Below, in pieces: positions 1 through 64,000 of a DNA stretch of 64,000 nt. The notes beneath the pieces were generated by a model, which ran no database searches, was not told the origin of the DNA, and saw nothing but the letters and a program-made list of their open reading frames with translations. Numbering within the stretch: position 1 is the first letter of the stretch; every line of letters starts with the position of its first letter. The stretch is from Thermoplasmata archaeon (GTDB taxonomy: Archaea; Thermoplasmatota; Thermoplasmata; Thermoplasmatales; Thermoplasmataceae): the NCBI GenBank assembly GCA_021817255.1, contig JAKAVO010000002.1, positions 1 to 64,000 on the forward strand. Reading direction: 5' to 3'. Position numbers and translations under genes: made by a program.

Positions 1-59
1 AATAAACTGAATGAGCCCCTTTGTCGAGGTCATGGGACATAGTTATTATATTTCATTAT

Positions 60-145
60 CAACCTTAAGGATTTCGCTTTCATCCCCTCCCTTTCGGAAG
101 GGGATTTCCCGCTCAATTTTGTTAAAGAATATTTCAATGGGCAGA
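60..145 (-). mobile_element. possible IS200/IS605-type right-end/omegaRNA-like remnant
   Basis: Minus strand GAGCGGGAAATCCCCTTCCGAAAGGGAGGGGATGAAAGCG resembles the AGCRGGAATCCCC-hairpin-GGGGAGGATG pattern recalled from tnpB 3-prime ends; no tnpB nearby. Confidence 0.3.
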
Positions 146-186
146 ACACCTGGATGAGATTTTAATCCCAATTCATTAATAGAACT

Positions 187-396
187 TTGCAATTACGGCA
201 TATGGACATGAACAAAGTATTCCTACTCGCTCTTGCTGGAGCTATAATTGGGATTGCCGCCGGTTCTCTTGCTTCTCTTATAGTTGTTCAGAGCAATTTC
301 AGGGTTATGTTCCTCATGACATTTACAGAAATCGGCTTGATAGTTGGCCTTCTTCAAGGAGCAAAAATAGAGGACAAAAAAGACAAACCAGCATGA
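187..396 (+). CDS. small hydrophobic membrane protein, unknown function
   Basis: 69-aa ORF with two hydrophobic segments and a charged C-terminus; no family recognised. Confidence 0.45.
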   Translation: MQLRHMDMNKVFLLALAGAIIGIAAGSLASLIVVQSNFRVMFLMTFTEIGLIVGLLQGAKIEDKKDKPA

Positions 397-510
397 GTTT
401 TATTTTCGGCACATTTAAAATTAAAAGTGTAATTTATTCCGGCATTTGTGGGATTGTTCCTCCCATTGCCAGAGGGAATAAATTTTTGTGAATTGAATTC
501 AGGTATGAAA

Positions 511-1977
511 TCAGAAGCCGGGGATGCTTCCCAGCTTGAGTTTATCCTTTGAATAATCCACGTAAACGTTCTTAATCTGCAGATATTCGGTTATTCCATA
601 TTTGCTTCCTTCCCCTGCAAGGCCTGTCATCCTGAAACCGGTATGGTATCCCTGCGACGATTCCGGCCCTGGCATATTCACATAAAGTTCTCCAAATCTG
701 ATTGCTTCATTTGCCTGGAGAATTCTTCTGTTGTCCTCTGTGAAAAGATAGGATGCGAGCCCGAATTGGGAGTCGTTTGCAAGCTTGATCGTCTCTTCCC
801 AGTCATTGACCTTATGAATTCCGAGAACTGGCCCGAATATTTCATCCTGAAAGATTGGAGATTTCTGTGGAACGTCGCCAATTAGCGTTGGCTCAAAGAA
901 ATAACCATTGCTGAAATTCCCCTTCAGGTCCGGTTTCTTTCCGCCAGCAAGTGTTTTAAGGTTCTCCTTTTCTGAACTTGATACGACTTCTTCCATGCTC
1001 TTCTGTGCTTCAAGGTTAATCAATGGCCCCATCTGGGATGTTTCCGGGTCTCCCACCTTCAATCCCTTTGTCATGGCAAGGAACTTTTCTTCAAATTTGC
1101 TGGCAATGTCTTCGTGCAGATACAACCTTTCAGCGGCTATGCATGATTGCCCGGCATTCCAGAATTTAGCCCATACCAAAGTTGTCAGGGCTTTTTCAAT
1201 ATCAGCATCATTCCACACTATAAATGGTGCCTTGCCGCCAAGTTCAAGCATCAGTTTGGACATATTGGCGGATGATTTTTCAATTATTCTCTGCCCTGTT
1301 TTGGTTGAACCTGTAAGGGTAACAAGAGCCACTTTTTTGTGTGATACTATAAAATCTCCTATTTCTGAGCCTTTTCCTGTCACCATGTTCAGGACGCCAT
1401 CAGGGACTCCAGCCTCCTGAAACTTCCTCACTATCCATTCTGCTATGAGCGGGGTATCACTGCTTGGCTTCAGAACAACAGAATTTCCGGTCATAAGTGC
1501 AGGTGCAAGCTTTCTTGCAACCATTGCTGCCGGGAAATTCCACGGGGTCAGTGCAACTACAACTCCCCTCGGCACTTTGTACTGGAATATTTTTTTAGTG
1601 TGTGTGTCTCCCTCTACAAGATCTCCTGTAATTTTTCGTTCAAAATTAGCGTAATAATATATCTGATCCAATACGCCATTCACTTCTTCCTGAGCCTGTG
1701 GCCTTATCTTTCCGCATTCACTTACAAGAAGATTCTCAAGCTCTTTCCTCTTTGCCTGAATAAGGTCGCCAGCTTTCCTTATAATTCTTCCCCTTTCCTT
1801 TGAACCAAGCTCATTCCACTTCCAGAAAGTGGACTCTGCAGCATCTATTGCTGTGCTCACATCTTCTTTTGTGGCTGCTGGAAATGTGTCAATTTTCATT
1901 CCTGTTGAGGGGTTCAAATCGTCTATTACCTTTCCATTTGATGAATCTACCCATCTTCCATCAATTAAGTTTTTCAT
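511..1977 (-). CDS. NAD(P)-dependent aldehyde dehydrogenase (succinate-semialdehyde/glyceraldehyde dehydrogenase-like)
   Basis: ALDH motifs TPWNFPAAM, LTGSTKTGQ, ELGGKAPFIV, NAGQSCIA (catalytic Cys), EIFGPVL. Confidence 0.93.
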   Translation of the reverse strand: MKNLIDGRWVDSSNGKVIDDLNPSTGMKIDTFPAATKEDVSTAIDAAESTFWKWNELGSKERGRIIRKAGDLIQAKRKELENLLVSECGKIRPQAQEEVNGVLDQIYYYANFERKITGDLVEGDTHTKKIFQYKVPRGVVVALTPWNFPAAMVARKLAPALMTGNSVVLKPSSDTPLIAEWIVRKFQEAGVPDGVLNMVTGKGSEIGDFIVSHKKVALVTLTGSTKTGQRIIEKSSANMSKLMLELGGKAPFIVWNDADIEKALTTLVWAKFWNAGQSCIAAERLYLHEDIASKFEEKFLAMTKGLKVGDPETSQMGPLINLEAQKSMEEVVSSSEKENLKTLAGGKKPDLKGNFSNGYFFEPTLIGDVPQKSPIFQDEIFGPVLGIHKVNDWEETIKLANDSQFGLASYLFTEDNRRILQANEAIRFGELYVNMPGPESSQGYHTGFRMTGLAGEGSKYGITEYLQIKNVYVDYSKDKLKLGSIPGF

Positions 1978-2115
1978 AATATGTAATGTCTACATTGGAA
2001 TTTAGTATTTTCTATTTTTGTGCCGAAGAATGTGCAGCATTTTTCAATATTCTTCAACGAAAGAAACTATAAGAAAATAAATTAAACTTATATTGGCGGA
2101 TAGAGATACACAACT

Positions 2116-2307
2116 ATGAATCATTTAGTTTGCCCGATGTGCGGATCCGAACACATTTTTGCAGATTCAGGGCTGATAACCGGGAAATATAAGTGCAACG
2201 AATGCGGATACGTCGGTTCCCTTATTTATGAGTTCAATGACAAAGATTATGAATTGTTTAAGAAGCAGGTTGAAAAGAGCAAGGGCAGAGAGAAATTTCC
2301 GGAATAA
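2116..2307 (+). CDS. small zinc-ribbon protein
   Basis: CPMCG...CNECGY two CxxC knuckles in a 63-aa ORF. Confidence 0.75.
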   Translation: MNHLVCPMCGSEHIFADSGLITGKYKCNECGYVGSLIYEFNDKDYELFKKQVEKSKGREKFPE

Positions 2308-3432
2308 TTATAAGGGATTCACTTCCAGGATATCTGCCACCTGCCTGCCGAACTCGCCGGCAAGCTTAAGTTTTTGTTTCAGGTTCTCTATTGTTATCTT
2401 TTCCTTGTTTTCACTCTGAAACATCTGCCGTATGTAATTTTTAAGAGGTTCTTTTTCAATCTCAACAATTTTTACAGCAAGTGTCCTGAATGAACCTGAT
2501 GAAAGTATATCTATCCCGTCCACTACCAGCCTTACCAGTTTTGTTTTGTTCGATTCTATTTCCTTCAATGTTCCATAAATACGGTCAAGCGGAACCTGGA
2601 TTTTATCTATCTCGAGCATGTTGTTCAGTGCAGGTATGCCTGTAACATCCACTGTGTGGTTATCGTCTTTATATTCTATTGAAAGGAAGGAGTTTTCCTT
2701 TCCTCTTGACATTACAAAAGTAACCTTTGCATTGCTGTCAGGGTCTGCAAATTCAACAAAAAGGTTTCCCTTATTGATGCTTGATGAGGCCATATAAAAT
2801 TTGTCGATCTTCTCATAGTCCACCTGAGCATCCTTCCCTGCCCAGTTGCTCACTGAGTTTATCGGGATTCTTACTCCCTTCTCGAGAAAACCGAATCTCA
2901 GGGATTCCTTAAAAAGATCAGAACTTCTTGAATTCAACGAAAAGTCATACTCTATTGCGCTTTCTGCGGTATAACGGACTGCAGCATCATATACGCCATT
3001 TATCCATTTGACATAAATATTGGAATCAACAATCTTAAGGAAGTCCATGGAAAGAAATGCCTGTATATTCTTAATTGAATTAGTTTTCGCAGCTGACACG
3101 GACCCTTCCAGCTCAGCTATTTTTGTTTTGAAGTCATCGCTGAGCTTCCTTTTGAATTTTTCAAGTGATACGCCGATAAAGTTCTTGATTTCTTTTTCTG
3201 TCTCTTCAAACAGCCCTGAAACAGTGTTTGATTTATAATCCTCGAGGGATTTTCCAATAGATACCTGGAGATTTTCCACTTCTGCTATGCTATTTGGCAA
3301 CTTGGCCTTTAGTGAGTCCTGTGAATTTTTGTGGTTTTCAAATTCATTTTTGCTTATGATGGCATCTAGCAAATACTGGTAAAAAGCCTTGAATAATAAA
3401 TCAGTATCCAGTTGCTGATTTGTCTCCATCAT
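2308..3432 (-). CDS. hypothetical protein with helical/coiled-coil N-terminal region
   Basis: 374-aa ORF, Lys/Glu-rich helical N-terminus; no family recognised. Confidence 0.7.
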   Translation of the reverse strand: MMETNQQLDTDLLFKAFYQYLLDAIISKNEFENHKNSQDSLKAKLPNSIAEVENLQVSIGKSLEDYKSNTVSGLFEETEKEIKNFIGVSLEKFKRKLSDDFKTKIAELEGSVSAAKTNSIKNIQAFLSMDFLKIVDSNIYVKWINGVYDAAVRYTAESAIEYDFSLNSRSSDLFKESLRFGFLEKGVRIPINSVSNWAGKDAQVDYEKIDKFYMASSSINKGNLFVEFADPDSNAKVTFVMSRGKENSFLSIEYKDDNHTVDVTGIPALNNMLEIDKIQVPLDRIYGTLKEIESNKTKLVRLVVDGIDILSSGSFRTLAVKIVEIEKEPLKNYIRQMFQSENKEKITIENLKQKLKLAGEFGRQVADILEVNPL

Positions 3433-3603
3433 ATCCCTGAATGGTGATTACTTCAAAGGTTTAAGTCTTTATGGAAAGGTTTAAAATCTTAGTCTGTTCT
3501 GCGCGAAGGTTTATTTATGGAGCCTGAGAATGCTGTTTCTCGGCCATTTTGTCCTGCCGGTTAAGATGCAAAGTTTATTAATAGAGTCTTATAAGGAGGC
3601 AAC

Positions 3604-4074
3604 ATGGAATCTAACAGAAAGGAAGAGTTGCTTACTCCCCTCATAGATTCACTCGAAGTTAGCATCAAGGGCGTAATGATATTAACCAATAACGAAAAGG
3701 ACGTCTCAAGAGGAGATGTCATAAGAAAACTTGAGAACTCCAACGATGAAGAAGTCCGGGAGTTTCTGAACCTCATCAGGGAAAAAAGGAAGGGAACTGA
3801 TTTTAACATCTTAATGGCTACTTTTGGAGAATTTTTGTTATCATCATTTCTTTTTATTATGGGAATACTTTTTGTTATACCTACCTTCTTTGGCGGCAAT
3901 GCCTCAGGATATTTTTTAAACTATTATGGCAATGCCCTGCACAGCGTTTCAGATTATACCGGTTTTGCATCGCTTACGCTCGTAATAAATTTCATGGTTG
4001 CAGTCTTGCTTCTGCTGGCATCTTTCAATACGCTGAGGACCGCCAGAATGAACATAAGATTTCTCTTCAGGTAA
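3604..4074 (+). CDS. hypothetical membrane protein (about two TM helices)
   Basis: 156-aa ORF 6 nt upstream of the permease gene; hydrophobic C-terminal half. Confidence 0.75.
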   Translation: MESNRKEELLTPLIDSLEVSIKGVMILTNNEKDVSRGDVIRKLENSNDEEVREFLNLIREKRKGTDFNILMATFGEFLLSSFLFIMGILFVIPTFFGGNASGYFLNYYGNALHSVSDYTGFASLTLVINFMVAVLLLLASFNTLRTARMNIRFLFR

Positions 4075-4080
4075 TAACAT

Positions 4081-5901
4081 ATGGACAGGAGGACTATAAG
4101 AGAGATTTATCTTGGAAGACTTATAATATCAACAATAAGCCTTGCAATTTTTTTATTTACTCTCCTCTTCTTATACAGCAATGAGGCAGTTATACTGAGC
4201 TTTACCCATGTTACAATAAATAAATCCCTTCTTATCATGTCCACAATGTCGCTTCTTTTTTTCAGCCTGTATCTTACTGTCTCGTTCCCCAAATCGCTGA
4301 AAATAAAGTTCACAAGGCCAAGAATCAGGGGAAAACAATACCCTGTTTATGGTTTTTTTATAATTCTGTCCATAGGCATTGGCTCCACACTTGGATCCCC
4401 GCTCTTTATCCTCATACCGGAAAATGCCCTCCAATATGGGATCGTGTCAACCATATCGCTCATTGTGGCTGCAGTCACATCGGTCCTGATGGCAAGAGTG
4501 TATTTTGACATTTATGAATTTCACAAAAACAATGGAAAAGACATAGTTGGAGGTCCTGCCTTTGTCAGGGAAGCATATGGCGTTTCTTCCGTAAGGTATT
4601 TCATAAGCAGGATTTCCATGTGGGTTGCAAATTCAGCCCTTTCTGCATATTGTGTCATCATTTTTTTTGATCTGTTATTTGTCATAATACCTGGCACTTC
4701 CATTGGAGGGACTATTATTTCTAAGGCCATCATCTACATCATTCTTGGAATGTTTATCTTATGGTTCGCCATAAATGCATTCTTTGAGGAAAAGTTCCTC
4801 AGGCTCATAGGCAAGATTCAGCTTGTAATGATGGTAGTAATGGTGGTTATACTTGTAGCCGAAGAGAGAATGATAATGGTTGCCTCGGCACACTTTTCCA
4901 CACATCTCTTCTTTTCCTTTTCTGGAAACTGGTTCCAGGATATCCTTATAGATACGGGGTATCTGTTTATTCTGTTTTTTGGGTTTCAGGAGATAATGGC
5001 ATTTCAGAGAAACATTGCTGATAAAACAATGCTCAAAATTCCATTTAGAAAAAGGCCGGTACTTATTGGTAAAGATTACATCATAAAAAATTCAATGATT
5101 TACACTGTAATCATATCTTCAACAATAAACATAGTTTATTCAATTGCAGTCCTGACTACACAGTCGAGAGGAACAGGAATCGAAACAAATGCAATTCCTG
5201 CCTTCCTTATTGCACAGATGGCTGGTGGGAATGTATGGTTTGCCCTTATGATCATTGCGTTCGTAATAGCAACTCTTACCACTTTTGTACCCGCTTTTCT
5301 TGCAGCATCCAGGCATCTGAAATCTCTCGGTGAAGACAGGATATTTCCGTACAGCCTGGCAAGATATTCATGGGTTTTTACATTGATTTTCATAGTTATT
5401 CTGGTTGCCTCCGGGGAATCATTCCTCCTCAGCATAACAGACTTCATGGTCCTGATAAGTTTGGGTTTCATCTCAATATCAGGTACCCGTTATAGAAAGG
5501 AACTGGGTAGAACCAGGGGAACACTGTTTCCTGTATTAGTTGGGTCGCTTACCTTTATTTTTGGGGCCTTCAACTATTTTGTAGACCCGGAGGTTGTATT
5601 ATTCTCAATATTGATAATTTCAGTTGCCTACCTGATCCATAACCTGATTAACATGGAGCCTGTTGCATTGAAATTGTTTACCGGTTCCATGCTGGTAATG
5701 ATATTTCTTGCTGATCTGTTCATAAACATAATGATAACCGGAACAGAAGGGCTCAAAATTTTTATGTTTACTGAAAACAGGGCAAGCACCTTTGAAGAAC
5801 TTCACCTTCTGTTATTTTCGCTCATAATTGTAAGCATTATGGATTTTATTCTTGAGTGGACGCTCAACGGAAAAAACAACCTCACTTCTATTTTACAGTA
5901 G
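4081..5901 (+). CDS. APC-superfamily amino acid permease-like transporter
   Basis: 606-aa multi-TM protein; N-terminal GIGSTLGSPLF resembles the APC TM1 glycine-rich signature. Confidence 0.75.
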   Translation: MDRRTIREIYLGRLIISTISLAIFLFTLLFLYSNEAVILSFTHVTINKSLLIMSTMSLLFFSLYLTVSFPKSLKIKFTRPRIRGKQYPVYGFFIILSIGIGSTLGSPLFILIPENALQYGIVSTISLIVAAVTSVLMARVYFDIYEFHKNNGKDIVGGPAFVREAYGVSSVRYFISRISMWVANSALSAYCVIIFFDLLFVIIPGTSIGGTIISKAIIYIILGMFILWFAINAFFEEKFLRLIGKIQLVMMVVMVVILVAEERMIMVASAHFSTHLFFSFSGNWFQDILIDTGYLFILFFGFQEIMAFQRNIADKTMLKIPFRKRPVLIGKDYIIKNSMIYTVIISSTINIVYSIAVLTTQSRGTGIETNAIPAFLIAQMAGGNVWFALMIIAFVIATLTTFVPAFLAASRHLKSLGEDRIFPYSLARYSWVFTLIFIVILVASGESFLLSITDFMVLISLGFISISGTRYRKELGRTRGTLFPVLVGSLTFIFGAFNYFVDPEVVLFSILIISVAYLIHNLINMEPVALKLFTGSMLVMIFLADLFINIMITGTEGLKIFMFTENRASTFEELHLLLFSLIIVSIMDFILEWTLNGKNNLTSILQ

Positions 5902-5921
5902 CCGCCCTCCATTTAGAATAA

Positions 5922-6575
5922 TTATGACGGTACAAATGTATAAAAAAGAGCAGCAGGAACAGGGGGGATAAATACGATCATCATCAACAGGCTGACCTGC
6001 AATGCCATTGCAGCGTAAATGGATCTGCTCACAGAATAAAGGCCGATGTAAATCAGCCCTATGGCAAAGGAATCCAGTATGAACAGCGGGAAATATATTC
6101 CAGGGAAGCCCGGAAGAGCATTTATTAGCACCATGAAGTAGTAAGCTTCATAAAACAGGGCAGAAACCAGAATAGATGTGCCCCGCCGAAAATAAAGGCT
6201 GAGTGTTTCCACACCAATAAGAGCAAAAATGGTTTGCTCAAAAAAGGATGGATAATAGAGAGATTCCAGAAGATAACTAATTTCTGCTGAACCAAGTTTC
6301 AAAACCAGGACAATATATGCCCACACAAATGCCACTGATATTAGCAGCACTATCCACTTTACCGAGGCAAGCCCTTTAATTACCGCCTTCCCATTCGAAC
6401 CATATAGTGCAAGAAAAGTTAAAGAAAACAGGGGCTCAATGGCTATAATATAAAAGAGGTATTTGCTGAGAAACGTGACCCTGTAAGTGAGAAAATTCAA
6501 TAAAATTGATAAAAATAGGATTGAAACTCCGAAAATAAATGTACACCTGCGTTCCATTTTAACCTCATCTTGCAA
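5922..6575 (-). CDS. multi-TM membrane protein, possibly a degenerate CPBP (CAAX protease/bacteriocin-processing) family member
   Basis: Pattern SFFEQTIFALIG...ILVSALFYEAYYF...GLIYIGLYSVSRSIYAAMALQV resembles the CPBP core without the canonical EExxxR/FxxxH/HxxxN residues. Confidence 0.5.
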   Translation of the reverse strand: MQDEVKMERRCTFIFGVSILFLSILLNFLTYRVTFLSKYLFYIIAIEPLFSLTFLALYGSNGKAVIKGLASVKWIVLLISVAFVWAYIVLVLKLGSAEISYLLESLYYPSFFEQTIFALIGVETLSLYFRRGTSILVSALFYEAYYFMVLINALPGFPGIYFPLFILDSFAIGLIYIGLYSVSRSIYAAMALQVSLLMMIVFIPPVPAALFYTFVPS

Positions 6576-7446
6576 TGGTAAAACTGGATATTATTATTAG
6601 TATCAAAGCTATAGTCAGATAACCATTTGTGTATGAAAACAATTTCCTGTATTCCTTTGCCTCGCCTTTTCTCCTGAAGTAGTAATATGACGGCAGCAGG
6701 ATCCAGAGTGCAAGTGGGATTGAAGATGCCTCATAGATAAGGTTCAGGCCTATCTTTGCATATACAAAAGGGAATATGGTAACTATTGCCAGGAATATTG
6801 AATTTATAAGTATGTAAGTTCTTGTCACTGCCACACCCTTGACTGCCGGGAGCATGGGGATATTTGCCATAGAATAGTCATCCTTGTATTTGATGGCAAG
6901 GGACCAGAAATGTGTTGGTGTCCATACAAATACCAGTACTGCAATGAATATTGCCGCAGGTGTCACAGAACCTGAGATTGCAGCAGAACCGGCAAGTGCT
7001 GGAAAACTGCCTGCAATCCCACCAAAAACAATATTGAGGTCTGTCCTTCTTTTTAACAGGACGGTATAGAGGAGAGCATAACTGAGAAATCCCGCAATTA
7101 TGAAAATTACAGCCAGATAGTTGAGATATGCAAAACCTACTATCATTGACAGGGAAAACAGCATTATGAGAAGAATGATCATCTTGGACCTGTTTCTATA
7201 TACAACCTTCCTCCTGTTTGAGACGCGCTCCATCTTTGAGTCTATGTCTGTATCATAAATATTGTTGAAAACGCCTGACGCCATTGATGCCAGTGATCCA
7301 GATACAAGCAGAGGGGCAATAAACCACATTTTTGCGAATGAGCCCGTGTAAGTGAAAAATCCGGCAATTGCCACAAGATCGATGAGAAAAGTAATCTCAA
7401 GTTTAAAAATATTATTAAAAAAAGAAAAGTTCCATTTTTGATCCAA
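6565..7446 (-). CDS. ctaB: protoheme IX farnesyltransferase (heme O synthase), UbiA family
   Basis: NNIYDTDIDSKMERVSNRR (NxxxDxxxD) and WTPTHFWSLAIKYKDDY motifs; lies in the oxidase operon. Confidence 0.93.
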   Translation of the reverse strand: MDQKWNFSFFNNIFKLEITFLIDLVAIAGFFTYTGSFAKMWFIAPLLVSGSLASMASGVFNNIYDTDIDSKMERVSNRRKVVYRNRSKMIILLIMLFSLSMIVGFAYLNYLAVIFIIAGFLSYALLYTVLLKRRTDLNIVFGGIAGSFPALAGSAAISGSVTPAAIFIAVLVFVWTPTHFWSLAIKYKDDYSMANIPMLPAVKGVAVTRTYILINSIFLAIVTIFPFVYAKIGLNLIYEASSIPLALWILLPSYYYFRRKGEAKEYRKLFSYTNGYLTIALILIIISSFTIAR

Positions 7447-8115
7447 CTACAACACCGGAATGTCTCTTTCTTGCAGATTGTTCCAGATGTTCACCATGTC
7501 GTGAAAACTGAAATTATTCAATAGATTTTCTGGTGATGGCCCGCCACTGCTCTTATGTGAGTTATGGCCTGAAATTGGCTGTGAAACTATGGAAGTTGCA
7601 GCTGTGCCACTTGCAGTGCCATTAACCTGTATTCTTGCAAGCATTGTTGTTGGATGTATTGCACACCAGTATGTGTAATTCCCAGGCATAAAGAATATAT
7701 AGGATGCTTTTGCAACGTGCCCCGGTATCTGCGTAAGTTGCCCGGTAGTTACAAGAGTCAGGGCTGTGGCACCGTTTTCATATTTCGTTAAGCTGGAACC
7801 TGGCGCATAATTTTTGTTCTGGTTTATAGTCAGTGTATGGGGCAGGTTGTCTTCCTCTATTACTGTAAAAATAATCTTGTAGTCAAGTGGGAGATAAAGC
7901 GTTGGATTTATACTCCCGTGAGAGTAATTCCAACCGGCTGAATCTGCATAGATTGTTTGGTTGATGGTTCCATGAACTTTTAAGCCTGCCGGATCTGCCA
8001 GTCCACCACCCGAAGTTGTGGGTGCAGAAAGAACAAATGTCAGGGAAGTCCCAACTAACAATATAATTATAAGTCCATATACAACTCCTAACTTTCCTTT
8101 ATTCATTTTATTCAC
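7447..8115 (-). CDS. cupredoxin-domain (sulfocyanin/plastocyanin-like) membrane-anchored blue copper protein
   Basis: N-terminal TM/signal; type-1 Cu site LPHTLTIN...YTYWCAIHPTTML. Confidence 0.85.
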   Translation of the reverse strand: MNKMNKGKLGVVYGLIIILLVGTSLTFVLSAPTTSGGGLADPAGLKVHGTINQTIYADSAGWNYSHGSINPTLYLPLDYKIIFTVIEEDNLPHTLTINQNKNYAPGSSLTKYENGATALTLVTTGQLTQIPGHVAKASYIFFMPGNYTYWCAIHPTTMLARIQVNGTASGTAATSIVSQPISGHNSHKSSGGPSPENLLNNFSFHDMVNIWNNLQERDIPVL

Positions 8116-9829
8116 CTCCTATTGCTGACGGATTCCCAAGTGGTTCCTTTTCAGGAGATTCCACTTCTGGAAGGCCATCATTGTAAGTATCCTCGAAAGC
8201 ATTGTTTGTCGTTGTGCTTGGCTCATCAAGCACAGATTTTATTAGGTTGGCAAGGAAAAACAACTGCCCAATGCCAATTATTACACCGCCGGCTATTGCT
8301 ATATCCTGATAAACCTGAAATCTCGCGAAGTATCCAGACACAAATCTTGGCATGCCTAAAAAGCCGCCTATAGTCCATCCCATTGACATGACAAAAGAGC
8401 CTATTGCTGTCAAAGCCATATGCCATGTGGCAAGGCGCTGGTCATATTTCCTTCCCCTTGTAATGGTTGGCCACAGCATATAAACAGATGCAAATATTAT
8501 TCCGGTTGTAATGCCCATGAATATGAAATGGAAGTGCCCAGTTACCCAGTATGTCCCGTGAACCTGGATATTTACAAGAAGCATGGATTGCATCACTCCG
8601 GTTATTCCACCAATGACAAAATCGAATATTCCATTTATGACGAATAACATTGGAGTTGATAGCCGGATTTTATCTGCTGTCCAGAGGGATGCAATATAAT
8701 TGAAGATTGTTATTGCTGAAGGTATAACCACAAGGAAAGATGCTGTTGAGAAGAATAATCCCCACTGCAGGCCAAAGCCTGAATTTAACAGATGGTGCCC
8801 CCAGACAAGCTCTGACAACGGCATCAACAGGGCAAGCCCTACCACACCTGAAGTATAGCTGTATATTTTCTTCCCGGTAAATTTTGGTATAATCTCATAG
8901 ATCAATCCAAATTCCGGCAGAATCGCAATGTAGACTATTGGATGCCCCCAGATCCAGAACAGTTCGGTGAATGATAGTGGTGAACTAGCAGCAACTCCTG
9001 TAAAAAATACTGGGTTGAAGAAGTCATAAAATAGCATTACAAGCGCTGACATAAGGAATGGGGCAGATGCAAGGAACATTAATAGCGTAAATAAGACACT
9101 CCACGCAAAGAGTGGCATTTTCGTAAGTGGAACTTTTTCTCCGCGGTCAAGTATTATCATCCTGACAACAACAATAGCTGCTATTGTTATGCCAATGAAT
9201 ATCATTTCCAGCCCGATGACTGCAAGCCAGTTGTATGCACCGGCACCATATGGGTTTAACTGCAGGGCAAGTGGTGGGTAGAAATACCATCTTGTCGATG
9301 TTCTGGAAAGAAGTATAAAGATGCCTCCAAGAAGGTAGATCCAGTAAGCTGTTGATGAAATCGAGCCATATTTATCTGACTTGACCTTGAGGAATGAAGG
9401 CAGCAGGTAATATGCAATTCCCATGGCGCCGCCAAGTGCCCACATATATATCATGAGAACGGCGTGCTCTGTTGTTAATACATCGTAGAGAACTTCTTTG
9501 CCAGCAAAAAGGGTTGGGTTTGGCTCCACTAAACTAACTCTCATTAACAGGCCAAATGAGCCTGCAATGAAGAAGAAGACAATTGCGCTCATTATATATC
9601 TCATTCCTATGCTCTTTGAGTCGTTCAGGATGAAATTGTTTGTTGAAAGAAATCCGCCGTGCCTCTTATTTTCTCTAAGATAAGACCCGTAATCATAATA
9701 GTTTTCTTCTTCCGCGGCAACATCGGCTTCAGTCTTGCCGACCAGGTACCGGTAATACATGAAAAAGAGTATGGCAAACACTGTGGAAAGAATTATAGAC
9801 AATTCAATTAAAAATGTTGTAGAAGACAT
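8108..9829 (-). CDS. heme-copper terminal oxidase subunit I
   Basis: WGHPIVYIAILPEFG, WGHHL, VTGHFHFIFMG His-ligand motifs; 573 aa, about 12 TM. Confidence 0.96.
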   Translation of the reverse strand: MSSTTFLIELSIILSTVFAILFFMYYRYLVGKTEADVAAEEENYYDYGSYLRENKRHGGFLSTNNFILNDSKSIGMRYIMSAIVFFFIAGSFGLLMRVSLVEPNPTLFAGKEVLYDVLTTEHAVLMIYMWALGGAMGIAYYLLPSFLKVKSDKYGSISSTAYWIYLLGGIFILLSRTSTRWYFYPPLALQLNPYGAGAYNWLAVIGLEMIFIGITIAAIVVVRMIILDRGEKVPLTKMPLFAWSVLFTLLMFLASAPFLMSALVMLFYDFFNPVFFTGVAASSPLSFTELFWIWGHPIVYIAILPEFGLIYEIIPKFTGKKIYSYTSGVVGLALLMPLSELVWGHHLLNSGFGLQWGLFFSTASFLVVIPSAITIFNYIASLWTADKIRLSTPMLFVINGIFDFVIGGITGVMQSMLLVNIQVHGTYWVTGHFHFIFMGITTGIIFASVYMLWPTITRGRKYDQRLATWHMALTAIGSFVMSMGWTIGGFLGMPRFVSGYFARFQVYQDIAIAGGVIIGIGQLFFLANLIKSVLDEPSTTTNNAFEDTYNDGLPEVESPEKEPLGNPSAIGGE

Positions 9830-10308
9830 TACTTTACCACCGTCAGATATCCTCTCATCAGATAATGATCATAGCCACAATACTCTACACATTCAAATAC
9901 AAATTTGCCTGTATGGTCTGGAGTAAATGAAACAGTGTTGTTCTGTCCTGGCACAGCATATATCTGTATATCGAACTGGGCTATGTATAGATCATGAATG
10001 ACCGCAAATTGATGAGATCCTTTTGTTGAACTTACTATGAGTGTGTAAGTTGTGTTCACATGAATTGTAAGGCTATCTGTGCAGGTATGCAACCCTGTTG
10101 AATTCTGTTTCTCAAAAACCCAAGCCCATTGTTCCCCCTGAACATCAATTATATGGTTGTTCGGGTTCAATTTAGAATGGGATACCTCTTTTGTCGCAAT
10201 GGAAAAAGAAGGAAGTCCAGTCGTGTATACGTTCAAACCAGCGGCTACACCGAGGACAACCAAGACTCCAACTATCCACATTGCCTCTATTTTTAATTTT
10301 TTGTTCAT
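9829..10308 (-). CDS. heme-copper oxidase subunit II (CuA domain)
   Basis: N-terminal TM, GSHQFAV, and ECVEYCGYDHYLM (CxxxCxxxHxxM CuA site). Confidence 0.93.
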   Translation of the reverse strand: MNKKLKIEAMWIVGVLVVLGVAAGLNVYTTGLPSFSIATKEVSHSKLNPNNHIIDVQGEQWAWVFEKQNSTGLHTCTDSLTIHVNTTYTLIVSSTKGSHQFAVIHDLYIAQFDIQIYAVPGQNNTVSFTPDHTGKFVFECVEYCGYDHYLMRGYLTVVK

Positions 10309-10553
10309 CTAAAATCCTCCCACTGATGGCTTCTGTCGCCTTTCTTTGAAACGGGATAAAAAAGCAATAGGCAGGTAAAGACTCCAGAAGCTATGCCGGC
10401 TCCATAGACAGGGGATGCATAGGTTGCCTCCATCTGGCCCTGCGTTGTTGCTTCATACCCTGTCAAAAAAATCGCCAGCAGAATGCTGCTGGCTATTCCA
10501 ACAATTATAGAGATGATTAAGAAAATAGTTACAACATTTGCCCCTTTACTCAT
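10305..10553 (-). CDS. small two-TM oxidase-operon protein (possible small oxidase subunit)
   Basis: 82-aa hydrophobic ORF overlapping the subunit II start. Confidence 0.6.
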   Translation of the reverse strand: MSKGANVVTIFLIISIIVGIASSILLAIFLTGYEATTQGQMEATYASPVYGAGIASGVFTCLLLFYPVSKKGDRSHQWEDFR

Positions 10554-10596
10554 ACGGCACCAATTATAATTTTTTATTAAAAGTTTATGTTTTGAG

Positions 10597-11046
10597 TTAG
10601 AATTTCTCTACGATTTTTATCTTTAGGAAGAGTTCAATTTTCCTGGCAGTTTTAATATCAGGTTTCAGGCTTCCCCTCTCTATAGCCGCTATTGACGTAC
10701 GCTTTTCCTTGATTTTTGCAGCAAATTCGTCCTGGGTGAGCCCTGTTTTCTCTCTTGACTCCCTTATTAAGGCTGCAAAATCGGGGACTATCTCAAGTTC
10801 GTCAATATCAGTTTCTTTTTTAAATTTCCTGGTTGGTTTAGGCTTGGCTATAAATAAAGGTTGAACTGGAATGCTGGTTGAAGTCGTGGGTGTTGCACTC
10901 CTTACCACTGGTTTATTCCTGTAATTTTCTATTGGTGTCCCAAATTTTTCACAATTGCTGCAGACCGCCATTACTGCGCCATCTATTTTGACTTTCTTTA
11001 AATGATCAGCCTTTTTTCCACATAATTCACATTCCATATAATTCAC
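10597..11046 (-). CDS. archaeal MBF1-like transcription factor (zinc ribbon plus Cro/C1 HTH)
   Basis: CELCGKKA...CSNC followed by IRESREKTGLTQDEFAAKIKEKRTSIAAIERGSLKPDIKTARKIELFLKI. Confidence 0.93.
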   Translation of the reverse strand: MNYMECELCGKKADHLKKVKIDGAVMAVCSNCEKFGTPIENYRNKPVVRSATPTTSTSIPVQPLFIAKPKPTRKFKKETDIDELEIVPDFAALIRESREKTGLTQDEFAAKIKEKRTSIAAIERGSLKPDIKTARKIELFLKIKIVEKF

Positions 11047-11124
11047 TCTCTTAGGTTTGGGATTTTCATTAACCTTATTTACTTTTTTCCTTTGAAAAAT
11101 ATTTTCAGTGCCTGTGATCAGGAA

Positions 11125-11739
11125 TTAAATGAAACCCTGCCCAAGTACTGCGAGAAATGCTATGGAAAATGAAAGAAATATCAGGTATATGTAAAAGTTC
11201 CACTTCAAAATGGTGAATCCAACAAGTGGGGGAATGGGAAGGCTTGAGAGGACTGCAACAAGCAGATTAGAACTGCTTAATATTAATAACACAAGTTTGA
11301 GTGGGCCGGAAGTGAAGAATAAATAACCGGAAATGCCCAATCCGGCTGTCATATTTGCCATGGGGCCGCTAATTGCAATTTTTCCATCTATATCTTTATT
11401 GCCTGATGTTATCAGCCCTGTACTTCCTGGCAAAGAGATTATAAAGCCAAATATGGAAGTAATGAGCGCTACTATAATTCCTGACATGTATAATGTATAG
11501 TTCACCCTGATTCCGTACCTGTTTGCAACAAAATTAGTGGAGAGATAGTTAAGGGCAAATGCCACGAGGGAAGATAGTATGCCGGCTGGAAGCAGGATAA
11601 AAAGAAATTTTTCAGGTGCGTAACCATGGATAATTCGCCCATAGGCGATACTTATGGCAAGCCCCATTACTATGAAGGATATAAGAAAATCTTCCTTAAA
11701 TGAATGGTGCCTTGGGAAATTGAAATTTAATATGTCCAT
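11125..11739 (-). CDS. M50/site-2-protease-like membrane protein lacking catalytic motifs (predicted pseudoprotease)
   Basis: ALNYLSTNFVANRYG aligns by eye to HExxHxxVAxRYG of archaeal M50 proteins; GKIAISGPMANM matches GKISLAGPxxN; LPIPPLVG matches xPxPPLDG with D replaced. Confidence 0.7.
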   Translation of the reverse strand: MDILNFNFPRHHSFKEDFLISFIVMGLAISIAYGRIIHGYAPEKFLFILLPAGILSSLVAFALNYLSTNFVANRYGIRVNYTLYMSGIIVALITSIFGFIISLPGSTGLITSGNKDIDGKIAISGPMANMTAGLGISGYLFFTSGPLKLVLLILSSSNLLVAVLSSLPIPPLVGFTILKWNFYIYLIFLSFSIAFLAVLGQGFI

Positions 11740-14700
11740 TAAGCAAACCCGCCATCTAGGCTCTCAACAGCTACCTTTAGCTTTATGGCACCCCTTATTC
11801 CCAGGTTAAATTTAACACTGTAGACAAAAGGATTGGAAAATGGCATAGATGCTGCTTCATGAAGCAGTTTTACAGTAGCAGGGTCTTTTGGAATATGCTT
11901 TACCTTGAAATGGTAATATGAATCGTCCACATAATCCTTCAGCATCTTTGCAAGCTCTATGTCCTTGGATCCGTTTCCAAGGAAAAATAAAGGCAGATTT
12001 AGCTCTTCTACAGTTGTAATTCCCGTCTTCCTGTAAATATTTTTCATGATTCTGCACGACTCCCTCTCAAGATAATCAATGTCAATCCCTTCAAAATTTG
12101 TTGGAGTGTTGAGAAAGTCATATATCTCGTCGATCTTTGATACTTCTATTCTTGTGTGGACAACCGCTTCCCTTTTGTCTAAAAATTTGTTGTGCTTGAT
12201 GCAGGCTTTCATTAATTTCTCAGAAAGCGCTATGACTTTGGTTCTGTTAGCCGTTTTCTTAAGAACCCCCATAAGATAGGTAAACTTTTCCTGTGTCAGT
12301 GTTTTCTGGTGTTCCTTTGACAGTATGTCTTCTGCCATAGCAAAATTTCCTACCTTTATCAGGGTGAGAGTGACTGTTTCGGTAGAATCTTCATTAAGAA
12401 TTGTGGGGAACGCTTCGTACAGCTTTAAAACTTCTTTGTAAAGGCCGTTGTTGAAATTTATTCTTTCCATCCTGGCAAAGGCATCTGCCCTTTTGTCTTT
12501 TGCAATGTTTAGTTTAAGGTATTGCGAACAGTCTGTGTTTGCCTCTTCGAATTTGCCTGCATCTGACAGTTTCTCAACCAGGATGGAAATAATCCTGGCA
12601 TCCTCGGGATTATTGCGGAACAACATTCTCAGGACTTCAAGGCTGTCAGAGTTTTTCTGTTCGGAAATCATCCTTGAAGAAATATCCAGCCCAAGGCTGG
12701 TGTTTGCAGTCCTCTTTAATAATGAAATCAGCTGTGACCTGATAATTCTGTTCTCCCAGTATCTGTCAACAATATTTTCCAGTACCGGTTCCATTGAACT
12801 GTCCACTTTGTTTATTCCCTTAATCGTAAGGTTCAGTTTTTCAACGTTTCCTGAAACTTCGTATAACTTAAGTGTGAATGCAGGCTTATTTTTGAGTTGT
12901 TCAATCGATTTTTCTGCCTCCTTGAACCTCCCCTGTTCTATTAATGTTTCAACCAGCCCACCGAGAGTTTCCTCCTTTGTTTCTTCCTGAAGGCTCTTCC
13001 TGAAGAAATGTTCTGCCGTAATTGGATCTTTATTTACAAGGTAATAGTCTCCAAGTATGCCATTTATGCTTGCTGGCAATTTCAGGGAGGCGTATTCATT
13101 TATCACGCTGTCAAGTTTTTCTTTGCTTCCATACTCCTTGAGATCCATGATATAGTTAATTATGTCACTTTCTTCCTTTGTTCTCATTCCACATATTTTG
13201 CTGCCTATATTCAAAACTTCAATGAAATTCCCTTCCTTCTTTTTAACTTCTCTCAGTACCCTCAGGGATTCAGGGTTTTCAACGCCTGAAAATTCAAGAA
13301 GGTCAATGAAGTTTAAGAGTGATGGCTCATCCATTTTCTGTATTTTGCTGTAAACCAGCATCCATGGAACATAAAGCCCCCCTCCGGAACTGACAATTTG
13401 TTCTACCTCTTTTACAATCTCTTCCTCCCTGAGTTCATCAATTTTAACCTGAAGCATTAGCCCCCTGATGGGGTTTGCAGAAAGCAGGTTGTATGCTGAT
13501 TCCAGTTTTGCAGCTTTGCTCTTGCTTATCTTCACGCTGTTTTCTGAAATAATTTCAAAGTATGTGAGATAAGGATCCTGTTCCTGCAGGTTTAATAAGA
13601 TTTTCTTCGCCTCTTCATAATTGCCTTCCTTCAGGAAAAGGTTTATTCTGGGGTAATTGTAAAACATTAGATCCTGGCCCGGGCCAGTTCCATGTTGTTT
13701 TAATATTCCGTTTATTTCTGATTCCGCATCTTCTATGGAAGTGCTGTCAATTTGTTTCCATAACCTGTTCAGTTTAATCAGATTGCTTAATGCATTTCCT
13801 TCAATGAGCCCTTCGATTGTGCCCAGATAATTCTCCTTAAGGCTGTTGCCGTAAATATAATCCTTTATCAGATTGAGGTATGCGTTCAGTTGAATAGGTA
13901 AATTCCCACTGCTGCCAGCATAATTGGCCCAATTTTCATTGTTCCTCATTGTCCTTAGGAATGCGATGTGTATTCTGTCATCAATGTGCTGAAAATCAAG
14001 ATTGCGCACTGATGCTATGGCTTCTTCGACTTTTCCATTTTCCAGGTTTGCAATAATAAAGAATGGCAGCAATTCCTGGTTCTTGAGATCAAGATTGCTT
14101 ATTGACTGGACCTCTGTAATTTTGTTCCACATTTTCCTGGTTTCCATATCCTTCAAAAATTGGGATGTGAATGAAATATCTTCAGGGGAATCCTTGATAT
14201 ATTTTATGCACTTTTGCATATATTCCTTGTTGTTGCCTTCAAGTTTTGACAATTCTGCATCCAGTTTTAAACCGTTCTTGGAATTCAGGGTCTCCCGGGA
14301 TGCCTTTGCAAGTGTATCTTTAGCCTTTTTAAGATTATTTTCAAAAAGATATAGCTGTGCTACATAGAGGATTGATTTCTGGGACATGTTTTTGCCCATG
14401 CCAGAACTTTCAATGTAATCTATAGCTTCCCTGTAATTTCTCATTTTTACGCAGGCTTCAATAAAACTTTCCTCCAGTTGTTTTGAGGAACCCATGATGC
14501 TCTTCCTCTTAGTGAGGAACGCAATTATCCTTTCCCATTCGTTTGTTTTTCCAAGTGCATCAATATAAAGTTCAATTGCCTCCTGGTTGTTTTGGGATAT
14601 GAGAAGAATTTTTTGCAAAATGTCTATTGCATTCTGGTAATCCCCCACTTTTATAAATAGGGATGAAAGCCTTAAAAGAGAGCCCTCGTCCTTGAAATTT

Positions 14701-15377
14701 GCTATATCCACTGTTTTCAAAAGTGATACAAGGGATGGCGTCTCCATGTTCAGATCCAGAGTCTCAAGATAGTCTATTATGTAGTCAGAATTGGAGGGTT
14801 CTGCTATGGTGATGAGTTTGAGAAATTTCAACAGTTCCCTCTTTCCATTGCTGCTTTTATAATTCTTGATGATTTCCTTGTTTATCACGAAAGAGTTTGT
14901 GTTTATATATTTTCTAAACAGGTTTTCATCAAAAATTCCATTTGCGGATAGCAATAAAGCTGCGTAATCCCATAGGTCTGTAAGATCTGCAATTTCAGTA
15001 ATATTGTCAATAATATCCTGGGAATTGAACAGTTTGACGTTGGATTTTAAATATTCCCTTGCAAGATCTGTATTTTTTTCATTGGCAAGAGCCTTTGTGT
15101 AAAAGTTCTGTATCAGTTCACTCTCCCTGATAGCCATGTAAAAATGCCGGTATACGCTTGAATCCCATACATGCATATTTACCCATAGTTCCCTGACCAC
15201 AGTCTCAATCTTTGCCTTAAGTTCTTTATCTTTCTGCAATAAAAGTATGTATTCAGGAATCTGCAAAACTTTAACCAGTTTGCTCAACTGATCCTGTTTT
15301 TCATCCTCTTCTTTAGAATCAAGAAACCTGTCAATTATTTTGTTTAGATTTCTCTTTGACTCATCGCTTTCCAACAT
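11739..15377 (-). CDS. large TPR-repeat protein (1212 aa)
   Basis: Repeated helical hairpins of TPR type, e.g. LSSLFIKVGDYQNAIDILQKILLISQNNQEAIELYIDALG; LVETLIEQGRFKEAEKSIEQL. Confidence 0.85.
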   Translation of the reverse strand: MLESDESKRNLNKIIDRFLDSKEEDEKQDQLSKLVKVLQIPEYILLLQKDKELKAKIETVVRELWVNMHVWDSSVYRHFYMAIRESELIQNFYTKALANEKNTDLAREYLKSNVKLFNSQDIIDNITEIADLTDLWDYAALLLSANGIFDENLFRKYINTNSFVINKEIIKNYKSSNGKRELLKFLKLITIAEPSNSDYIIDYLETLDLNMETPSLVSLLKTVDIANFKDEGSLLRLSSLFIKVGDYQNAIDILQKILLISQNNQEAIELYIDALGKTNEWERIIAFLTKRKSIMGSSKQLEESFIEACVKMRNYREAIDYIESSGMGKNMSQKSILYVAQLYLFENNLKKAKDTLAKASRETLNSKNGLKLDAELSKLEGNNKEYMQKCIKYIKDSPEDISFTSQFLKDMETRKMWNKITEVQSISNLDLKNQELLPFFIIANLENGKVEEAIASVRNLDFQHIDDRIHIAFLRTMRNNENWANYAGSSGNLPIQLNAYLNLIKDYIYGNSLKENYLGTIEGLIEGNALSNLIKLNRLWKQIDSTSIEDAESEINGILKQHGTGPGQDLMFYNYPRINLFLKEGNYEEAKKILLNLQEQDPYLTYFEIISENSVKISKSKAAKLESAYNLLSANPIRGLMLQVKIDELREEEIVKEVEQIVSSGGGLYVPWMLVYSKIQKMDEPSLLNFIDLLEFSGVENPESLRVLREVKKKEGNFIEVLNIGSKICGMRTKEESDIINYIMDLKEYGSKEKLDSVINEYASLKLPASINGILGDYYLVNKDPITAEHFFRKSLQEETKEETLGGLVETLIEQGRFKEAEKSIEQLKNKPAFTLKLYEVSGNVEKLNLTIKGINKVDSSMEPVLENIVDRYWENRIIRSQLISLLKRTANTSLGLDISSRMISEQKNSDSLEVLRMLFRNNPEDARIISILVEKLSDAGKFEEANTDCSQYLKLNIAKDKRADAFARMERINFNNGLYKEVLKLYEAFPTILNEDSTETVTLTLIKVGNFAMAEDILSKEHQKTLTQEKFTYLMGVLKKTANRTKVIALSEKLMKACIKHNKFLDKREAVVHTRIEVSKIDEIYDFLNTPTNFEGIDIDYLERESCRIMKNIYRKTGITTVEELNLPLFFLGNGSKDIELAKMLKDYVDDSYYHFKVKHIPKDPATVKLLHEAASMPFSNPFVYSVKFNLGIRGAIKLKVAVESLDGGFA

Positions 15378-15587
15378 GCTTGTTCTATTATACTACATAT
15401 GTATAATAATTTAATTGGTTTTGCCTTTCCAGTTAAATTGTTTTTAATTAATGTTCAGTACTGGGTTACAGTGTTTCACCCATCCTTTCCAGGATTCAAA
15501 AGGTGAACAATGAATGTTCGGAAAGAATCCAGTTTCCTGATCCAGCCATCGATGAAAAACAGGGATTTTAGTGGAATGGTTCAGACG

Positions 15588-16073
15588 TTATTCTTTCAGG
15601 TAGCTGTCCTTGAGCTCCAGGTAATCTTCTGCATTCTTTTTTGCCATTTTTTCATATTCTGCTGAAGAAGATTTTACCTTGCCAGGGACACCAGCAACCA
15701 TGCTGTGTTCTGGAATCCTTGAGTTTTCAAGGATTACTGTTCCGGCAGCCACAACCGTGCCTTTGCCTATTACGCTTCCATTCATTATTATTGCACCCAT
15801 GCCTATGAGGCAATTATCCTCAATTCTGCATCCGTGAATCACGGCATTATGGCCAATGGACACATACTTGCCAATATAAACATCGTATCCTGGATCACCG
15901 TGGATAGTTACATTATCCTGTATATTGGAATAATCGCCAATAATAATTTTCCCGAGATCTCCCCTTATTGACGCAAAGTCAAAAATAGAACACTCTTTGC
16001 CTATTTTAACGTCTCCCCTGATTGAGCAATTGTCTGATATGTATGTTTTATTGCCATGCCCTTCGAATCCCAT
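15588..16073 (-). CDS. gamma-carbonic anhydrase/hexapeptide-repeat protein
   Basis: Left-handed beta-helix hexapeptides; SIRGD and NVTIHGD...IGHNAVIHGC carrying the three metal His. Confidence 0.9.
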   Translation of the reverse strand: MGFEGHGNKTYISDNCSIRGDVKIGKECSIFDFASIRGDLGKIIIGDYSNIQDNVTIHGDPGYDVYIGKYVSIGHNAVIHGCRIEDNCLIGMGAIIMNGSVIGKGTVVAAGTVILENSRIPEHSMVAGVPGKVKSSSAEYEKMAKKNAEDYLELKDSYLKE

Positions 16074-16178
16074 TCATAGAAATTATGCAAGCATATATGT
16101 TATTTCTCACACTTTATCAATGGAAGTTGATGTAAGGTTAATAAATAAGTAAACAATTCGGAAAGAAAGTGAAGTCAT

Positions 16179-16619
16179 ATGGCTAGAATGCACACTAGAA
16201 AGAAAGGGAAATCAGGATCAAAAAACTCTTTTTACGGGGCAACGCATAACTGGGTACAGCAAAGCCCAAAGGAACTGGAAGAAATTATTATTCAGCTAAG
16301 GAAAGATGGATTAACTGCGTCACAGATTGGGATAAAGTTGAGGGATTCATATGGGATTCCAAGAGTTAAAGCAGTAATGCATTCAAAAATGGGAGACGTA
16401 TTGGAAAAGAATGGTTTAAAGAAAGAGGTTCCGGAAGATTTAATGAGTTTAATAAACACCTACAAGCGGGTTTCAGCCCATATGCAGGTAAACAAGAGAG
16501 ACCTCAACAACGGAAGAAAAAGAGCACTTATCATGTCCAAAATGCTGAGGCTCGTAAGGTATTACAAGGAGAATGGGTACCTTAAGCGCGAATGGGAACT
16601 TAACAAAGTCCTTCAATAA
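16179..16619 (+). CDS. rps15: 30S ribosomal protein S15
   Basis: MARMHTRKKGKSGS...W...DGLTASQIGIKLRDSYGIP...LRLVRYYKENGYL. Confidence 0.97.
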   Translation: MARMHTRKKGKSGSKNSFYGATHNWVQQSPKELEEIIIQLRKDGLTASQIGIKLRDSYGIPRVKAVMHSKMGDVLEKNGLKKEVPEDLMSLINTYKRVSAHMQVNKRDLNNGRKRALIMSKMLRLVRYYKENGYLKREWELNKVLQ

Positions 16620-16621
16620 GC

Positions 16622-17980
16622 ATGATTACAGATTTAATTTCCAAAGAGTTTTCGGAATCCCTTGAACGGGGAAAAAGATTTTTTTTAAAATATGATTATT
16701 TCAGGATACTGGCCCATTATGATGGCGATGGGACAAGCGCAAGCATAATTCTCACAAAATTGCTTATCAGAAATAATAAAAAATTTCATCTTGGTTTTAT
16801 TAAGGATCTTTCAGTTGAAGGTTTTTCCAAACGTATTATGGAAGAGCCCAACCTGCCAACAATTATTGTGGATGCCGGTTCAGACCAGATAGGTTACGTG
16901 GAAGGGGAAAGAGCCGAGACATTAGTCCTTGACCATCACTTCTACAACAATGAAAAGAAGGATGAGCTGAATATAAATTCCAGAGATTATGGAGTAGACG
17001 GCACGAGAGACGCCTGCGGATCAACAATGGCTTTCATTTTTGCAGTATACATAAACGAGGAGAATTCAGATCTGCTTCCTTTCATGATATCCGGATCCAT
17101 TGCAGACAAGCAGGACTTATCCGGGTTCAGGGGATTAAATAAGGCTCTGATTGATAGATATGGCAAAAATATCGAAAGCAAACATGTACTGAATTTAGAC
17201 GGGGAAAATATACTGGATGCCCTCGTTTATTCCACAGAACCGTTTTTCAAAAACATTTCAGGTTCTCTGGAAGGGACAAAGAAAATACTTGAAAAGTTAT
17301 CAATAAACCCGGATTTAAAGCCGGAAGACCTCAGTAAAGATGACACTTTAAAACTTGGCAATTATCTTGGGTATCTTCTCTCTTTCCAGGGTGCACACTC
17401 AGAGGCAATTTCCTACCTGGAAAAAGATGAACTCTATTTTGGCAATGGCTTTTCTGCCACTTCACTCTCAAAGATAATAGACGCAAATTCTAAAAACGGA
17501 GACAACAACATTCCAGTGGAATTTTTCATGGGAAACAATTCTCTTCGTACAGAGATGATTGGCAACAAAAGGAAATATGAAACGAAATTGATTGACTATA
17601 TTACAAGAGCGTATAAGTCAATATCAAAGGAAAAGAACCTTCAGTTTTTTTACGCTCCAGGCTCAGAGATGGCAGGAGCCATATCCGGCCAGCTAATGCT
17701 CTATCTTCTGGATCAGGACAAACCTGTAATAGGGTTCAATGTGGGGGATGACAATACTCTCATATCATCCAGGGGGAACAGGAGAATGGTTGAAAATGGA
17801 TTGAACTTATCCCTCGTCATGAAAGAGTGCACCATGAAGGTTGGTGGTTCAGGAGGAGGCCACGATATTGCCGCAGGAGGTTCAATACCAAGGGGAATGG
17901 AAAGGCAATTTCTGGAATTTGCAGATGAACTCATAGGCATTCAATTGAACAAGCCTGGAGAAACCCTGCCTCGAGAATGA
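16622..17980 (+). CDS. DHH-family (RecJ-like) single-strand exonuclease
   Basis: HYDGDGTSASIIL, VDAGSDQ, VLDHHF, and C-terminal DHHA1 GGSGGGHDIAAGGSIP. Confidence 0.93.
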   Translation: MITDLISKEFSESLERGKRFFLKYDYFRILAHYDGDGTSASIILTKLLIRNNKKFHLGFIKDLSVEGFSKRIMEEPNLPTIIVDAGSDQIGYVEGERAETLVLDHHFYNNEKKDELNINSRDYGVDGTRDACGSTMAFIFAVYINEENSDLLPFMISGSIADKQDLSGFRGLNKALIDRYGKNIESKHVLNLDGENILDALVYSTEPFFKNISGSLEGTKKILEKLSINPDLKPEDLSKDDTLKLGNYLGYLLSFQGAHSEAISYLEKDELYFGNGFSATSLSKIIDANSKNGDNNIPVEFFMGNNSLRTEMIGNKRKYETKLIDYITRAYKSISKEKNLQFFYAPGSEMAGAISGQLMLYLLDQDKPVIGFNVGDDNTLISSRGNRRMVENGLNLSLVMKECTMKVGGSGGGHDIAAGGSIPRGMERQFLEFADELIGIQLNKPGETLPRE

Positions 17981-18051
17981 CATAAAATTAAAACAAATGT
18001 CCGAAAAGCAGAGCACAAACTTTTTAATATATAAATTCATTTTATTATTGA

Positions 18052-18699
18052 ATGGCAAGGCTGGGAATATACACCTCAGATTTTAGGTTTTATTATAAAG
18101 TCCTGCAACTGCTCAAGGAGAGGGGCATGCCCTTTGTTTCAATTGAAAATCCCATAAATGTTCCATCGGATGTGCCTGTTGTTTTAAGCTCGTCATATGA
18201 CAAATGCATACTTTATGACCAGATCAGGGAAGATGATGCAATGAAGGCTATCAGGCAGGCTATGCCCTATCTTCTTGAAAAAAGATTGTTCAATGAGATA
18301 TTTATCGGAATAGATCCAGGGCCGAAACCCGGAATAGCTGTGCTTGCGGACAGAATCCTGGTTGAAGCTTTTGAACTTGGGGATGTACGATCCATTGCGG
18401 ATGTTATTAATGATATATTGCAGGGGTACAATGCCAGGTTAATATCCATAAGAATTGGCAATGGTGACAGGCCAAACAGGGAAAAGATTCTGAGTGTTCT
18501 CAAAGGGGTGGATGTGCCCATAAACATAGTTGATGAAAACGGTACAAGCATGCCCCATAAAACACATGATAATATAATATCTGCAGCAAGGATAGCAAAT
18601 ATAGAGAATTTTGACAAAGTAAAGGTTTCCGGGATTAGAAAAAGCAGCAGGCGGAGCCAGATAGAAAGGGAATTTATTACTATTAAAGCATTCCTTTGA
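18052..18699 (+). CDS. predicted RNase H/RuvC-fold protein, uncharacterised
   Basis: IFIGIDPGPKPGIAVL (first acidic strand), ISIRIGNGDRPNRE, VDENGTS, HDNIISAARIA (C-terminal acidic helix). Confidence 0.75.
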   Translation: MARLGIYTSDFRFYYKVLQLLKERGMPFVSIENPINVPSDVPVVLSSSYDKCILYDQIREDDAMKAIRQAMPYLLEKRLFNEIFIGIDPGPKPGIAVLADRILVEAFELGDVRSIADVINDILQGYNARLISIRIGNGDRPNREKILSVLKGVDVPINIVDENGTSMPHKTHDNIISAARIANIENFDKVKVSGIRKSSRRSQIEREFITIKAFL

Positions 18700-19572
18700 T
18701 TATTTTTTGGCGATCTTTTTAGGTTTCTCCCTTCTTGTTCTCCATTTAGGCTGTTTTGTCCCCCTTCCTCTTCCGGATGAAAGCCCCAGAAACACCATGA
18801 ATACAATTACTATGCCCGCTATGTAATATATCCAGTTATAGTTTGCAGGTTTGCCATAGAAGAATTTAGATGTGTAGGAAACTGAAAGTCCGCTTTTATA
18901 TGACGCTGAGTGAAGAATCTTTACTTGAAATGTATTGACTTTGCCGTAATCTACAGCAGTTGATATTACTGTAATGTTGAGGCTCTTCTTTGAATATGGC
19001 GACAGTTTGCTAATTGTTTCTGTTTTCAGGGTGACCCCATTAATTATAAAATCAAGAGATACGTTATAGTAAGGCACATAATTGGAATTGTAGATTTCTG
19101 CGTACAGTTTTATTGGAGCAAAAACCTTGACGTTAAATGAGGATGTGTAATTTACCGGTGTGCCAAGAAATGTTGCAGTAACGATTACAGTTCCATGAAT
19201 TGTTTGGTTAGCAGCTTCAGGAGCGGTGATGCTGAACTCAAAGAATCCATTTTTTGAACTCTTATGGGTTGTATTTACAGGGGACATCCCCTTGACATAA
19301 TTAGCTCCCAGGTATAGCGTGGCATTATAGTTGGAATAGCCTGAAGTTGAGTTTACAAAAACGGAAAAGTGTTGCCCTTCATATGCCTGGGATATGAGGG
19401 AGATTGATGACTTGAAGCCGCCGCCAGAAAAAAAAGTTGATTCCTTACTGTTGAGAGCATTAGCCTGTGCCTGATGAGTGTGCGTTGCACCTGCTGAAGC
19501 AAATGTGACGGGAACAGACATCATTACCACTGATAGTATGGTTAAAACTACAATAAACGTTCGCCTATTCAT
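18700..19572 (-). CDS. secreted/type I membrane protein with Ig-like ectodomain and basic cytoplasmic tail
   Basis: N-terminal signal, several N-x-S/T sequons, C-terminal TM (IYYIAGIVIVFMVFLGL) followed by RGRGTKQPKWRTRREKPKKIAKK; ATGA overlap with the aglB-like gene. Confidence 0.7.
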   Translation of the reverse strand: MNRRTFIVVLTILSVVMMSVPVTFASAGATHTHQAQANALNSKESTFFSGGGFKSSISLISQAYEGQHFSVFVNSTSGYSNYNATLYLGANYVKGMSPVNTTHKSSKNGFFEFSITAPEAANQTIHGTVIVTATFLGTPVNYTSSFNVKVFAPIKLYAEIYNSNYVPYYNVSLDFIINGVTLKTETISKLSPYSKKSLNITVISTAVDYGKVNTFQVKILHSASYKSGLSVSYTSKFFYGKPANYNWIYYIAGIVIVFMVFLGLSSGRGRGTKQPKWRTRREKPKKIAKK

Positions 19573-22500
19573 TTTCTCTTTCTCCCCCTTATTGCCACTG
19601 TAGATATTCCTCCTATTACTGCAATTGCGATTATTATTAGCCCGTACTCAATAGTTGCAAATGGATCGCCAGTATAGTTCGAGATTACGCCCGGGCCCTT
19701 TGAATACACCGTAACACCCGGAACGTTTGGTGAAGTATATTGGATGGATATATACTTCGTTTCATTTGTATTTGTAAGATTGGCGACGACTGCTATGTTA
19801 AATGTGCTCACCGGGTGTGATCCTGGAGTAAAGACGATGCTGATCACTTTTGACTGCGAATAATTCAAGGTAATATTGCTTACCGCATGTCCTTTATATA
19901 ACAGGCTAACGTTCCAGTTTTCTGTAACCAGGCTTTGTATTAATGACGAGTTTATTGACAGATTAACATTTTCCCTTGTGTTGCCTGTGTTAGTGACCTT
20001 ATATTGTAAGATGGAAGAGCCATTGTTATAGCTTGGGGCAGTATTTAGTTCCTTGATGCTGAAATTCAGGTTCTTTGTTAAATTAACCTTTACATAGTCA
20101 TTCAGGGAGCCACCGTTATAAGATATCTTGATTGGAACTGAGTTGACACCTTCTGGAACCAATTTCTTGTTGGTTAAAGTTACCTTTATGCTTACCGTTT
20201 TGTTGATTGCAAGGTTGTGGATCACTGACTTGTTGAAAGACATTGACCATGCACTGCTGCCTGATGCAAGAGTTATATTTTCCATTGAATTAAGGTGGTT
20301 TCTAAATGTCAGGTTGTACGTTACAGAGTGATATTCAGTAGTATTGCTGACCTCTTTCTGTGATATTGTTATGTTTCCTATTAGAATCTTGCTGAGAAAC
20401 AGGTTAACGACCCTTGACTCATTTGTGTTGACTGTCTGAGAGTTCCTGTATGCGTAAGAGGTTGTGTAGCCGTTTACTGTAACACTATTAGACATGTATG
20501 CAGAGAAAGCATAATTCTCTGATGGCAACAGTATGGGATTTCCATTTGACCCTATCCTGAACAATTCTTTATTCAATGTTATGTTGACAGGCAAGGATTT
20601 CAGATTTCCAGATACGTAGGTGTTTAATGAAATCAAGTTAGCTTTAGTAGCCCTTATGGCCAGATTATCCGTGGCTTCAAAAGGAGATATGCTAAACACT
20701 CCTGTTCCGGCCATGCTATAATCTGTGGAGTACACATAGTAGGTGTAATTTCCATTAAAGAGATGGAGCGAGAAGCTTCCATTGCTTTTTGTAACTGCCT
20801 GATCTACCATCGTTCCGTTTTTATAGATATTCAAAAAGTATCCTGATACCAGATTTCCGCTGGCGGAAAGTTTCCCATTCACATTTGTCTTGAAGGTGTA
20901 ATTATTTCTTGCCAGGGTAAGGCTTGTTGAGGTGGTTAAGTCGATGTTCTTGCTTCCGGAGTAAATGAATTCACCACTGCCTGTTACAATATGTGAAGTC
21001 AGGTTTACGTAATATTGCCCAGCAGGAAGCAGATTCTTCATGTTCGGCAGAGCCAGAATGTGCCCATTGGCCATTATTTTCAGGGATTGGTTTCCTATTC
21101 TGCTGTTCAGTATACTGAGGCTATAGGACTGTGTTAGAGATGCTGCCATAGTAGTGTTCTGTGAGAGAGTAACTTCCTGAATAGCAGCTTTGTTGCCAGC
21201 TATTGAGTAAACGGTGTAATTTCCAGGAGACATCATGAATGGATTTGTAACCAGGTTTCCATTCTTGTTGTAGATATCCATTGTGTTTGCGTTGGAAATT
21301 GATAATGTGACCTTTGGTGTATAGCTTACGTTCAATGACATATTTGACATGCCCACTGTGAAAGTGTTTGTGTAGTTTAAAGCATACATATTGCCACCGG
21401 TCATTGTGAAAACATAACTGCCTGAAGGCAACGAAGCTTTTGCGGTCCCATTTATTATTTGCAATGTTGCAGTGGATGTGCCATATACGTTCAACTTTCC
21501 ATTCAGAAGTGCTGCTTTTTGGTTGGCATGGAAATTTAACGTTACTTCTTTTGAACTTACTATCAGTGGCACGGCTACAGACTGGCTCAACTTATCAGAC
21601 ATTCCAGTATATCCGGAACTATAAACCCTGAGCGAGAATCCACTTAGAGAGGGATTCTGTGTAAAAATGGTGGCATATCCGCCACTTATGTTTACAGCTT
21701 CAAACGGATTTCCGGATAAGTTGAAAATTGCTGCTCCTGAACCAACAGCCGAAAGAGAGTTGAATGACCCCGTAATTCCCGGATTAAACACTTCTATTCT
21801 CTCAATTGTGGCGTTTGTGGGTTTTAAAGCAATGAGTCCAGTCGAAGTGATGTGCGAAGTTGTGGATGCATAGTAATTCTTTCCTGCTTTGCTAATTGTT
21901 TCATAGAAAGTGTATTTAGAATTGGATGGCAACTCCACAGTTAAATTTTTAAGTTTCGAGGCTCTGAATTGCAGTATGCTTTGGCCGGAAATAATTCCTA
22001 TGGTTCCTGAATACAGGCTTAAATTGACATTATTATTGATAACAGATGTATTAAGGCCCTTTGTAAATTGGAACGTAAAACTTGAAGTTTTGTTTATGTT
22101 GAATGAATTAAATACCACATAATTGCTGACATTCTTATATACTGTATAGTACCCAGGAGCGACAAGGCCAGTAAACACATTATTCCCAACGTTTGTAAGG
22201 TTTTGGTAGGCACCCAAATCTCCATTCTCAAGCAATGAAAGATTTCCATTTGCTTCCGGGCCCGTTAATGTTACTGTTGCATTTACGCCTCTCCTGAGGT
22301 TCAATGTTACTAATTTGGTAGTATTCAGGTTTTGGAATGTTACTTTGTTTACATTTGAAATAAGATCTCCAAAGCTTGCACTCACCAGATAACTGCCGGA
22401 ATTTACTCCTGCAGTTATCTGCCCTGTGCTATTGGTTATGAATTTTCTTCCTCCAATATTTACAGTTACTCCGGAAGCCACTTTTCCGCTTAAGCTTACT

Positions 22501-25500
22501 TTAACATTAAGTGTATTTTTCTGGATGACTATATTCTTGGCTATGTTAGTACCATTTGCAATTGTTATGATGCTTACGTCATTGTAAGTAGTGCCGTTTG
22601 TGTGAACGCTTACATTGTAAATTCCCATGGGTATGTTTTGGAAATTGTATTTCCCGTTCACTAAATTAACAGCAAATTTTTGGTTGGATGAGCTATTTTC
22701 CATTGTAATCCTTCCACTGTTTACTGGCGTGTTCTTGGCACCCGTTGAGGTTGGTGTTTGCAGGGTTACGTTGCCAGTTGCAGACGTGCTTGAAGTAATC
22801 AAGTTCTTCTGTATGTAATAATTAGGAAGGCCCGTTGTTTCGTTGATTCCATAGACTTTTCTTTCTGCCATAGCTCTGCTTACAAATATCTGCTTGGAGG
22901 ATAGGAAGCTTTTCCCCTCCAAAAATTGCTTATTTAGTGCACCATACGAATAGATCAATGTGTCATTTCCGGGCAATGCAGTGATGTTGTAATAGCCATT
23001 CTTATTGGTTACAACTGTACTGTGAGGTACGTTGTACTGGTCATAAACGGTAACTCTGGCACCGGGAACAGGTGTTCCTCCAGGTGTTTTGACCTGTCCT
23101 TCAACGACTGCACCGGGGAAATATCTTATTATTGGATCAGAAGATTGAATTATTGATGACAGTCTGGGAAAAATAAAAGCTGTTCCTTTCCCAGAATGTT
23201 CAAGGGAATATGCTTTTTGAAGTGGTTTAACTGTGAAATTGTTGAGGTGGCTCGAATAATTTGTATAAGGATTATATGGAACACCCTCATAGCAAATTTC
23301 AAAATTGCTCATATTGTATGCGGGTTCCATGGTATACCTTGAACTCCCGTACGAAAGTCCGGGTATCCCATTTGTCTGCCCCACAGCTGAAGGTGGCAAC
23401 CCTATCAGTGTTTTGTAAATTGTGGTGTTGTAAAATGCCGGAGTGTATCCCAGCTGATAAGATGTTACTGAAGCAGTAGGCGGCGTTAGATTGAGTGGAA
23501 ATGTGCCATTAGTGGTCACTGCATAGATTTGATAATAGTTATAAGGAACTATAGCTCCGGATGACGTTGTGTATGTTGGAGTGTTGGTTAAGTAAGAAGG
23601 CGCATAGAATGTTCCGGTGTTTACAGCTGAGAGCGGAAACAATGTGTGGTCAACCTGAATATATTGAATACTCCACCCTGTCACATGTTGAAGTTCCTGG
23701 TACAGGTTAACAAGATCTGGCAGGCTTAGTTTAGAAGCCAGCTGACCCTTTTCGAGGGCATAATATGCATTTGCGCTGGATATGCTTGAGTTGAATTTTC
23801 CATATATTGTTGAATTTTCCCTAATCCAGCTTTCATATTGCACTGGATTTTTATATATGTTCTGAAGCAGGTTAATTTCAGAGTTGTTAAAATACTGGGA
23901 AAGCACATTTTGCATGCCTGGAGAAAACTTGCCGCTTGAATTGTCCAGGGAAGCTTGCATTAATCTCGCAGAGAAAAGTGCAATAATTTGAGATTGGTTA
24001 GTGGAGAGCAGAATCTGACCCGCTACCTGATACGCTTGCTGAAAATCATCCGCAACTGTTGGGTGTTGGCCCTGGTAGAGTTCCTGGAAGCCATAATCCC
24101 ACCAATTAACATAGGCAGGCTTGTCTTCAAGAGAAAGGTTTGCCTGTTGTTGGGCGAACCATGCCATTGACTGGGACAGAGGGCTGCTGCTGTTTGTTAT
24201 ATCTGACCCGGTCTGGCCAAAATAAGCACTCTGGTTAGCAAGGTACTGTGGTGGTTTTGCAAATGCCGGCAATGATGAATATACCTGGTGGTTCACGCTT
24301 GAAGCTGAGTTGACGGGCACTGCTGCTGACATCACTCCAAGCCCGGACGGAATCAATATTCCGAATACAACTATAAGAACCATTACTGCCTGGAGCCATG
24401 AGACATCCCCTTTAATTCCACTTCTCTTCCTGAAAGCTTTTTTAGTTCTGGTATCGTCCTTTACGTTGGCGAGTTTTAGTATGTCTGCAAAATAATACAG
24501 GAGAGCTCCCCCCATAATTGCATAAGCTGGTGACGCTGTGATGTTAAATCTTGCAGCTGTGAAACTCATATATATGGATACACCTGAAAAAATAATTAAA
24601 AATGCGAGGGAATCAGTTTTTTCCTTGATAAATTTATAGATTACAAACATGAATCCCCCTATTCCAACCACGAACTGGGCGACTCCGAACCCACCAATGT
24701 ATTGGCCAAGCGCTGGAGCCTGAGCCTCTGCGATTGTAGAGTAGAGCCTGGATTTAATGAAGTATCCTTCACCACTAACAATTTCGGCATATATATGTGG
24801 AGAAATGAAGTAAAGTGCTCCAACAAATGCACCCACGGTCAAAACAAGAACCGGAATTGCAATTATCCATGGTTTTCTGCCGACAATTCCTATGAGGGCT
24901 GCTATGAAAATTACAGCCACTCCTATCAGAAGAGGTGGGACAAACCATATTGCCGGTGCGTTTGGAGCTGTGAAGTAATAGTAATAGCCCATTGCAAAGG
25001 CAAGAGGCACAAAGATTGCTGTTATATAAAGCAGATATCCAGTGTTTCTGGACAGGAAAAGATTTATCAGCAATTGTACAACAACATATATAGCTATAAT
25101 TGCAAGAATATAAGCATGTCCCTGCCATGATAACATAAGGGCACCATATGATGCACCTGCAAATAAAGCGTAAAACGTTGGTTTTTTATTCGAGCGAATG
25201 TAATTTACGATACTTTCATAATAAGAAGTTACTTTCAATAAGCTTCCTTCTATTACCCTGTTTTTATTGGCGCTCTGCACCGCTCTTTCAAAGAAGTATA
25301 TCGCAAAGAATGCGAAGATAAGTTCTGGCGTATGCATTCTCCCATCTGAAAGTATTCCAGATGTAAGGTTGCTTGGCATTAAAGTGTAAAGGACTGCAGC
25401 TATCATGCCTGCTTTTCTTCCAAGGATGCTCTTTCCCAAAAGGTAAACGGGGATGATCAAAAGAGCACCAAAGACAGCATCAAATTCCATAAATGAGTAA

Positions 25501-25853
25501 TATGCTGCGGTCGTTGCGCCACCAAATAGAGGTGCGGTGATTGTTGCAACAAATACAATCATCCAGTGGAAAAATAGTGGCCTTGGGTTTCCAGACCCGA
25601 TAGGGTAATTTAGTCCAATTGTGTGGAGCGGCGATGCATGCGTTGCAAGTATCCTAAGTATAATATAATAATTGAAATATGGATCACTGCCACCGGAGAA
25701 ATTCCCAAATCCATCAAGGAATGTCTGCCCCCACATGTAAAAATTAGATAGAAACATATAGAGTGCAAATAGTAACAGGACTCCTGCGAATTCCCAATTT
25801 CGGCTGAACCAGCCTCTTAATTTCTTTATAGATTCAATTTCCTGGAGTTCCAT
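19569..25853 (-). CDS. aglB: AglB/STT3-family oligosaccharyltransferase with very large repeat-rich extracellular C-terminal extension
   Basis: N-terminal multi-TM region with FLDGFGNFSGGSDPYFNYYIILR (catalytic DxD-region-like), WWDYGFQELYQGQHPTVADDFQQ; then CarboxypepD_reg-like (GQVKTPGGTPVPGARVTVYDQYNVPHSTVVTNKNGYYNITALPG) and NEW3-like domains and a C-terminal TM. Confidence 0.9.
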   Translation of the reverse strand: MELQEIESIKKLRGWFSRNWEFAGVLLLFALYMFLSNFYMWGQTFLDGFGNFSGGSDPYFNYYIILRILATHASPLHTIGLNYPIGSGNPRPLFFHWMIVFVATITAPLFGGATTAAYYSFMEFDAVFGALLIIPVYLLGKSILGRKAGMIAAVLYTLMPSNLTSGILSDGRMHTPELIFAFFAIYFFERAVQSANKNRVIEGSLLKVTSYYESIVNYIRSNKKPTFYALFAGASYGALMLSWQGHAYILAIIAIYVVVQLLINLFLSRNTGYLLYITAIFVPLAFAMGYYYYFTAPNAPAIWFVPPLLIGVAVIFIAALIGIVGRKPWIIAIPVLVLTVGAFVGALYFISPHIYAEIVSGEGYFIKSRLYSTIAEAQAPALGQYIGGFGVAQFVVGIGGFMFVIYKFIKEKTDSLAFLIIFSGVSIYMSFTAARFNITASPAYAIMGGALLYYFADILKLANVKDDTRTKKAFRKRSGIKGDVSWLQAVMVLIVVFGILIPSGLGVMSAAVPVNSASSVNHQVYSSLPAFAKPPQYLANQSAYFGQTGSDITNSSSPLSQSMAWFAQQQANLSLEDKPAYVNWWDYGFQELYQGQHPTVADDFQQAYQVAGQILLSTNQSQIIALFSARLMQASLDNSSGKFSPGMQNVLSQYFNNSEINLLQNIYKNPVQYESWIRENSTIYGKFNSSISSANAYYALEKGQLASKLSLPDLVNLYQELQHVTGWSIQYIQVDHTLFPLSAVNTGTFYAPSYLTNTPTYTTSSGAIVPYNYYQIYAVTTNGTFPLNLTPPTASVTSYQLGYTPAFYNTTIYKTLIGLPPSAVGQTNGIPGLSYGSSRYTMEPAYNMSNFEICYEGVPYNPYTNYSSHLNNFTVKPLQKAYSLEHSGKGTAFIFPRLSSIIQSSDPIIRYFPGAVVEGQVKTPGGTPVPGARVTVYDQYNVPHSTVVTNKNGYYNITALPGNDTLIYSYGALNKQFLEGKSFLSSKQIFVSRAMAERKVYGINETTGLPNYYIQKNLITSSTSATGNVTLQTPTSTGAKNTPVNSGRITMENSSSNQKFAVNLVNGKYNFQNIPMGIYNVSVHTNGTTYNDVSIITIANGTNIAKNIVIQKNTLNVKVSLSGKVASGVTVNIGGRKFITNSTGQITAGVNSGSYLVSASFGDLISNVNKVTFQNLNTTKLVTLNLRRGVNATVTLTGPEANGNLSLLENGDLGAYQNLTNVGNNVFTGLVAPGYYTVYKNVSNYVVFNSFNINKTSSFTFQFTKGLNTSVINNNVNLSLYSGTIGIISGQSILQFRASKLKNLTVELPSNSKYTFYETISKAGKNYYASTTSHITSTGLIALKPTNATIERIEVFNPGITGSFNSLSAVGSGAAIFNLSGNPFEAVNISGGYATIFTQNPSLSGFSLRVYSSGYTGMSDKLSQSVAVPLIVSSKEVTLNFHANQKAALLNGKLNVYGTSTATLQIINGTAKASLPSGSYVFTMTGGNMYALNYTNTFTVGMSNMSLNVSYTPKVTLSISNANTMDIYNKNGNLVTNPFMMSPGNYTVYSIAGNKAAIQEVTLSQNTTMAASLTQSYSLSILNSRIGNQSLKIMANGHILALPNMKNLLPAGQYYVNLTSHIVTGSGEFIYSGSKNIDLTTSTSLTLARNNYTFKTNVNGKLSASGNLVSGYFLNIYKNGTMVDQAVTKSNGSFSLHLFNGNYTYYVYSTDYSMAGTGVFSISPFEATDNLAIRATKANLISLNTYVSGNLKSLPVNITLNKELFRIGSNGNPILLPSENYAFSAYMSNSVTVNGYTTSYAYRNSQTVNTNESRVVNLFLSKILIGNITISQKEVSNTTEYHSVTYNLTFRNHLNSMENITLASGSSAWSMSFNKSVIHNLAINKTVSIKVTLTNKKLVPEGVNSVPIKISYNGGSLNDYVKVNLTKNLNFSIKELNTAPSYNNGSSILQYKVTNTGNTRENVNLSINSSLIQSLVTENWNVSLLYKGHAVSNITLNYSQSKVISIVFTPGSHPVSTFNIAVVANLTNTNETKYISIQYTSPNVPGVTVYSKGPGVISNYTGDPFATIEYGLIIIAIAVIGGISTVAIRGRKRK

Positions 25854-25950
25854 TTCTTGACTACCGAAATCGCTAATACAATTGAACTATTAAAATGTTT
25901 AAGAATATTACACTCTTTGATTTGCCAAACTTATCGAGTTTCTTGAGGTT

Positions 25951-27546
25951 TCAAATTGCCCTGGCTTTTGAAATAATATCTTCCAAATTGAGTTCAAGAT
26001 ATGTTGCCGGGAATGGAATTTTAAATTTATCAATGATTATAGGGTCCACTTCGCCTATTAGCCCTGCAGATTTTGGTTTGTCCCCTATCATTATTTCCCC
26101 AGCCCTTCCTCTTATTAGCTCTTCCGTTTCAGTCTCCCTGATAGAGAGATTTTCTATTTCCACTGAACGAAGTATGGCTTCAAGCACCCCTTTCATTGCA
26201 TCATATGATGCCGAATTGCCACTCATAATGCAAGCCATTAGAGTTTTTTGCTTTCCAGATGTATCTATTGAATCACCAACCTCAAAAATATTTTGCGGAA
26301 ATGGTTCAGCTTTATTCTTTTCCAATGATGATAGTACGCTCTGGAAGAGGTTCTCCCTTATTTTGCTGAATTCGATGCTTTTAGGGTTGTTGACTTTGAA
26401 GAACTGGTGTTTGCTGGAGGAATCGCCAAGAACAAAATTCTTGACTTCCTGGAATCCAAGGCTGACCATAATATTTCGCAGAGAATTTGAAGCTTTATTC
26501 AGTTCATTCTCTGTGCCTATAAAATTGTTGTTTAGTGTTTTTTCTTCTATTTTATTAATTCCATAACCCTTTATGAAATCCTCTATTATGTCCACTTCTC
26601 CCATTAGATCAACTCTCCACAGTGGCACTTTGCACTGGCCATTGCTATAGCTAATTCCCATTTTTGAGAGTGATTTTTTAATCTCATCCTTATCTAATTT
26701 GCCCAGTCCTGTCATCTTTCTAATGCGTTTATCGCTGACCTCGATTTTTTTTGAATTCAGCATGCCTGCATAATTGGAAAAGGATGCTGGAATTGTGACA
26801 TCAATGCCTTTGCTGAGAAAATATCCCGCCATAAGCCTGAAGCCAAGATCTAATCCCTGCTGTGAAGTTGCTGTAATATCCACTAACAATTTCTTTGTTT
26901 CCGATGTGGTTCTGGTTCTGTACGAGTTAAAAAAAGGTGGCACTGACATTATTCCTGATTCATCTGACACAGCAAAAACCTTGTTCAAGCTGTTCAATGC
27001 CTGGTATTTTATACCCTTTTCGTGTTCATTCAACAGATCAGAAATTTTACCTGTAAGACCATCGTAAGTTGTCATTGTTTCATCCTTGGAGATCGAACTG
27101 TAACTGATTTCCCCGATCACTTTTTCTCTGTCATGTACACCTATTGCAAATTTCCTCCTTGCCTTGCCGACAGACTCCGAAACTCTATCTGAAAATTCCA
27201 GAAAATCGCTGCACAGGCGATTGCCATGGAAGAATTGGCTTATACCATCAGTTTCAAATGCAATGAAAAAAGGCCTTGATGCGACTTCTTTAATAGTAGT
27301 TTTCAGGTTTCCGGACAAAAACCTTCCCTCTCTATGAACCCCTCTGGCAAATATTTCCAACTGGTTGTGAATTGACTCTACTGAGTACAAATCAGCCCTA
27401 TCCGGGTTCAGTTCGATCTTGATGTCGGTTTTGTCTTCCCCCTCAAAACTGAATCCTATGACTCTTGAAAAATCCTGGATTGTTCTGTTCCAATCATTTC
27501 CAAAACATTCTCTGAGTGCTTCTCCATTAGTTCTAATAACGACCAT
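25951..27546 (-). CDS. pheT: phenylalanyl-tRNA synthetase beta subunit
   Basis: Archaeal PheT pattern; IELNPDRADLYSVESIHNQLEIFARG and C-terminal GEVDPIIIDKFKIPFPATYLELNL. Confidence 0.93.
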   Translation of the reverse strand: MVVIRTNGEALRECFGNDWNRTIQDFSRVIGFSFEGEDKTDIKIELNPDRADLYSVESIHNQLEIFARGVHREGRFLSGNLKTTIKEVASRPFFIAFETDGISQFFHGNRLCSDFLEFSDRVSESVGKARRKFAIGVHDREKVIGEISYSSISKDETMTTYDGLTGKISDLLNEHEKGIKYQALNSLNKVFAVSDESGIMSVPPFFNSYRTRTTSETKKLLVDITATSQQGLDLGFRLMAGYFLSKGIDVTIPASFSNYAGMLNSKKIEVSDKRIRKMTGLGKLDKDEIKKSLSKMGISYSNGQCKVPLWRVDLMGEVDIIEDFIKGYGINKIEEKTLNNNFIGTENELNKASNSLRNIMVSLGFQEVKNFVLGDSSSKHQFFKVNNPKSIEFSKIRENLFQSVLSSLEKNKAEPFPQNIFEVGDSIDTSGKQKTLMACIMSGNSASYDAMKGVLEAILRSVEIENLSIRETETEELIRGRAGEIMIGDKPKSAGLIGEVDPIIIDKFKIPFPATYLELNLEDIISKARAI

Positions 27547-27550
27547 GAAT

Positions 27551-27877
27551 TTAATCCCTCAAATCAGAATCGGATCTTTCTTTTTCCCTGGTCAGCGTTG
27601 ACTTTGTGTATTCCTTTAAAACACTTCTAATTAGGTCATCTATCGAAATGGCATCTCCCCTGGCCAGCAATGAATTGAGATCATCAACCATCTTCCTTGT
27701 TAGTTGAACTTCAACTTTTTTATTAATTCCCTCATCATCATACTTTTCCATGAATTGCCTGATGGCCATTCTGATAATATCAGAAATGCTTTCAAAATTG
27801 TATTTATCAAGTAAACTTTCCATTTTCTGCATATCTTCTTCGGATAATCTGATTGTTATTCTATAAGGAACTGCCAT
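27551..27877 (-). CDS. CopG-like ribbon-helix-helix transcriptional regulator
   Basis: YRITIRLSEEDMQKMESLLDKYNFESISDIIRMAIRQFM plus a second RHH-like segment; start MAVPYRI preferred over the upstream ATG at 27904, which lies in the operator-like palindrome. Confidence 0.85.
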   Translation of the reverse strand: MAVPYRITIRLSEEDMQKMESLLDKYNFESISDIIRMAIRQFMEKYDDEGINKKVEVQLTRKMVDDLNSLLARGDAISIDDLIRSVLKEYTKSTLTREKERSDSDLRD

Positions 27878-27888
27878 AATAACTCGCC

Positions 27889-27904
27889 ATGAAATACATT
27901 TCAT
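27889..27904. promoter_or_regulatory. perfect inverted repeat ATGAAAT-AC-ATTTCAT, candidate operator of the RHH gene
   Basis: 16-bp palindrome 11 bp upstream of the preferred RHH start; further half-site ATGAAATACA at 27934; TATA-like tttataaa between them. Confidence 0.5.
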
Positions 27905-28340
27905 TAAGGTTATTCTGTTTATAAATATTTGTTATGAAATACAATCGCTGAGAGATATTAATTGCAAATAAAAAACAATCAGTTTGTTTTGCCAGCAAGG
28001 TGCCCTGATAATAGGGCTGGCTTGAAAAATCATTAGCATAATTGTTGCTTTTTTGTAGTGATTAAAACTAAAATATCCATATTGCGCAATGGAACATAAA
28101 TATTTAAATAAAATCATATTTTGCTGGCTTAGGATAAGATATTAGGGTCAATTATTATTAAACAAAAATGATTCAAAATACCAAAAATTCGCCAATATGG
28201 ATAAATGTCTGCTAAATCGCCTTATTCATTATAAAATGAAGATGAGAAATGTTTATCTATGTTTCTTCATAAGTAGCCCTAAAAACTACAAAACACTTTT
28301 AATACTGTAATGTCTACAATAGAAATAAGGTGAAAAAAAA

Positions 28341-30164
28341 TTGATTGCAATGGAAGAAAGGAATAGATATCCCGAAGTCAGGTTTGCTAGTGACTTTGAG
28401 ATTAGCAAGAATGCACCGTTTAAGACAGTTGATGAGTTCGTTGGAGCTATGAGGAGTTTAATTTCTGATGACATGATGCTGATAAGAGTAACAGAGAGTC
28501 TGTGCCCCATATGTGTTGATGACGAGAAGTTCGACCAGATGAGAATTCCGGCCATTGTTTACGAAAATGCAGGCGAAGTCAAACTTATAAAAGAATGTGC
28601 AGAACATGGAATAACCAAGGAAAAATACTGGGAAGATTACGATATGTACCAGGAAGCGAAAAAGTGGCAGGACCCGGGAGTCAAAATACTGAACCCGCAC
28701 GTTGCATACCTTGAATCAAAAATTGTCTGCCCTACACACTGCGGTCTCTGTGTAAAACATAAATCACACACTGGATTGGGCAATGTTGTGGTAACAAACA
28801 GGTGTGACCTTTCATGCTGGTACTGCTTCTTTTATGCGAAAGAAAATGAACCAATATACGAGCCATCCCAGGATCAGGTTAGAATGATGCTGAGAAGAAT
28901 GAGGAACGAAAAGCCTGTTGGAGCAAACGCTGTTCAGATTACCGGTGGAGAACCAACAATAAGGGACGATATCCTTGATGTGATAAAAATCGCAAGAGAA
29001 GAAGGGTATGAGCACATACAACTCAACACGAACAGTGTAAGGGCAGCCTTTGATCCTGACTTCCCAAAGAAAATAAGAGAAGCCGGATCCAATGTTGTAT
29101 ACACAAGTTTTGATGGTCCTACCCCAAGATCAAACCCCAAGAACTTCTGGGAAATACCAGCAGCACTGCAGAACTACAAAAATGCACCAATGGGTGTTGT
29201 TCTTGTTCCAACTGTAATAGGCGGCATAAATGATATGTACCTGGGAGACACAATCAGGTTCGGCCTTTCAAACATAGACTCGGTAAGGGCAGTTAATTTC
29301 CAGCCAGTCAGCCTTGTTGGAAGAATGCCAGACAGGATGAGGGAAAAACAGAGAGTGACAATACCTGGCTGCATTAAGAAAATAGAACAGCAGACAGATG
29401 GCATGATAGGAAGAGAGGATTTCTTCACAGTGCCTTCTACAACAAAAGTTTCAAACTTTGTTGAGCAGCTGAAAGGAAAAGACATGTACAAACTATCTAT
29501 CCACTTTGCCTGTGGAATGGGTACCTACCTGTTCAAGGAGGGAGACAAGATAACCCCAATCACAAGGTTCATAGATGTTAGGGGAATGTTTGAGTACATA
29601 GGCGAGCTTGCTGATGACATCAAAGATTCATCATTCAAGACAGTAAGGAAAGTTACCTCTGCAGCCAAGTTGCTTGCCAGCCTTAAGAAATTCGTTGATT
29701 ACGAAAAGGCACCAAAGGATTTCAGCATAAAGGATATGGTCTATAACGCTTTTACAGAGGGAGACTACCACGGATTGAAAGCCTTCCACTACAAGAGTAT
29801 GTTCATAGGATTCATGCACTTCATGGACCCATACACATACGATGTGGACAGGGTTGAGAGATGTGATATACACTATGCAATGCCTGATGGAAGGGTTGTG
29901 CCTTTCTGTGCATTCAACGTGATACCTGAACTGTACAGGGACGCGACCCAGAGAAAGTACTCCATCCCTGCAAAGACATACGAAGAAAGAACAGGAAAGA
30001 ACCTCAAGAAAGAAAAGTACTTCAGGGAATACACACTGGAAGAAAAGAGATCCATCCTGAACTTCTACGAGAACAGCATAGGAAGGAAACTATCACAGGA
30101 CGAGATAGGGCTCAACCTGAACGAAGCAATACCCGTAATATCTTCTGACAGACCAGAAGATTAA
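28341..30164 (+). CDS. tes: radical SAM tetraether lipid synthase (Tes/GDGT-MAS family)
   Basis: CPTHCGLCVKHKSHTGLGNVVVTNRCDLSCWYCFFYA (CxxxCxxC plus extra Cys motif), AVQITGGEPTIRDD, conserved C-terminal HYAMPDGRVVPFCAFNVIPELYRD; TTG start with AGGTGA upstream. Confidence 0.85.
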   Translation: MIAMEERNRYPEVRFASDFEISKNAPFKTVDEFVGAMRSLISDDMMLIRVTESLCPICVDDEKFDQMRIPAIVYENAGEVKLIKECAEHGITKEKYWEDYDMYQEAKKWQDPGVKILNPHVAYLESKIVCPTHCGLCVKHKSHTGLGNVVVTNRCDLSCWYCFFYAKENEPIYEPSQDQVRMMLRRMRNEKPVGANAVQITGGEPTIRDDILDVIKIAREEGYEHIQLNTNSVRAAFDPDFPKKIREAGSNVVYTSFDGPTPRSNPKNFWEIPAALQNYKNAPMGVVLVPTVIGGINDMYLGDTIRFGLSNIDSVRAVNFQPVSLVGRMPDRMREKQRVTIPGCIKKIEQQTDGMIGREDFFTVPSTTKVSNFVEQLKGKDMYKLSIHFACGMGTYLFKEGDKITPITRFIDVRGMFEYIGELADDIKDSSFKTVRKVTSAAKLLASLKKFVDYEKAPKDFSIKDMVYNAFTEGDYHGLKAFHYKSMFIGFMHFMDPYTYDVDRVERCDIHYAMPDGRVVPFCAFNVIPELYRDATQRKYSIPAKTYEERTGKNLKKEKYFREYTLEEKRSILNFYENSIGRKLSQDEIGLNLNEAIPVISSDRPED

Positions 30165-30186
30165 ATTTTTTTAATAATTTTTAATA

Positions 30187-30594
30187 ATGTATGAAATTCT
30201 AAATCATCAGGCAGATACAAGAATCAGGATTTTTGACACTGATTTTAAAGGGCTGCTTACATCTATTATTCAAAGCTTTAAAGAAACGGTATTTGGCAAA
30301 ACTGAAGGGTTGCAATTTACGGATGAAGAATATTTGAAGAGCGTATTGAAGTGGGAAAATAATCTTCAGTTCCTGGCAGTTGATGTTTTTAATGAACTGA
30401 TATTCCTTATGGAAGAAAAGGACCTGTTCCCAATTGAACTGAAGGATTTTGCAACAAGCAAGGATAATGTGGAAATTACAGTTAGATATGGAAAGTATCC
30501 GCATTCCGGAGATCTAAATGCCATCCCTAAGGCTGCTACCATGAATAAGAGTGATGATAATGGTGATTTCATAGATGTCACCCTTGATTTGTGA
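30187..30594 (+). CDS. archease family protein (RtcB activator)
   Basis: YEILNHQADTRIRIF (archease H-x-AD start), ELIFLMEEKDLFPIELKDF, IPKAATMN, FIDVTLDL. Confidence 0.75.
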   Translation: MYEILNHQADTRIRIFDTDFKGLLTSIIQSFKETVFGKTEGLQFTDEEYLKSVLKWENNLQFLAVDVFNELIFLMEEKDLFPIELKDFATSKDNVEITVRYGKYPHSGDLNAIPKAATMNKSDDNGDFIDVTLDL

Positions 30595-30705
30595 ATTTGA
30601 TTTCATTGCATTTTCTTGACTTTTTATCGAACCCGAGTTAACATAGAACCAACTTTTTGTTATTCCCTAACTAAAGTTTTATTTTGTGAATGTATTCACC
30701 TTTGT

Positions 30706-31254
30706 ATGACTAATTTAGTACCAAGCAAACTCTTCTTTACCAGAGGGGTAGGAAGGGGAGATACCATGCTGCGTTCTTTGGAAGAGGCACTTAGGGATGC
30801 AGGCATTGCACAGTTCAATATTGTAACAGTCACTTCCATTTTTCCGCCAGGTGCCCAGGTTATAGGCAGGGAAGAAGGGCTGAAGCATCTTAACCCGGGC
30901 CAGATCCTCTTTACTGTCCTGGCGAGAAATGCATCTAATGAAATGAACAGGATGCTATCTTCTGCAATTGGATACGCCATTCCTACAGACAGAAGCAAGT
31001 GGGGATACCTGAGCGAACACCACAGCTTTGGCGAAACAGAAAAGAAAGCAGGATTTTTTGCCGAAAAACTGGCTGCAGAGATGCTTGCCAGCACCACAGG
31101 CGAACAGGATCAACTCATATGGGATGAAAAGAAGGAAGAATACAGATTAACAGACAGAATTCTTCAGACAAGAAATATATGCTCCACCGCTGTGGTCCTG
31201 AAAGGGGATGAATGGACAACAACCATAGCGGCTGCTGTGCTGATTATAGAATGA
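30706..31254 (+). CDS. pdaD: pyruvoyl-dependent arginine decarboxylase
   Basis: [24 protein letters not shown] (pyruvoyl Ser site), [28 protein letters not shown]; start chosen at the internal Met. Confidence 0.93.
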
Positions 31255-31259
31255 TCTAA

Positions 31260-33956
31260 ATGGCTGAAGAAAGTGAATGGCAGGAAAAATGGGCAGAAAG
31301 CGGCATTTTCAACCCGGAACCTGATCAAAGGGAAAAATATCTGATTACGGTTCCATGGCCATATACCAGTGGGCCCCTTCATGTTGGCCACGGAAGAACA
31401 TATACTCTTGCTGATATTGTTGGGAGATACAAAAGGCTGAGAGGCTTTAACGTTCTCTTTCCCATGGGATTCCACGAAAGTGGAACTCCTATAGGTTCCA
31501 TCTCGGAAAAGATCAAGCGCGGAGATGAAAAAACAATATCACTTTATAGGAAATACATTGCAGAATATGAAAACGAAGAGAATGTTGAAGCCATAATGAA
31601 TAGCTTCAAGGAACCATTGAATGTTGCCAATTATTTTTCTTCAAAAATCACAAAGGATTTCAAAACTCTCGGTTACGCAATTGACTGGAGAAGGACTTTC
31701 AGATCAATAGATCCTGTATACAGCAAATTCGTCCAGTGGCAGTTCAGGAAGCTGGGAAGCATGAATTTGCTGAAGCAGGGAAGCCACCAGGTCTTATATA
31801 GCATAGAAGATGGAAATGCAGTGGGGGAGGATGATATTGAGGACGGAGATACAGATAAGGTATCGATAGAAAAGTTCGTAATGGTTCTTTTTAAAAAGAA
31901 TGATGAGGATGTTTATCTGGCTGCCGCCTCATTGAGGCCAGAAACAATTTTTGCAGTCACTAACCTGTGGATAAATCCTGATTCCAGGTATGTCAGGATC
32001 AGGGTGGATGATAAAATCATTATAACTTCAGAAAAGGCATCCCAGAAGATACTTTACCAGTTTGAAAATTCTGAATTAAAAGATGCTGTGGAATCTGATG
32101 AAATACTCAATTCCCAATATACAGTGCCTGCCACTGGAGTGAAGGTTAAGGTTTACAGAAATACACGCATAAATCCCGAACAGGCTACAGGTGTAGTTTA
32201 TAGTGTGCCAGGGCATTCCGTTATGGACTTAAGTTACATTGATGAACTTGGAATCGGCCTCGAGGGAAGGAGTATAATTAATCTTGAAAATAAGAAATCA
32301 AGTGCTTCTGAATATCTGGCTAAATATAAAGATCCTTCACGCGCAAACTCTGAAATGTACAAAGACGAATTTTACAGTGGAGTGATGGCTTCTGATCTGC
32401 CGCTGATAGGCGGGAAGAGCGTCAAAGAAGCAAGGGAAATTATGCAAAATGAACTCATTAAGAGAGGTTTTGCGTATGAGTTTTATGAAACGTCCAGGCC
32501 TGCAAGGACCAGGGATGGCAAGCCAGTTATAGTGTCTATAATGCACGATCAGTGGTTTATAAATTACTCCAATGAAGAGTGGAAGGATAAAGTCAGGGAA
32601 AATGTTTCAAAGATGAATTTCTACCCTGAATTTTATAGAAAGAATATGTTTGATGTCATAGACTGGATAGAAGAAAGGGCATGTGCACGGAAACGTGGAT
32701 TAGGCACACCTTTTCCCCAGGACGGGAAATGGGTTATTGAGTCTCTTTCTGATTCCACTATTTACCCAGCTTTTTACACATTTTCACATCTTATTAATGA
32801 TAAAGAACCGGAGAATCTGGATGACAACTTTTTTGACTACATAACAGATAATGGAACTGAGGAAGTTAACCCGGGAATGAAGGAACTTTCCCAGGAAGCA
32901 AGAAAGGAATTTAAGTACTGGTATGGAGTGGATCAGAGAATTACATCAGCACCACATATGTCAAACCATCTTGTTTTTTACCTCATGAATCATATGGCAA
33001 TGTTTAAAGGCAGATACCAGCCAAAAGGAATCTCAATTATAGGGACGGTTATTTCTAAGGGTGCAAAGATTTCAAAGAGCAAGGGGAACGCAATTTCCCT
33101 GCTGGACGTTGTAAAGCAGTATGGGGCAGACTTATTCAGGCTGTATGTAGCACTTGTGGCAGAAGTTGATTCCTCGCTTGACTGGAATGAGACAGAAATC
33201 GAGAATGTAAAAAGTGTATATGGAACAATAAAGAATGTTTTCAGCCTGATCTTGGAGAAAGGTGAATCTAAAACAGATGACTATACCGAATTGTTCAAAA
33301 TCAAGTTCAAGCATCATTTGAAAAATTACTTTGAGAAGATGGACAGTTTTCAAATCAGGGCTGGTTATGTTGAAATCATCCATGAAACTTTGAAGGATCT
33401 GAACCAGTTGGGAAATCTTGGGATGGATACAGCATCTGCTGTCAAAGAAATATGGGAATTGTGGATACAGGTACTATCCTGCGCTATCCCTCACCTTTCA
33501 GAAACCATATGGAAACAGATGGGAAAGAGTGGTTTTGTTTCAATCAGCGAAATCAGGGCAGAAGTTATTTCGGAGGGTGATAGGATCAGGGTAGAGAATT
33601 TTGATTATGTATTATCCCTTTCAGAAGATATAAGGGCAATCCAGAATGTTACTAAAATCAAGCCATCCCTCATTAAGATAACTGTCGGGAATGAATCCTT
33701 AAAAGAAGATGCGAGAAAAATCCTTCAGGGTGACTTGAATGTTTCAACAAAATCAATTATAGGAAATGTAAAAAAATTCAGGGGCAAGCTGAACCTGGAT
33801 GTAAACGAAATGGGTGCAATAACTCAATATAAGGAGATACTGGAAAAATTATTCCTTGCGGGAGTAGCAGTGGAAGAATATGCTGGCGATGGAAACAAAA
33901 AAGTTCCACTGCCTGGAAGGCCAGTGATAGATTTGGAAGGTGAAAAAATTGGATGA
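31260..33956 (+). CDS. leuS: leucyl-tRNA synthetase
   Basis: TVPWPYTSGPLHVGHGRTYT (HIGH), KISKSKGN (KMSKS), large CP1 domain. Confidence 0.97.
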   Translation: MAEESEWQEKWAESGIFNPEPDQREKYLITVPWPYTSGPLHVGHGRTYTLADIVGRYKRLRGFNVLFPMGFHESGTPIGSISEKIKRGDEKTISLYRKYIAEYENEENVEAIMNSFKEPLNVANYFSSKITKDFKTLGYAIDWRRTFRSIDPVYSKFVQWQFRKLGSMNLLKQGSHQVLYSIEDGNAVGEDDIEDGDTDKVSIEKFVMVLFKKNDEDVYLAAASLRPETIFAVTNLWINPDSRYVRIRVDDKIIITSEKASQKILYQFENSELKDAVESDEILNSQYTVPATGVKVKVYRNTRINPEQATGVVYSVPGHSVMDLSYIDELGIGLEGRSIINLENKKSSASEYLAKYKDPSRANSEMYKDEFYSGVMASDLPLIGGKSVKEAREIMQNELIKRGFAYEFYETSRPARTRDGKPVIVSIMHDQWFINYSNEEWKDKVRENVSKMNFYPEFYRKNMFDVIDWIEERACARKRGLGTPFPQDGKWVIESLSDSTIYPAFYTFSHLINDKEPENLDDNFFDYITDNGTEEVNPGMKELSQEARKEFKYWYGVDQRITSAPHMSNHLVFYLMNHMAMFKGRYQPKGISIIGTVISKGAKISKSKGNAISLLDVVKQYGADLFRLYVALVAEVDSSLDWNETEIENVKSVYGTIKNVFSLILEKGESKTDDYTELFKIKFKHHLKNYFEKMDSFQIRAGYVEIIHETLKDLNQLGNLGMDTASAVKEIWELWIQVLSCAIPHLSETIWKQMGKSGFVSISEIRAEVISEGDRIRVENFDYVLSLSEDIRAIQNVTKIKPSLIKITVGNESLKEDARKILQGDLNVSTKSIIGNVKKFRGKLNLDVNEMGAITQYKEILEKLFLAGVAVEEYAGDGNKKVPLPGRPVIDLEGEKIG

Positions 33957-35886
33957 GATAGATTTTAGAGTTGAAAGTGCGAGAAAACTTGGAATGGATC
34001 ATGATCTTGTTTTACATGGTGGTGGAAATGCAAGCGTAAAGGTACTGGAAACAGATCATGCAGGGCGGGTGATAAAGGTTCTGAGAGTCAAGGGAAGCGG
34101 TTCAGACATGTCCACAATAGATCGGAAAGGGTTCACCGGCGTACGAATGGAAGATCTTCTCCATGCAAGAAGAATTGATGAAATGAGCGATGAAGAGATG
34201 ATGGATTACCTTAAAAAAAGCATGATTGATCCTTCTGAGCCTTCTCCATCGGTGGAAACATTTCTTCATGCTTTCATTCCTTACTCATACGTTGACCATT
34301 CACACTCAGATCATATATTGATGCTGACCAATTCCCTGATGGGAAAGGAAGAATTAAAGAAGATACTTGGGAATGTCATAATTCTGGATTACTTTCCGCC
34401 AGGCTTTAAACTTGCAAAGAAGGTAATGGAAATTGTAAACAGGATTACACCTGATGTGGAGGGCATAGTGCTTTCCAGGCATGGCCTGTTTACCTTTGGT
34501 GAAAGTGCCAGGGAGAGTTACGAAAAGCATGTCAGGATTGTGGATAAGGCAAGAAAGTATGTTGAAAAGAAGTTAAAGGGAGCACTTTTCACAAAGAAAT
34601 TTGAAAGCGATGGTTCGTTTGCGGAAGACCTTCCTGTAATCAGAGGGCTGCTATCAAAAAACTACAAAAAAATATTGCTTGTTGACAGGTCTGATGAGGC
34701 AATGGAAATTGCCTGTTCAGAGGAGGGAGAATTGTTCCCGGAAAGTGGCCCTGCAACTCCTGATATGCTGATACGGACAAAGTACGATTATCTCTACCTG
34801 CCTGGTAGGGATGAACTGGAGCAGAGAATACAGGATTATGCTGAGAAATATGAAAAGGAATACAGTAAATATGTGAAGAAATACCCAATGCACGATCCTT
34901 TTCCATCTATTGTTTTAATCAGGGGATTCGGACTGATCACAGCAGCAAGAACATACAGGGAATGTTCCATTATCAGGGACCAGTTTATTCACTCCATGAG
35001 AGTAAATTCCAGTGCAGAGAAAATTGGAAAACATTCCTTCATTCCAAGAAAGGCGGCGTTCGAGATGGAATACTGGCCACTTGAAGAGGCAAAACTCAAG
35101 AAATTCAAGCCAAGAAAACTAGAAGGGACTGTAAGCCTGGTTACGGGTGCAGCCAGTGGCATAGGCCTTGAAGCTTTCAGAAAACTTGCAGAGAATGGAT
35201 CAACAGTAATTGGTGCAGATCGTGAAAAGTCAATTTCCGGGATTGCTGCTTCAATCTCTAATGAATTCAGGACTGAAACTGTGGGTTATGAAATTGATCT
35301 GGCTGATACAGGGAAGATCGTTAAGATGATCAGAGATATAAAGGAAAAGTACGGAGGCATTGACATTGTATTTCACAATGCAGGCATACTGAAATCAGAG
35401 TTCATGGAAGATATAGAATTGAGCACACTTATGCTGCATTTCAATATTAATTCACTTGCTCCCTTTGTAATTTCCCAGGAGGCATTCAGGATAATGAAAA
35501 AACAGGGAATAGGGGGAAATTTCGTATTCAATATAACAAAAAACCTCACAAACCCGGGAGCCGGAATGATATCATACGGCACAACAAAAGCCTTTTCAGC
35601 CCAACTCTCCCACTATATTGCAAAAGAAGGCGGAAAGTTTGGAATTAGGTCCAATATCATCAACCCTGACAAGATCTTCAAAAACTCTAAAATATGGGAA
35701 AATGGGGTTCTTGAAGCAAGGGCAAAGGCAAAAGGCATCTCACCGGATGAGTATAAGAGGGGAAATCTACTCAGAAAAGAAGTTCTGCCGGAACACGTGG
35801 CAAATATGCTCCTTGCAATGCTTGACGAAGACACATTCGGAGCAACTACAGATTCAATGGTTCCTGTAGATGGCGGAATTCTATAG
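33940..35886 (+). CDS. class II aldolase/adducin-SDR fusion (rhamnulose-1-phosphate aldolase/alcohol dehydrogenase-like)
   Basis: Class II aldolase ligands YVDHSHSDH and LSRHGLFTFG; C-terminal SDR VTGAASGIG, HNAGIL, SYGTTKA; GTG start inside leuS. Confidence 0.88.
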   Translation: MKKLDEIDFRVESARKLGMDHDLVLHGGGNASVKVLETDHAGRVIKVLRVKGSGSDMSTIDRKGFTGVRMEDLLHARRIDEMSDEEMMDYLKKSMIDPSEPSPSVETFLHAFIPYSYVDHSHSDHILMLTNSLMGKEELKKILGNVIILDYFPPGFKLAKKVMEIVNRITPDVEGIVLSRHGLFTFGESARESYEKHVRIVDKARKYVEKKLKGALFTKKFESDGSFAEDLPVIRGLLSKNYKKILLVDRSDEAMEIACSEEGELFPESGPATPDMLIRTKYDYLYLPGRDELEQRIQDYAEKYEKEYSKYVKKYPMHDPFPSIVLIRGFGLITAARTYRECSIIRDQFIHSMRVNSSAEKIGKHSFIPRKAAFEMEYWPLEEAKLKKFKPRKLEGTVSLVTGAASGIGLEAFRKLAENGSTVIGADREKSISGIAASISNEFRTETVGYEIDLADTGKIVKMIRDIKEKYGGIDIVFHNAGILKSEFMEDIELSTLMLHFNINSLAPFVISQEAFRIMKKQGIGGNFVFNITKNLTNPGAGMISYGTTKAFSAQLSHYIAKEGGKFGIRSNIINPDKIFKNSKIWENGVLEARAKAKGISPDEYKRGNLLRKEVLPEHVANMLLAMLDEDTFGATTDSMVPVDGGIL

Positions 35887-36843
35887 AAAATGAGAGAGAA
35901 TTTTCCTGAAGCTTATACCAAACCCAAATTTTTTCATTTCATTAAGGGCTAATCTGGCTGAGAGAATATTCGATAAAGCAATCGCCTTTTCTGACTGCAT
36001 ATTTTCAACAAGGCCGGATATTCTGTTGAATTCGTCCATCCTCTTCCTGATCTTCAGGAGATACAGCTCAGAAATTTCAATTAAATCATCTGTTTTTGCA
36101 ATGCACTGAAATAATGCTTCAGCAGATTCCAGGGCAGGGACTATTCCTTCCCCCAACAGGGGTGAAATATACCCAATGCTCTCACCTACCCCTATCACAT
36201 TCCTGCTGGTTATATCTTTCATAATAGGTTTCATCCTGATCTTCCTTGAAAGAATCCTCTCTGATTCATACTTATTCAGGTAGCTCCTGACTTCCTCGAG
36301 ATCTATGCCTCCTGCTCCAATATGGTACCCGCCTTTGAGGGGGAATGACCAGAAATATCCCCTCCCCTTTGGAAAGAAATAGAAATAGAAATTTTTATGA
36401 TCTGAAGTTGAACAAACCTTTTCCATAGCATACATCTTCTTGTCGCCCACTGCAGGTGGCAGGTAGAATCTTGATATTCCTGTTGCATCAACAACAGGAT
36501 CATCAGTTGGTCCTGGGCACTTTGAATGAATTACACTATCGCCAACCATTAATTGTTCCATTTTCATTTTATTTATTGTGCACAATCCGAAGTTCCTTGC
36601 CTCTGTTGGTTCAAAATTGTTCCCTACTATTTCCACAGGAGTGCCGGATGCCTCACATATCTGGTCAAAACCGATATTCAAATTATCAAGAAATGGCTTA
36701 ATAAGGTTTTCATTTGTTGCGAAACCACAGGGTATGTAGAAATTTTCAACCTTTGGGTCAAAGATGCGTACGTCAAATCCACTATTTTTCAGCCTGCCGT
36801 ACAGATAAGAGCCTGCCACCCCTGATCCTGCAATGTTCCACAC
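35881..36843 (-). CDS. geranylgeranyl reductase family FAD-dependent oxidoreductase
   Basis: N-terminal GSGVAGSYLYGRL Rossmann, IPCGFA (PxxC), VVDATG, GRGYFWSFPLKGGYHIGAGG, GVGESIGYISPLLGEGIVPALESA. Confidence 0.85.
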   Translation of the reverse strand: MWNIAGSGVAGSYLYGRLKNSGFDVRIFDPKVENFYIPCGFATNENLIKPFLDNLNIGFDQICEASGTPVEIVGNNFEPTEARNFGLCTINKMKMEQLMVGDSVIHSKCPGPTDDPVVDATGISRFYLPPAVGDKKMYAMEKVCSTSDHKNFYFYFFPKGRGYFWSFPLKGGYHIGAGGIDLEEVRSYLNKYESERILSRKIRMKPIMKDITSRNVIGVGESIGYISPLLGEGIVPALESAEALFQCIAKTDDLIEISELYLLKIRKRMDEFNRISGLVENMQSEKAIALSNILSARLALNEMKKFGFGISFRKILSHFL

Positions 36844-36953
36844 ACCTATGGTATTGTGACATTTTTATAATACTTGGCGTTAACTCATTTTCCGTTCTTT
36901 GGCATGATTATTGCAAGCATAAGGATTAATTATTATAGTAAAATTTGAGTTCG

Positions 36954-37736
36954 ATGAGATATCTTTTTGCATTCTCCTATGATGGCGGGAAATTTACAGG
37001 ATTCCAACGGGGTACTGGAAAACGAAGTGTGGAAGATAGCATTATTTCAGTACTGGATAAATATTCCATCGGAGAGAATTTCAGGTGCTGTTCCAGGACA
37101 GACAGGGGCGTATCTGCAATAATGAACACTTCAACCCTTGATTCAGATTCCGATGCAGAAGATATAATCGGAATATTAAACTCAAATTTGGAAGACATTT
37201 ACTTTTATAAATATGCAGGCGTTGATGAAAATTTCAATGTGAGGAGGGTTCAGTTCAAAAAGTATGTTTATATTATTCCAGAATTGAATCAGTTTTATTC
37301 AATAAGGATATCAGATCTTAAAAAGTTTGAAGGGGAGCATGACTTCTCTAATTTCTGCAAACTGAATGGAAGAAATACAAAAAGATCGGTTATTGAAATA
37401 GGCGAGTCCTTTAATAACCACATAAGAACAGTTTCTTTCAAAGCTAAGGGGTTCCTGTGGAACCAGATAAGGTTCATGGTTGGCTACGCCATGGAAAAAG
37501 CAAGGGATGAAAAGACACCTGATGATCCATTTTCAGGCGAGTATAAAACAAGGAAGCTTGCCCCTCCTGGCCCTTTGTTCCTTGAAGAAATTTCATATGA
37601 AGGAGTAGAATTTAAAACAATTGTGAAGAAATCGACCAGAAAAAGAAGTGAGAAAGCGTATATGATGGCGCTGTCTGATTACTTTTTCAACAGGGAAATG
37701 CTTGACAGGACTGATAAAGACCCATTGTTTAAATAG
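36954..37736 (+). CDS. truA: tRNA pseudouridine synthase A family
   Basis: YLFAFSYDGGKFTGFQRG, CCSRTDRGVSA (catalytic Asp), FLWNQIRFMVGYAM. Confidence 0.93.
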   Translation: MRYLFAFSYDGGKFTGFQRGTGKRSVEDSIISVLDKYSIGENFRCCSRTDRGVSAIMNTSTLDSDSDAEDIIGILNSNLEDIYFYKYAGVDENFNVRRVQFKKYVYIIPELNQFYSIRISDLKKFEGEHDFSNFCKLNGRNTKRSVIEIGESFNNHIRTVSFKAKGFLWNQIRFMVGYAMEKARDEKTPDDPFSGEYKTRKLAPPGPLFLEEISYEGVEFKTIVKKSTRKRSEKAYMMALSDYFFNREMLDRTDKDPLFK

Positions 37737-37756
37737 ACAATCAATCTTATAACATC

Positions 37757-38467
37757 ATGGGAATTATTGAAGATTATTTTGAAAAAAGAACATATGTAGT
37801 TGCTGGAATGGGTACAGGGCAGGGATTGTCCACTGCGAGATTATTGAGCAAGCTTGGGTCAAATGTCTTTGGATTATCCAGGAGCGGCACTTTTCCGTCG
37901 AATGACGTTGACAAAAACATAAAAATTTTAAAATGCGACATTGAAAATGAAGCGGAAGTCAGGGATTGCCTCAGGGATATAAAGGCCCAGACGGGTTTCA
38001 TAGATGGTTCCATCAATAATGTTGGCACCTGGGGCCCATCCGAAAGTAAAATGGCCAAACCTGAGCTTCTTCTCAGTTTCTTCAAATTAAATGTGATGAC
38101 GCAGTATAATGTAATTTATGCAATCTCAGATATGCTGAGGCCTGGATCCAATATGGTAAACGTTGGAGCATCCAGGCATCTCTTCGGTGCAAACCACTCT
38201 GCCTATACCATCTCAAAATATGCAATAGAGGAAATGACTCGAATTACAGCATCAGCACTAAAGGAGAAAGGCATCAGGGTAAACTCTGTTTTGCCGGGAT
38301 CAGTGGGCAAAGATGATAATTTCTCAGCGGTCTTTCCTTTTAATTTCAATGCCGGAAACAGAATGGATCCGTTAAAAATAGCATATGCCTCCATTTTCCT
38401 GCTATCACCGCTTTCTGGTGGAATTAGTGGAGAGTCAATTACTGTTGATGATGGAATGGGACTTTAA
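37757..38467 (+). CDS. short-chain dehydrogenase/reductase
   Basis: GMGTGQGLSTARLL, NNVGTWG, YTISKYAIEEM, GESITVDDGMGL. Confidence 0.9.
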   Translation: MGIIEDYFEKRTYVVAGMGTGQGLSTARLLSKLGSNVFGLSRSGTFPSNDVDKNIKILKCDIENEAEVRDCLRDIKAQTGFIDGSINNVGTWGPSESKMAKPELLLSFFKLNVMTQYNVIYAISDMLRPGSNMVNVGASRHLFGANHSAYTISKYAIEEMTRITASALKEKGIRVNSVLPGSVGKDDNFSAVFPFNFNAGNRMDPLKIAYASIFLLSPLSGGISGESITVDDGMGL

Positions 38468-38668
38468 CATATGCCTTGACTTCCATGCCTGCCAGGTTTG
38501 ATCTTAAGTTGATTGCCTGTTCCTTAGTGATTAAAATGAATGCTCAGATGAAAATATTTAAATTTGTTTTGGGTTGCTTCAGGTTAAATATTTAGAAAAC
38601 AGTATAAATTGCGCAATTATCAATGAAAAAAATATCCTTTAGGCATAAAAATGATGTAACGTTTATGT

Positions 38669-40240
38669 ATGACACAGCCATTAAGAATTATGCCATTTGA
38701 AAACGAAATTACATATGTCAAGTATGTAAAAAACGGGAAAGAAAAGGATTTTAACCAGTTGTATGACAGGGCTTGCGAGGATGCAAAAAAATATATTGGG
38801 AAGGAATACAGTAATATTATTGGCAAAGAGATCCAGGAGAGTAATAAAATAAAACATGTATCACCGGTTGATGGCCATGAGATAGGTGTATTTCAGGCGG
38901 GTTCACAAAAAAGCGTTGATAATGCACTAAAGATGCTGAAAGATGCACAGAAACCATGGTTCAAATCAGGATATGTCAATAGGGCAAGAGTTATGCTAAA
39001 GGCTGCTGACTTGCTGTCCCGGGACAAATTTCTTATTTCTGCTTTGCTAGCATATGAAAATGGCAAGAACAGAACAGAAGCTATGGCAGATGTTGACGAG
39101 GCAATTGATTTTTTAAGATATTATGCAGTGAATCTTATTGAGAACCAGGGTTTTGTCCGGTTCACTGGCAAGGGCTATGATAACGAAGAGAGCATGTCTT
39201 ACATGAAACCATATGGAGTTTTTGCAGTCATTGCACCATTTAACTTTTATGCAATTACTGTAGGAATGGTTGCAGGGCCATTGACAACTGGAAATTCAGT
39301 ACTTCTGAAGCCATCAAGCGATATTCCACTCACATCTTACCTTTATGTCAAAACTCTCATTGAGGCAGGCGTACCTCCTGAAAATATTGCTTTTATCTCA
39401 GGAAAGGGCAGCGAAATAGGGCCATACATTACATCACACAAGGAAGTGGCTGGAATCTTGTTTACAGGTTCAAGGGACGCAGGGATCAGCATTTACAGAA
39501 ATGCTATGAAGGATAAGCCAAAGGTGGTGATCACGGAAATGGGTGGAAAGGATACAATTACGGTAACCTCAAAGGCAGATATTAATAAGGCTGTAAATGG
39601 CGTTTACAGAGCCGCTTTCGGTTATTCAGGGCAGAAATGCAGCGCATGCTCAATTGCATATATAGATGAGAAGGTCTATGATGAATTTCTTCCTAAGATT
39701 AAGGAAGCAACAGACAAACTGGTAGTTGGAGACCCCAAGAAGTTGGAGTCATTCATGGGCCCGGTGATAAACAGGGAAGCCGTTGAAAAATTTAAGAAAT
39801 ACTCTGAGTTGGCAGAAAAAGGCGGAAAGGTTTTATCTGGAGGGATTGTGATAGAAGGGCCAGGAAACTTTGTCAGGCCAACAATAGTTACAGACCTCCC
39901 AGCCGATTCGGACATTATAAAGACCGAATTATTCCTTCCTTTTCTTGCAATAGTCAAGGTCAGGAACCTCGATGATGCAATAAAGAGAATAAATGAGTCT
40001 GATTACGGCCTTACAGGAGGAATATTCACAGAGGATCCAATGGAAATCCAGAAATATTTCGATGAAGTTGAAGTTGGAACTATCTATGCAAACAGGGAAA
40101 GAGGAGGATCTACAGGAGCCATGGTCGGTTCCCAGCCATTTGTTGGATGGAAACTGAGTGGCATCAGCGGAAAGGGTACAGGTTCTTTCTATTACCTCCA
40201 GCAGTTCCTGAGAGAACAGTCCCAGACAATTGCACACTAA
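38669..40240 (+). CDS. aldehyde dehydrogenase (delta-1-pyrroline-5-carboxylate dehydrogenase-like)
   Basis: VIAPFNFYAITVGM, LFTGSRDAG, EMGGKDTITV, GYSGQKCSACSIAYID, ELFLPFLAIVKV. Confidence 0.9.
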   Translation: MTQPLRIMPFENEITYVKYVKNGKEKDFNQLYDRACEDAKKYIGKEYSNIIGKEIQESNKIKHVSPVDGHEIGVFQAGSQKSVDNALKMLKDAQKPWFKSGYVNRARVMLKAADLLSRDKFLISALLAYENGKNRTEAMADVDEAIDFLRYYAVNLIENQGFVRFTGKGYDNEESMSYMKPYGVFAVIAPFNFYAITVGMVAGPLTTGNSVLLKPSSDIPLTSYLYVKTLIEAGVPPENIAFISGKGSEIGPYITSHKEVAGILFTGSRDAGISIYRNAMKDKPKVVITEMGGKDTITVTSKADINKAVNGVYRAAFGYSGQKCSACSIAYIDEKVYDEFLPKIKEATDKLVVGDPKKLESFMGPVINREAVEKFKKYSELAEKGGKVLSGGIVIEGPGNFVRPTIVTDLPADSDIIKTELFLPFLAIVKVRNLDDAIKRINESDYGLTGGIFTEDPMEIQKYFDEVEVGTIYANRERGGSTGAMVGSQPFVGWKLSGISGKGTGSFYYLQQFLREQSQTIAH

Positions 40241-40250
40241 ATTCTTAAAT

Positions 40251-40871
40251 TTACAATTTCATTTCCAGTTTATTTTTTAGAATCTCGAGGAAAAGCCTTT
40301 TTTCATTTTCCATCTCATATATTTCTTTATTAATTTTTGATACCGAAGTCATTACTGACCATTCATATCCACATGGATTTATTAAGCTGAAATTTGACAG
40401 TTCTGTGTTGACATTCAATCCAATTCCATGCATTGTAATGCCACCTTTTATGGCGAATCCTGTAGATGCTATTTTCTGGTTTCCGGCCCATATTCCCGTT
40501 TCTTTTTTCAGTCTGGATTCGGCATTTATCTTGTGCAACTTCAGGTACTCAATCTCCACTTCATGCACAAAATTGATTAAATCAAGAATGTTAATCCCCC
40601 TTTTGTTCAAATTGAAGATAAAATAAGCTGTTATCTGCCCCGGGCCATGATAAGTAATCCCGCCTCCCCTTTCCACGTAAAAGAGATCTTTCATATCATC
40701 CGGGCTTTGTTCATGATGAATCCCGCAGGTGTAAACGGGGTTGTGTTCACATACAATTACAGTTTCCTTTCCTGAACCATTAACCAATTCATCGTTAATT
40801 CTCCGCTGGAGGGAAAGCCCTTCAGAATACGGGAGTGACTTAAAAAATAAAAATTCTATATTTTTGTTCAT
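40251..40871 (-). CDS. lipB: octanoyl/lipoyl transferase LipB
   Basis: VYTCGIHHE, ERGGGITYHGPGQITAY, GIWAGNQKIASTGFAIKGGITMHGIGLNVN; start at Met one nt after the pckG stop. Confidence 0.92.
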   Translation of the reverse strand: MNKNIEFLFFKSLPYSEGLSLQRRINDELVNGSGKETVIVCEHNPVYTCGIHHEQSPDDMKDLFYVERGGGITYHGPGQITAYFIFNLNKRGINILDLINFVHEVEIEYLKLHKINAESRLKKETGIWAGNQKIASTGFAIKGGITMHGIGLNVNTELSNFSLINPCGYEWSVMTSVSKINKEIYEMENEKRLFLEILKNKLEMKL

Positions 40872-40872
40872 C

Positions 40873-42723
40873 TCATTTTTTTTTAAGCCTTGATATGACA
40901 TTGTAGTAAGTCTCCCATAATTCTTCAGGAAAGTGTTTTCCAAAGGACTCAAAGAATGGTTTCACGGTCTTAAGTTCTTCAATGAATCCTTTCCTGTCTA
41001 TATGCAGTAATTTCTCCATGGTGCTTCTATTTACCGGACCATAATCGAAGTTGTCCAGGGAAGGCACGTTTCCCATGGGAGTTTCTACCACCTTTTTTAT
41101 GTCTCCATTTACCCTTCCCACTATCCATTTTACAACATACATATTATAACTGTATCCTGGCCATATGAAATCGCCTTTTTCATCTTTTCTGAACCAGTTG
41201 AGGTTATAGATTCTTGGCGGTTTTGACAGTTTCTTTCCAACCTCCAAATAATATTTGAAATAATCACCCATATTATATGGCATAAATGGCCTCATAGCCA
41301 TTGGATCGTTTCTCAATTCTCCTACATTGCCGATTGCTGCTGCAGTGGTTTCAACTCTTTGCATTGCTCCGAACAGAACGCCTTCCTGCCAGTTTTTAGC
41401 CTCGATTACAAGTGGCAGCAGGTCACTCCTCCTTCCTCCAAAAGTAAATGCGCTTACGGGGGCACCTTCTGGATTCTCATATTCCGGGGAGAGGTTTCTG
41501 TACCGCCTTATGGGAGTGCTGAATCTGGAGTTTGGATGTGCAGCTTTGCCTTTGCCATCATATGGATTTCCCCGCCAGTCAATAAGATCACGAGGAACAT
41601 CAGGCATTCCTTCCCAGTATGGGCATTTATCGGAATCTATTGCCACATTAGTGAATAGGGTATCCCCTTTGATTGCGTCCATTGCCCTTGGATTTGTAGT
41701 ATAGCTCGTATGTGGGGCAACACCGAAGAATCCGAATTCTGGATTTATGCCTCTCAGTTCTCCTGCAACAGGATGCATCCATGTAATGTCATCACTGATC
41801 AGGTAAGTATTCCATCCCTGTTTCCTGAAATCCTCAGGGGGTTGAAGCATTGAAAGATTAGTCTTTCCACTTGAGCTTGGGAATGCCCCGGAAATGTAAG
41901 TGGTTCTGCCTTCCGGCTCTTTTATGCCTATGAGCATCATGTGCTCAGCCATCCATCCTTCTCTCCTTGCCCTGAAAGAAGCTATTCTGAGTGCATGGCA
42001 TTTCTTGCTTAGCAATGCATTTCCGCCATAGTTTGTATTGAAGCTGATTATTGTTCCCATTCCATCATTTTCATCCGGAAAATGCATAACATACCTGTTA
42101 TCCGGGTTAAGATCTGCTGTTGCGTGCATTCCCAGCACGTATGAATTGCTTCTTGCCATTGGTTCTGCGACCTTGCTTCCCACACGTGTAATTTTCATCA
42201 GGTTCAGCACAACATATGGGCTGTCCGTCAGTTCTATTCCACCCTGCCCAAAGGGGGAAGATAGAGGTCCAAGCCAATAAGGCACTATGTAAAGGGTTTT
42301 TCCAGCCATTGCCCCTTTCAGGCTGGATCTTGCTATTTCTAGGGCCCTGTCTGTATTGAGCCAGTAATTTGTAGGCCCTGCATCATCAGCTGTTCCCCTG
42401 GTGCAGATATAAGTATCTTTTTCTGACCTTGCCACATCAAAGGGGGCACTTCTGTACAGGTATGAATTTGGAAATTTTTCCTCGTTCAGTTTGGCTATAA
42501 GCCCGTCTTTAAGCATTAATTGCGTTACAGCCTCCTCTTCACCACCATCAATAACCTTTAATTCAGGTTTCCCAACAAGGAGCCAGTACTCTGAGATATC
42601 TTTAAGAATCTTTTCGCTGAGATTGCCGTTGGAACTTTTCATTTTGCTAAAAAATAAGCTTTTCTCGATGCTTCTATCAGTAGCCGCCTTTTGATTGCCA
42701 GCTTCTTCAGTAAGTCTTAACAT
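40873..42723 (-). CDS. pckG: GTP-dependent phosphoenolpyruvate carboxykinase
   Basis: SGAFPSSSGKTNLSM P-loop, ISDDITWMHP, FGGRRSDLLPLV, PFMPYNMGDYFKYYL. Confidence 0.96.
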   Translation of the reverse strand: MLRLTEEAGNQKAATDRSIEKSLFFSKMKSSNGNLSEKILKDISEYWLLVGKPELKVIDGGEEEAVTQLMLKDGLIAKLNEEKFPNSYLYRSAPFDVARSEKDTYICTRGTADDAGPTNYWLNTDRALEIARSSLKGAMAGKTLYIVPYWLGPLSSPFGQGGIELTDSPYVVLNLMKITRVGSKVAEPMARSNSYVLGMHATADLNPDNRYVMHFPDENDGMGTIISFNTNYGGNALLSKKCHALRIASFRARREGWMAEHMMLIGIKEPEGRTTYISGAFPSSSGKTNLSMLQPPEDFRKQGWNTYLISDDITWMHPVAGELRGINPEFGFFGVAPHTSYTTNPRAMDAIKGDTLFTNVAIDSDKCPYWEGMPDVPRDLIDWRGNPYDGKGKAAHPNSRFSTPIRRYRNLSPEYENPEGAPVSAFTFGGRRSDLLPLVIEAKNWQEGVLFGAMQRVETTAAAIGNVGELRNDPMAMRPFMPYNMGDYFKYYLEVGKKLSKPPRIYNLNWFRKDEKGDFIWPGYSYNMYVVKWIVGRVNGDIKKVVETPMGNVPSLDNFDYGPVNRSTMEKLLHIDRKGFIEELKTVKPFFESFGKHFPEELWETYYNVISRLKKK

Positions 42724-42884
42724 GTTTTGCTCAATTTCTCTATTTTTTAGAATATATAAAGCCTTGGCTTCAGAGTTAAGACAATTGCGTATATTTTCTA
42801 TAAAAAATATATAAATTAAAATCTAAAAAAAGGAATTAATGAAGAGTCAGATAGTTTTTAATACAAAGAGGCATATTCAGGTCA

Positions 42885-43667
42885 ATGGACCCAGAACCAT
42901 CCCTGAAGGATGTAAATATCAATGAAATCTCCTTGTTGATCAAAATACTCAGAGGAGAAAGAAACCTTACAGTGATGGCCAGGGAAGTAGGGATCACTCT
43001 TCAGGGAGTGAGGTATTACATTTCAGCTATGAAGGAAAGGGGCCTTCTGGAAGATTTTAAAGTTACTCCAAAGGGGTATGAATATCTAAGTTCACTTATG
43101 AAAATCCTGAAAGAATTTGTTGTAGAGGGCACAGATCTTATCTTTAAGTCATCTGACTGGGAATGCATAAGCGACGATAGAATACAAGCCGGGGAACTAG
43201 TTTACTTGCGAATGAAGGGGGGATTTCTCCATGCCTCAAAGAAAAACATGGAAAATGATGCCCAGGCTGTTTCTGTTGAAGACGCCAGAATAGGGAATAA
43301 ATTAAGGATACGGGACATTAAGGGAATAATAAAAATAGATTTTGGAACGGTCTGGATTGAAACCATTGACCAGTTAAATGGCGATAATTTTGAAGATGTC
43401 CGGAAAAAAATATTAAAATCACTTGAGCTGGAGAAGAATGATTATAAGATTTTTGTTATGGGTGAGGGAGCATATTCAATTCTTAGAAATGCTGTTGAAA
43501 TAAACCTGTTTTCTCCGCTGTCCGGGGCGTTTGATTGTGCCAACAGGGGGGTGAACTCCAAAGTCTATACTACGATGGAATCACTTAACCTTAATTTCGA
43601 GGAATTTTCCGCACTGAAGGAAAAATTTCCAATGATAAAAACAAACATGACATATTTCAAAATATAA
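42885..43667 (+). CDS. archaeal winged-helix transcriptional regulator
   Basis: N-terminal HTH LTVMAREVGITLQGVRYYISAMKERGLLEDFKVTPKGYEYL plus a large C-terminal effector-like domain. Confidence 0.75.
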   Translation: MDPEPSLKDVNINEISLLIKILRGERNLTVMAREVGITLQGVRYYISAMKERGLLEDFKVTPKGYEYLSSLMKILKEFVVEGTDLIFKSSDWECISDDRIQAGELVYLRMKGGFLHASKKNMENDAQAVSVEDARIGNKLRIRDIKGIIKIDFGTVWIETIDQLNGDNFEDVRKKILKSLELEKNDYKIFVMGEGAYSILRNAVEINLFSPLSGAFDCANRGVNSKVYTTMESLNLNFEEFSALKEKFPMIKTNMTYFKI

Positions 43668-43827
43668 TATTAGAATTATATTAATTAATTTATTCCTCGC
43701 AAGGTCAGTTAGTCATTGTTTTTAATTCCGATGACAAATAAAAGAATTTAGATCTACTTATATCAATATTTAAATAATAAGAAATTATGACTACTCTATA
43801 CACAAAGAGGTGCAACTATGGAGGACG

Positions 43828-44223
43828 ATGAAGGTGGCCGTGGGAATTCATATTCTAGCAGACATGTATGGTATAGAACCAGAGCTTCTGGAGCGAAAAG
43901 AGAATTTAATGGAGATAATTGAGAGGTCCATCCGGGTCGGAAACCTCACAAAGATATCTTCAGATTATTATCAATTCGAGCCTGTAGGTGCGAGTGGCGT
44001 GGTATTGCTTGCTGAATCGCATATATCATTTCATACCTGGCCCGAGTATGGTATGATCGCTCTGGATCTTTTTACATGTGGAGATCCTGAAAAAGCAAAT
44101 GTTGCTTTTCAATACATAAAAGAGAGACTGAACCCGAAAGAAATCCAGATTGTTCGGCATGAACGGGGTTCAAAGGTAACTGAAAGCAATACGCCGCAAC
44201 AAACAGCAACACAATTTCTATAA
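43828..44223 (+). CDS. speD: S-adenosylmethionine decarboxylase proenzyme (pyruvoyl)
   Basis: GASGVVLLAESHISFHTWPEYGMIALDLFTCGD with AES-H processing site; start MKVAVGIH with GGAGG upstream. Confidence 0.95.
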   Translation: MKVAVGIHILADMYGIEPELLERKENLMEIIERSIRVGNLTKISSDYYQFEPVGASGVVLLAESHISFHTWPEYGMIALDLFTCGDPEKANVAFQYIKERLNPKEIQIVRHERGSKVTESNTPQQTATQFL

Positions 44224-44231
44224 ATATTTTA

Positions 44232-45140
44232 ATGAACCGTACACAAATTTTTACAATTTTATCCCTTATTATTTTAACCGGCTTTTTAACATTTGTGACT
44301 TCAAATCCTGCTTTAATTGTATTTCTGGTAATTGCCATAATCTTTGGGCTTGACTTAAGCTCAGATGAGCTGTATGAGAATATTGAAAAACTGACCGGGA
44401 AGAAACCAGGGCTTATCTATGGGCTCACCCTTTTCTCTTTTCTAACCAGTTTCGATGAGATTGCCGTATCTGGTGCGTCTATAGGGGTAGGATATTACGG
44501 GATCTCAATCGGAACAATGATAGGATCAGTTGTTGTGACCCTCGTTATATTCCTTATAGTTTTGAAATCCTCCCGGACGAAAATAGAGAATAGATATTTT
44601 CCATTTCTCATGATTGTTCCGATCTATATTCTGTTTCTTATTCTGCTTGATAAATCCGGCTCACTGGCCATCCTTCTGCTGACATTTTCTGTGGTTATTG
44701 CCTCATTTTTCACTTTCTATTATCTTGGTTCTCATGAAAGGGGAGAGAAAACGCCTGAAAACATTGAGAAAGGTGTGTTAAGCAGAAAGATCCTTTTAGA
44801 ACTGGTTTTTTTCATTTTTTGCATTCTTATATTCTCGGTATATCTTTCAAAGGGAACGGGGATACTTGGTGCGTACCTTCACATTCAGGATATCAGTTCT
44901 GGATATATCATACCTGGAGTTCTTGGCTCTATTCCTGAGATAGTTGTCATAAGAAGCTCCATAAAAAAGAAAGATTCCAGTAGCGTTGCAGGAATTATAA
45001 CAGGAAGTACAGTTATTAAGGGAGGCATTCTGCTTCCACTGCTCATTTACGCATTTTCCTACACACCATCATACACAGACCTGGTTGCATCTGGCAGCCT
45101 TATTGTGCTGTTAATCACTATCGCGTTAATATTTTATTGA
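44232..45140 (+). CDS. CaCA-superfamily (sodium/calcium exchanger-like) membrane protein
   Basis: Two alpha-repeat-like segments: SFDEIAVSGASIGVGYYGISIGTMIGS and GSIPEIVVIRSSIKKKDSSSVAGIITGST. Confidence 0.65.
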   Translation: MNRTQIFTILSLIILTGFLTFVTSNPALIVFLVIAIIFGLDLSSDELYENIEKLTGKKPGLIYGLTLFSFLTSFDEIAVSGASIGVGYYGISIGTMIGSVVVTLVIFLIVLKSSRTKIENRYFPFLMIVPIYILFLILLDKSGSLAILLLTFSVVIASFFTFYYLGSHERGEKTPENIEKGVLSRKILLELVFFIFCILIFSVYLSKGTGILGAYLHIQDISSGYIIPGVLGSIPEIVVIRSSIKKKDSSSVAGIITGSTVIKGGILLPLLIYAFSYTPSYTDLVASGSLIVLLITIALIFY

Positions 45141-45184
45141 ACAAAAATTTGCCATATTAAGTGGAGCCATTTGCTTTGAAGGCA

Positions 45185-46927
45185 CTATACCCGCGTTCCC
45201 CAGAAAATATTCTCCTTTCTCTTGATTTTGATTATTTCTTCAAGAGTTTCCATTGTTTTTTCGTCCAGGGATCTTTCCCTGAGTTTTTTCACGACATCTT
45301 CGGTAATATCAACATAAATTGGCTGATCTGCTGATATCTGCCTGTTCAGTGTGACGCCATCTATTGCTATTGCAACTTCCTGCCCTGCCTCTGCAAATCT
45401 CTTTGAGACTTCACCATCACGGATGCTCTTTATTGTTCCAGCGTATTTGCCATCTTCACGAATCAGCTTGTCTGAAACTTTTATTCGCCCGGACATTACT
45501 TTTACTCCAACAATAATTGGCTTCGCTGCCCTGAATATGTATTCCGGCATTATAATAAACTTTGATGGGACTGGCATTCCCTGTTTGCTTTCCTCGTCCA
45601 TTTCTTCTTTCTTGTTTACCAGCCACTTTTCAATGCCCTCAATCAACGAATATATTACCTTTGATGTCACTACGGCTACGTCATAATTCATCAGGTTGGA
45701 CTTGGCATCAGTTGATAATTCTACATTGAATCCTGCCAGAACCCTGTCAATCTGATCCGGCAACGTTGACACGTCTATTAGATCCCTTTTGCTGACCTCT
45801 CCTATCTGTGTTGATCGTATTTTGATTCCCCTCGAACTCAACTCGAAAGCAACTGCTTCCAAAGAACCCAGAGTATCTGCCTTCAGTGTAACGCCATGTT
45901 CATTTAGCTCAATTTTTACTGTGGTCTCCTCCTGCAATTCCTTTATGATTTCATCCCTGTTCCCCTTGGACTCAATAAGAGTTGTTCCTGGAATTACGTC
46001 CAGTTTGTCTGAAATCGCAATTCTGACACCACATGCTGAATTAACAACGCTTTTTTCAGTAACTTTTGTGGATTTTGATGATACATTCGTAAAAAGTGCC
46101 TTTATTTTTGTTTCCCGGGGGCCCTCCAGAGTATTTACATAGACTGACATGCCTGTCTTAAGCCTGCCCTGATACAGTATGGAATCAAGCGTCATTCCCA
46201 GGGATTCCTCCCTTCTTATTTCAAGGACGTTTGCCTTGGCAATATTGCTGATAAGGACAATAGACGATGTTAGAAACCTCTGGGCAAGGCCGGAAATGGT
46301 CATAAGTATCTCGAGAATTCCGATTGTGTATTTAGCGCTGGAAGGCACTATAGATATATTTTTTGTAAAATCCGAAATCCTGTCGTATCTATCGGCTACC
46401 AGATTATGCTGGTACAGTTGGTTTATAATATTATACAGTTTGCTATCTAACTCATCGACGTATTCCTGCCTCTGCTCCTTTAGAAACTCAGCAAAACTTG
46501 TGTTTTTCGGTTTAACAAAATACTGTATCGTGTCTATCTTATTTGCGACAATTATGAATGGTGTCTTGAATTTCCTTAAAATATTTATGGACTCAATGGT
46601 CTGTGGCATTATGCCATCATTTATGTCTATGACCAGAATTGCTATATCTGCCAGAGCGCCACCCCTGGTTCTCATATTGGCAAAAGCTACATGCCCGGGG
46701 GTGTCTACAAACAGCAACCCCGGAATTTTAAACATTTTGGTTGAAACTTTTCCTCCTGAAATCTCTATTATTCTCTGTATGCTGATTTCAGTTGCCCCAA
46801 TTCTCTGTGTTATTCCACCTGACTCTTTTTTCATCAGGGAAGTGCCCCTGATTGAATCTAGAATGCTTGTTTTTCCATGATCAACGTGTCCGAGAACACA
46901 AACAATTGGCTGCCTGAGGGTTTCCAT
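45185..46927 (-). CDS. infB: translation initiation factor aIF5B (IF-2)
   Basis: VLGHVDHGKTSILDSIRGT, FVDTPGHVAFA, VANKID, archaeal C-terminal domain; no intein. Confidence 0.97.
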   Translation of the reverse strand: METLRQPIVCVLGHVDHGKTSILDSIRGTSLMKKESGGITQRIGATEISIQRIIEISGGKVSTKMFKIPGLLFVDTPGHVAFANMRTRGGALADIAILVIDINDGIMPQTIESINILRKFKTPFIIVANKIDTIQYFVKPKNTSFAEFLKEQRQEYVDELDSKLYNIINQLYQHNLVADRYDRISDFTKNISIVPSSAKYTIGILEILMTISGLAQRFLTSSIVLISNIAKANVLEIRREESLGMTLDSILYQGRLKTGMSVYVNTLEGPRETKIKALFTNVSSKSTKVTEKSVVNSACGVRIAISDKLDVIPGTTLIESKGNRDEIIKELQEETTVKIELNEHGVTLKADTLGSLEAVAFELSSRGIKIRSTQIGEVSKRDLIDVSTLPDQIDRVLAGFNVELSTDAKSNLMNYDVAVVTSKVIYSLIEGIEKWLVNKKEEMDEESKQGMPVPSKFIIMPEYIFRAAKPIIVGVKVMSGRIKVSDKLIREDGKYAGTIKSIRDGEVSKRFAEAGQEVAIAIDGVTLNRQISADQPIYVDITEDVVKKLRERSLDEKTMETLEEIIKIKRKENIFWGTRV

Positions 46928-46943
46928 ACAATAATATTACACC

Positions 46944-47393
46944 TCAGAATAGTTTTTCATCTCCATATGAGAAATCCAAGATCTCAGGCTCTTCGAAGAA
47001 AATTGGGTATTCATGGTTGAATGACTCCACTGAATCTGATGCGTGAATAATGTTTTTGTCAATGCTTATTGAAAAATCTCCCCTGATTGTCCCTGGAGCA
47101 GCTTTGGAACCGTCTGTAGCCCCCACGAGCCCTCTTACCACGGAGATTGAATTGTTTCCCTGGGCCACCATTGCAATTATAGGGCCGCTTGTAATATAAG
47201 AGACTAAATCTTTGAAAAATGGCTTTCCGTTATGTACCGAATAGTGTTTCTCTGCCTTCTCCACGCTAAGTTTCATCATTTTAAGGCCTTTTATATTGAG
47301 CCCTTTTTGCTCAAGCCTTTTGATGACTTCCCCGGTAAGCCTCCTTTTCACTCCATCCGGTTTGATCAGAATGAGTGTTTTTTCGACTGCCAT
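46944..47393 (-). CDS. ndk: nucleoside diphosphate kinase
   Basis: [53 protein letters not shown]. Confidence 0.97.
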
Positions 47394-47695
47394 TATTGAC
47401 TGCCTTCCTCTGTAACTTCTTCCTTGACTTCTTCGTTCACTTCCTGTTGAGCTTCCTCAGCTGCTTCCTGCTCTGCCTTTTCCTGGTTGTGTGCTTCTGA
47501 TGCTTTTCGTATAGCTTTCAAGTTCTGGTACTCTCTGGTCCATTTAACTTTCCTTGGCACCCTTTTCAGCTTTGTCTGGTTCACCCTGCACTTCTTGCTG
47601 CAGAAGTTGATAACGGCGCCATCTCTTCGTATATAGACCATTCCAGTGCCTGGCTCGATTTCTGTTCCGCAAAAACTGCATTCTCTACTTACCAT
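47393..47695 (-). CDS. rpl24e: 50S ribosomal protein L24e with acidic C-terminal extension
   Basis: [35 protein letters not shown]; Glu-rich tail. Confidence 0.93.
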
Positions 47696-47701
47696 ATTGC
47701 T

Positions 47702-47926
47702 TCACCTCATTGAGAGTTTCTTGGCTTCTCTTGCAGTTTCTCTCAGCATCAGTATGTCACCGACCTTTACAGGCCCAAGGACATTCCTCGCAATTATTCT
47801 CCCCTGATCCCTACCAGCCAACACTCTGACCTTAACAGTTGTAGCTTCACCGGTCATACCGGTTCTGCCCATTAATTCCACAACTTCAGCTGGTGTTGCG
47901 TCGTCTAACATCCAAAAACACCTCAC
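47702..47926 (-). CDS. rps28e: 30S ribosomal protein S28e
   Basis: [59 protein letters not shown]. Confidence 0.97.
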
Positions 47927-48309
47927 TTATTAAGGTTGGCTACTTCTGATGTTATCTGTTTGAGTAGTTCCTCATTCTTCCCAATGTCTGTAACAGAAAC
48001 CGATGCGGTGGAGCTTATCGCTACCTTAGAACCTAGCTCCGCTCTCGTCTTGACGTAGGCGAATGGAACCTTTCTTTCCTCGCACAACTTGGGAATAAAG
48101 TAAACAACTTCCGGTGGGTTAACATCTTCAGCTATAACTACAAGCTTGCTTTCCCCCCGTTCAATTGACTTTATTACCTCATTAGTTCCTTTTTTTATTT
48201 TTCCACTTCTATAGCAATTCTCTACAAATTCCAGAATCTTCTTCTCTAAAGACTCGGGAGTTTCAAACTTGACATATGTTGTTTTGTCCATGCTTTTCTC
48301 CTCCTTCAC
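47923..48309 (-). CDS. rpl7ae: 50S ribosomal protein L7Ae
   Basis: [53 protein letters not shown]. Confidence 0.97.
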
Positions 48310-48364
48310 AGAGTAAAACGTTAACTTAAGATTATATATATAGTTTATTAGAAAAATGAAAAGA

Positions 48365-49255
48365 TTACTGGGATTCTATGTGCGTTGGGTAACTGAGCAC
48401 ATCCATTATCTTGCTTTCCACTATTTTTGGTATTGTACTAATTGGGTCCGGCAATTTTCCTCTTATGTTGTGCTTTTTGTAGAAAGCAGCATAAACCATT
48501 GCTGGAAATGGATACTCATTAACCATTCGGAAGAATTGGTTGAAGATCCTCTGGGTTTTGGTTGCCATAGAGATATTTCCGTCCATAAAATATTTGTAAA
48601 CGTCCGTTACCAATGGATTAATGTTTGTAGTGCCACAAACTCCGCCTTTTGCTCCAATTGACAGAGATTGAAGAAGAAGGTCGTCCTGGCCCTGGTAAAC
48701 CTTTAAGCTGTCTGAAAAATTCGCTGCCACTTCATTGAAAAACCTTATGTCACCTGAAGAATCCTTGATCCCTTCAATTCTTCCAATGTTTTCAACAAGT
48801 GCTTTCATTGTGTCGATGTCCACTTTTGACCCTGTAAATTGGGGGATATTATAGATATACATTTTTCCAGAAAATGCTTCAGAAACAACGTCAAAGTGCC
48901 TTATTATCCATGACTGCTCAGCTTTGTTGTAATATGTGGGCTGCAGCACTATTTTGTTAAACCCCAAATCTTCGGCGTACTTTGCCATTGATTTTGCTTC
49001 TTCTGTATTCTGTGAACCTACGCCAACAAGTACGTCAAAGTTCACAGCAATGTCCTGAACCATTTTCAAAAATTCCTTTTTCGTTTCGAGGGTCATCAGG
49101 TTGAATAGGCCGTTGCTGCCAAGGGGAAATATTTTATTTATTCCAAATTCTTTCATATCATCCAGAAAAACTTTGAGATTTTCTTTAGATGGTTTTCCAT
49201 CGCTATCGAATGGTGTTATCATCGGACATATTACTTCCACATTAGATGTCTTCAT
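48365..49255 (-). CDS. DapA/KDG-aldolase family (dihydrodipicolinate synthase/2-keto-3-deoxygluconate aldolase) lyase
   Basis: TPFDSDGKPS, GSNGLFNLMTLETKKEF, YNIPQFTG, GIKDSSGD (Schiff-base Lys). Confidence 0.88.
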   Translation of the reverse strand: MKTSNVEVICPMITPFDSDGKPSKENLKVFLDDMKEFGINKIFPLGSNGLFNLMTLETKKEFLKMVQDIAVNFDVLVGVGSQNTEEAKSMAKYAEDLGFNKIVLQPTYYNKAEQSWIIRHFDVVSEAFSGKMYIYNIPQFTGSKVDIDTMKALVENIGRIEGIKDSSGDIRFFNEVAANFSDSLKVYQGQDDLLLQSLSIGAKGGVCGTTNINPLVTDVYKYFMDGNISMATKTQRIFNQFFRMVNEYPFPAMVYAAFYKKHNIRGKLPDPISTIPKIVESKIMDVLSYPTHIESQ

Positions 49256-49351
49256 AAATTCAATATAACATATATCCTAAAAAGATTGCCAGTCTTAATG
49301 GGTTCTTATTTTGTTTCGCTAAAATCAATTTTGTTTTATACTCATTATTAA

Positions 49352-49702
49352 TTGGTAACTATGTCTCTAATTGATTTTTTCAAAACTCCACCTGGCTTAA
49401 AAGAGTTGACAGCTGAAGACTTGGACTCAAATATGAAAGAAGGAAACCCAAAAATAATAGATGTCAGGACAGCCAGGGAATATAGTGCAGGCCATATAAA
49501 GGAAGCAACCTCCATACCATTGGGCCATTTGAAAAAGACGGTGAAAGAACTGAACGCTAATGAAGAGTATGTCCTAATATGTGCAACTGGCCACAGAAGC
49601 AGGGCTGCTGGAGCACAAATGATAAGAAATGGCTTTAATCACGTCTCTCACCTGAAGGGCGGCATGGGTGCGTGGAATAGAATGAAAAGGGGAGAAAAAT
49701 AA
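49352..49702 (+). CDS. rhodanese-domain sulfurtransferase
   Basis: IIDVRTAREYSAGHIKEATSIPLGHL...LICATGHRSRAAG...LKGGMGAW. Confidence 0.92.
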   Translation: MVTMSLIDFFKTPPGLKELTAEDLDSNMKEGNPKIIDVRTAREYSAGHIKEATSIPLGHLKKTVKELNANEEYVLICATGHRSRAAGAQMIRNGFNHVSHLKGGMGAWNRMKRGEK

Positions 49703-49705
49703 GAA

Positions 49706-50323
49706 TTATTCTTCTGCTTTAAGATATGAGCACCTGATGAATTCCCTGTCACTTTTGATTTTAAGTTCTAAATTTAGTGTTTTTCCTATTTCATCAAACT
49801 GTTGTTCACTCATTGTGTGTTTATTCGCAGATTTTTTGTAAAAAGCAGCTTGTGGCAGCATTTCATAAATATTCAGAATTCCTTTGGGCTTCAAGAATTT
49901 CATAAGATAAGAAATTGATTCAGTTTTCTGGCTCCAATGGTGAAAACTCATGCTTGTATAAATAATGTCAAATTTGTTGTCCACAGGAATAAGCCTGCTG
50001 CTTCCCTGCAGGAATCTGGTTTTCTGGGAAATTCCGCCAGATTTGGCTCTTTTTGAAGCGATTCCGATCATATCCTTTGATGGGTCTATTCCTATATTTT
50101 CCAGACTCCTGTTCAGGTTGCTATAAAGAATAAGAAGCGTTCCTGTTCCGCAGCCAACATCCATTATCGTGCTGGCTTGAAATGATTGAAGATCGCCCAG
50201 AACGAACTTATAATACCTTCTGAAGACGGGAATAAATTGAGAAAAGTTGTATAAGTGCGCAGAGAAGAAACCAAACCTTTCTTCGCCATCCGCATACAGG
50301 CCATTGTCCATTGAAAAACACAT
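49706..50323 (-). CDS. class I SAM-dependent methyltransferase
   Basis: IMDVGCGTGTLLILYS, GIDPSKDMIGIA, DIIYTSMSFHHW. Confidence 0.87.
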   Translation of the reverse strand: MCFSMDNGLYADGEERFGFFSAHLYNFSQFIPVFRRYYKFVLGDLQSFQASTIMDVGCGTGTLLILYSNLNRSLENIGIDPSKDMIGIASKRAKSGGISQKTRFLQGSSRLIPVDNKFDIIYTSMSFHHWSQKTESISYLMKFLKPKGILNIYEMLPQAAFYKKSANKHTMSEQQFDEIGKTLNLELKIKSDREFIRCSYLKAEE

Positions 50324-50491
50324 TTTAAATTCAAAATAAAGGTTTCCCTTTTTCTTCTTCGTTCCTCTTTTTATAGGAAATCCTTGCCTTTCGGCGAACC
50401 TTTGGGAACTTGTGGCATGTATAATCGGCCTTTAAGCTAACCCTCAAAAAATTATTTACAGCCAGATATCAGTTTTATACCCTTGATAAAA

Positions 50492-50565
50492 CGGGCTTGC
50501 CGGGATTTGAACCCGGGTCCTCGGCTTCGAAGGCCATTAGGATATCCTAGCTACCCCACAAGCCC
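50492..50565 (-). tRNA. tRNA-Arg (anticodon UCG)
   Basis: Minus strand GGGCTTGTGGGGTAGCTAGGATATCCTAATGGCCTTCGAAGCCGAGGACCCGGGTTCAAATCCCGGCAAGCCCG: 7-bp acceptor GGGCTTG/CAAGCCC, loop CTTCGAA (UCG), T-arm CCGGGTTCAAATCCCGG; no encoded CCA. Confidence 0.88.
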
Positions 50566-50762
50566 GCTATGTGATTCTTTCATTAATCAATATCTTTATG
50601 ATTTAGGGTGCAGAGGAAAAATGTGATATAAACAGAGGGTGGTGCTATAATTTCACCTGGCGGCAACCCAACGGATATGATGAATCAGCCCATATAAAAA
50701 CCCAGAAAAATAATGAAAAATTGAAAACATTAATAACATGTATTGTTTTAACAAGTTAAATA

Positions 50763-51350
50763 ATGATTGCTATGAACGGAAATAAAAAAACCATTGTTAT
50801 TCCGGGGGACTTTTTGGGATATTCTGAAGAATACTTGCCTGGAAAAAACACAATGGAAGTGAATTCAAAAATCATTTCTGCCTCGTTTGGTGAAGTAGTG
50901 AAAAATGACAGGGAACTTGTGGCAAGTGTTGATAACGGAATTCGGAAAATTTATCCTAAAAATGAGGATATAATCTATGGCAGAATTGTGAAAAATGATT
51001 CGAGGCAGGTTTCTATTCAAATAGTTGGAATAGAGAAAAGCGGGAAGGTTGAAAAATACTTTGCCGATGGATACATCAGAAACGTTCAGGATTATAAGAG
51101 GGACGAGAGGAAAGTGCAGACCATTCACATAGGAGACCTAATAAGAGGGAGGATAATCAGGGTTGGTCAAAATCTTGAAATAACCTTGAATGGGAAAAGG
51201 CTAGGCGTTTTGAAATCCAGGTGCTCCAGATGCAGTGAAGTCTTGGTTCTGAAGAACGGAGCACTTTTCTGTGAAAACTGCAACAGGAGTGAAATGAGGA
51301 AAATTGCGCCTGATTACAGTGCACCTGAATTTGTGGAGATGGAGAGATGA
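50763..51350 (+). CDS. csl4: exosome complex RNA-binding subunit Csl4
   Basis: IVIPGDFLGYSEEYLPGKNT, S1-domain IGDLIRGRIIRVGQN, C-terminal zinc ribbon CSRCSEVLVLKNGALFCENC. Confidence 0.93.
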   Translation: MIAMNGNKKTIVIPGDFLGYSEEYLPGKNTMEVNSKIISASFGEVVKNDRELVASVDNGIRKIYPKNEDIIYGRIVKNDSRQVSIQIVGIEKSGKVEKYFADGYIRNVQDYKRDERKVQTIHIGDLIRGRIIRVGQNLEITLNGKRLGVLKSRCSRCSEVLVLKNGALFCENCNRSEMRKIAPDYSAPEFVEMER

Positions 51351-51499
51351 AAGGAGAGACTAATATAAAGGATATTGAAAGACTAAACAAGGACATTGTG
51401 AGCCTGAGAAAGGAAGTGGATGACATGAAAGATGTCATTAGGGGATTGATTCAGTTCATAATGAGAAAAGAAGATATTGACGGCGAGGAATATAACTGA
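51347..51499 (+). CDS. 50-aa coiled-coil microprotein (not in the supplied ORF track)
   Basis: ATGA overlap with the csl4 stop; translates to MKGETNIKDIERLNKDIVSLRKEVDDMKDVIRGLIQFIMRKEDIDGEEYN. Confidence 0.6.
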   Translation: MKGETNIKDIERLNKDIVSLRKEVDDMKDVIRGLIQFIMRKEDIDGEEYN

Positions 51500-51508
51500 G
51501 GTAAGAAT

Positions 51509-51724
51509 ATGATAGTGCCAATGAAAGTATTAGAAGAAAATCTAAACAAGAAAATTTCGTTATTGCTAAAGGACAACAGAACACTTGAAGGTGTGCTCAC
51601 CGGTTATGATGAGTACATGAATATGGTTATGGGATCTGTTGAAGAAACAGGAGATGAACTCAACCGGAAACTGGGAACAGTCATTATCAGAGGAAGCAAT
51701 ATAGTTAGAATTGTACCGGTTTAA
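51509..51724 (+). CDS. Sm-like (LSm/SmAP) RNA-binding protein
   Basis: VLEENLNKKISLLLKDNRTLEGVLTGYDEYMNMVM...LGTVIIRGSNIVRIVP (Sm1 and Sm2). Confidence 0.96.
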   Translation: MIVPMKVLEENLNKKISLLLKDNRTLEGVLTGYDEYMNMVMGSVEETGDELNRKLGTVIIRGSNIVRIVPV

Positions 51725-51777
51725 TAAAAGAAATAAGAAAAAAAATAAATTTATTTATCAAAACCTAATTATGCAGT

Positions 51778-52095
51778 ATGCCAGTTGAAAGAAGGAAAGA
51801 CCCGAACAAAGTTATCGCCCAGAGAAGAGAGGGCAATAATTTGAGGAATATTCCTGACATACTCATACCAATTTGGCAGATTAAGATTCGAGAAAGATTT
51901 GGTATAGATGTTGACAGGGAGATAGCTCGATATATAGTTCTGGCTGCGCATGAAGAAGGAACGTGGAAAAAGCAGAGGGCAGTCCGAAAGATTGAGGATA
52001 TTTTGAGAGCTAGAGGCATGTCCAGAGATGCTTCAACCAAGGTAGCAGTGGACGTTATAAAAATGGCAATAGGTGGAAAGAGTAGGGAAGAGTGA
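51778..52095 (+). CDS. uncharacterised 105-aa basic protein in RNA-processing cluster
   Basis: ORF between LSm and a methyltransferase; ATGA overlap with the downstream gene; no family recognised. Confidence 0.75.
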   Translation: MPVERRKDPNKVIAQRREGNNLRNIPDILIPIWQIKIRERFGIDVDREIARYIVLAAHEEGTWKKQRAVRKIEDILRARGMSRDASTKVAVDVIKMAIGGKSREE

Positions 52096-52694
52096 AATTA
52101 TCCAAAAAAGATTTGGAGATTAAATTATCCGGGCTTGAACCTTTTAACAATCCAAAGAATTCACTGGAACAATATCCCACAGATTCGGTTCTGGCTTCAG
52201 AGGTTTTGAGCCTTGCGTTCATGAATGGAGATATTAAGGGCAAGACTATTCTTGATGCGGGAAGCGGCAATGGGGCCTTTGCATATGGATCACTTTATTT
52301 TGGGGCAAAATTTGTTACGGCCCTTGAGGTGGATAAGGATCAGGAGGATGCCCTGAAAAAAAATCTCGGCATTTTTAAGAATTGTGAGATCGTGATAGGA
52401 AATATTAACAATTTTTCCGGCCACTGGGACACTGTATTGTGCAATTCGCCCTTTGGCTCAGTCATCAGGGATTCTGACCTTCCATTCCTGGAAAATATTT
52501 TCAACCTTGGAGATTATATCTATTTGATACACAACTGGAAGGCAAAGGATTTTGTCCTGGATTTTGCAAGAAATAGATCAACCGTTCTGGATTATACAAA
52601 AAAGAGGTTGTCCATTCCCAATATGTACAGCCACCACGAAAAGGACTGGGCCTTCATAGATGTCCTGTTTTTATATGCTAAAAACACGAAATGA
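52092..52694 (+). CDS. METTL5-like N6-adenine RNA methyltransferase
   Basis: LEQYPTDSVLASEVL, ILDAGSGNGAFAYGSLYFGAKFVTALEVD, motif IV as CNSPFG. Confidence 0.85.
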   Translation: MKLSKKDLEIKLSGLEPFNNPKNSLEQYPTDSVLASEVLSLAFMNGDIKGKTILDAGSGNGAFAYGSLYFGAKFVTALEVDKDQEDALKKNLGIFKNCEIVIGNINNFSGHWDTVLCNSPFGSVIRDSDLPFLENIFNLGDYIYLIHNWKAKDFVLDFARNRSTVLDYTKKRLSIPNMYSHHEKDWAFIDVLFLYAKNTK

Positions 52695-52826
52695 TTATTC
52701 CTTTTTCAATTTTTTATAGTCGTTAAATGTTTTCCCTTTGCCGGACATGTATTTTTTAGTTACATCCACCCAGACATAGAAACATCCATCGAATATGCCT
52801 TCCTCTTCGTCTTTTATCTCGCTCAT
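52695..52826 (-). CDS. 43-aa microprotein (not in the supplied ORF track)
   Basis: Overlaps the upstream hydrolase stop (ATGA type); translates to MSEIKDEEEGIFDGCFYVWVDVTKKYMSGKGKTFNDYKKLKKE. Confidence 0.5.
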   Translation of the reverse strand: MSEIKDEEEGIFDGCFYVWVDVTKKYMSGKGKTFNDYKKLKKE

Positions 52827-53614
52827 TGCAGGTTCCTCCTATAAAAGTATTTTACTCTTTCCCATGCGTCTTCAGAGGCTTCTTTGTTATAGCTCATCCC
52901 CGTATCGTTGAAAAATGCGTGGTAAGTCCCTGGATAGAGTTTCATCTCAAAGTTAGTCTTGTATTTTATTACTTTTTCCATTACCTGTGGAAGTGTTGCG
53001 TTAATCCCACTGTCTTCACCTGCATATAATCCAAAGATTGCACCCTTTATGTGTTCTATATCATCAAGGTTCCTTGGGCTTGCCCCGTAAAATACCACGG
53101 AGGCATCATAATGCTTTTTAACTGAGCTTTGAAACGCAAGCCCTCCTCCCATGCAGAATCCAACTACTCCTTTCTTCCTCACATCATTCATTTCCTGATC
53201 ATAAAGAAATGCAAGATCAGATAGCATTCTTTTCTCCATTTCTTCCCTCTTTTCGGAAACAAATTCAAAAATCTGCTTCCCAACAGGAGTCAGTTTCCCC
53301 ATAACCTGTGCTATGGCTTTTGGATCTCTCCTTTTTTCCGGAGGCAGCGACCACATTGGCCTCATTGCATCCATTATATTTTCCTCAGTGAAAACAGGCT
53401 TATCTTCTGCACGCGAATAGAGGTCCGGGGCTATTACATCATAACCCTCCCTGGCCAGTCTCCTGCTAAAAGATTTTATGAAAGCAGTAAGTCCCCATAT
53501 TTCCGAAATCACCAATATTTTACCTTTGCTTTTTTCAGATTTTACTTCAAAATAATCCAGCTTCTTTCCATTTTCTATACCAAATTTTTTCATAGATTCT
53601 GTTAATTCAGCCAT
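52823..53614 (-). CDS. dienelactone hydrolase family protein
   Basis: GVVGFCMGGGLAF (GxCxGG nucleophile), YAGEDSGI, YPGTYHAFFND. Confidence 0.92.
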   Translation of the reverse strand: MAELTESMKKFGIENGKKLDYFEVKSEKSKGKILVISEIWGLTAFIKSFSRRLAREGYDVIAPDLYSRAEDKPVFTEENIMDAMRPMWSLPPEKRRDPKAIAQVMGKLTPVGKQIFEFVSEKREEMEKRMLSDLAFLYDQEMNDVRKKGVVGFCMGGGLAFQSSVKKHYDASVVFYGASPRNLDDIEHIKGAIFGLYAGEDSGINATLPQVMEKVIKYKTNFEMKLYPGTYHAFFNDTGMSYNKEASEDAWERVKYFYRRNLQ

Positions 53615-53658
53615 GCATCTTTAAAGAAAAAGGGGTATAAAAAAATATGTTTATTGTT

Positions 53659-54585
53659 CTAGTGGCTTAAGAGGTATACTATTGCTGCCTTAGCGCTGTG
53701 GAGCCTGTTTTCAGCTTCCTGGAAAATAACGCTGTTTATGCTCTCACAAACTTCTTCAGTTACCTCAAGCCCTTTATGGGCTGGCAGGCAGTGCATAAAT
53801 ATATAATCCTTCTTTGCGTTTTTTACAAGTTGGGAGTTGACCTGGAATGGTTTCAGGTCTCTCTCTTTCTCTTCTCTCTGTTTTTCTTCTCCCATTGATA
53901 CCCATACATCTGTGTAGATTATGTCTGCGGATTCAACTGCCTCAGCCGGATTGTCAGTTAAGGCAACTTTGCTGCCTGTCTGTTTAGCAATTTTTCTGGC
54001 TTCATCTATGAATGACTGGTCAGGTGCGTGCTTTTTTGGTGTGCCGATTGATATGTCCATTCCGGTCATTGCACAGGTGAGAACCAGAGAATTCACCATA
54101 TTGTTTCCGTCTCCAACATAGGAAAACTTTTTCCCCTGGAAACTTCCAATTTTTTCTGCTATTGTCATAAAGTCGGCAATCATTTGCAATGGGTGCTCCT
54201 TGTCATCCAGTGCATTAATTACTGGAACCGATGAAAACTTTGCAAGTTTGACCACATTTGCATGATCGAATGCCCTGTATGTTATAATATCAAGCATTCC
54301 CGAAAGCACTCTTGAAGTATCCTCGACTGTCTCTCCCCTGCCCATCTGCATATCAGACGGATTCAGGTAAAGCGCGTTTCCGCCAAGCTGGTACATGGCT
54401 GTTTCCAGGGAGACTCTTGTTCTTGTGCTCGATTTCTCGAAAATCATCCCCATTGATCTGCCTTCGACAACTGGGTTTGTCTGGTACCTGGATCTCTTCA
54501 GTTTCAGCCCAAGATTCACGATTTCGTTAAAATCATCCCTGATATCCAGAATGGATACCAAATCTCTTTTAATCATTGATTTCAC
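53659..54585 (-). CDS. argF: ornithine carbamoyltransferase
   Basis: FEKSSTRTRVSLE (STRT), HPLQMIADFMTI, FMHCLPAHKG, DVWVSMGEE. Confidence 0.96.
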   Translation of the reverse strand: MKSMIKRDLVSILDIRDDFNEIVNLGLKLKRSRYQTNPVVEGRSMGMIFEKSSTRTRVSLETAMYQLGGNALYLNPSDMQMGRGETVEDTSRVLSGMLDIITYRAFDHANVVKLAKFSSVPVINALDDKEHPLQMIADFMTIAEKIGSFQGKKFSYVGDGNNMVNSLVLTCAMTGMDISIGTPKKHAPDQSFIDEARKIAKQTGSKVALTDNPAEAVESADIIYTDVWVSMGEEKQREEKERDLKPFQVNSQLVKNAKKDYIFMHCLPAHKGLEVTEEVCESINSVIFQEAENRLHSAKAAIVYLLSH

Positions 54586-55439
54586 TCCAGTAAAGATGGC
54601 ACATCTGTGGGGTACTCTGCTACCTTCACACCTGCTTCGTTAAATGCCTTTATCTTGGATTCAGCCGTTCCCACACCCTTTTCAATAATTGCACCGGCAT
54701 GGCCCATCCTCTTTCCTGGCGGGGCGCTTCTACCTGTGATATATGCAACTACCTTCTTTGTGACATGTTTCTTGATATATTGTGCTGCAAGTTCTTCATT
54801 GCTTCCCCCTATCTCTCCTACAAGAACAATCTTTTCTGTATCCGGGTCCTTCTCATATTGTTTCAGGATGTCTATGTAATTCAGCCCAACAACAGGATCG
54901 CCGCCAAGACCTATGACTGTGCTTTCTCCCATGCCGCTCTTTGTGACTGCATCAACAATTTCGTATGTGAGCGTTCCACTTCTTGATGCAATGCCGACAT
55001 CGCCTTTCTTGAATATTTTGTTTGGCATTATACCTATTTTGCATTTGCCTACTGCGGTGATACCAGGGCCGTTAGGACCAATGACAACTGCGCCTTTTCT
55101 CCTGGCGTTGTGGACTATTGCCATTGAATCATGGAATGGGACATGCTCTGTCAATATGTATATGAAATTGATCCCTGAATCTATTGCCTCGAATGCAGCA
55201 TCCTTTACGAAAGGTGCGGGTACGCTTATCATTGTGGCATCCGGCTTGAAACTCATTGCATCTCTAACTGATCCCACGATTGGAACCTTATCCATAAATT
55301 TTGTTCCTGCCTTTCCGGGTGATACTCCTGCTACAACCTTTGTCCCAAATGCAAGCATTTCTCCGGCGTGGAAAGCTCCCTGATGGCCTGTTATTCCCTG
55401 CACAACTACTTTTGTATTTTCATCCACATAAGCACTCAT
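54582..55439 (-). CDS. sucD: succinyl-CoA ligase alpha subunit
   Basis: VVQGITGHQGAFHAGEMLAFGT, GPNGPGI, GIASRSGTLTYE, GRSAPPGKRMGHAGAI. Confidence 0.97.
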   Translation of the reverse strand: MSAYVDENTKVVVQGITGHQGAFHAGEMLAFGTKVVAGVSPGKAGTKFMDKVPIVGSVRDAMSFKPDATMISVPAPFVKDAAFEAIDSGINFIYILTEHVPFHDSMAIVHNARRKGAVVIGPNGPGITAVGKCKIGIMPNKIFKKGDVGIASRSGTLTYEIVDAVTKSGMGESTVIGLGGDPVVGLNYIDILKQYEKDPDTEKIVLVGEIGGSNEELAAQYIKKHVTKKVVAYITGRSAPPGKRMGHAGAIIEKGVGTAESKIKAFNEAGVKVAEYPTDVPSLLE

Positions 55440-55440
55440 T

Positions 55441-56547
55441 TTAATTACCTCCTGCTAATTTTACTACTCTTTCAATAGCTTCCATCATTGTTGGATATGA
55501 ATCAATGTTGCTGTCCTTCAATATTTTCCTGCCTTCATCTTCCCTTACGCCGCTTAACCTCACAACAATAGGTTCGGTGATTGAAAGCTTGTTTTTAGCC
55601 ATTACAATTCCGTTTGCAACTGTATCGCATTTGGTTACCCCGCCAAAAATGTTGACGAGAATTGCCTTTGGTTTTGCTTTCAGCACAAGATCGAATGCAT
55701 TTGCAACAATGTCAGAATTGTCCGTTCCTCCAAGGTCCAGGAAATTCCTTGGCTTCCCCTTGTGGAGTGTCAATGCATCAAGAGTTGCCATTGTAAGCCC
55801 TGCACCATTTGCTATAACACCAATGTTTCCATCCAGTTCAATAAAAGCATATCCCTTCTGGGATGCTTCAAGTTCCAGTGGAGTTTTCTCTGGATCCAGG
55901 ACTTCAAACTCTTTATGCCTGTAAACAGAATCACTGTCAACAATAATCTTGGAATCTGCTGCTATCAGTTTGCCTTCCTCTGTAATAACAAGGGGGTTGA
56001 TCTCAACAAGTTCACAGTCTTCCTCATCCCATACCCTGTATAGAATTTTTAAGATTGACATGAATTGTTTTGCTATTTCAGGTTCAAGCTTCATGAAAGC
56101 GACTGCTTCCCTGCCCACAAAGTCTGAGTAGCCAAGTATTGGATCTATGTGCCTTGTATAAAGCTCGTTGTGCGGGATTGATTCTATTTCAACTCCACCC
56201 TGTGTTGTAGCTATTAAAATAGGTTCCTTTACTGTCCTGTCAAGAGCTATGCTCACATACATTTCCTTCTTTATGTGAATCATCTCTTCAACGAGCACTT
56301 TAGTAACTTTAAGGCCCCTGATTTTAGCCCCAAGCAATTCCCTGACTCCATCATCAAGCTCTTTCTGGGACCTGGCAAATTTTATACCGCCTGATTTGCC
56401 TCTTCCTCCCAACAGAATTTGAGATTTGACTACTACCGGCTTTTCAAAGGGTTTAATATCCGATTCTTTTTCTACAAGATAGCTTTCTGGTACTGAAATC
56501 CCGTATTTTCTAAAAATCTGTTTCCCCATATATTCATAAAGGTTCAT
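55441..56547 (-). CDS. sucC: succinyl-CoA ligase beta subunit
   Basis: NLYEYMGKQIFRKYGI, VVVKSQILLGGRGKSGGIK, NIFGGVTKCD. Confidence 0.97.
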   Translation of the reverse strand: MNLYEYMGKQIFRKYGISVPESYLVEKESDIKPFEKPVVVKSQILLGGRGKSGGIKFARSQKELDDGVRELLGAKIRGLKVTKVLVEEMIHIKKEMYVSIALDRTVKEPILIATTQGGVEIESIPHNELYTRHIDPILGYSDFVGREAVAFMKLEPEIAKQFMSILKILYRVWDEEDCELVEINPLVITEEGKLIAADSKIIVDSDSVYRHKEFEVLDPEKTPLELEASQKGYAFIELDGNIGVIANGAGLTMATLDALTLHKGKPRNFLDLGGTDNSDIVANAFDLVLKAKPKAILVNIFGGVTKCDTVANGIVMAKNKLSITEPIVVRLSGVREDEGRKILKDSNIDSYPTMMEAIERVVKLAGGN

Positions 56548-56618
56548 CTTTTACCAGAGGGGAATTACATAAAAGGATAAATAATATTTTACGGTATAAT
56601 AGCTTTTTAAGATATTTT

Positions 56619-58259
56619 TCAGTATGGTGGCATTCCGCCCATACCGCCCATTCCACCCATGCCCTGGCCTCCGCCGGGGGAAGGTGCACTCTTCTTGCTT
56701 GCAATGACATCGTCTATCCTGAGTATCATTGTAGCAACCTCGACTGCGCTTTCAAGGGCATGCCTCTTTACCTTCAGAGGATCGAAAACACCAATTGCAA
56801 ACATATCGGAAACTTTGTTCTCTGTGAAATTTATTCCAACGTTTACTTTTTTCGCTTCGTGGTCTGCCTTGAGTTGTATGAGTGTGTTGATTGGGTCCAT
56901 TCCAGCATTTTCTGCAAGTGTTCTTGGGATAACTTCAAGAGCCTTTGCAAATGCATCTATTGCAAGTTGCTCCCTTCCACCAACGCTTGCTGCATATGAC
57001 CTTATTCTCAGGGAAAGTTCGGACTCAACAGCTCCGCCGCCTGGAAGTATTTTGCCATCTTCCTTTGTCAGTGCAACGACTCTGATTGCATCGTTTAATG
57101 CTCTTTCAATTTCTGAAACAACATGTTCTGTTCCACCCCTTATGAGAATGCTGACAGCCTTGGGGTTGCTGCATCCTGTAACGAATGTCATCCTGTCGTC
57201 CCCAATTTTCTTCTCTTCTACTTTCTGTGCAAAGCCAAGTGAAGATGCTGCAAGATCATCCAGGTTTGTTACCATTTTTGCGCCTGTTGCTTTAGCGAGC
57301 TTTTCCATATCGCTCTTCTTGACTCTCCTTACTGCGTAAATACCCTCTTTTGCCAGGTAGTGCTGTGCGATATCATCTATGCCTTTCTGGCAGAGAACAA
57401 CGTTTGCACCACTCTTCTTAACCTTGGAAACCATCAATTTGAATGAGTCCACTTCCTGGTCAAGGAAATCCTGTATTTTTGAAGGGTCAGAAATTTGGAC
57501 TTTTGCTTCGATTTCGGTTTTCTTGATTTCCAGTGCTGAATCTATAAGGGCAATTTTTGCATCCTTTACAACAGATGGCATCTTGGAATGTACCTTTTCT
57601 TTATCGATCACAAGCCCCATTATGAGTTCTGTGTCATTTACGTTTCCGCCGCTTTTCTTGTCGATCTTTATGCTTGACGGCTCAACTGTGAATTTTTTAT
57701 TCTTTTCTTCTGCAACTGCATTGACTGCCTTTACAATTAATTTATACAATAGATCCCCGCCAAGTCCTATATTCTTGCCAGAAAGTGCAGTTTTTGCAAC
57801 CTGTTCCAGGGAGTTGTCATCTTTCACTTCTTTAGCAATATTGTCAAGTTCCTTCTTGGCCTGGTTTACTGCAAGCCTGTACCCGTTTGCAATTACTGTT
57901 GGGTGGACACCCTGTTCCAGAAGCTCTTCTGCCTGCTTAAGGAATTCTCCAGCAAGAACAACTGAGGTTGTGGTTCCGTCCCCGACTGCAGTATCCTGGG
58001 ATTTTGCCACTTCAACAATCATTTTGGCTGTAGGATGGTCTACGTCCATTTCTTTCAGTATTGTTGCGCCATCGTTGGAAATAATAATATCTCCGATAGA
58101 GTCGACGAGCATTTTGTCCATTCCCTTTGGCCCGAGAGTTGTCCTGACTGCCTCGGCAATTGCCTTGGCGGCATCTATATTGTTCTTCTGGGCATTCTTT
58201 CCCTGATCCCTGCTTGTACCTTCTTTTAGTATAAATATTGGCATCTGTCCGTTTAACAT
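56619..58259 (-). CDS. thermosome subunit (group II chaperonin)
   Basis: TLGPKGMDKMLVDSIGDIIISNDGATIL, VGDGTTTSVVLAGE, Gly/Met-rich C-terminus. Confidence 0.98.
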   Translation of the reverse strand: MLNGQMPIFILKEGTSRDQGKNAQKNNIDAAKAIAEAVRTTLGPKGMDKMLVDSIGDIIISNDGATILKEMDVDHPTAKMIVEVAKSQDTAVGDGTTTSVVLAGEFLKQAEELLEQGVHPTVIANGYRLAVNQAKKELDNIAKEVKDDNSLEQVAKTALSGKNIGLGGDLLYKLIVKAVNAVAEEKNKKFTVEPSSIKIDKKSGGNVNDTELIMGLVIDKEKVHSKMPSVVKDAKIALIDSALEIKKTEIEAKVQISDPSKIQDFLDQEVDSFKLMVSKVKKSGANVVLCQKGIDDIAQHYLAKEGIYAVRRVKKSDMEKLAKATGAKMVTNLDDLAASSLGFAQKVEEKKIGDDRMTFVTGCSNPKAVSILIRGGTEHVVSEIERALNDAIRVVALTKEDGKILPGGGAVESELSLRIRSYAASVGGREQLAIDAFAKALEVIPRTLAENAGMDPINTLIQLKADHEAKKVNVGINFTENKVSDMFAIGVFDPLKVKRHALESAVEVATMILRIDDVIASKKSAPSPGGGQGMGGMGGMGGMPPY

Positions 58260-58460
58260 CTTTTTTCCTCCTTATTTTCACTTGGTAAATTTGTTCTTCA
58301 ATATAAATTTTATGCATATTTCTGGGATAAAGGTTGATCGGTTAAGGCATTCATTAATGTATCAACAGCAATGTTTTTCACACTGAATCCATCATATTTA
58401 ATTGCATGTATTAGTGTGCGGATCAAATGAAGATCTTGACCCCTATCCTGATGATAACGA

Positions 58461-59990
58461 TTATAATTTCTTGATTTTCTCTTCTTTTCTATACTCCTGG
58501 AAAAATCTTCCCAGTGGGTAATTTCCATAATCAACAAATTTGAACAGAGGCCTGAAATCCGGTTCCTTGTCCACAAATGCATCAACCATTTTCATTGCGA
58601 CTTCTCTCAGGTCCGGGTGAGACTGCGGAGTCGACCTTAACTCACTGAAATATACTAATTCCCTCAGGTTTGTGTTGACAAGAATTTCATAGTTAGTGCA
58701 ATATGGCAATACATACTGGGCCACTTTTTCTCCATTTTCCATGTTTATCCTGTTGTAAAGACCTTCAACTCTCTCCAATAACTTGTTCATTTCAGAGGAA
58801 AGCTGCGGATTGCTGCCGATGAAATTTGGCATAAAATATCCATGCCCGGTGTTAAGGGGATTTCTGATAATTCCCATATACCTATGCCGCTGAAACTCCC
58901 TGAACGCACCATAATTCATCATAATCCTGTATTTAAGGTTGACAAATTCGAATTCCCTTGGCAATTTGTCCCTTCTGCTTTTTCTCATTTTTGAGATTTT
59001 CTCAATCACTTCACTCTTTCCGAGCTCTCCGTAATGTGGATTTGAGAAACTCAAAATGTCTTTAACGGAAGCAGTCTGGCTCCTGGAATAATCCATTAGG
59101 GATACTTCAATTGGTGTTGCCTTTACTCCTTTGGATGCATGGCTCTTATCATTATTGCTAACATGAACCCTGTTTTCTTCCTTGTTTTTCATATATCTGC
59201 TATCCCTGGCTGATTTTACAAGGTTTTCGAATTCATTGAAAAGTTCCTCATAAATAAGATTTGAAACTTCCTTTGCTTCCGGTATCTCACTGGCATCTAA
59301 TTTCTGGATGAGATGAATGAATGCCCTTATGTTCCCTGAAATGCCCATATTCGTCAGGGTGCTTGATGGCAGTATGGATCTGATTTCGTCAAATGTGCGT
59401 GATCTGAGGGCTGTTTCGTAAGCCTTCTTTGCTGTCTCTTCGCCTTTAGTGTCAAAACTGGAAAGTGGATATGCGTTTTCTATGTTTTTCCTTATTGAAG
59501 GTATTGATGATGAGTAAAATTCAAACATGGAGTTCATTAGTGAATCATAATCCTCCCTGAAGTTTTCGGAAATTCCTGTGCTTCCAAAATCCAGATACAG
59601 GTATTTTCCACCGGCCTTTTTGTCATAACTCACATATCTCGACGATTTCTCCAGGAATGACAGCCCGACCCTGCACTCCTCAATAAGTTTTGTAACGACG
59701 TTTGAAATTCCCTGTATGCCAATCTGGACGGACACCAGTTCGGCAACGGATTCATCTCCGTACTCTAAAAATACCCTCTCATAGAATTTCTTTCCCCTGT
59801 CAGGGTTATCCTGGAATTCCTTCCTGTAAAGTTCGCGGATGTCCAGTGTTGAAGTCCTGCTGTATCTGGAAAGCAGTGCTCCCCGATCTATCTGGCTCTG
59901 CATCTTCAGGATGAAAACTTTCCTGTCACTGTTTGAAAAAGGGATATCTGATGCCATTTTTTTATTCCTTCTGTGGAACGAAATAGACAT
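58461..59990 (-). CDS. tandem ThyX-like protein (flavin-dependent thymidylate synthase superfamily)
   Basis: N-half ECRVGLSFLEKSSRYVSYD resembles ThyX RHRxxSFxxxSxRY; C-half FREFQRHRYMGIIRNPLNTGHGYFMP retains RHR. Confidence 0.75.
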   Translation of the reverse strand: MSISFHRRNKKMASDIPFSNSDRKVFILKMQSQIDRGALLSRYSRTSTLDIRELYRKEFQDNPDRGKKFYERVFLEYGDESVAELVSVQIGIQGISNVVTKLIEECRVGLSFLEKSSRYVSYDKKAGGKYLYLDFGSTGISENFREDYDSLMNSMFEFYSSSIPSIRKNIENAYPLSSFDTKGEETAKKAYETALRSRTFDEIRSILPSSTLTNMGISGNIRAFIHLIQKLDASEIPEAKEVSNLIYEELFNEFENLVKSARDSRYMKNKEENRVHVSNNDKSHASKGVKATPIEVSLMDYSRSQTASVKDILSFSNPHYGELGKSEVIEKISKMRKSRRDKLPREFEFVNLKYRIMMNYGAFREFQRHRYMGIIRNPLNTGHGYFMPNFIGSNPQLSSEMNKLLERVEGLYNRINMENGEKVAQYVLPYCTNYEILVNTNLRELVYFSELRSTPQSHPDLREVAMKMVDAFVDKEPDFRPLFKFVDYGNYPLGRFFQEYRKEEKIKKL

Positions 59991-60453
59991 CTGTCGGGCT
60001 AAAAGTGAGATTCCTTTTAAATCTCGCTCTTACCTTCATTCCTATTTTCAGGTCTTCCAGCGATGCACCTATTAGCCTTGCCATGAACAGGGAATCAACT
60101 CCTTCAAACTCTACCATTATAAGATTGAATGGAGTTTCAGGAAGAAACTTTTCACTCCCAAAATAGCAGGTTGTAAATGTGTGGATTCTGCCCTCGTTTG
60201 GCAATTGATGCCATTCTGTCTCTGCACCGCAGATCATGCAGTGGCCCCTTGGTGTTGCATATACATATCCACAACTTTTGCACTTGCTCCCCATCAGTTT
60301 CTTCTTGCCCAGAGCCCTGAAGAACTCGGAATCCTGCGCGTAACTGTGTATATAATCTATTTCGTAACTTGACTTTACGATCAGGGGATCTGTGTTGTAG
60401 ACTTCTGTGCCGTTCTGGGTTTCTGGCATTTTTGCATCATAATCAATCGTCAT
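59962..60453 (-). CDS. DUF35 OB-fold/zinc-ribbon acyl-CoA-associated protein
   Basis: GSKCKSCGYVYATPRGHCMICGAETEWHQLPNEGRIHTFT. Confidence 0.93.
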   Translation of the reverse strand: MTIDYDAKMPETQNGTEVYNTDPLIVKSSYEIDYIHSYAQDSEFFRALGKKKLMGSKCKSCGYVYATPRGHCMICGAETEWHQLPNEGRIHTFTTCYFGSEKFLPETPFNLIMVEFEGVDSLFMARLIGASLEDLKIGMKVRARFKRNLTFSPTDVYFVPQKE

Positions 60454-61712
60454 TTTACCGCCTCCATGATTGAAACAGTAACATAAGTCCCTGTGCCTGC
60501 GTGGCTGTGAATCAAGCCTCTTTTTGCATTTTTTACCTGGAGGGCATCATCCTTGAAATGCTTCTTGATGCTGTGCTGCAATTGCCAGAACATAAATACT
60601 GATTGCATTATGCCTGTTGCACCAACTGGATGCCCCGATGCAAGCAGCCCGCCTGATGGATTCACTGAAACCTTCCCGTTGAGGTCTGCTTTCCCTTCCT
60701 CTACGAAATGGCCTCCCTCCCCATATTTGCAAAGGCCAAGGTCTTCGTATGTTTGTATTTCCGATGATGTGTATGCATCATGCAGTTCCACCGCGTCAAT
60801 TTCTTCCAAAGGATCTGTTATCCCTGCATTTCTGTATGCTTCTATTGCTGCTGATCTGCCTGCCCTGAATGAATGGACTCCTGGATATTTGAGGTTCTTG
60901 TAGTCAGATTCCTTCTCGTTTGGAAGCAGTGGCACCTTAAGGAATGGCCTGTCTGACAGGCGCATTGTGTCTGTGCCCGTTCCGATGCCAGTTATTTTTA
61001 CCGGGTGATCTGACATTTCGAAAGCTTTTTCCTCAGAAGCCAGTATGGCTACTGCTGCTCCATCGGACATGGTACACACATCAAGCCTTGTAAGGGGATA
61101 AGAAACCATTGTGGAATTTCTCACGTCTTCAACTGTTATCTTCATCGGGCTCTGTGAGTATGGGTTATGCAAAGCGTTTCCGTGATTCTTGACAGATACT
61201 TTTGCAAGCTGCTCAACTGTAGTTCCATATTCATGCATGTGCCTGACCGCCATCATTGCATAATAACCTGTATAGAAGCCACCCACGGGATAATCGAAAT
61301 TTGTATCGCTGGCAAGCGCTATAAATTCGTTCCCTTTCCATGTATTCACGTGGGACATTGTTTCGAATCCATAAACTGCACATACATCCATTCTGCCTGA
61401 TGCAACCTCTTCAACGCCTGTCTGGAATGCCAGCCCGCCCGTTGCACCGCCTCCTTCAACTCTCTTGCTTGGCTTTGGTGTCAATGCAAGGTAGTCCTGT
61501 GCCATAATACCTGACATGAGTTGCCGCTGAAAATGGTCGGAAAAATAAGATGCCACTGAGCCATCTATGTCTTTCACTGAAATACCAATATCATTAAGGG
61601 CATAATCAAAAGCTTTTTTTGTCCTCAGCCTGAAGTCCATAGCAGGATTTGACTTTGTGAATTTAGTCACTCCTCCTGAAACCATATATACATCTCTTCC
61701 GCCATTTTTCAT
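60450..61712 (-). CDS. thiolase (acetyl-CoA acetyltransferase family)
   Basis: EELHDAYTSSE-type (DAVELHDAYTSSEI), NPSGGLLASGHPVGATGIMQ, HSHAGTGTYVTVS; ATGA overlap with the DUF35 gene. Confidence 0.94.
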   Translation of the reverse strand: MKNGGRDVYMVSGGVTKFTKSNPAMDFRLRTKKAFDYALNDIGISVKDIDGSVASYFSDHFQRQLMSGIMAQDYLALTPKPSKRVEGGGATGGLAFQTGVEEVASGRMDVCAVYGFETMSHVNTWKGNEFIALASDTNFDYPVGGFYTGYYAMMAVRHMHEYGTTVEQLAKVSVKNHGNALHNPYSQSPMKITVEDVRNSTMVSYPLTRLDVCTMSDGAAVAILASEEKAFEMSDHPVKITGIGTGTDTMRLSDRPFLKVPLLPNEKESDYKNLKYPGVHSFRAGRSAAIEAYRNAGITDPLEEIDAVELHDAYTSSEIQTYEDLGLCKYGEGGHFVEEGKADLNGKVSVNPSGGLLASGHPVGATGIMQSVFMFWQLQHSIKKHFKDDALQVKNAKRGLIHSHAGTGTYVTVSIMEAVK

Positions 61713-61873
61713 TTTTTCACAGCACTTCTATGATTTCTTTCTATTAAAAAGTTAGTTTAATTTAATTAGGAGCCCTGGATTATATTTTTATTATATTTAC
61801 GGGCTTATTGAATTGTGCAATAATCTACATAGAAAAAGATTAAGGTATGGAGCAGATATAGTTTTGAGTAAAA

Positions 61874-63313
61874 ATGCAAAGCTCAAAAAAAAGTAATTCC
61901 GTAAAGTGGATTGCCGCTATTGTAGTTATTGTGGTTATTGTGGCTGGCTTGGGTATTTTGTTTTTAGAAAAGCCTTCCAATAAGCAAACGATCAATATTA
62001 TGGTTGACAGCGGAAGCATGACAGAATCATACCTGAAAGCTGTTGCCACGCAATTTGAGAAGAGCAATCCCAATGTGAATGTGCAGATAAACTCGGTAGG
62101 TTATTCTGACATGACAACAACAGCCCTTTCTTCTCTCCAGGGCAAAACAGCACCGCCAAACATATTCATGTATTATGCTTCCCAGGCACCGGAACTGGCC
62201 CCTTATTTATACAACCTTAACAGCACAACTGGCCAGAAATACCTGAAAGCAAGCAATTACCTTTCTGGAGACCTTGCTTCAGGTTCATATGCGCCTAATT
62301 CAACATCTGGCAACTATAACCTGATAGGCATACCGATCCATACAGTTGTGGGTTACATCCTGGTTTATAATAAGACAGTGTTTAACAATGGAACGCTGGA
62401 AAGGGGCTTCTATTCACAGTACCATTATAACATCACGCCCTCACAGCTGAATAACTGGACAGCATTAAACCAGGTTTCAAGCTATGTAGCTTCACATACC
62501 CAGTTTAATGGCAATTCAAACAAGTATGCCCTGATGTTTCCAGACAGTGCTTCCCATTCTATAATAGATACATTCTACAATCTTTTCTATCCCTATGGAG
62601 TAGGACAGAGCAAAACCGGAATACCTGCTTCCAGTTCACCCAACTACTGGACATATTTCGGTTTCCAGGGAACAAAGGTGAACATATCTTACGACAATAA
62701 CTATGGAGTGCAGGCACTGCATATGTACAAGAACCTGACCGGGTACGAACCATCGGTAAAATCACAGCCTATTGGATATAACCAGCAGGAATTGTTCTTT
62801 GGCACAGGAAATTATGCAATGGGCCTTGCCTGGTCTAGCTTCCTCCCTACATATGAAAATTCCTCATCCAAAGTGAAGAATGACCTTGGAATAAGCCTCT
62901 TGCCAGGAGGATATACAGGATATTCACCAACTTTCCTTGGAGTGAATCCATACAGCCCAAACGTATCCCTTGATCTTAAATTCCTTCAGTTTGCATCTTC
63001 CAACGCAGAGTTTTCAATGGGAATAAAGAACTATTCATATGTCCCATCCACCTATGCAGGTATGGCATCTGCTGCAAAACTGCCCAGCTTTTCATGGTTG
63101 TCTGAAGTAAACAACTATTCTGCAACAATAAAAGTGAACAGGCAATACTCACAGGTATTCCTGAAAGCATCACCACTCTTTTCAACACTTATACCAGATT
63201 TTAACGACCAGGTCCTTAATTATCTGGAAGGAACGACAACCGCAAGGGATGCTTTAAACACCGCAGCATCAGAATGGGTAAGTGAATTAAACCATCAGGG
63301 AATTACTCTGTAA
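61874..63313 (+). CDS. ABC transporter extracellular solute-binding protein (family 1, sugar-type)
   Basis: N-terminal TM anchor, INIMVDSGSMTESYLKAVATQFEKSNPNVNVQI; followed by a permease gene. Confidence 0.88.
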   Translation: MQSSKKSNSVKWIAAIVVIVVIVAGLGILFLEKPSNKQTINIMVDSGSMTESYLKAVATQFEKSNPNVNVQINSVGYSDMTTTALSSLQGKTAPPNIFMYYASQAPELAPYLYNLNSTTGQKYLKASNYLSGDLASGSYAPNSTSGNYNLIGIPIHTVVGYILVYNKTVFNNGTLERGFYSQYHYNITPSQLNNWTALNQVSSYVASHTQFNGNSNKYALMFPDSASHSIIDTFYNLFYPYGVGQSKTGIPASSSPNYWTYFGFQGTKVNISYDNNYGVQALHMYKNLTGYEPSVKSQPIGYNQQELFFGTGNYAMGLAWSSFLPTYENSSSKVKNDLGISLLPGGYTGYSPTFLGVNPYSPNVSLDLKFLQFASSNAEFSMGIKNYSYVPSTYAGMASAAKLPSFSWLSEVNNYSATIKVNRQYSQVFLKASPLFSTLIPDFNDQVLNYLEGTTTARDALNTAASEWVSELNHQGITL

Positions 63314-63314
63314 C

Positions 63315-64000
63315 ATGACAAAGGGTTCCATCAGGAAGCAGGCAATAATAGTCACTTTGCCAGCTTTAACTTATTTTTTCATTTTTGTTTTGTATCCTAT
63401 TTTTGATAATTTTGCAATTTCCTTTCAAACTTTTAATTTTGCCCAGGCAGCTACCTTTGTTGGTTTAAAGAACTATGTTATCCTGACCCAGACTCCACAT
63501 CTGGATGCACTGGTTGAGAACACCATTATTTACACTCTTGCTGTGCCTGTTTTGGATGTTGCTTTGGCTATTCCCCTGGCAACGCTTGTAAAAAGGATGA
63601 ATAAGCCATACCTGATCCCGCTCATACTCCTTCCATCCTTTATTCCACAGGTCACCTCGGCAAACATCTGGCTGCTCATGATGAACCCGTCTTACGGGAT
63701 TCCGTACTTCCTTGGGCACCAGAATATTTTCATGAGTGCCTGGAGCGTGGTGCTGGTTGATGTCTGGTCCAGCCTGCCACTTGCAACTTTAATCATTTAT
63801 TCAGGGCTTAAATCGGTGCCGCCTGCGATTGAAGAGGCAACATCCATGGATGGCATAAGAGGGGCGAGAAAGCTCATAAATATTGAGCTGCCCTATATCA
63901 AATCCAACATTTTGTCCGCCTTTGTCCTGATGCTGATGTATGGATCATTCACGTTTGATCCCATATATGTCCTGAATACTTATTCAAGCCCATTCGGAAT
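63315..64000 (+). CDS. ABC transporter permease (MalF/UgpA-type), truncated by window end
   Basis: Open frame MTKGSIRKQAIIVTLPALTYFFIFVLYPIF...; EAA loop EEATSMDGIRGARKLINIELPYIKSNI; not listed in the ORF track because no stop lies in the window. Confidence 0.9.
   Translation, partial: MTKGSIRKQAIIVTLPALTYFFIFVLYPIFDNFAISFQTFNFAQAATFVGLKNYVILTQTPHLDALVENTIIYTLAVPVLDVALAIPLATLVKRMNKPYLIPLILLPSFIPQVTSANIWLLMMNPSYGIPYFLGHQNIFMSAWSVVLVDVWSSLPLATLIIYSGLKSVPPAIEEATSMDGIRGARKLINIELPYIKSNILSAFVLMLMYGSFTFDPIYVLNTYSSPFG

Follow-up and report, generated by a model that had tools for sequence, protein, structure and literature searches.

Except in eukaryotes and in Asgard and TACK archaea, oligosaccharyltransferases (OSTs) are regarded as enzymes consisting of one polypeptide of ~600–1000 aa. 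The closest described counterpart of the protein considered here is AfAglB-L of Archaeoglobus fulgidus (868 aa; PDB 3waj, 5gmy, 7e9s). The giant AglB shares its membrane core, its DXD1, TIXE and WWDYG motifs and its C-terminal globular domain of ~370–390 aa, but carries in addition a 1190-residue extension and a second membrane anchor that AfAglB-L lacks. There is also a likeness, in resemblance only, to the eukaryotic/Asgard OST and TRAP, where STT3 is accompanied by luminal or extracellular beta-sandwiches and by single-pass proteins with basic tails. In the giant AglB, however, the additional domains form one chain with the catalytic subunit, and the Thermoplasmata partner protein is of the CARDB type and was recognised neither as TRAP nor as OST1. 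TRAP has been reported only in Asgard archaea and eukaryotes, and OST1 and OST3/6 only in TACK, Asgard archaea and eukaryotes (PMC11417166). The AglB genes of Cuniculiplasma have been noted before, in passages that do not comment on their size (PMC5155288). A literature search covering the giant AglB, Thermoplasmatota OSTs, the partner and dead homologues or pseudo-OSTs returned no description; subscription journals lay mostly outside this search, and an earlier description there is possible.

The window, that is, the whole stretch of 64,000 nucleotides analysed here, comes from a Thermoplasmata archaeon (contig JAKAVO010000002.1). The first-pass annotation had read one of its genes as a giant 2094-aa AglB, in which an OST is joined to a large repeat ectodomain that is rich in sequons and ends in a second membrane anchor, and this reading is correct. 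It overlooked a coupled partner gene at 18700–19572. The features of the locus are as follows.

19569..25853, minus strand: giant AglB, a single frame of 2094 aa (open reading frame call; same frame in dozens of genomes of the order)
24309..25853, minus strand: transmembrane catalytic core, residues 1–515 (TIGR04154, AfAglB profile match, hydrophobic segments)
25683..25685, minus strand: Asp57 of DXD1, GGSDP (alignment)
24726..24737, minus strand: TIXE motif TIAE, residues 373–376 (alignment)
23139..24308, minus strand: C-terminal globular catalytic domain, residues 516–905 (PDB 3vgp/3vu0 matches; conserved in the class)
24090..24104, minus strand: WWDYG motif, residues 584–588 (sequence motif)
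22704..23138, minus strand: first, conserved extension domain, CarboxypepD_reg-like, residues 906–1050 (Pfam PF13620; low column entropy to about residue 975)
19674..22703, minus strand: fast-evolving, sequon-rich string of beta-sandwiches, residues 1051–2060 (domain, entropy and structure-model evidence)
19572..19670, minus strand: second membrane anchor and basic tail, residues 2062–2094 (hydropathy; conserved in order and class)
19569..19572, minus strand: ATGA overlap of the aglB stop and the partner start (offset −4 in nearly all loci of the order that were read)
18700..19572, minus strand: coupled partner, 290 aa, with signal peptide, CARDB-like domain, transmembrane segment and basic PKW tail

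The aglB frame opens with ATG and reaches its stop without interruption. By its motifs the protein is an STT3/AglB-superfamily oligosaccharyltransferase in a giant form, a variant within a known enzyme family and not a new kind of system. The NCBIfam model TIGR04154 (archaeosortase-associated STT3) covers residues 25–623 with E 1.8e-49, and the score of 168.9 bits does not reach the curated 450 bits; judged from the profile, the giant AglB is a distant relative and is not placed within this subfamily. A family profile matches the AfAglB structures 3waj/5gmy with E 7.6e-8. Pfam PF02516 gives no match in the window's own genome at E 0.001. This model detects even intact relatives only patchily, and its silence is therefore uninformative for membership, which the sequence motifs decide.

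The WWDYG motif, which had been placed near residue 580 at about 24.1 kb and in fact begins at residue 584, is invariant across the order. GGSDP aligns to GGNDP of AfAglB, the first DXD with the catalytic Asp, and TIAE corresponds to the TIXE/SVSE motif of external loop 5 and is invariant in set A2; TIXE and the other motif names are those of the AfAglB structure paper (PMC8342417). The second DXD (Asp161/His163 in AfAglB) aligns to SDGRMHTPE, where the Asp is present and the His is absent at the aligned place; many class members have DHD at this position. Non-canonical forms of the second DXD in Thermoplasmatales include SDGRMHTPE and GWGGYDD (window ~25.3 kb, residues 166–182; L075, L103). 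N-glycosylation is nonetheless reported in the order; the metal ligands of Thermoplasmatales AglB may differ. At the DK/MI position the aligned stretch is VDHTLFPLS (VDSRMFPFS in the class), with no clear DK or MI and with uncertain placement. Simple hydropathy gives 9 to ~13 merged hydrophobic segments before WWDYG, the reference count being 13 transmembrane helices, and the model predicted for the catalytic half (mean pLDDT 47) is too poor for use. A single AglB was found in the genome, and N-glycans occur on the pilin of C. divulgatum (PMC12448462). Since this is the only AglB found and that pilin is glycosylated, the core is probably an active enzyme.

More than 1000 residues had been said to follow the catalytic part; past the AfAglB-sized core (residues 1–905) there are ~1190. 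Of the repeat types proposed for them, the carboxypeptidase-regulatory one stands, with a Pfam CarboxypepD_reg match at 917–970 (E 4.5e-13), and the NEW3-like one has no Pfam match. Carboxypeptidase-regulatory-like folds are very widespread. A likeness to EMC7 and NOMO rests on one domain (1041–1120) that matches the EMC7 beta-sandwich exactly at the cut-off (E 7.7e-6) and on a sub-threshold match to NOMO1-like_9th. Against it, no more than 5 of 12 homologues match EMC7. A NOMO-like ectodomain was rejected, its Pfam signals being sub-threshold and the hits of the fold search generic strings of beta-sandwiches. The proposed AlphaFold check, run on residues 895–2094, gave almost only beta strand ending in a single helix (mean pLDDT 67.7), with a pTM of 0.46 that leaves the domain type usable and the overall shape of the arm not. 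Foldseek with this model found only generic multi-sandwich proteins at global TM-scores <0.2, which carry no information on overall arm shape. Cysteine is absent from residues 906–2060. The second anchor has its hydrophobic segment at 2062–2091, and AIRGRKRK, the basic tail that had been described, is present too.

The density of N-x-S/T sequons claimed for the extension is borne out. Residues 906–2060 hold 51, as against 31.6 ± 4.5 in composition-preserving shuffles, and counts over 39 order members give 2343 N-x-S/T against 1279 of the reversed S/T-x-N. All 39 aligned order members keep two sequons, N619 in the catalytic domain and N963 in the first extension domain, which would be possible sites of structural glycans.

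The partner gene, translationally coupled to aglB, lies directly downstream of it. The partner has a homologue in 109 of the 117 order genomes, and a recognisable aglB-adjacent partner occurs across the class, methanogens included, and in some relatives outside it; a plasmid search found no homologue. In the genus, pheT lies upstream of aglB and is on the opposite strand in some members; because its strand varies, aglB and the partner stand out as the conserved unit. The PKW tail is invariant in the aligned order members, 35 of 38 partner members match CARDB (best E 1e-12), and PDB matches on the CARDB-like region reach E 9e-9, while the window's own partner has no Pfam family above the cut-off in its genome. 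Sequons outnumber their reversal by 323:115 in the aligned set. Derivation of the partner from the terminal domains of AglB by duplication was considered and is unsupported (hhalign probability 41%, 62 columns). The partner is a candidate OST subunit, genomic adjacency not being proof of physical association. Elsewhere in the window, the frame of a 1212-aa TPR-repeat protein (11739–15377, minus strand) overlaps by its stop with the start of a membrane protein of 204 aa (11125–11739) that has no Pfam match.

The architecture is not unique to the window genome. In the order, 109 of 117 genomes encode the giant AglB, most as one frame of 2030–2134 aa, and the 700–1000 aa quoted as typical for archaeal AglB thus fails there, ~2030–2134 aa being the norm. 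Across the class the STT3 model picks up 190 of 200 genomes, and most of the frames measure ~1830–2440 aa. Each of the 16 class proteins tested is matched by HMMs of the order's extension (residues 1051–2055), with E values from 1e-44 to 1e-101. Since the extension is homologous in all of them, the giant form is, on this homology, the ancestral AglB of the class Thermoplasmata. The same HMMs match ten long proteins from a sample of the wider phylum, weakly in places. Outside the class, some families of the phylum have an AglB of 1130–1430 aa lacking the C-terminal transmembrane segment, some the canonical 910–1004 aa, and others 3000–3300 aa. Families f47 and f55 (L115–L117, L127) have an AglB of ~3170–3280 aa in which WWD lies at about residue 950 and an additional N-terminal ~350 aa precede the usual membrane core, and L129 (G286) is a 2317-aa homologue with WWD twice, at 340 and 720.

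Conservation changes along the protein. The first ~1000 residues are conserved across the order; past ~1050 the column entropy climbs from ~1.5 to ~2.4 bits with gaps of just 0–4%. Median identity to the window protein falls from 51–52% in the core to 44% in the first extension domain and to 23% over residues 1051–2055, and yet the length after WWDYG is 1517 ± 18 aa (41 proteins). In genus g2 (L081/G041, L082/G043, L089/G042) AglB has 1425–1442 aa, with ~650 arm residues missing internally; both arm ends and the partner gene are kept.

In one family of the class, f11, the giant protein has lost its active site. All 22 f11 genomes tested have mcrA, and the family is therefore methanogenic; it probably corresponds to the Methanomassiliicoccales. 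WWDYG and TIXE are missing in 17 of the 18 f11 proteins read, and DXD1 too in most, with WIDYS, WFGNS, WFLDS and others in place of WWDYG. These 17 (L105, L106, L133–L142, L144–L148) are candidate pseudo-oligosaccharyltransferases and form one clade on a long stem. Their frames are open for 1831–2029 aa in 16 cases, the remaining one ending at the contig end. The basic tail is kept wherever the end was read, the terminal transmembrane segment in the proteins of intact length, and the partner is present in 12 of 12 dead loci searched. G226, also of f11, has a catalytically intact AglB with the partner on another contig. With PF02516, a model of low sensitivity for this clade, a second STT3 was not found in f11 genomes. 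The dead proteins show no sequon bias (ratio 1.09), and neither do intact relatives from f8 and f24/f32 (1.07–1.19, four proteins); sequon loss was therefore rejected as proof of lost N-glycosylation in f11, and the lack of a sequon excess in intact f8, f24 and f32 counts against a glycosylated arm as a universal feature. Because f11 keeps the giant protein and the partner after loss of the active site, its retention indicates an AglB function that is separate from catalysis and would outlast it.

Members of the order Thermoplasmatales mostly lack an S-layer. C. divulgatum has none, and shows a dense exterior protein layer of ~20 nm and of unknown composition (PMC12448462). By known AglB topology, the arm of ~1150 beta-sandwich residues would be extracellular and form an arch tethered to the membrane at both ends. 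The core would N-glycosylate surface proteins, probably also its own arm and the partner. Arch and partner would together form a membrane scaffold with a role apart from catalysis, probably a glycosylated surface element of S-layer-less cells. With ~13 domains of ~4 nm each, by our estimate, the arch would stand 20–25 nm high, about the thickness of the layer of C. divulgatum, to which it perhaps contributes. An OST need not be abundant, which counts against such a contribution.

This reading, an active OST whose glycosylated arch and partner have a scaffold or surface role independent of catalysis, has in our estimate slightly less than an even chance of being right. The constant length after WWDYG despite a fast-evolving arm, the sequon excess, the linkage of the partner and the f11 proteins argue for it; the loss of ~650 arm residues in g2 argues against it, full length being dispensable there. 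A surface scaffold, an auto-glycosylated coat and a substrate-capturing arm had all been offered for the extension. The first two are favoured over the third: the distal arm changes quickly while its length stays fixed, and in f11 the protein outlives its active site.

The third proposal, in a wider form, is the strongest rival and may be called improbable though serious. The ectodomain and the partner would hold or chaperone proteins leaving SecY, with the basic tail of the partner contacting the ribosome or translocon, and would correspond in function to the OST1 and TRAP subunits of eukaryotes and Asgard archaea. In favour, the partner is encoded together with AglB, is single-pass and has a conserved basic tail in the cytoplasm, and Asgard OST1 binds ribosomes via a cytoplasmic domain with basic patches (PMC11417166). 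The dead f11 forms retain the whole membrane core, which suits a translocon-bound scaffold. However, conservation is lowest in the distal arm, which is unlike a surface that binds a conserved machine, and the partner matches CARDB, with no match to TRAP or ribophorin (OST1) models among the 25 families shown. Still less probable is that the extension is for the most part a passive, glycosylated shield or spacer, guarding the enzyme in acid and lacking any specific partner or role as a scaffold. A near-constant length under fast evolution, richness in sequons and the dispensable middle of the arm in g2 agree with a shield, whereas a giant form that is class-wide, non-acidophilic methanogens included, that is kept in f11 where catalysis is lost and that is strictly linked to a partner does not. 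A frame or assembly artefact joining AglB to a separate surface protein is excluded for practical purposes, as the single frame of 2030–2134 aa recurs in dozens of independent assemblies, single-contig genomes among them, even though isolated split copies occur, such as L083 (G069), broken at about residue 1232 with the remainder in another frame, likely by a frameshift or sequencing error.

Returning to the scaffold interpretation, its fullest statement, which we hold a little more tentatively than the interpretation itself, is that Thermoplasmata have a two-subunit OST in which the catalytic subunit also serves as a glycoprotein arch at the cell surface, with a structural job separable from catalysis and a pseudo-OST in a methanogen family. 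A whole class with a 2000-residue OST, a built-in ectodomain and a coupled partner contrasts with the view of these enzymes as single polypeptides, and one order of this class, Thermoplasmatales, has an exterior protein layer. In methanogens the dead versions offer a naturally occurring case in which enzyme and scaffold functions come apart, and they make the loss of N-glycosylation in those methanogens a testable question.
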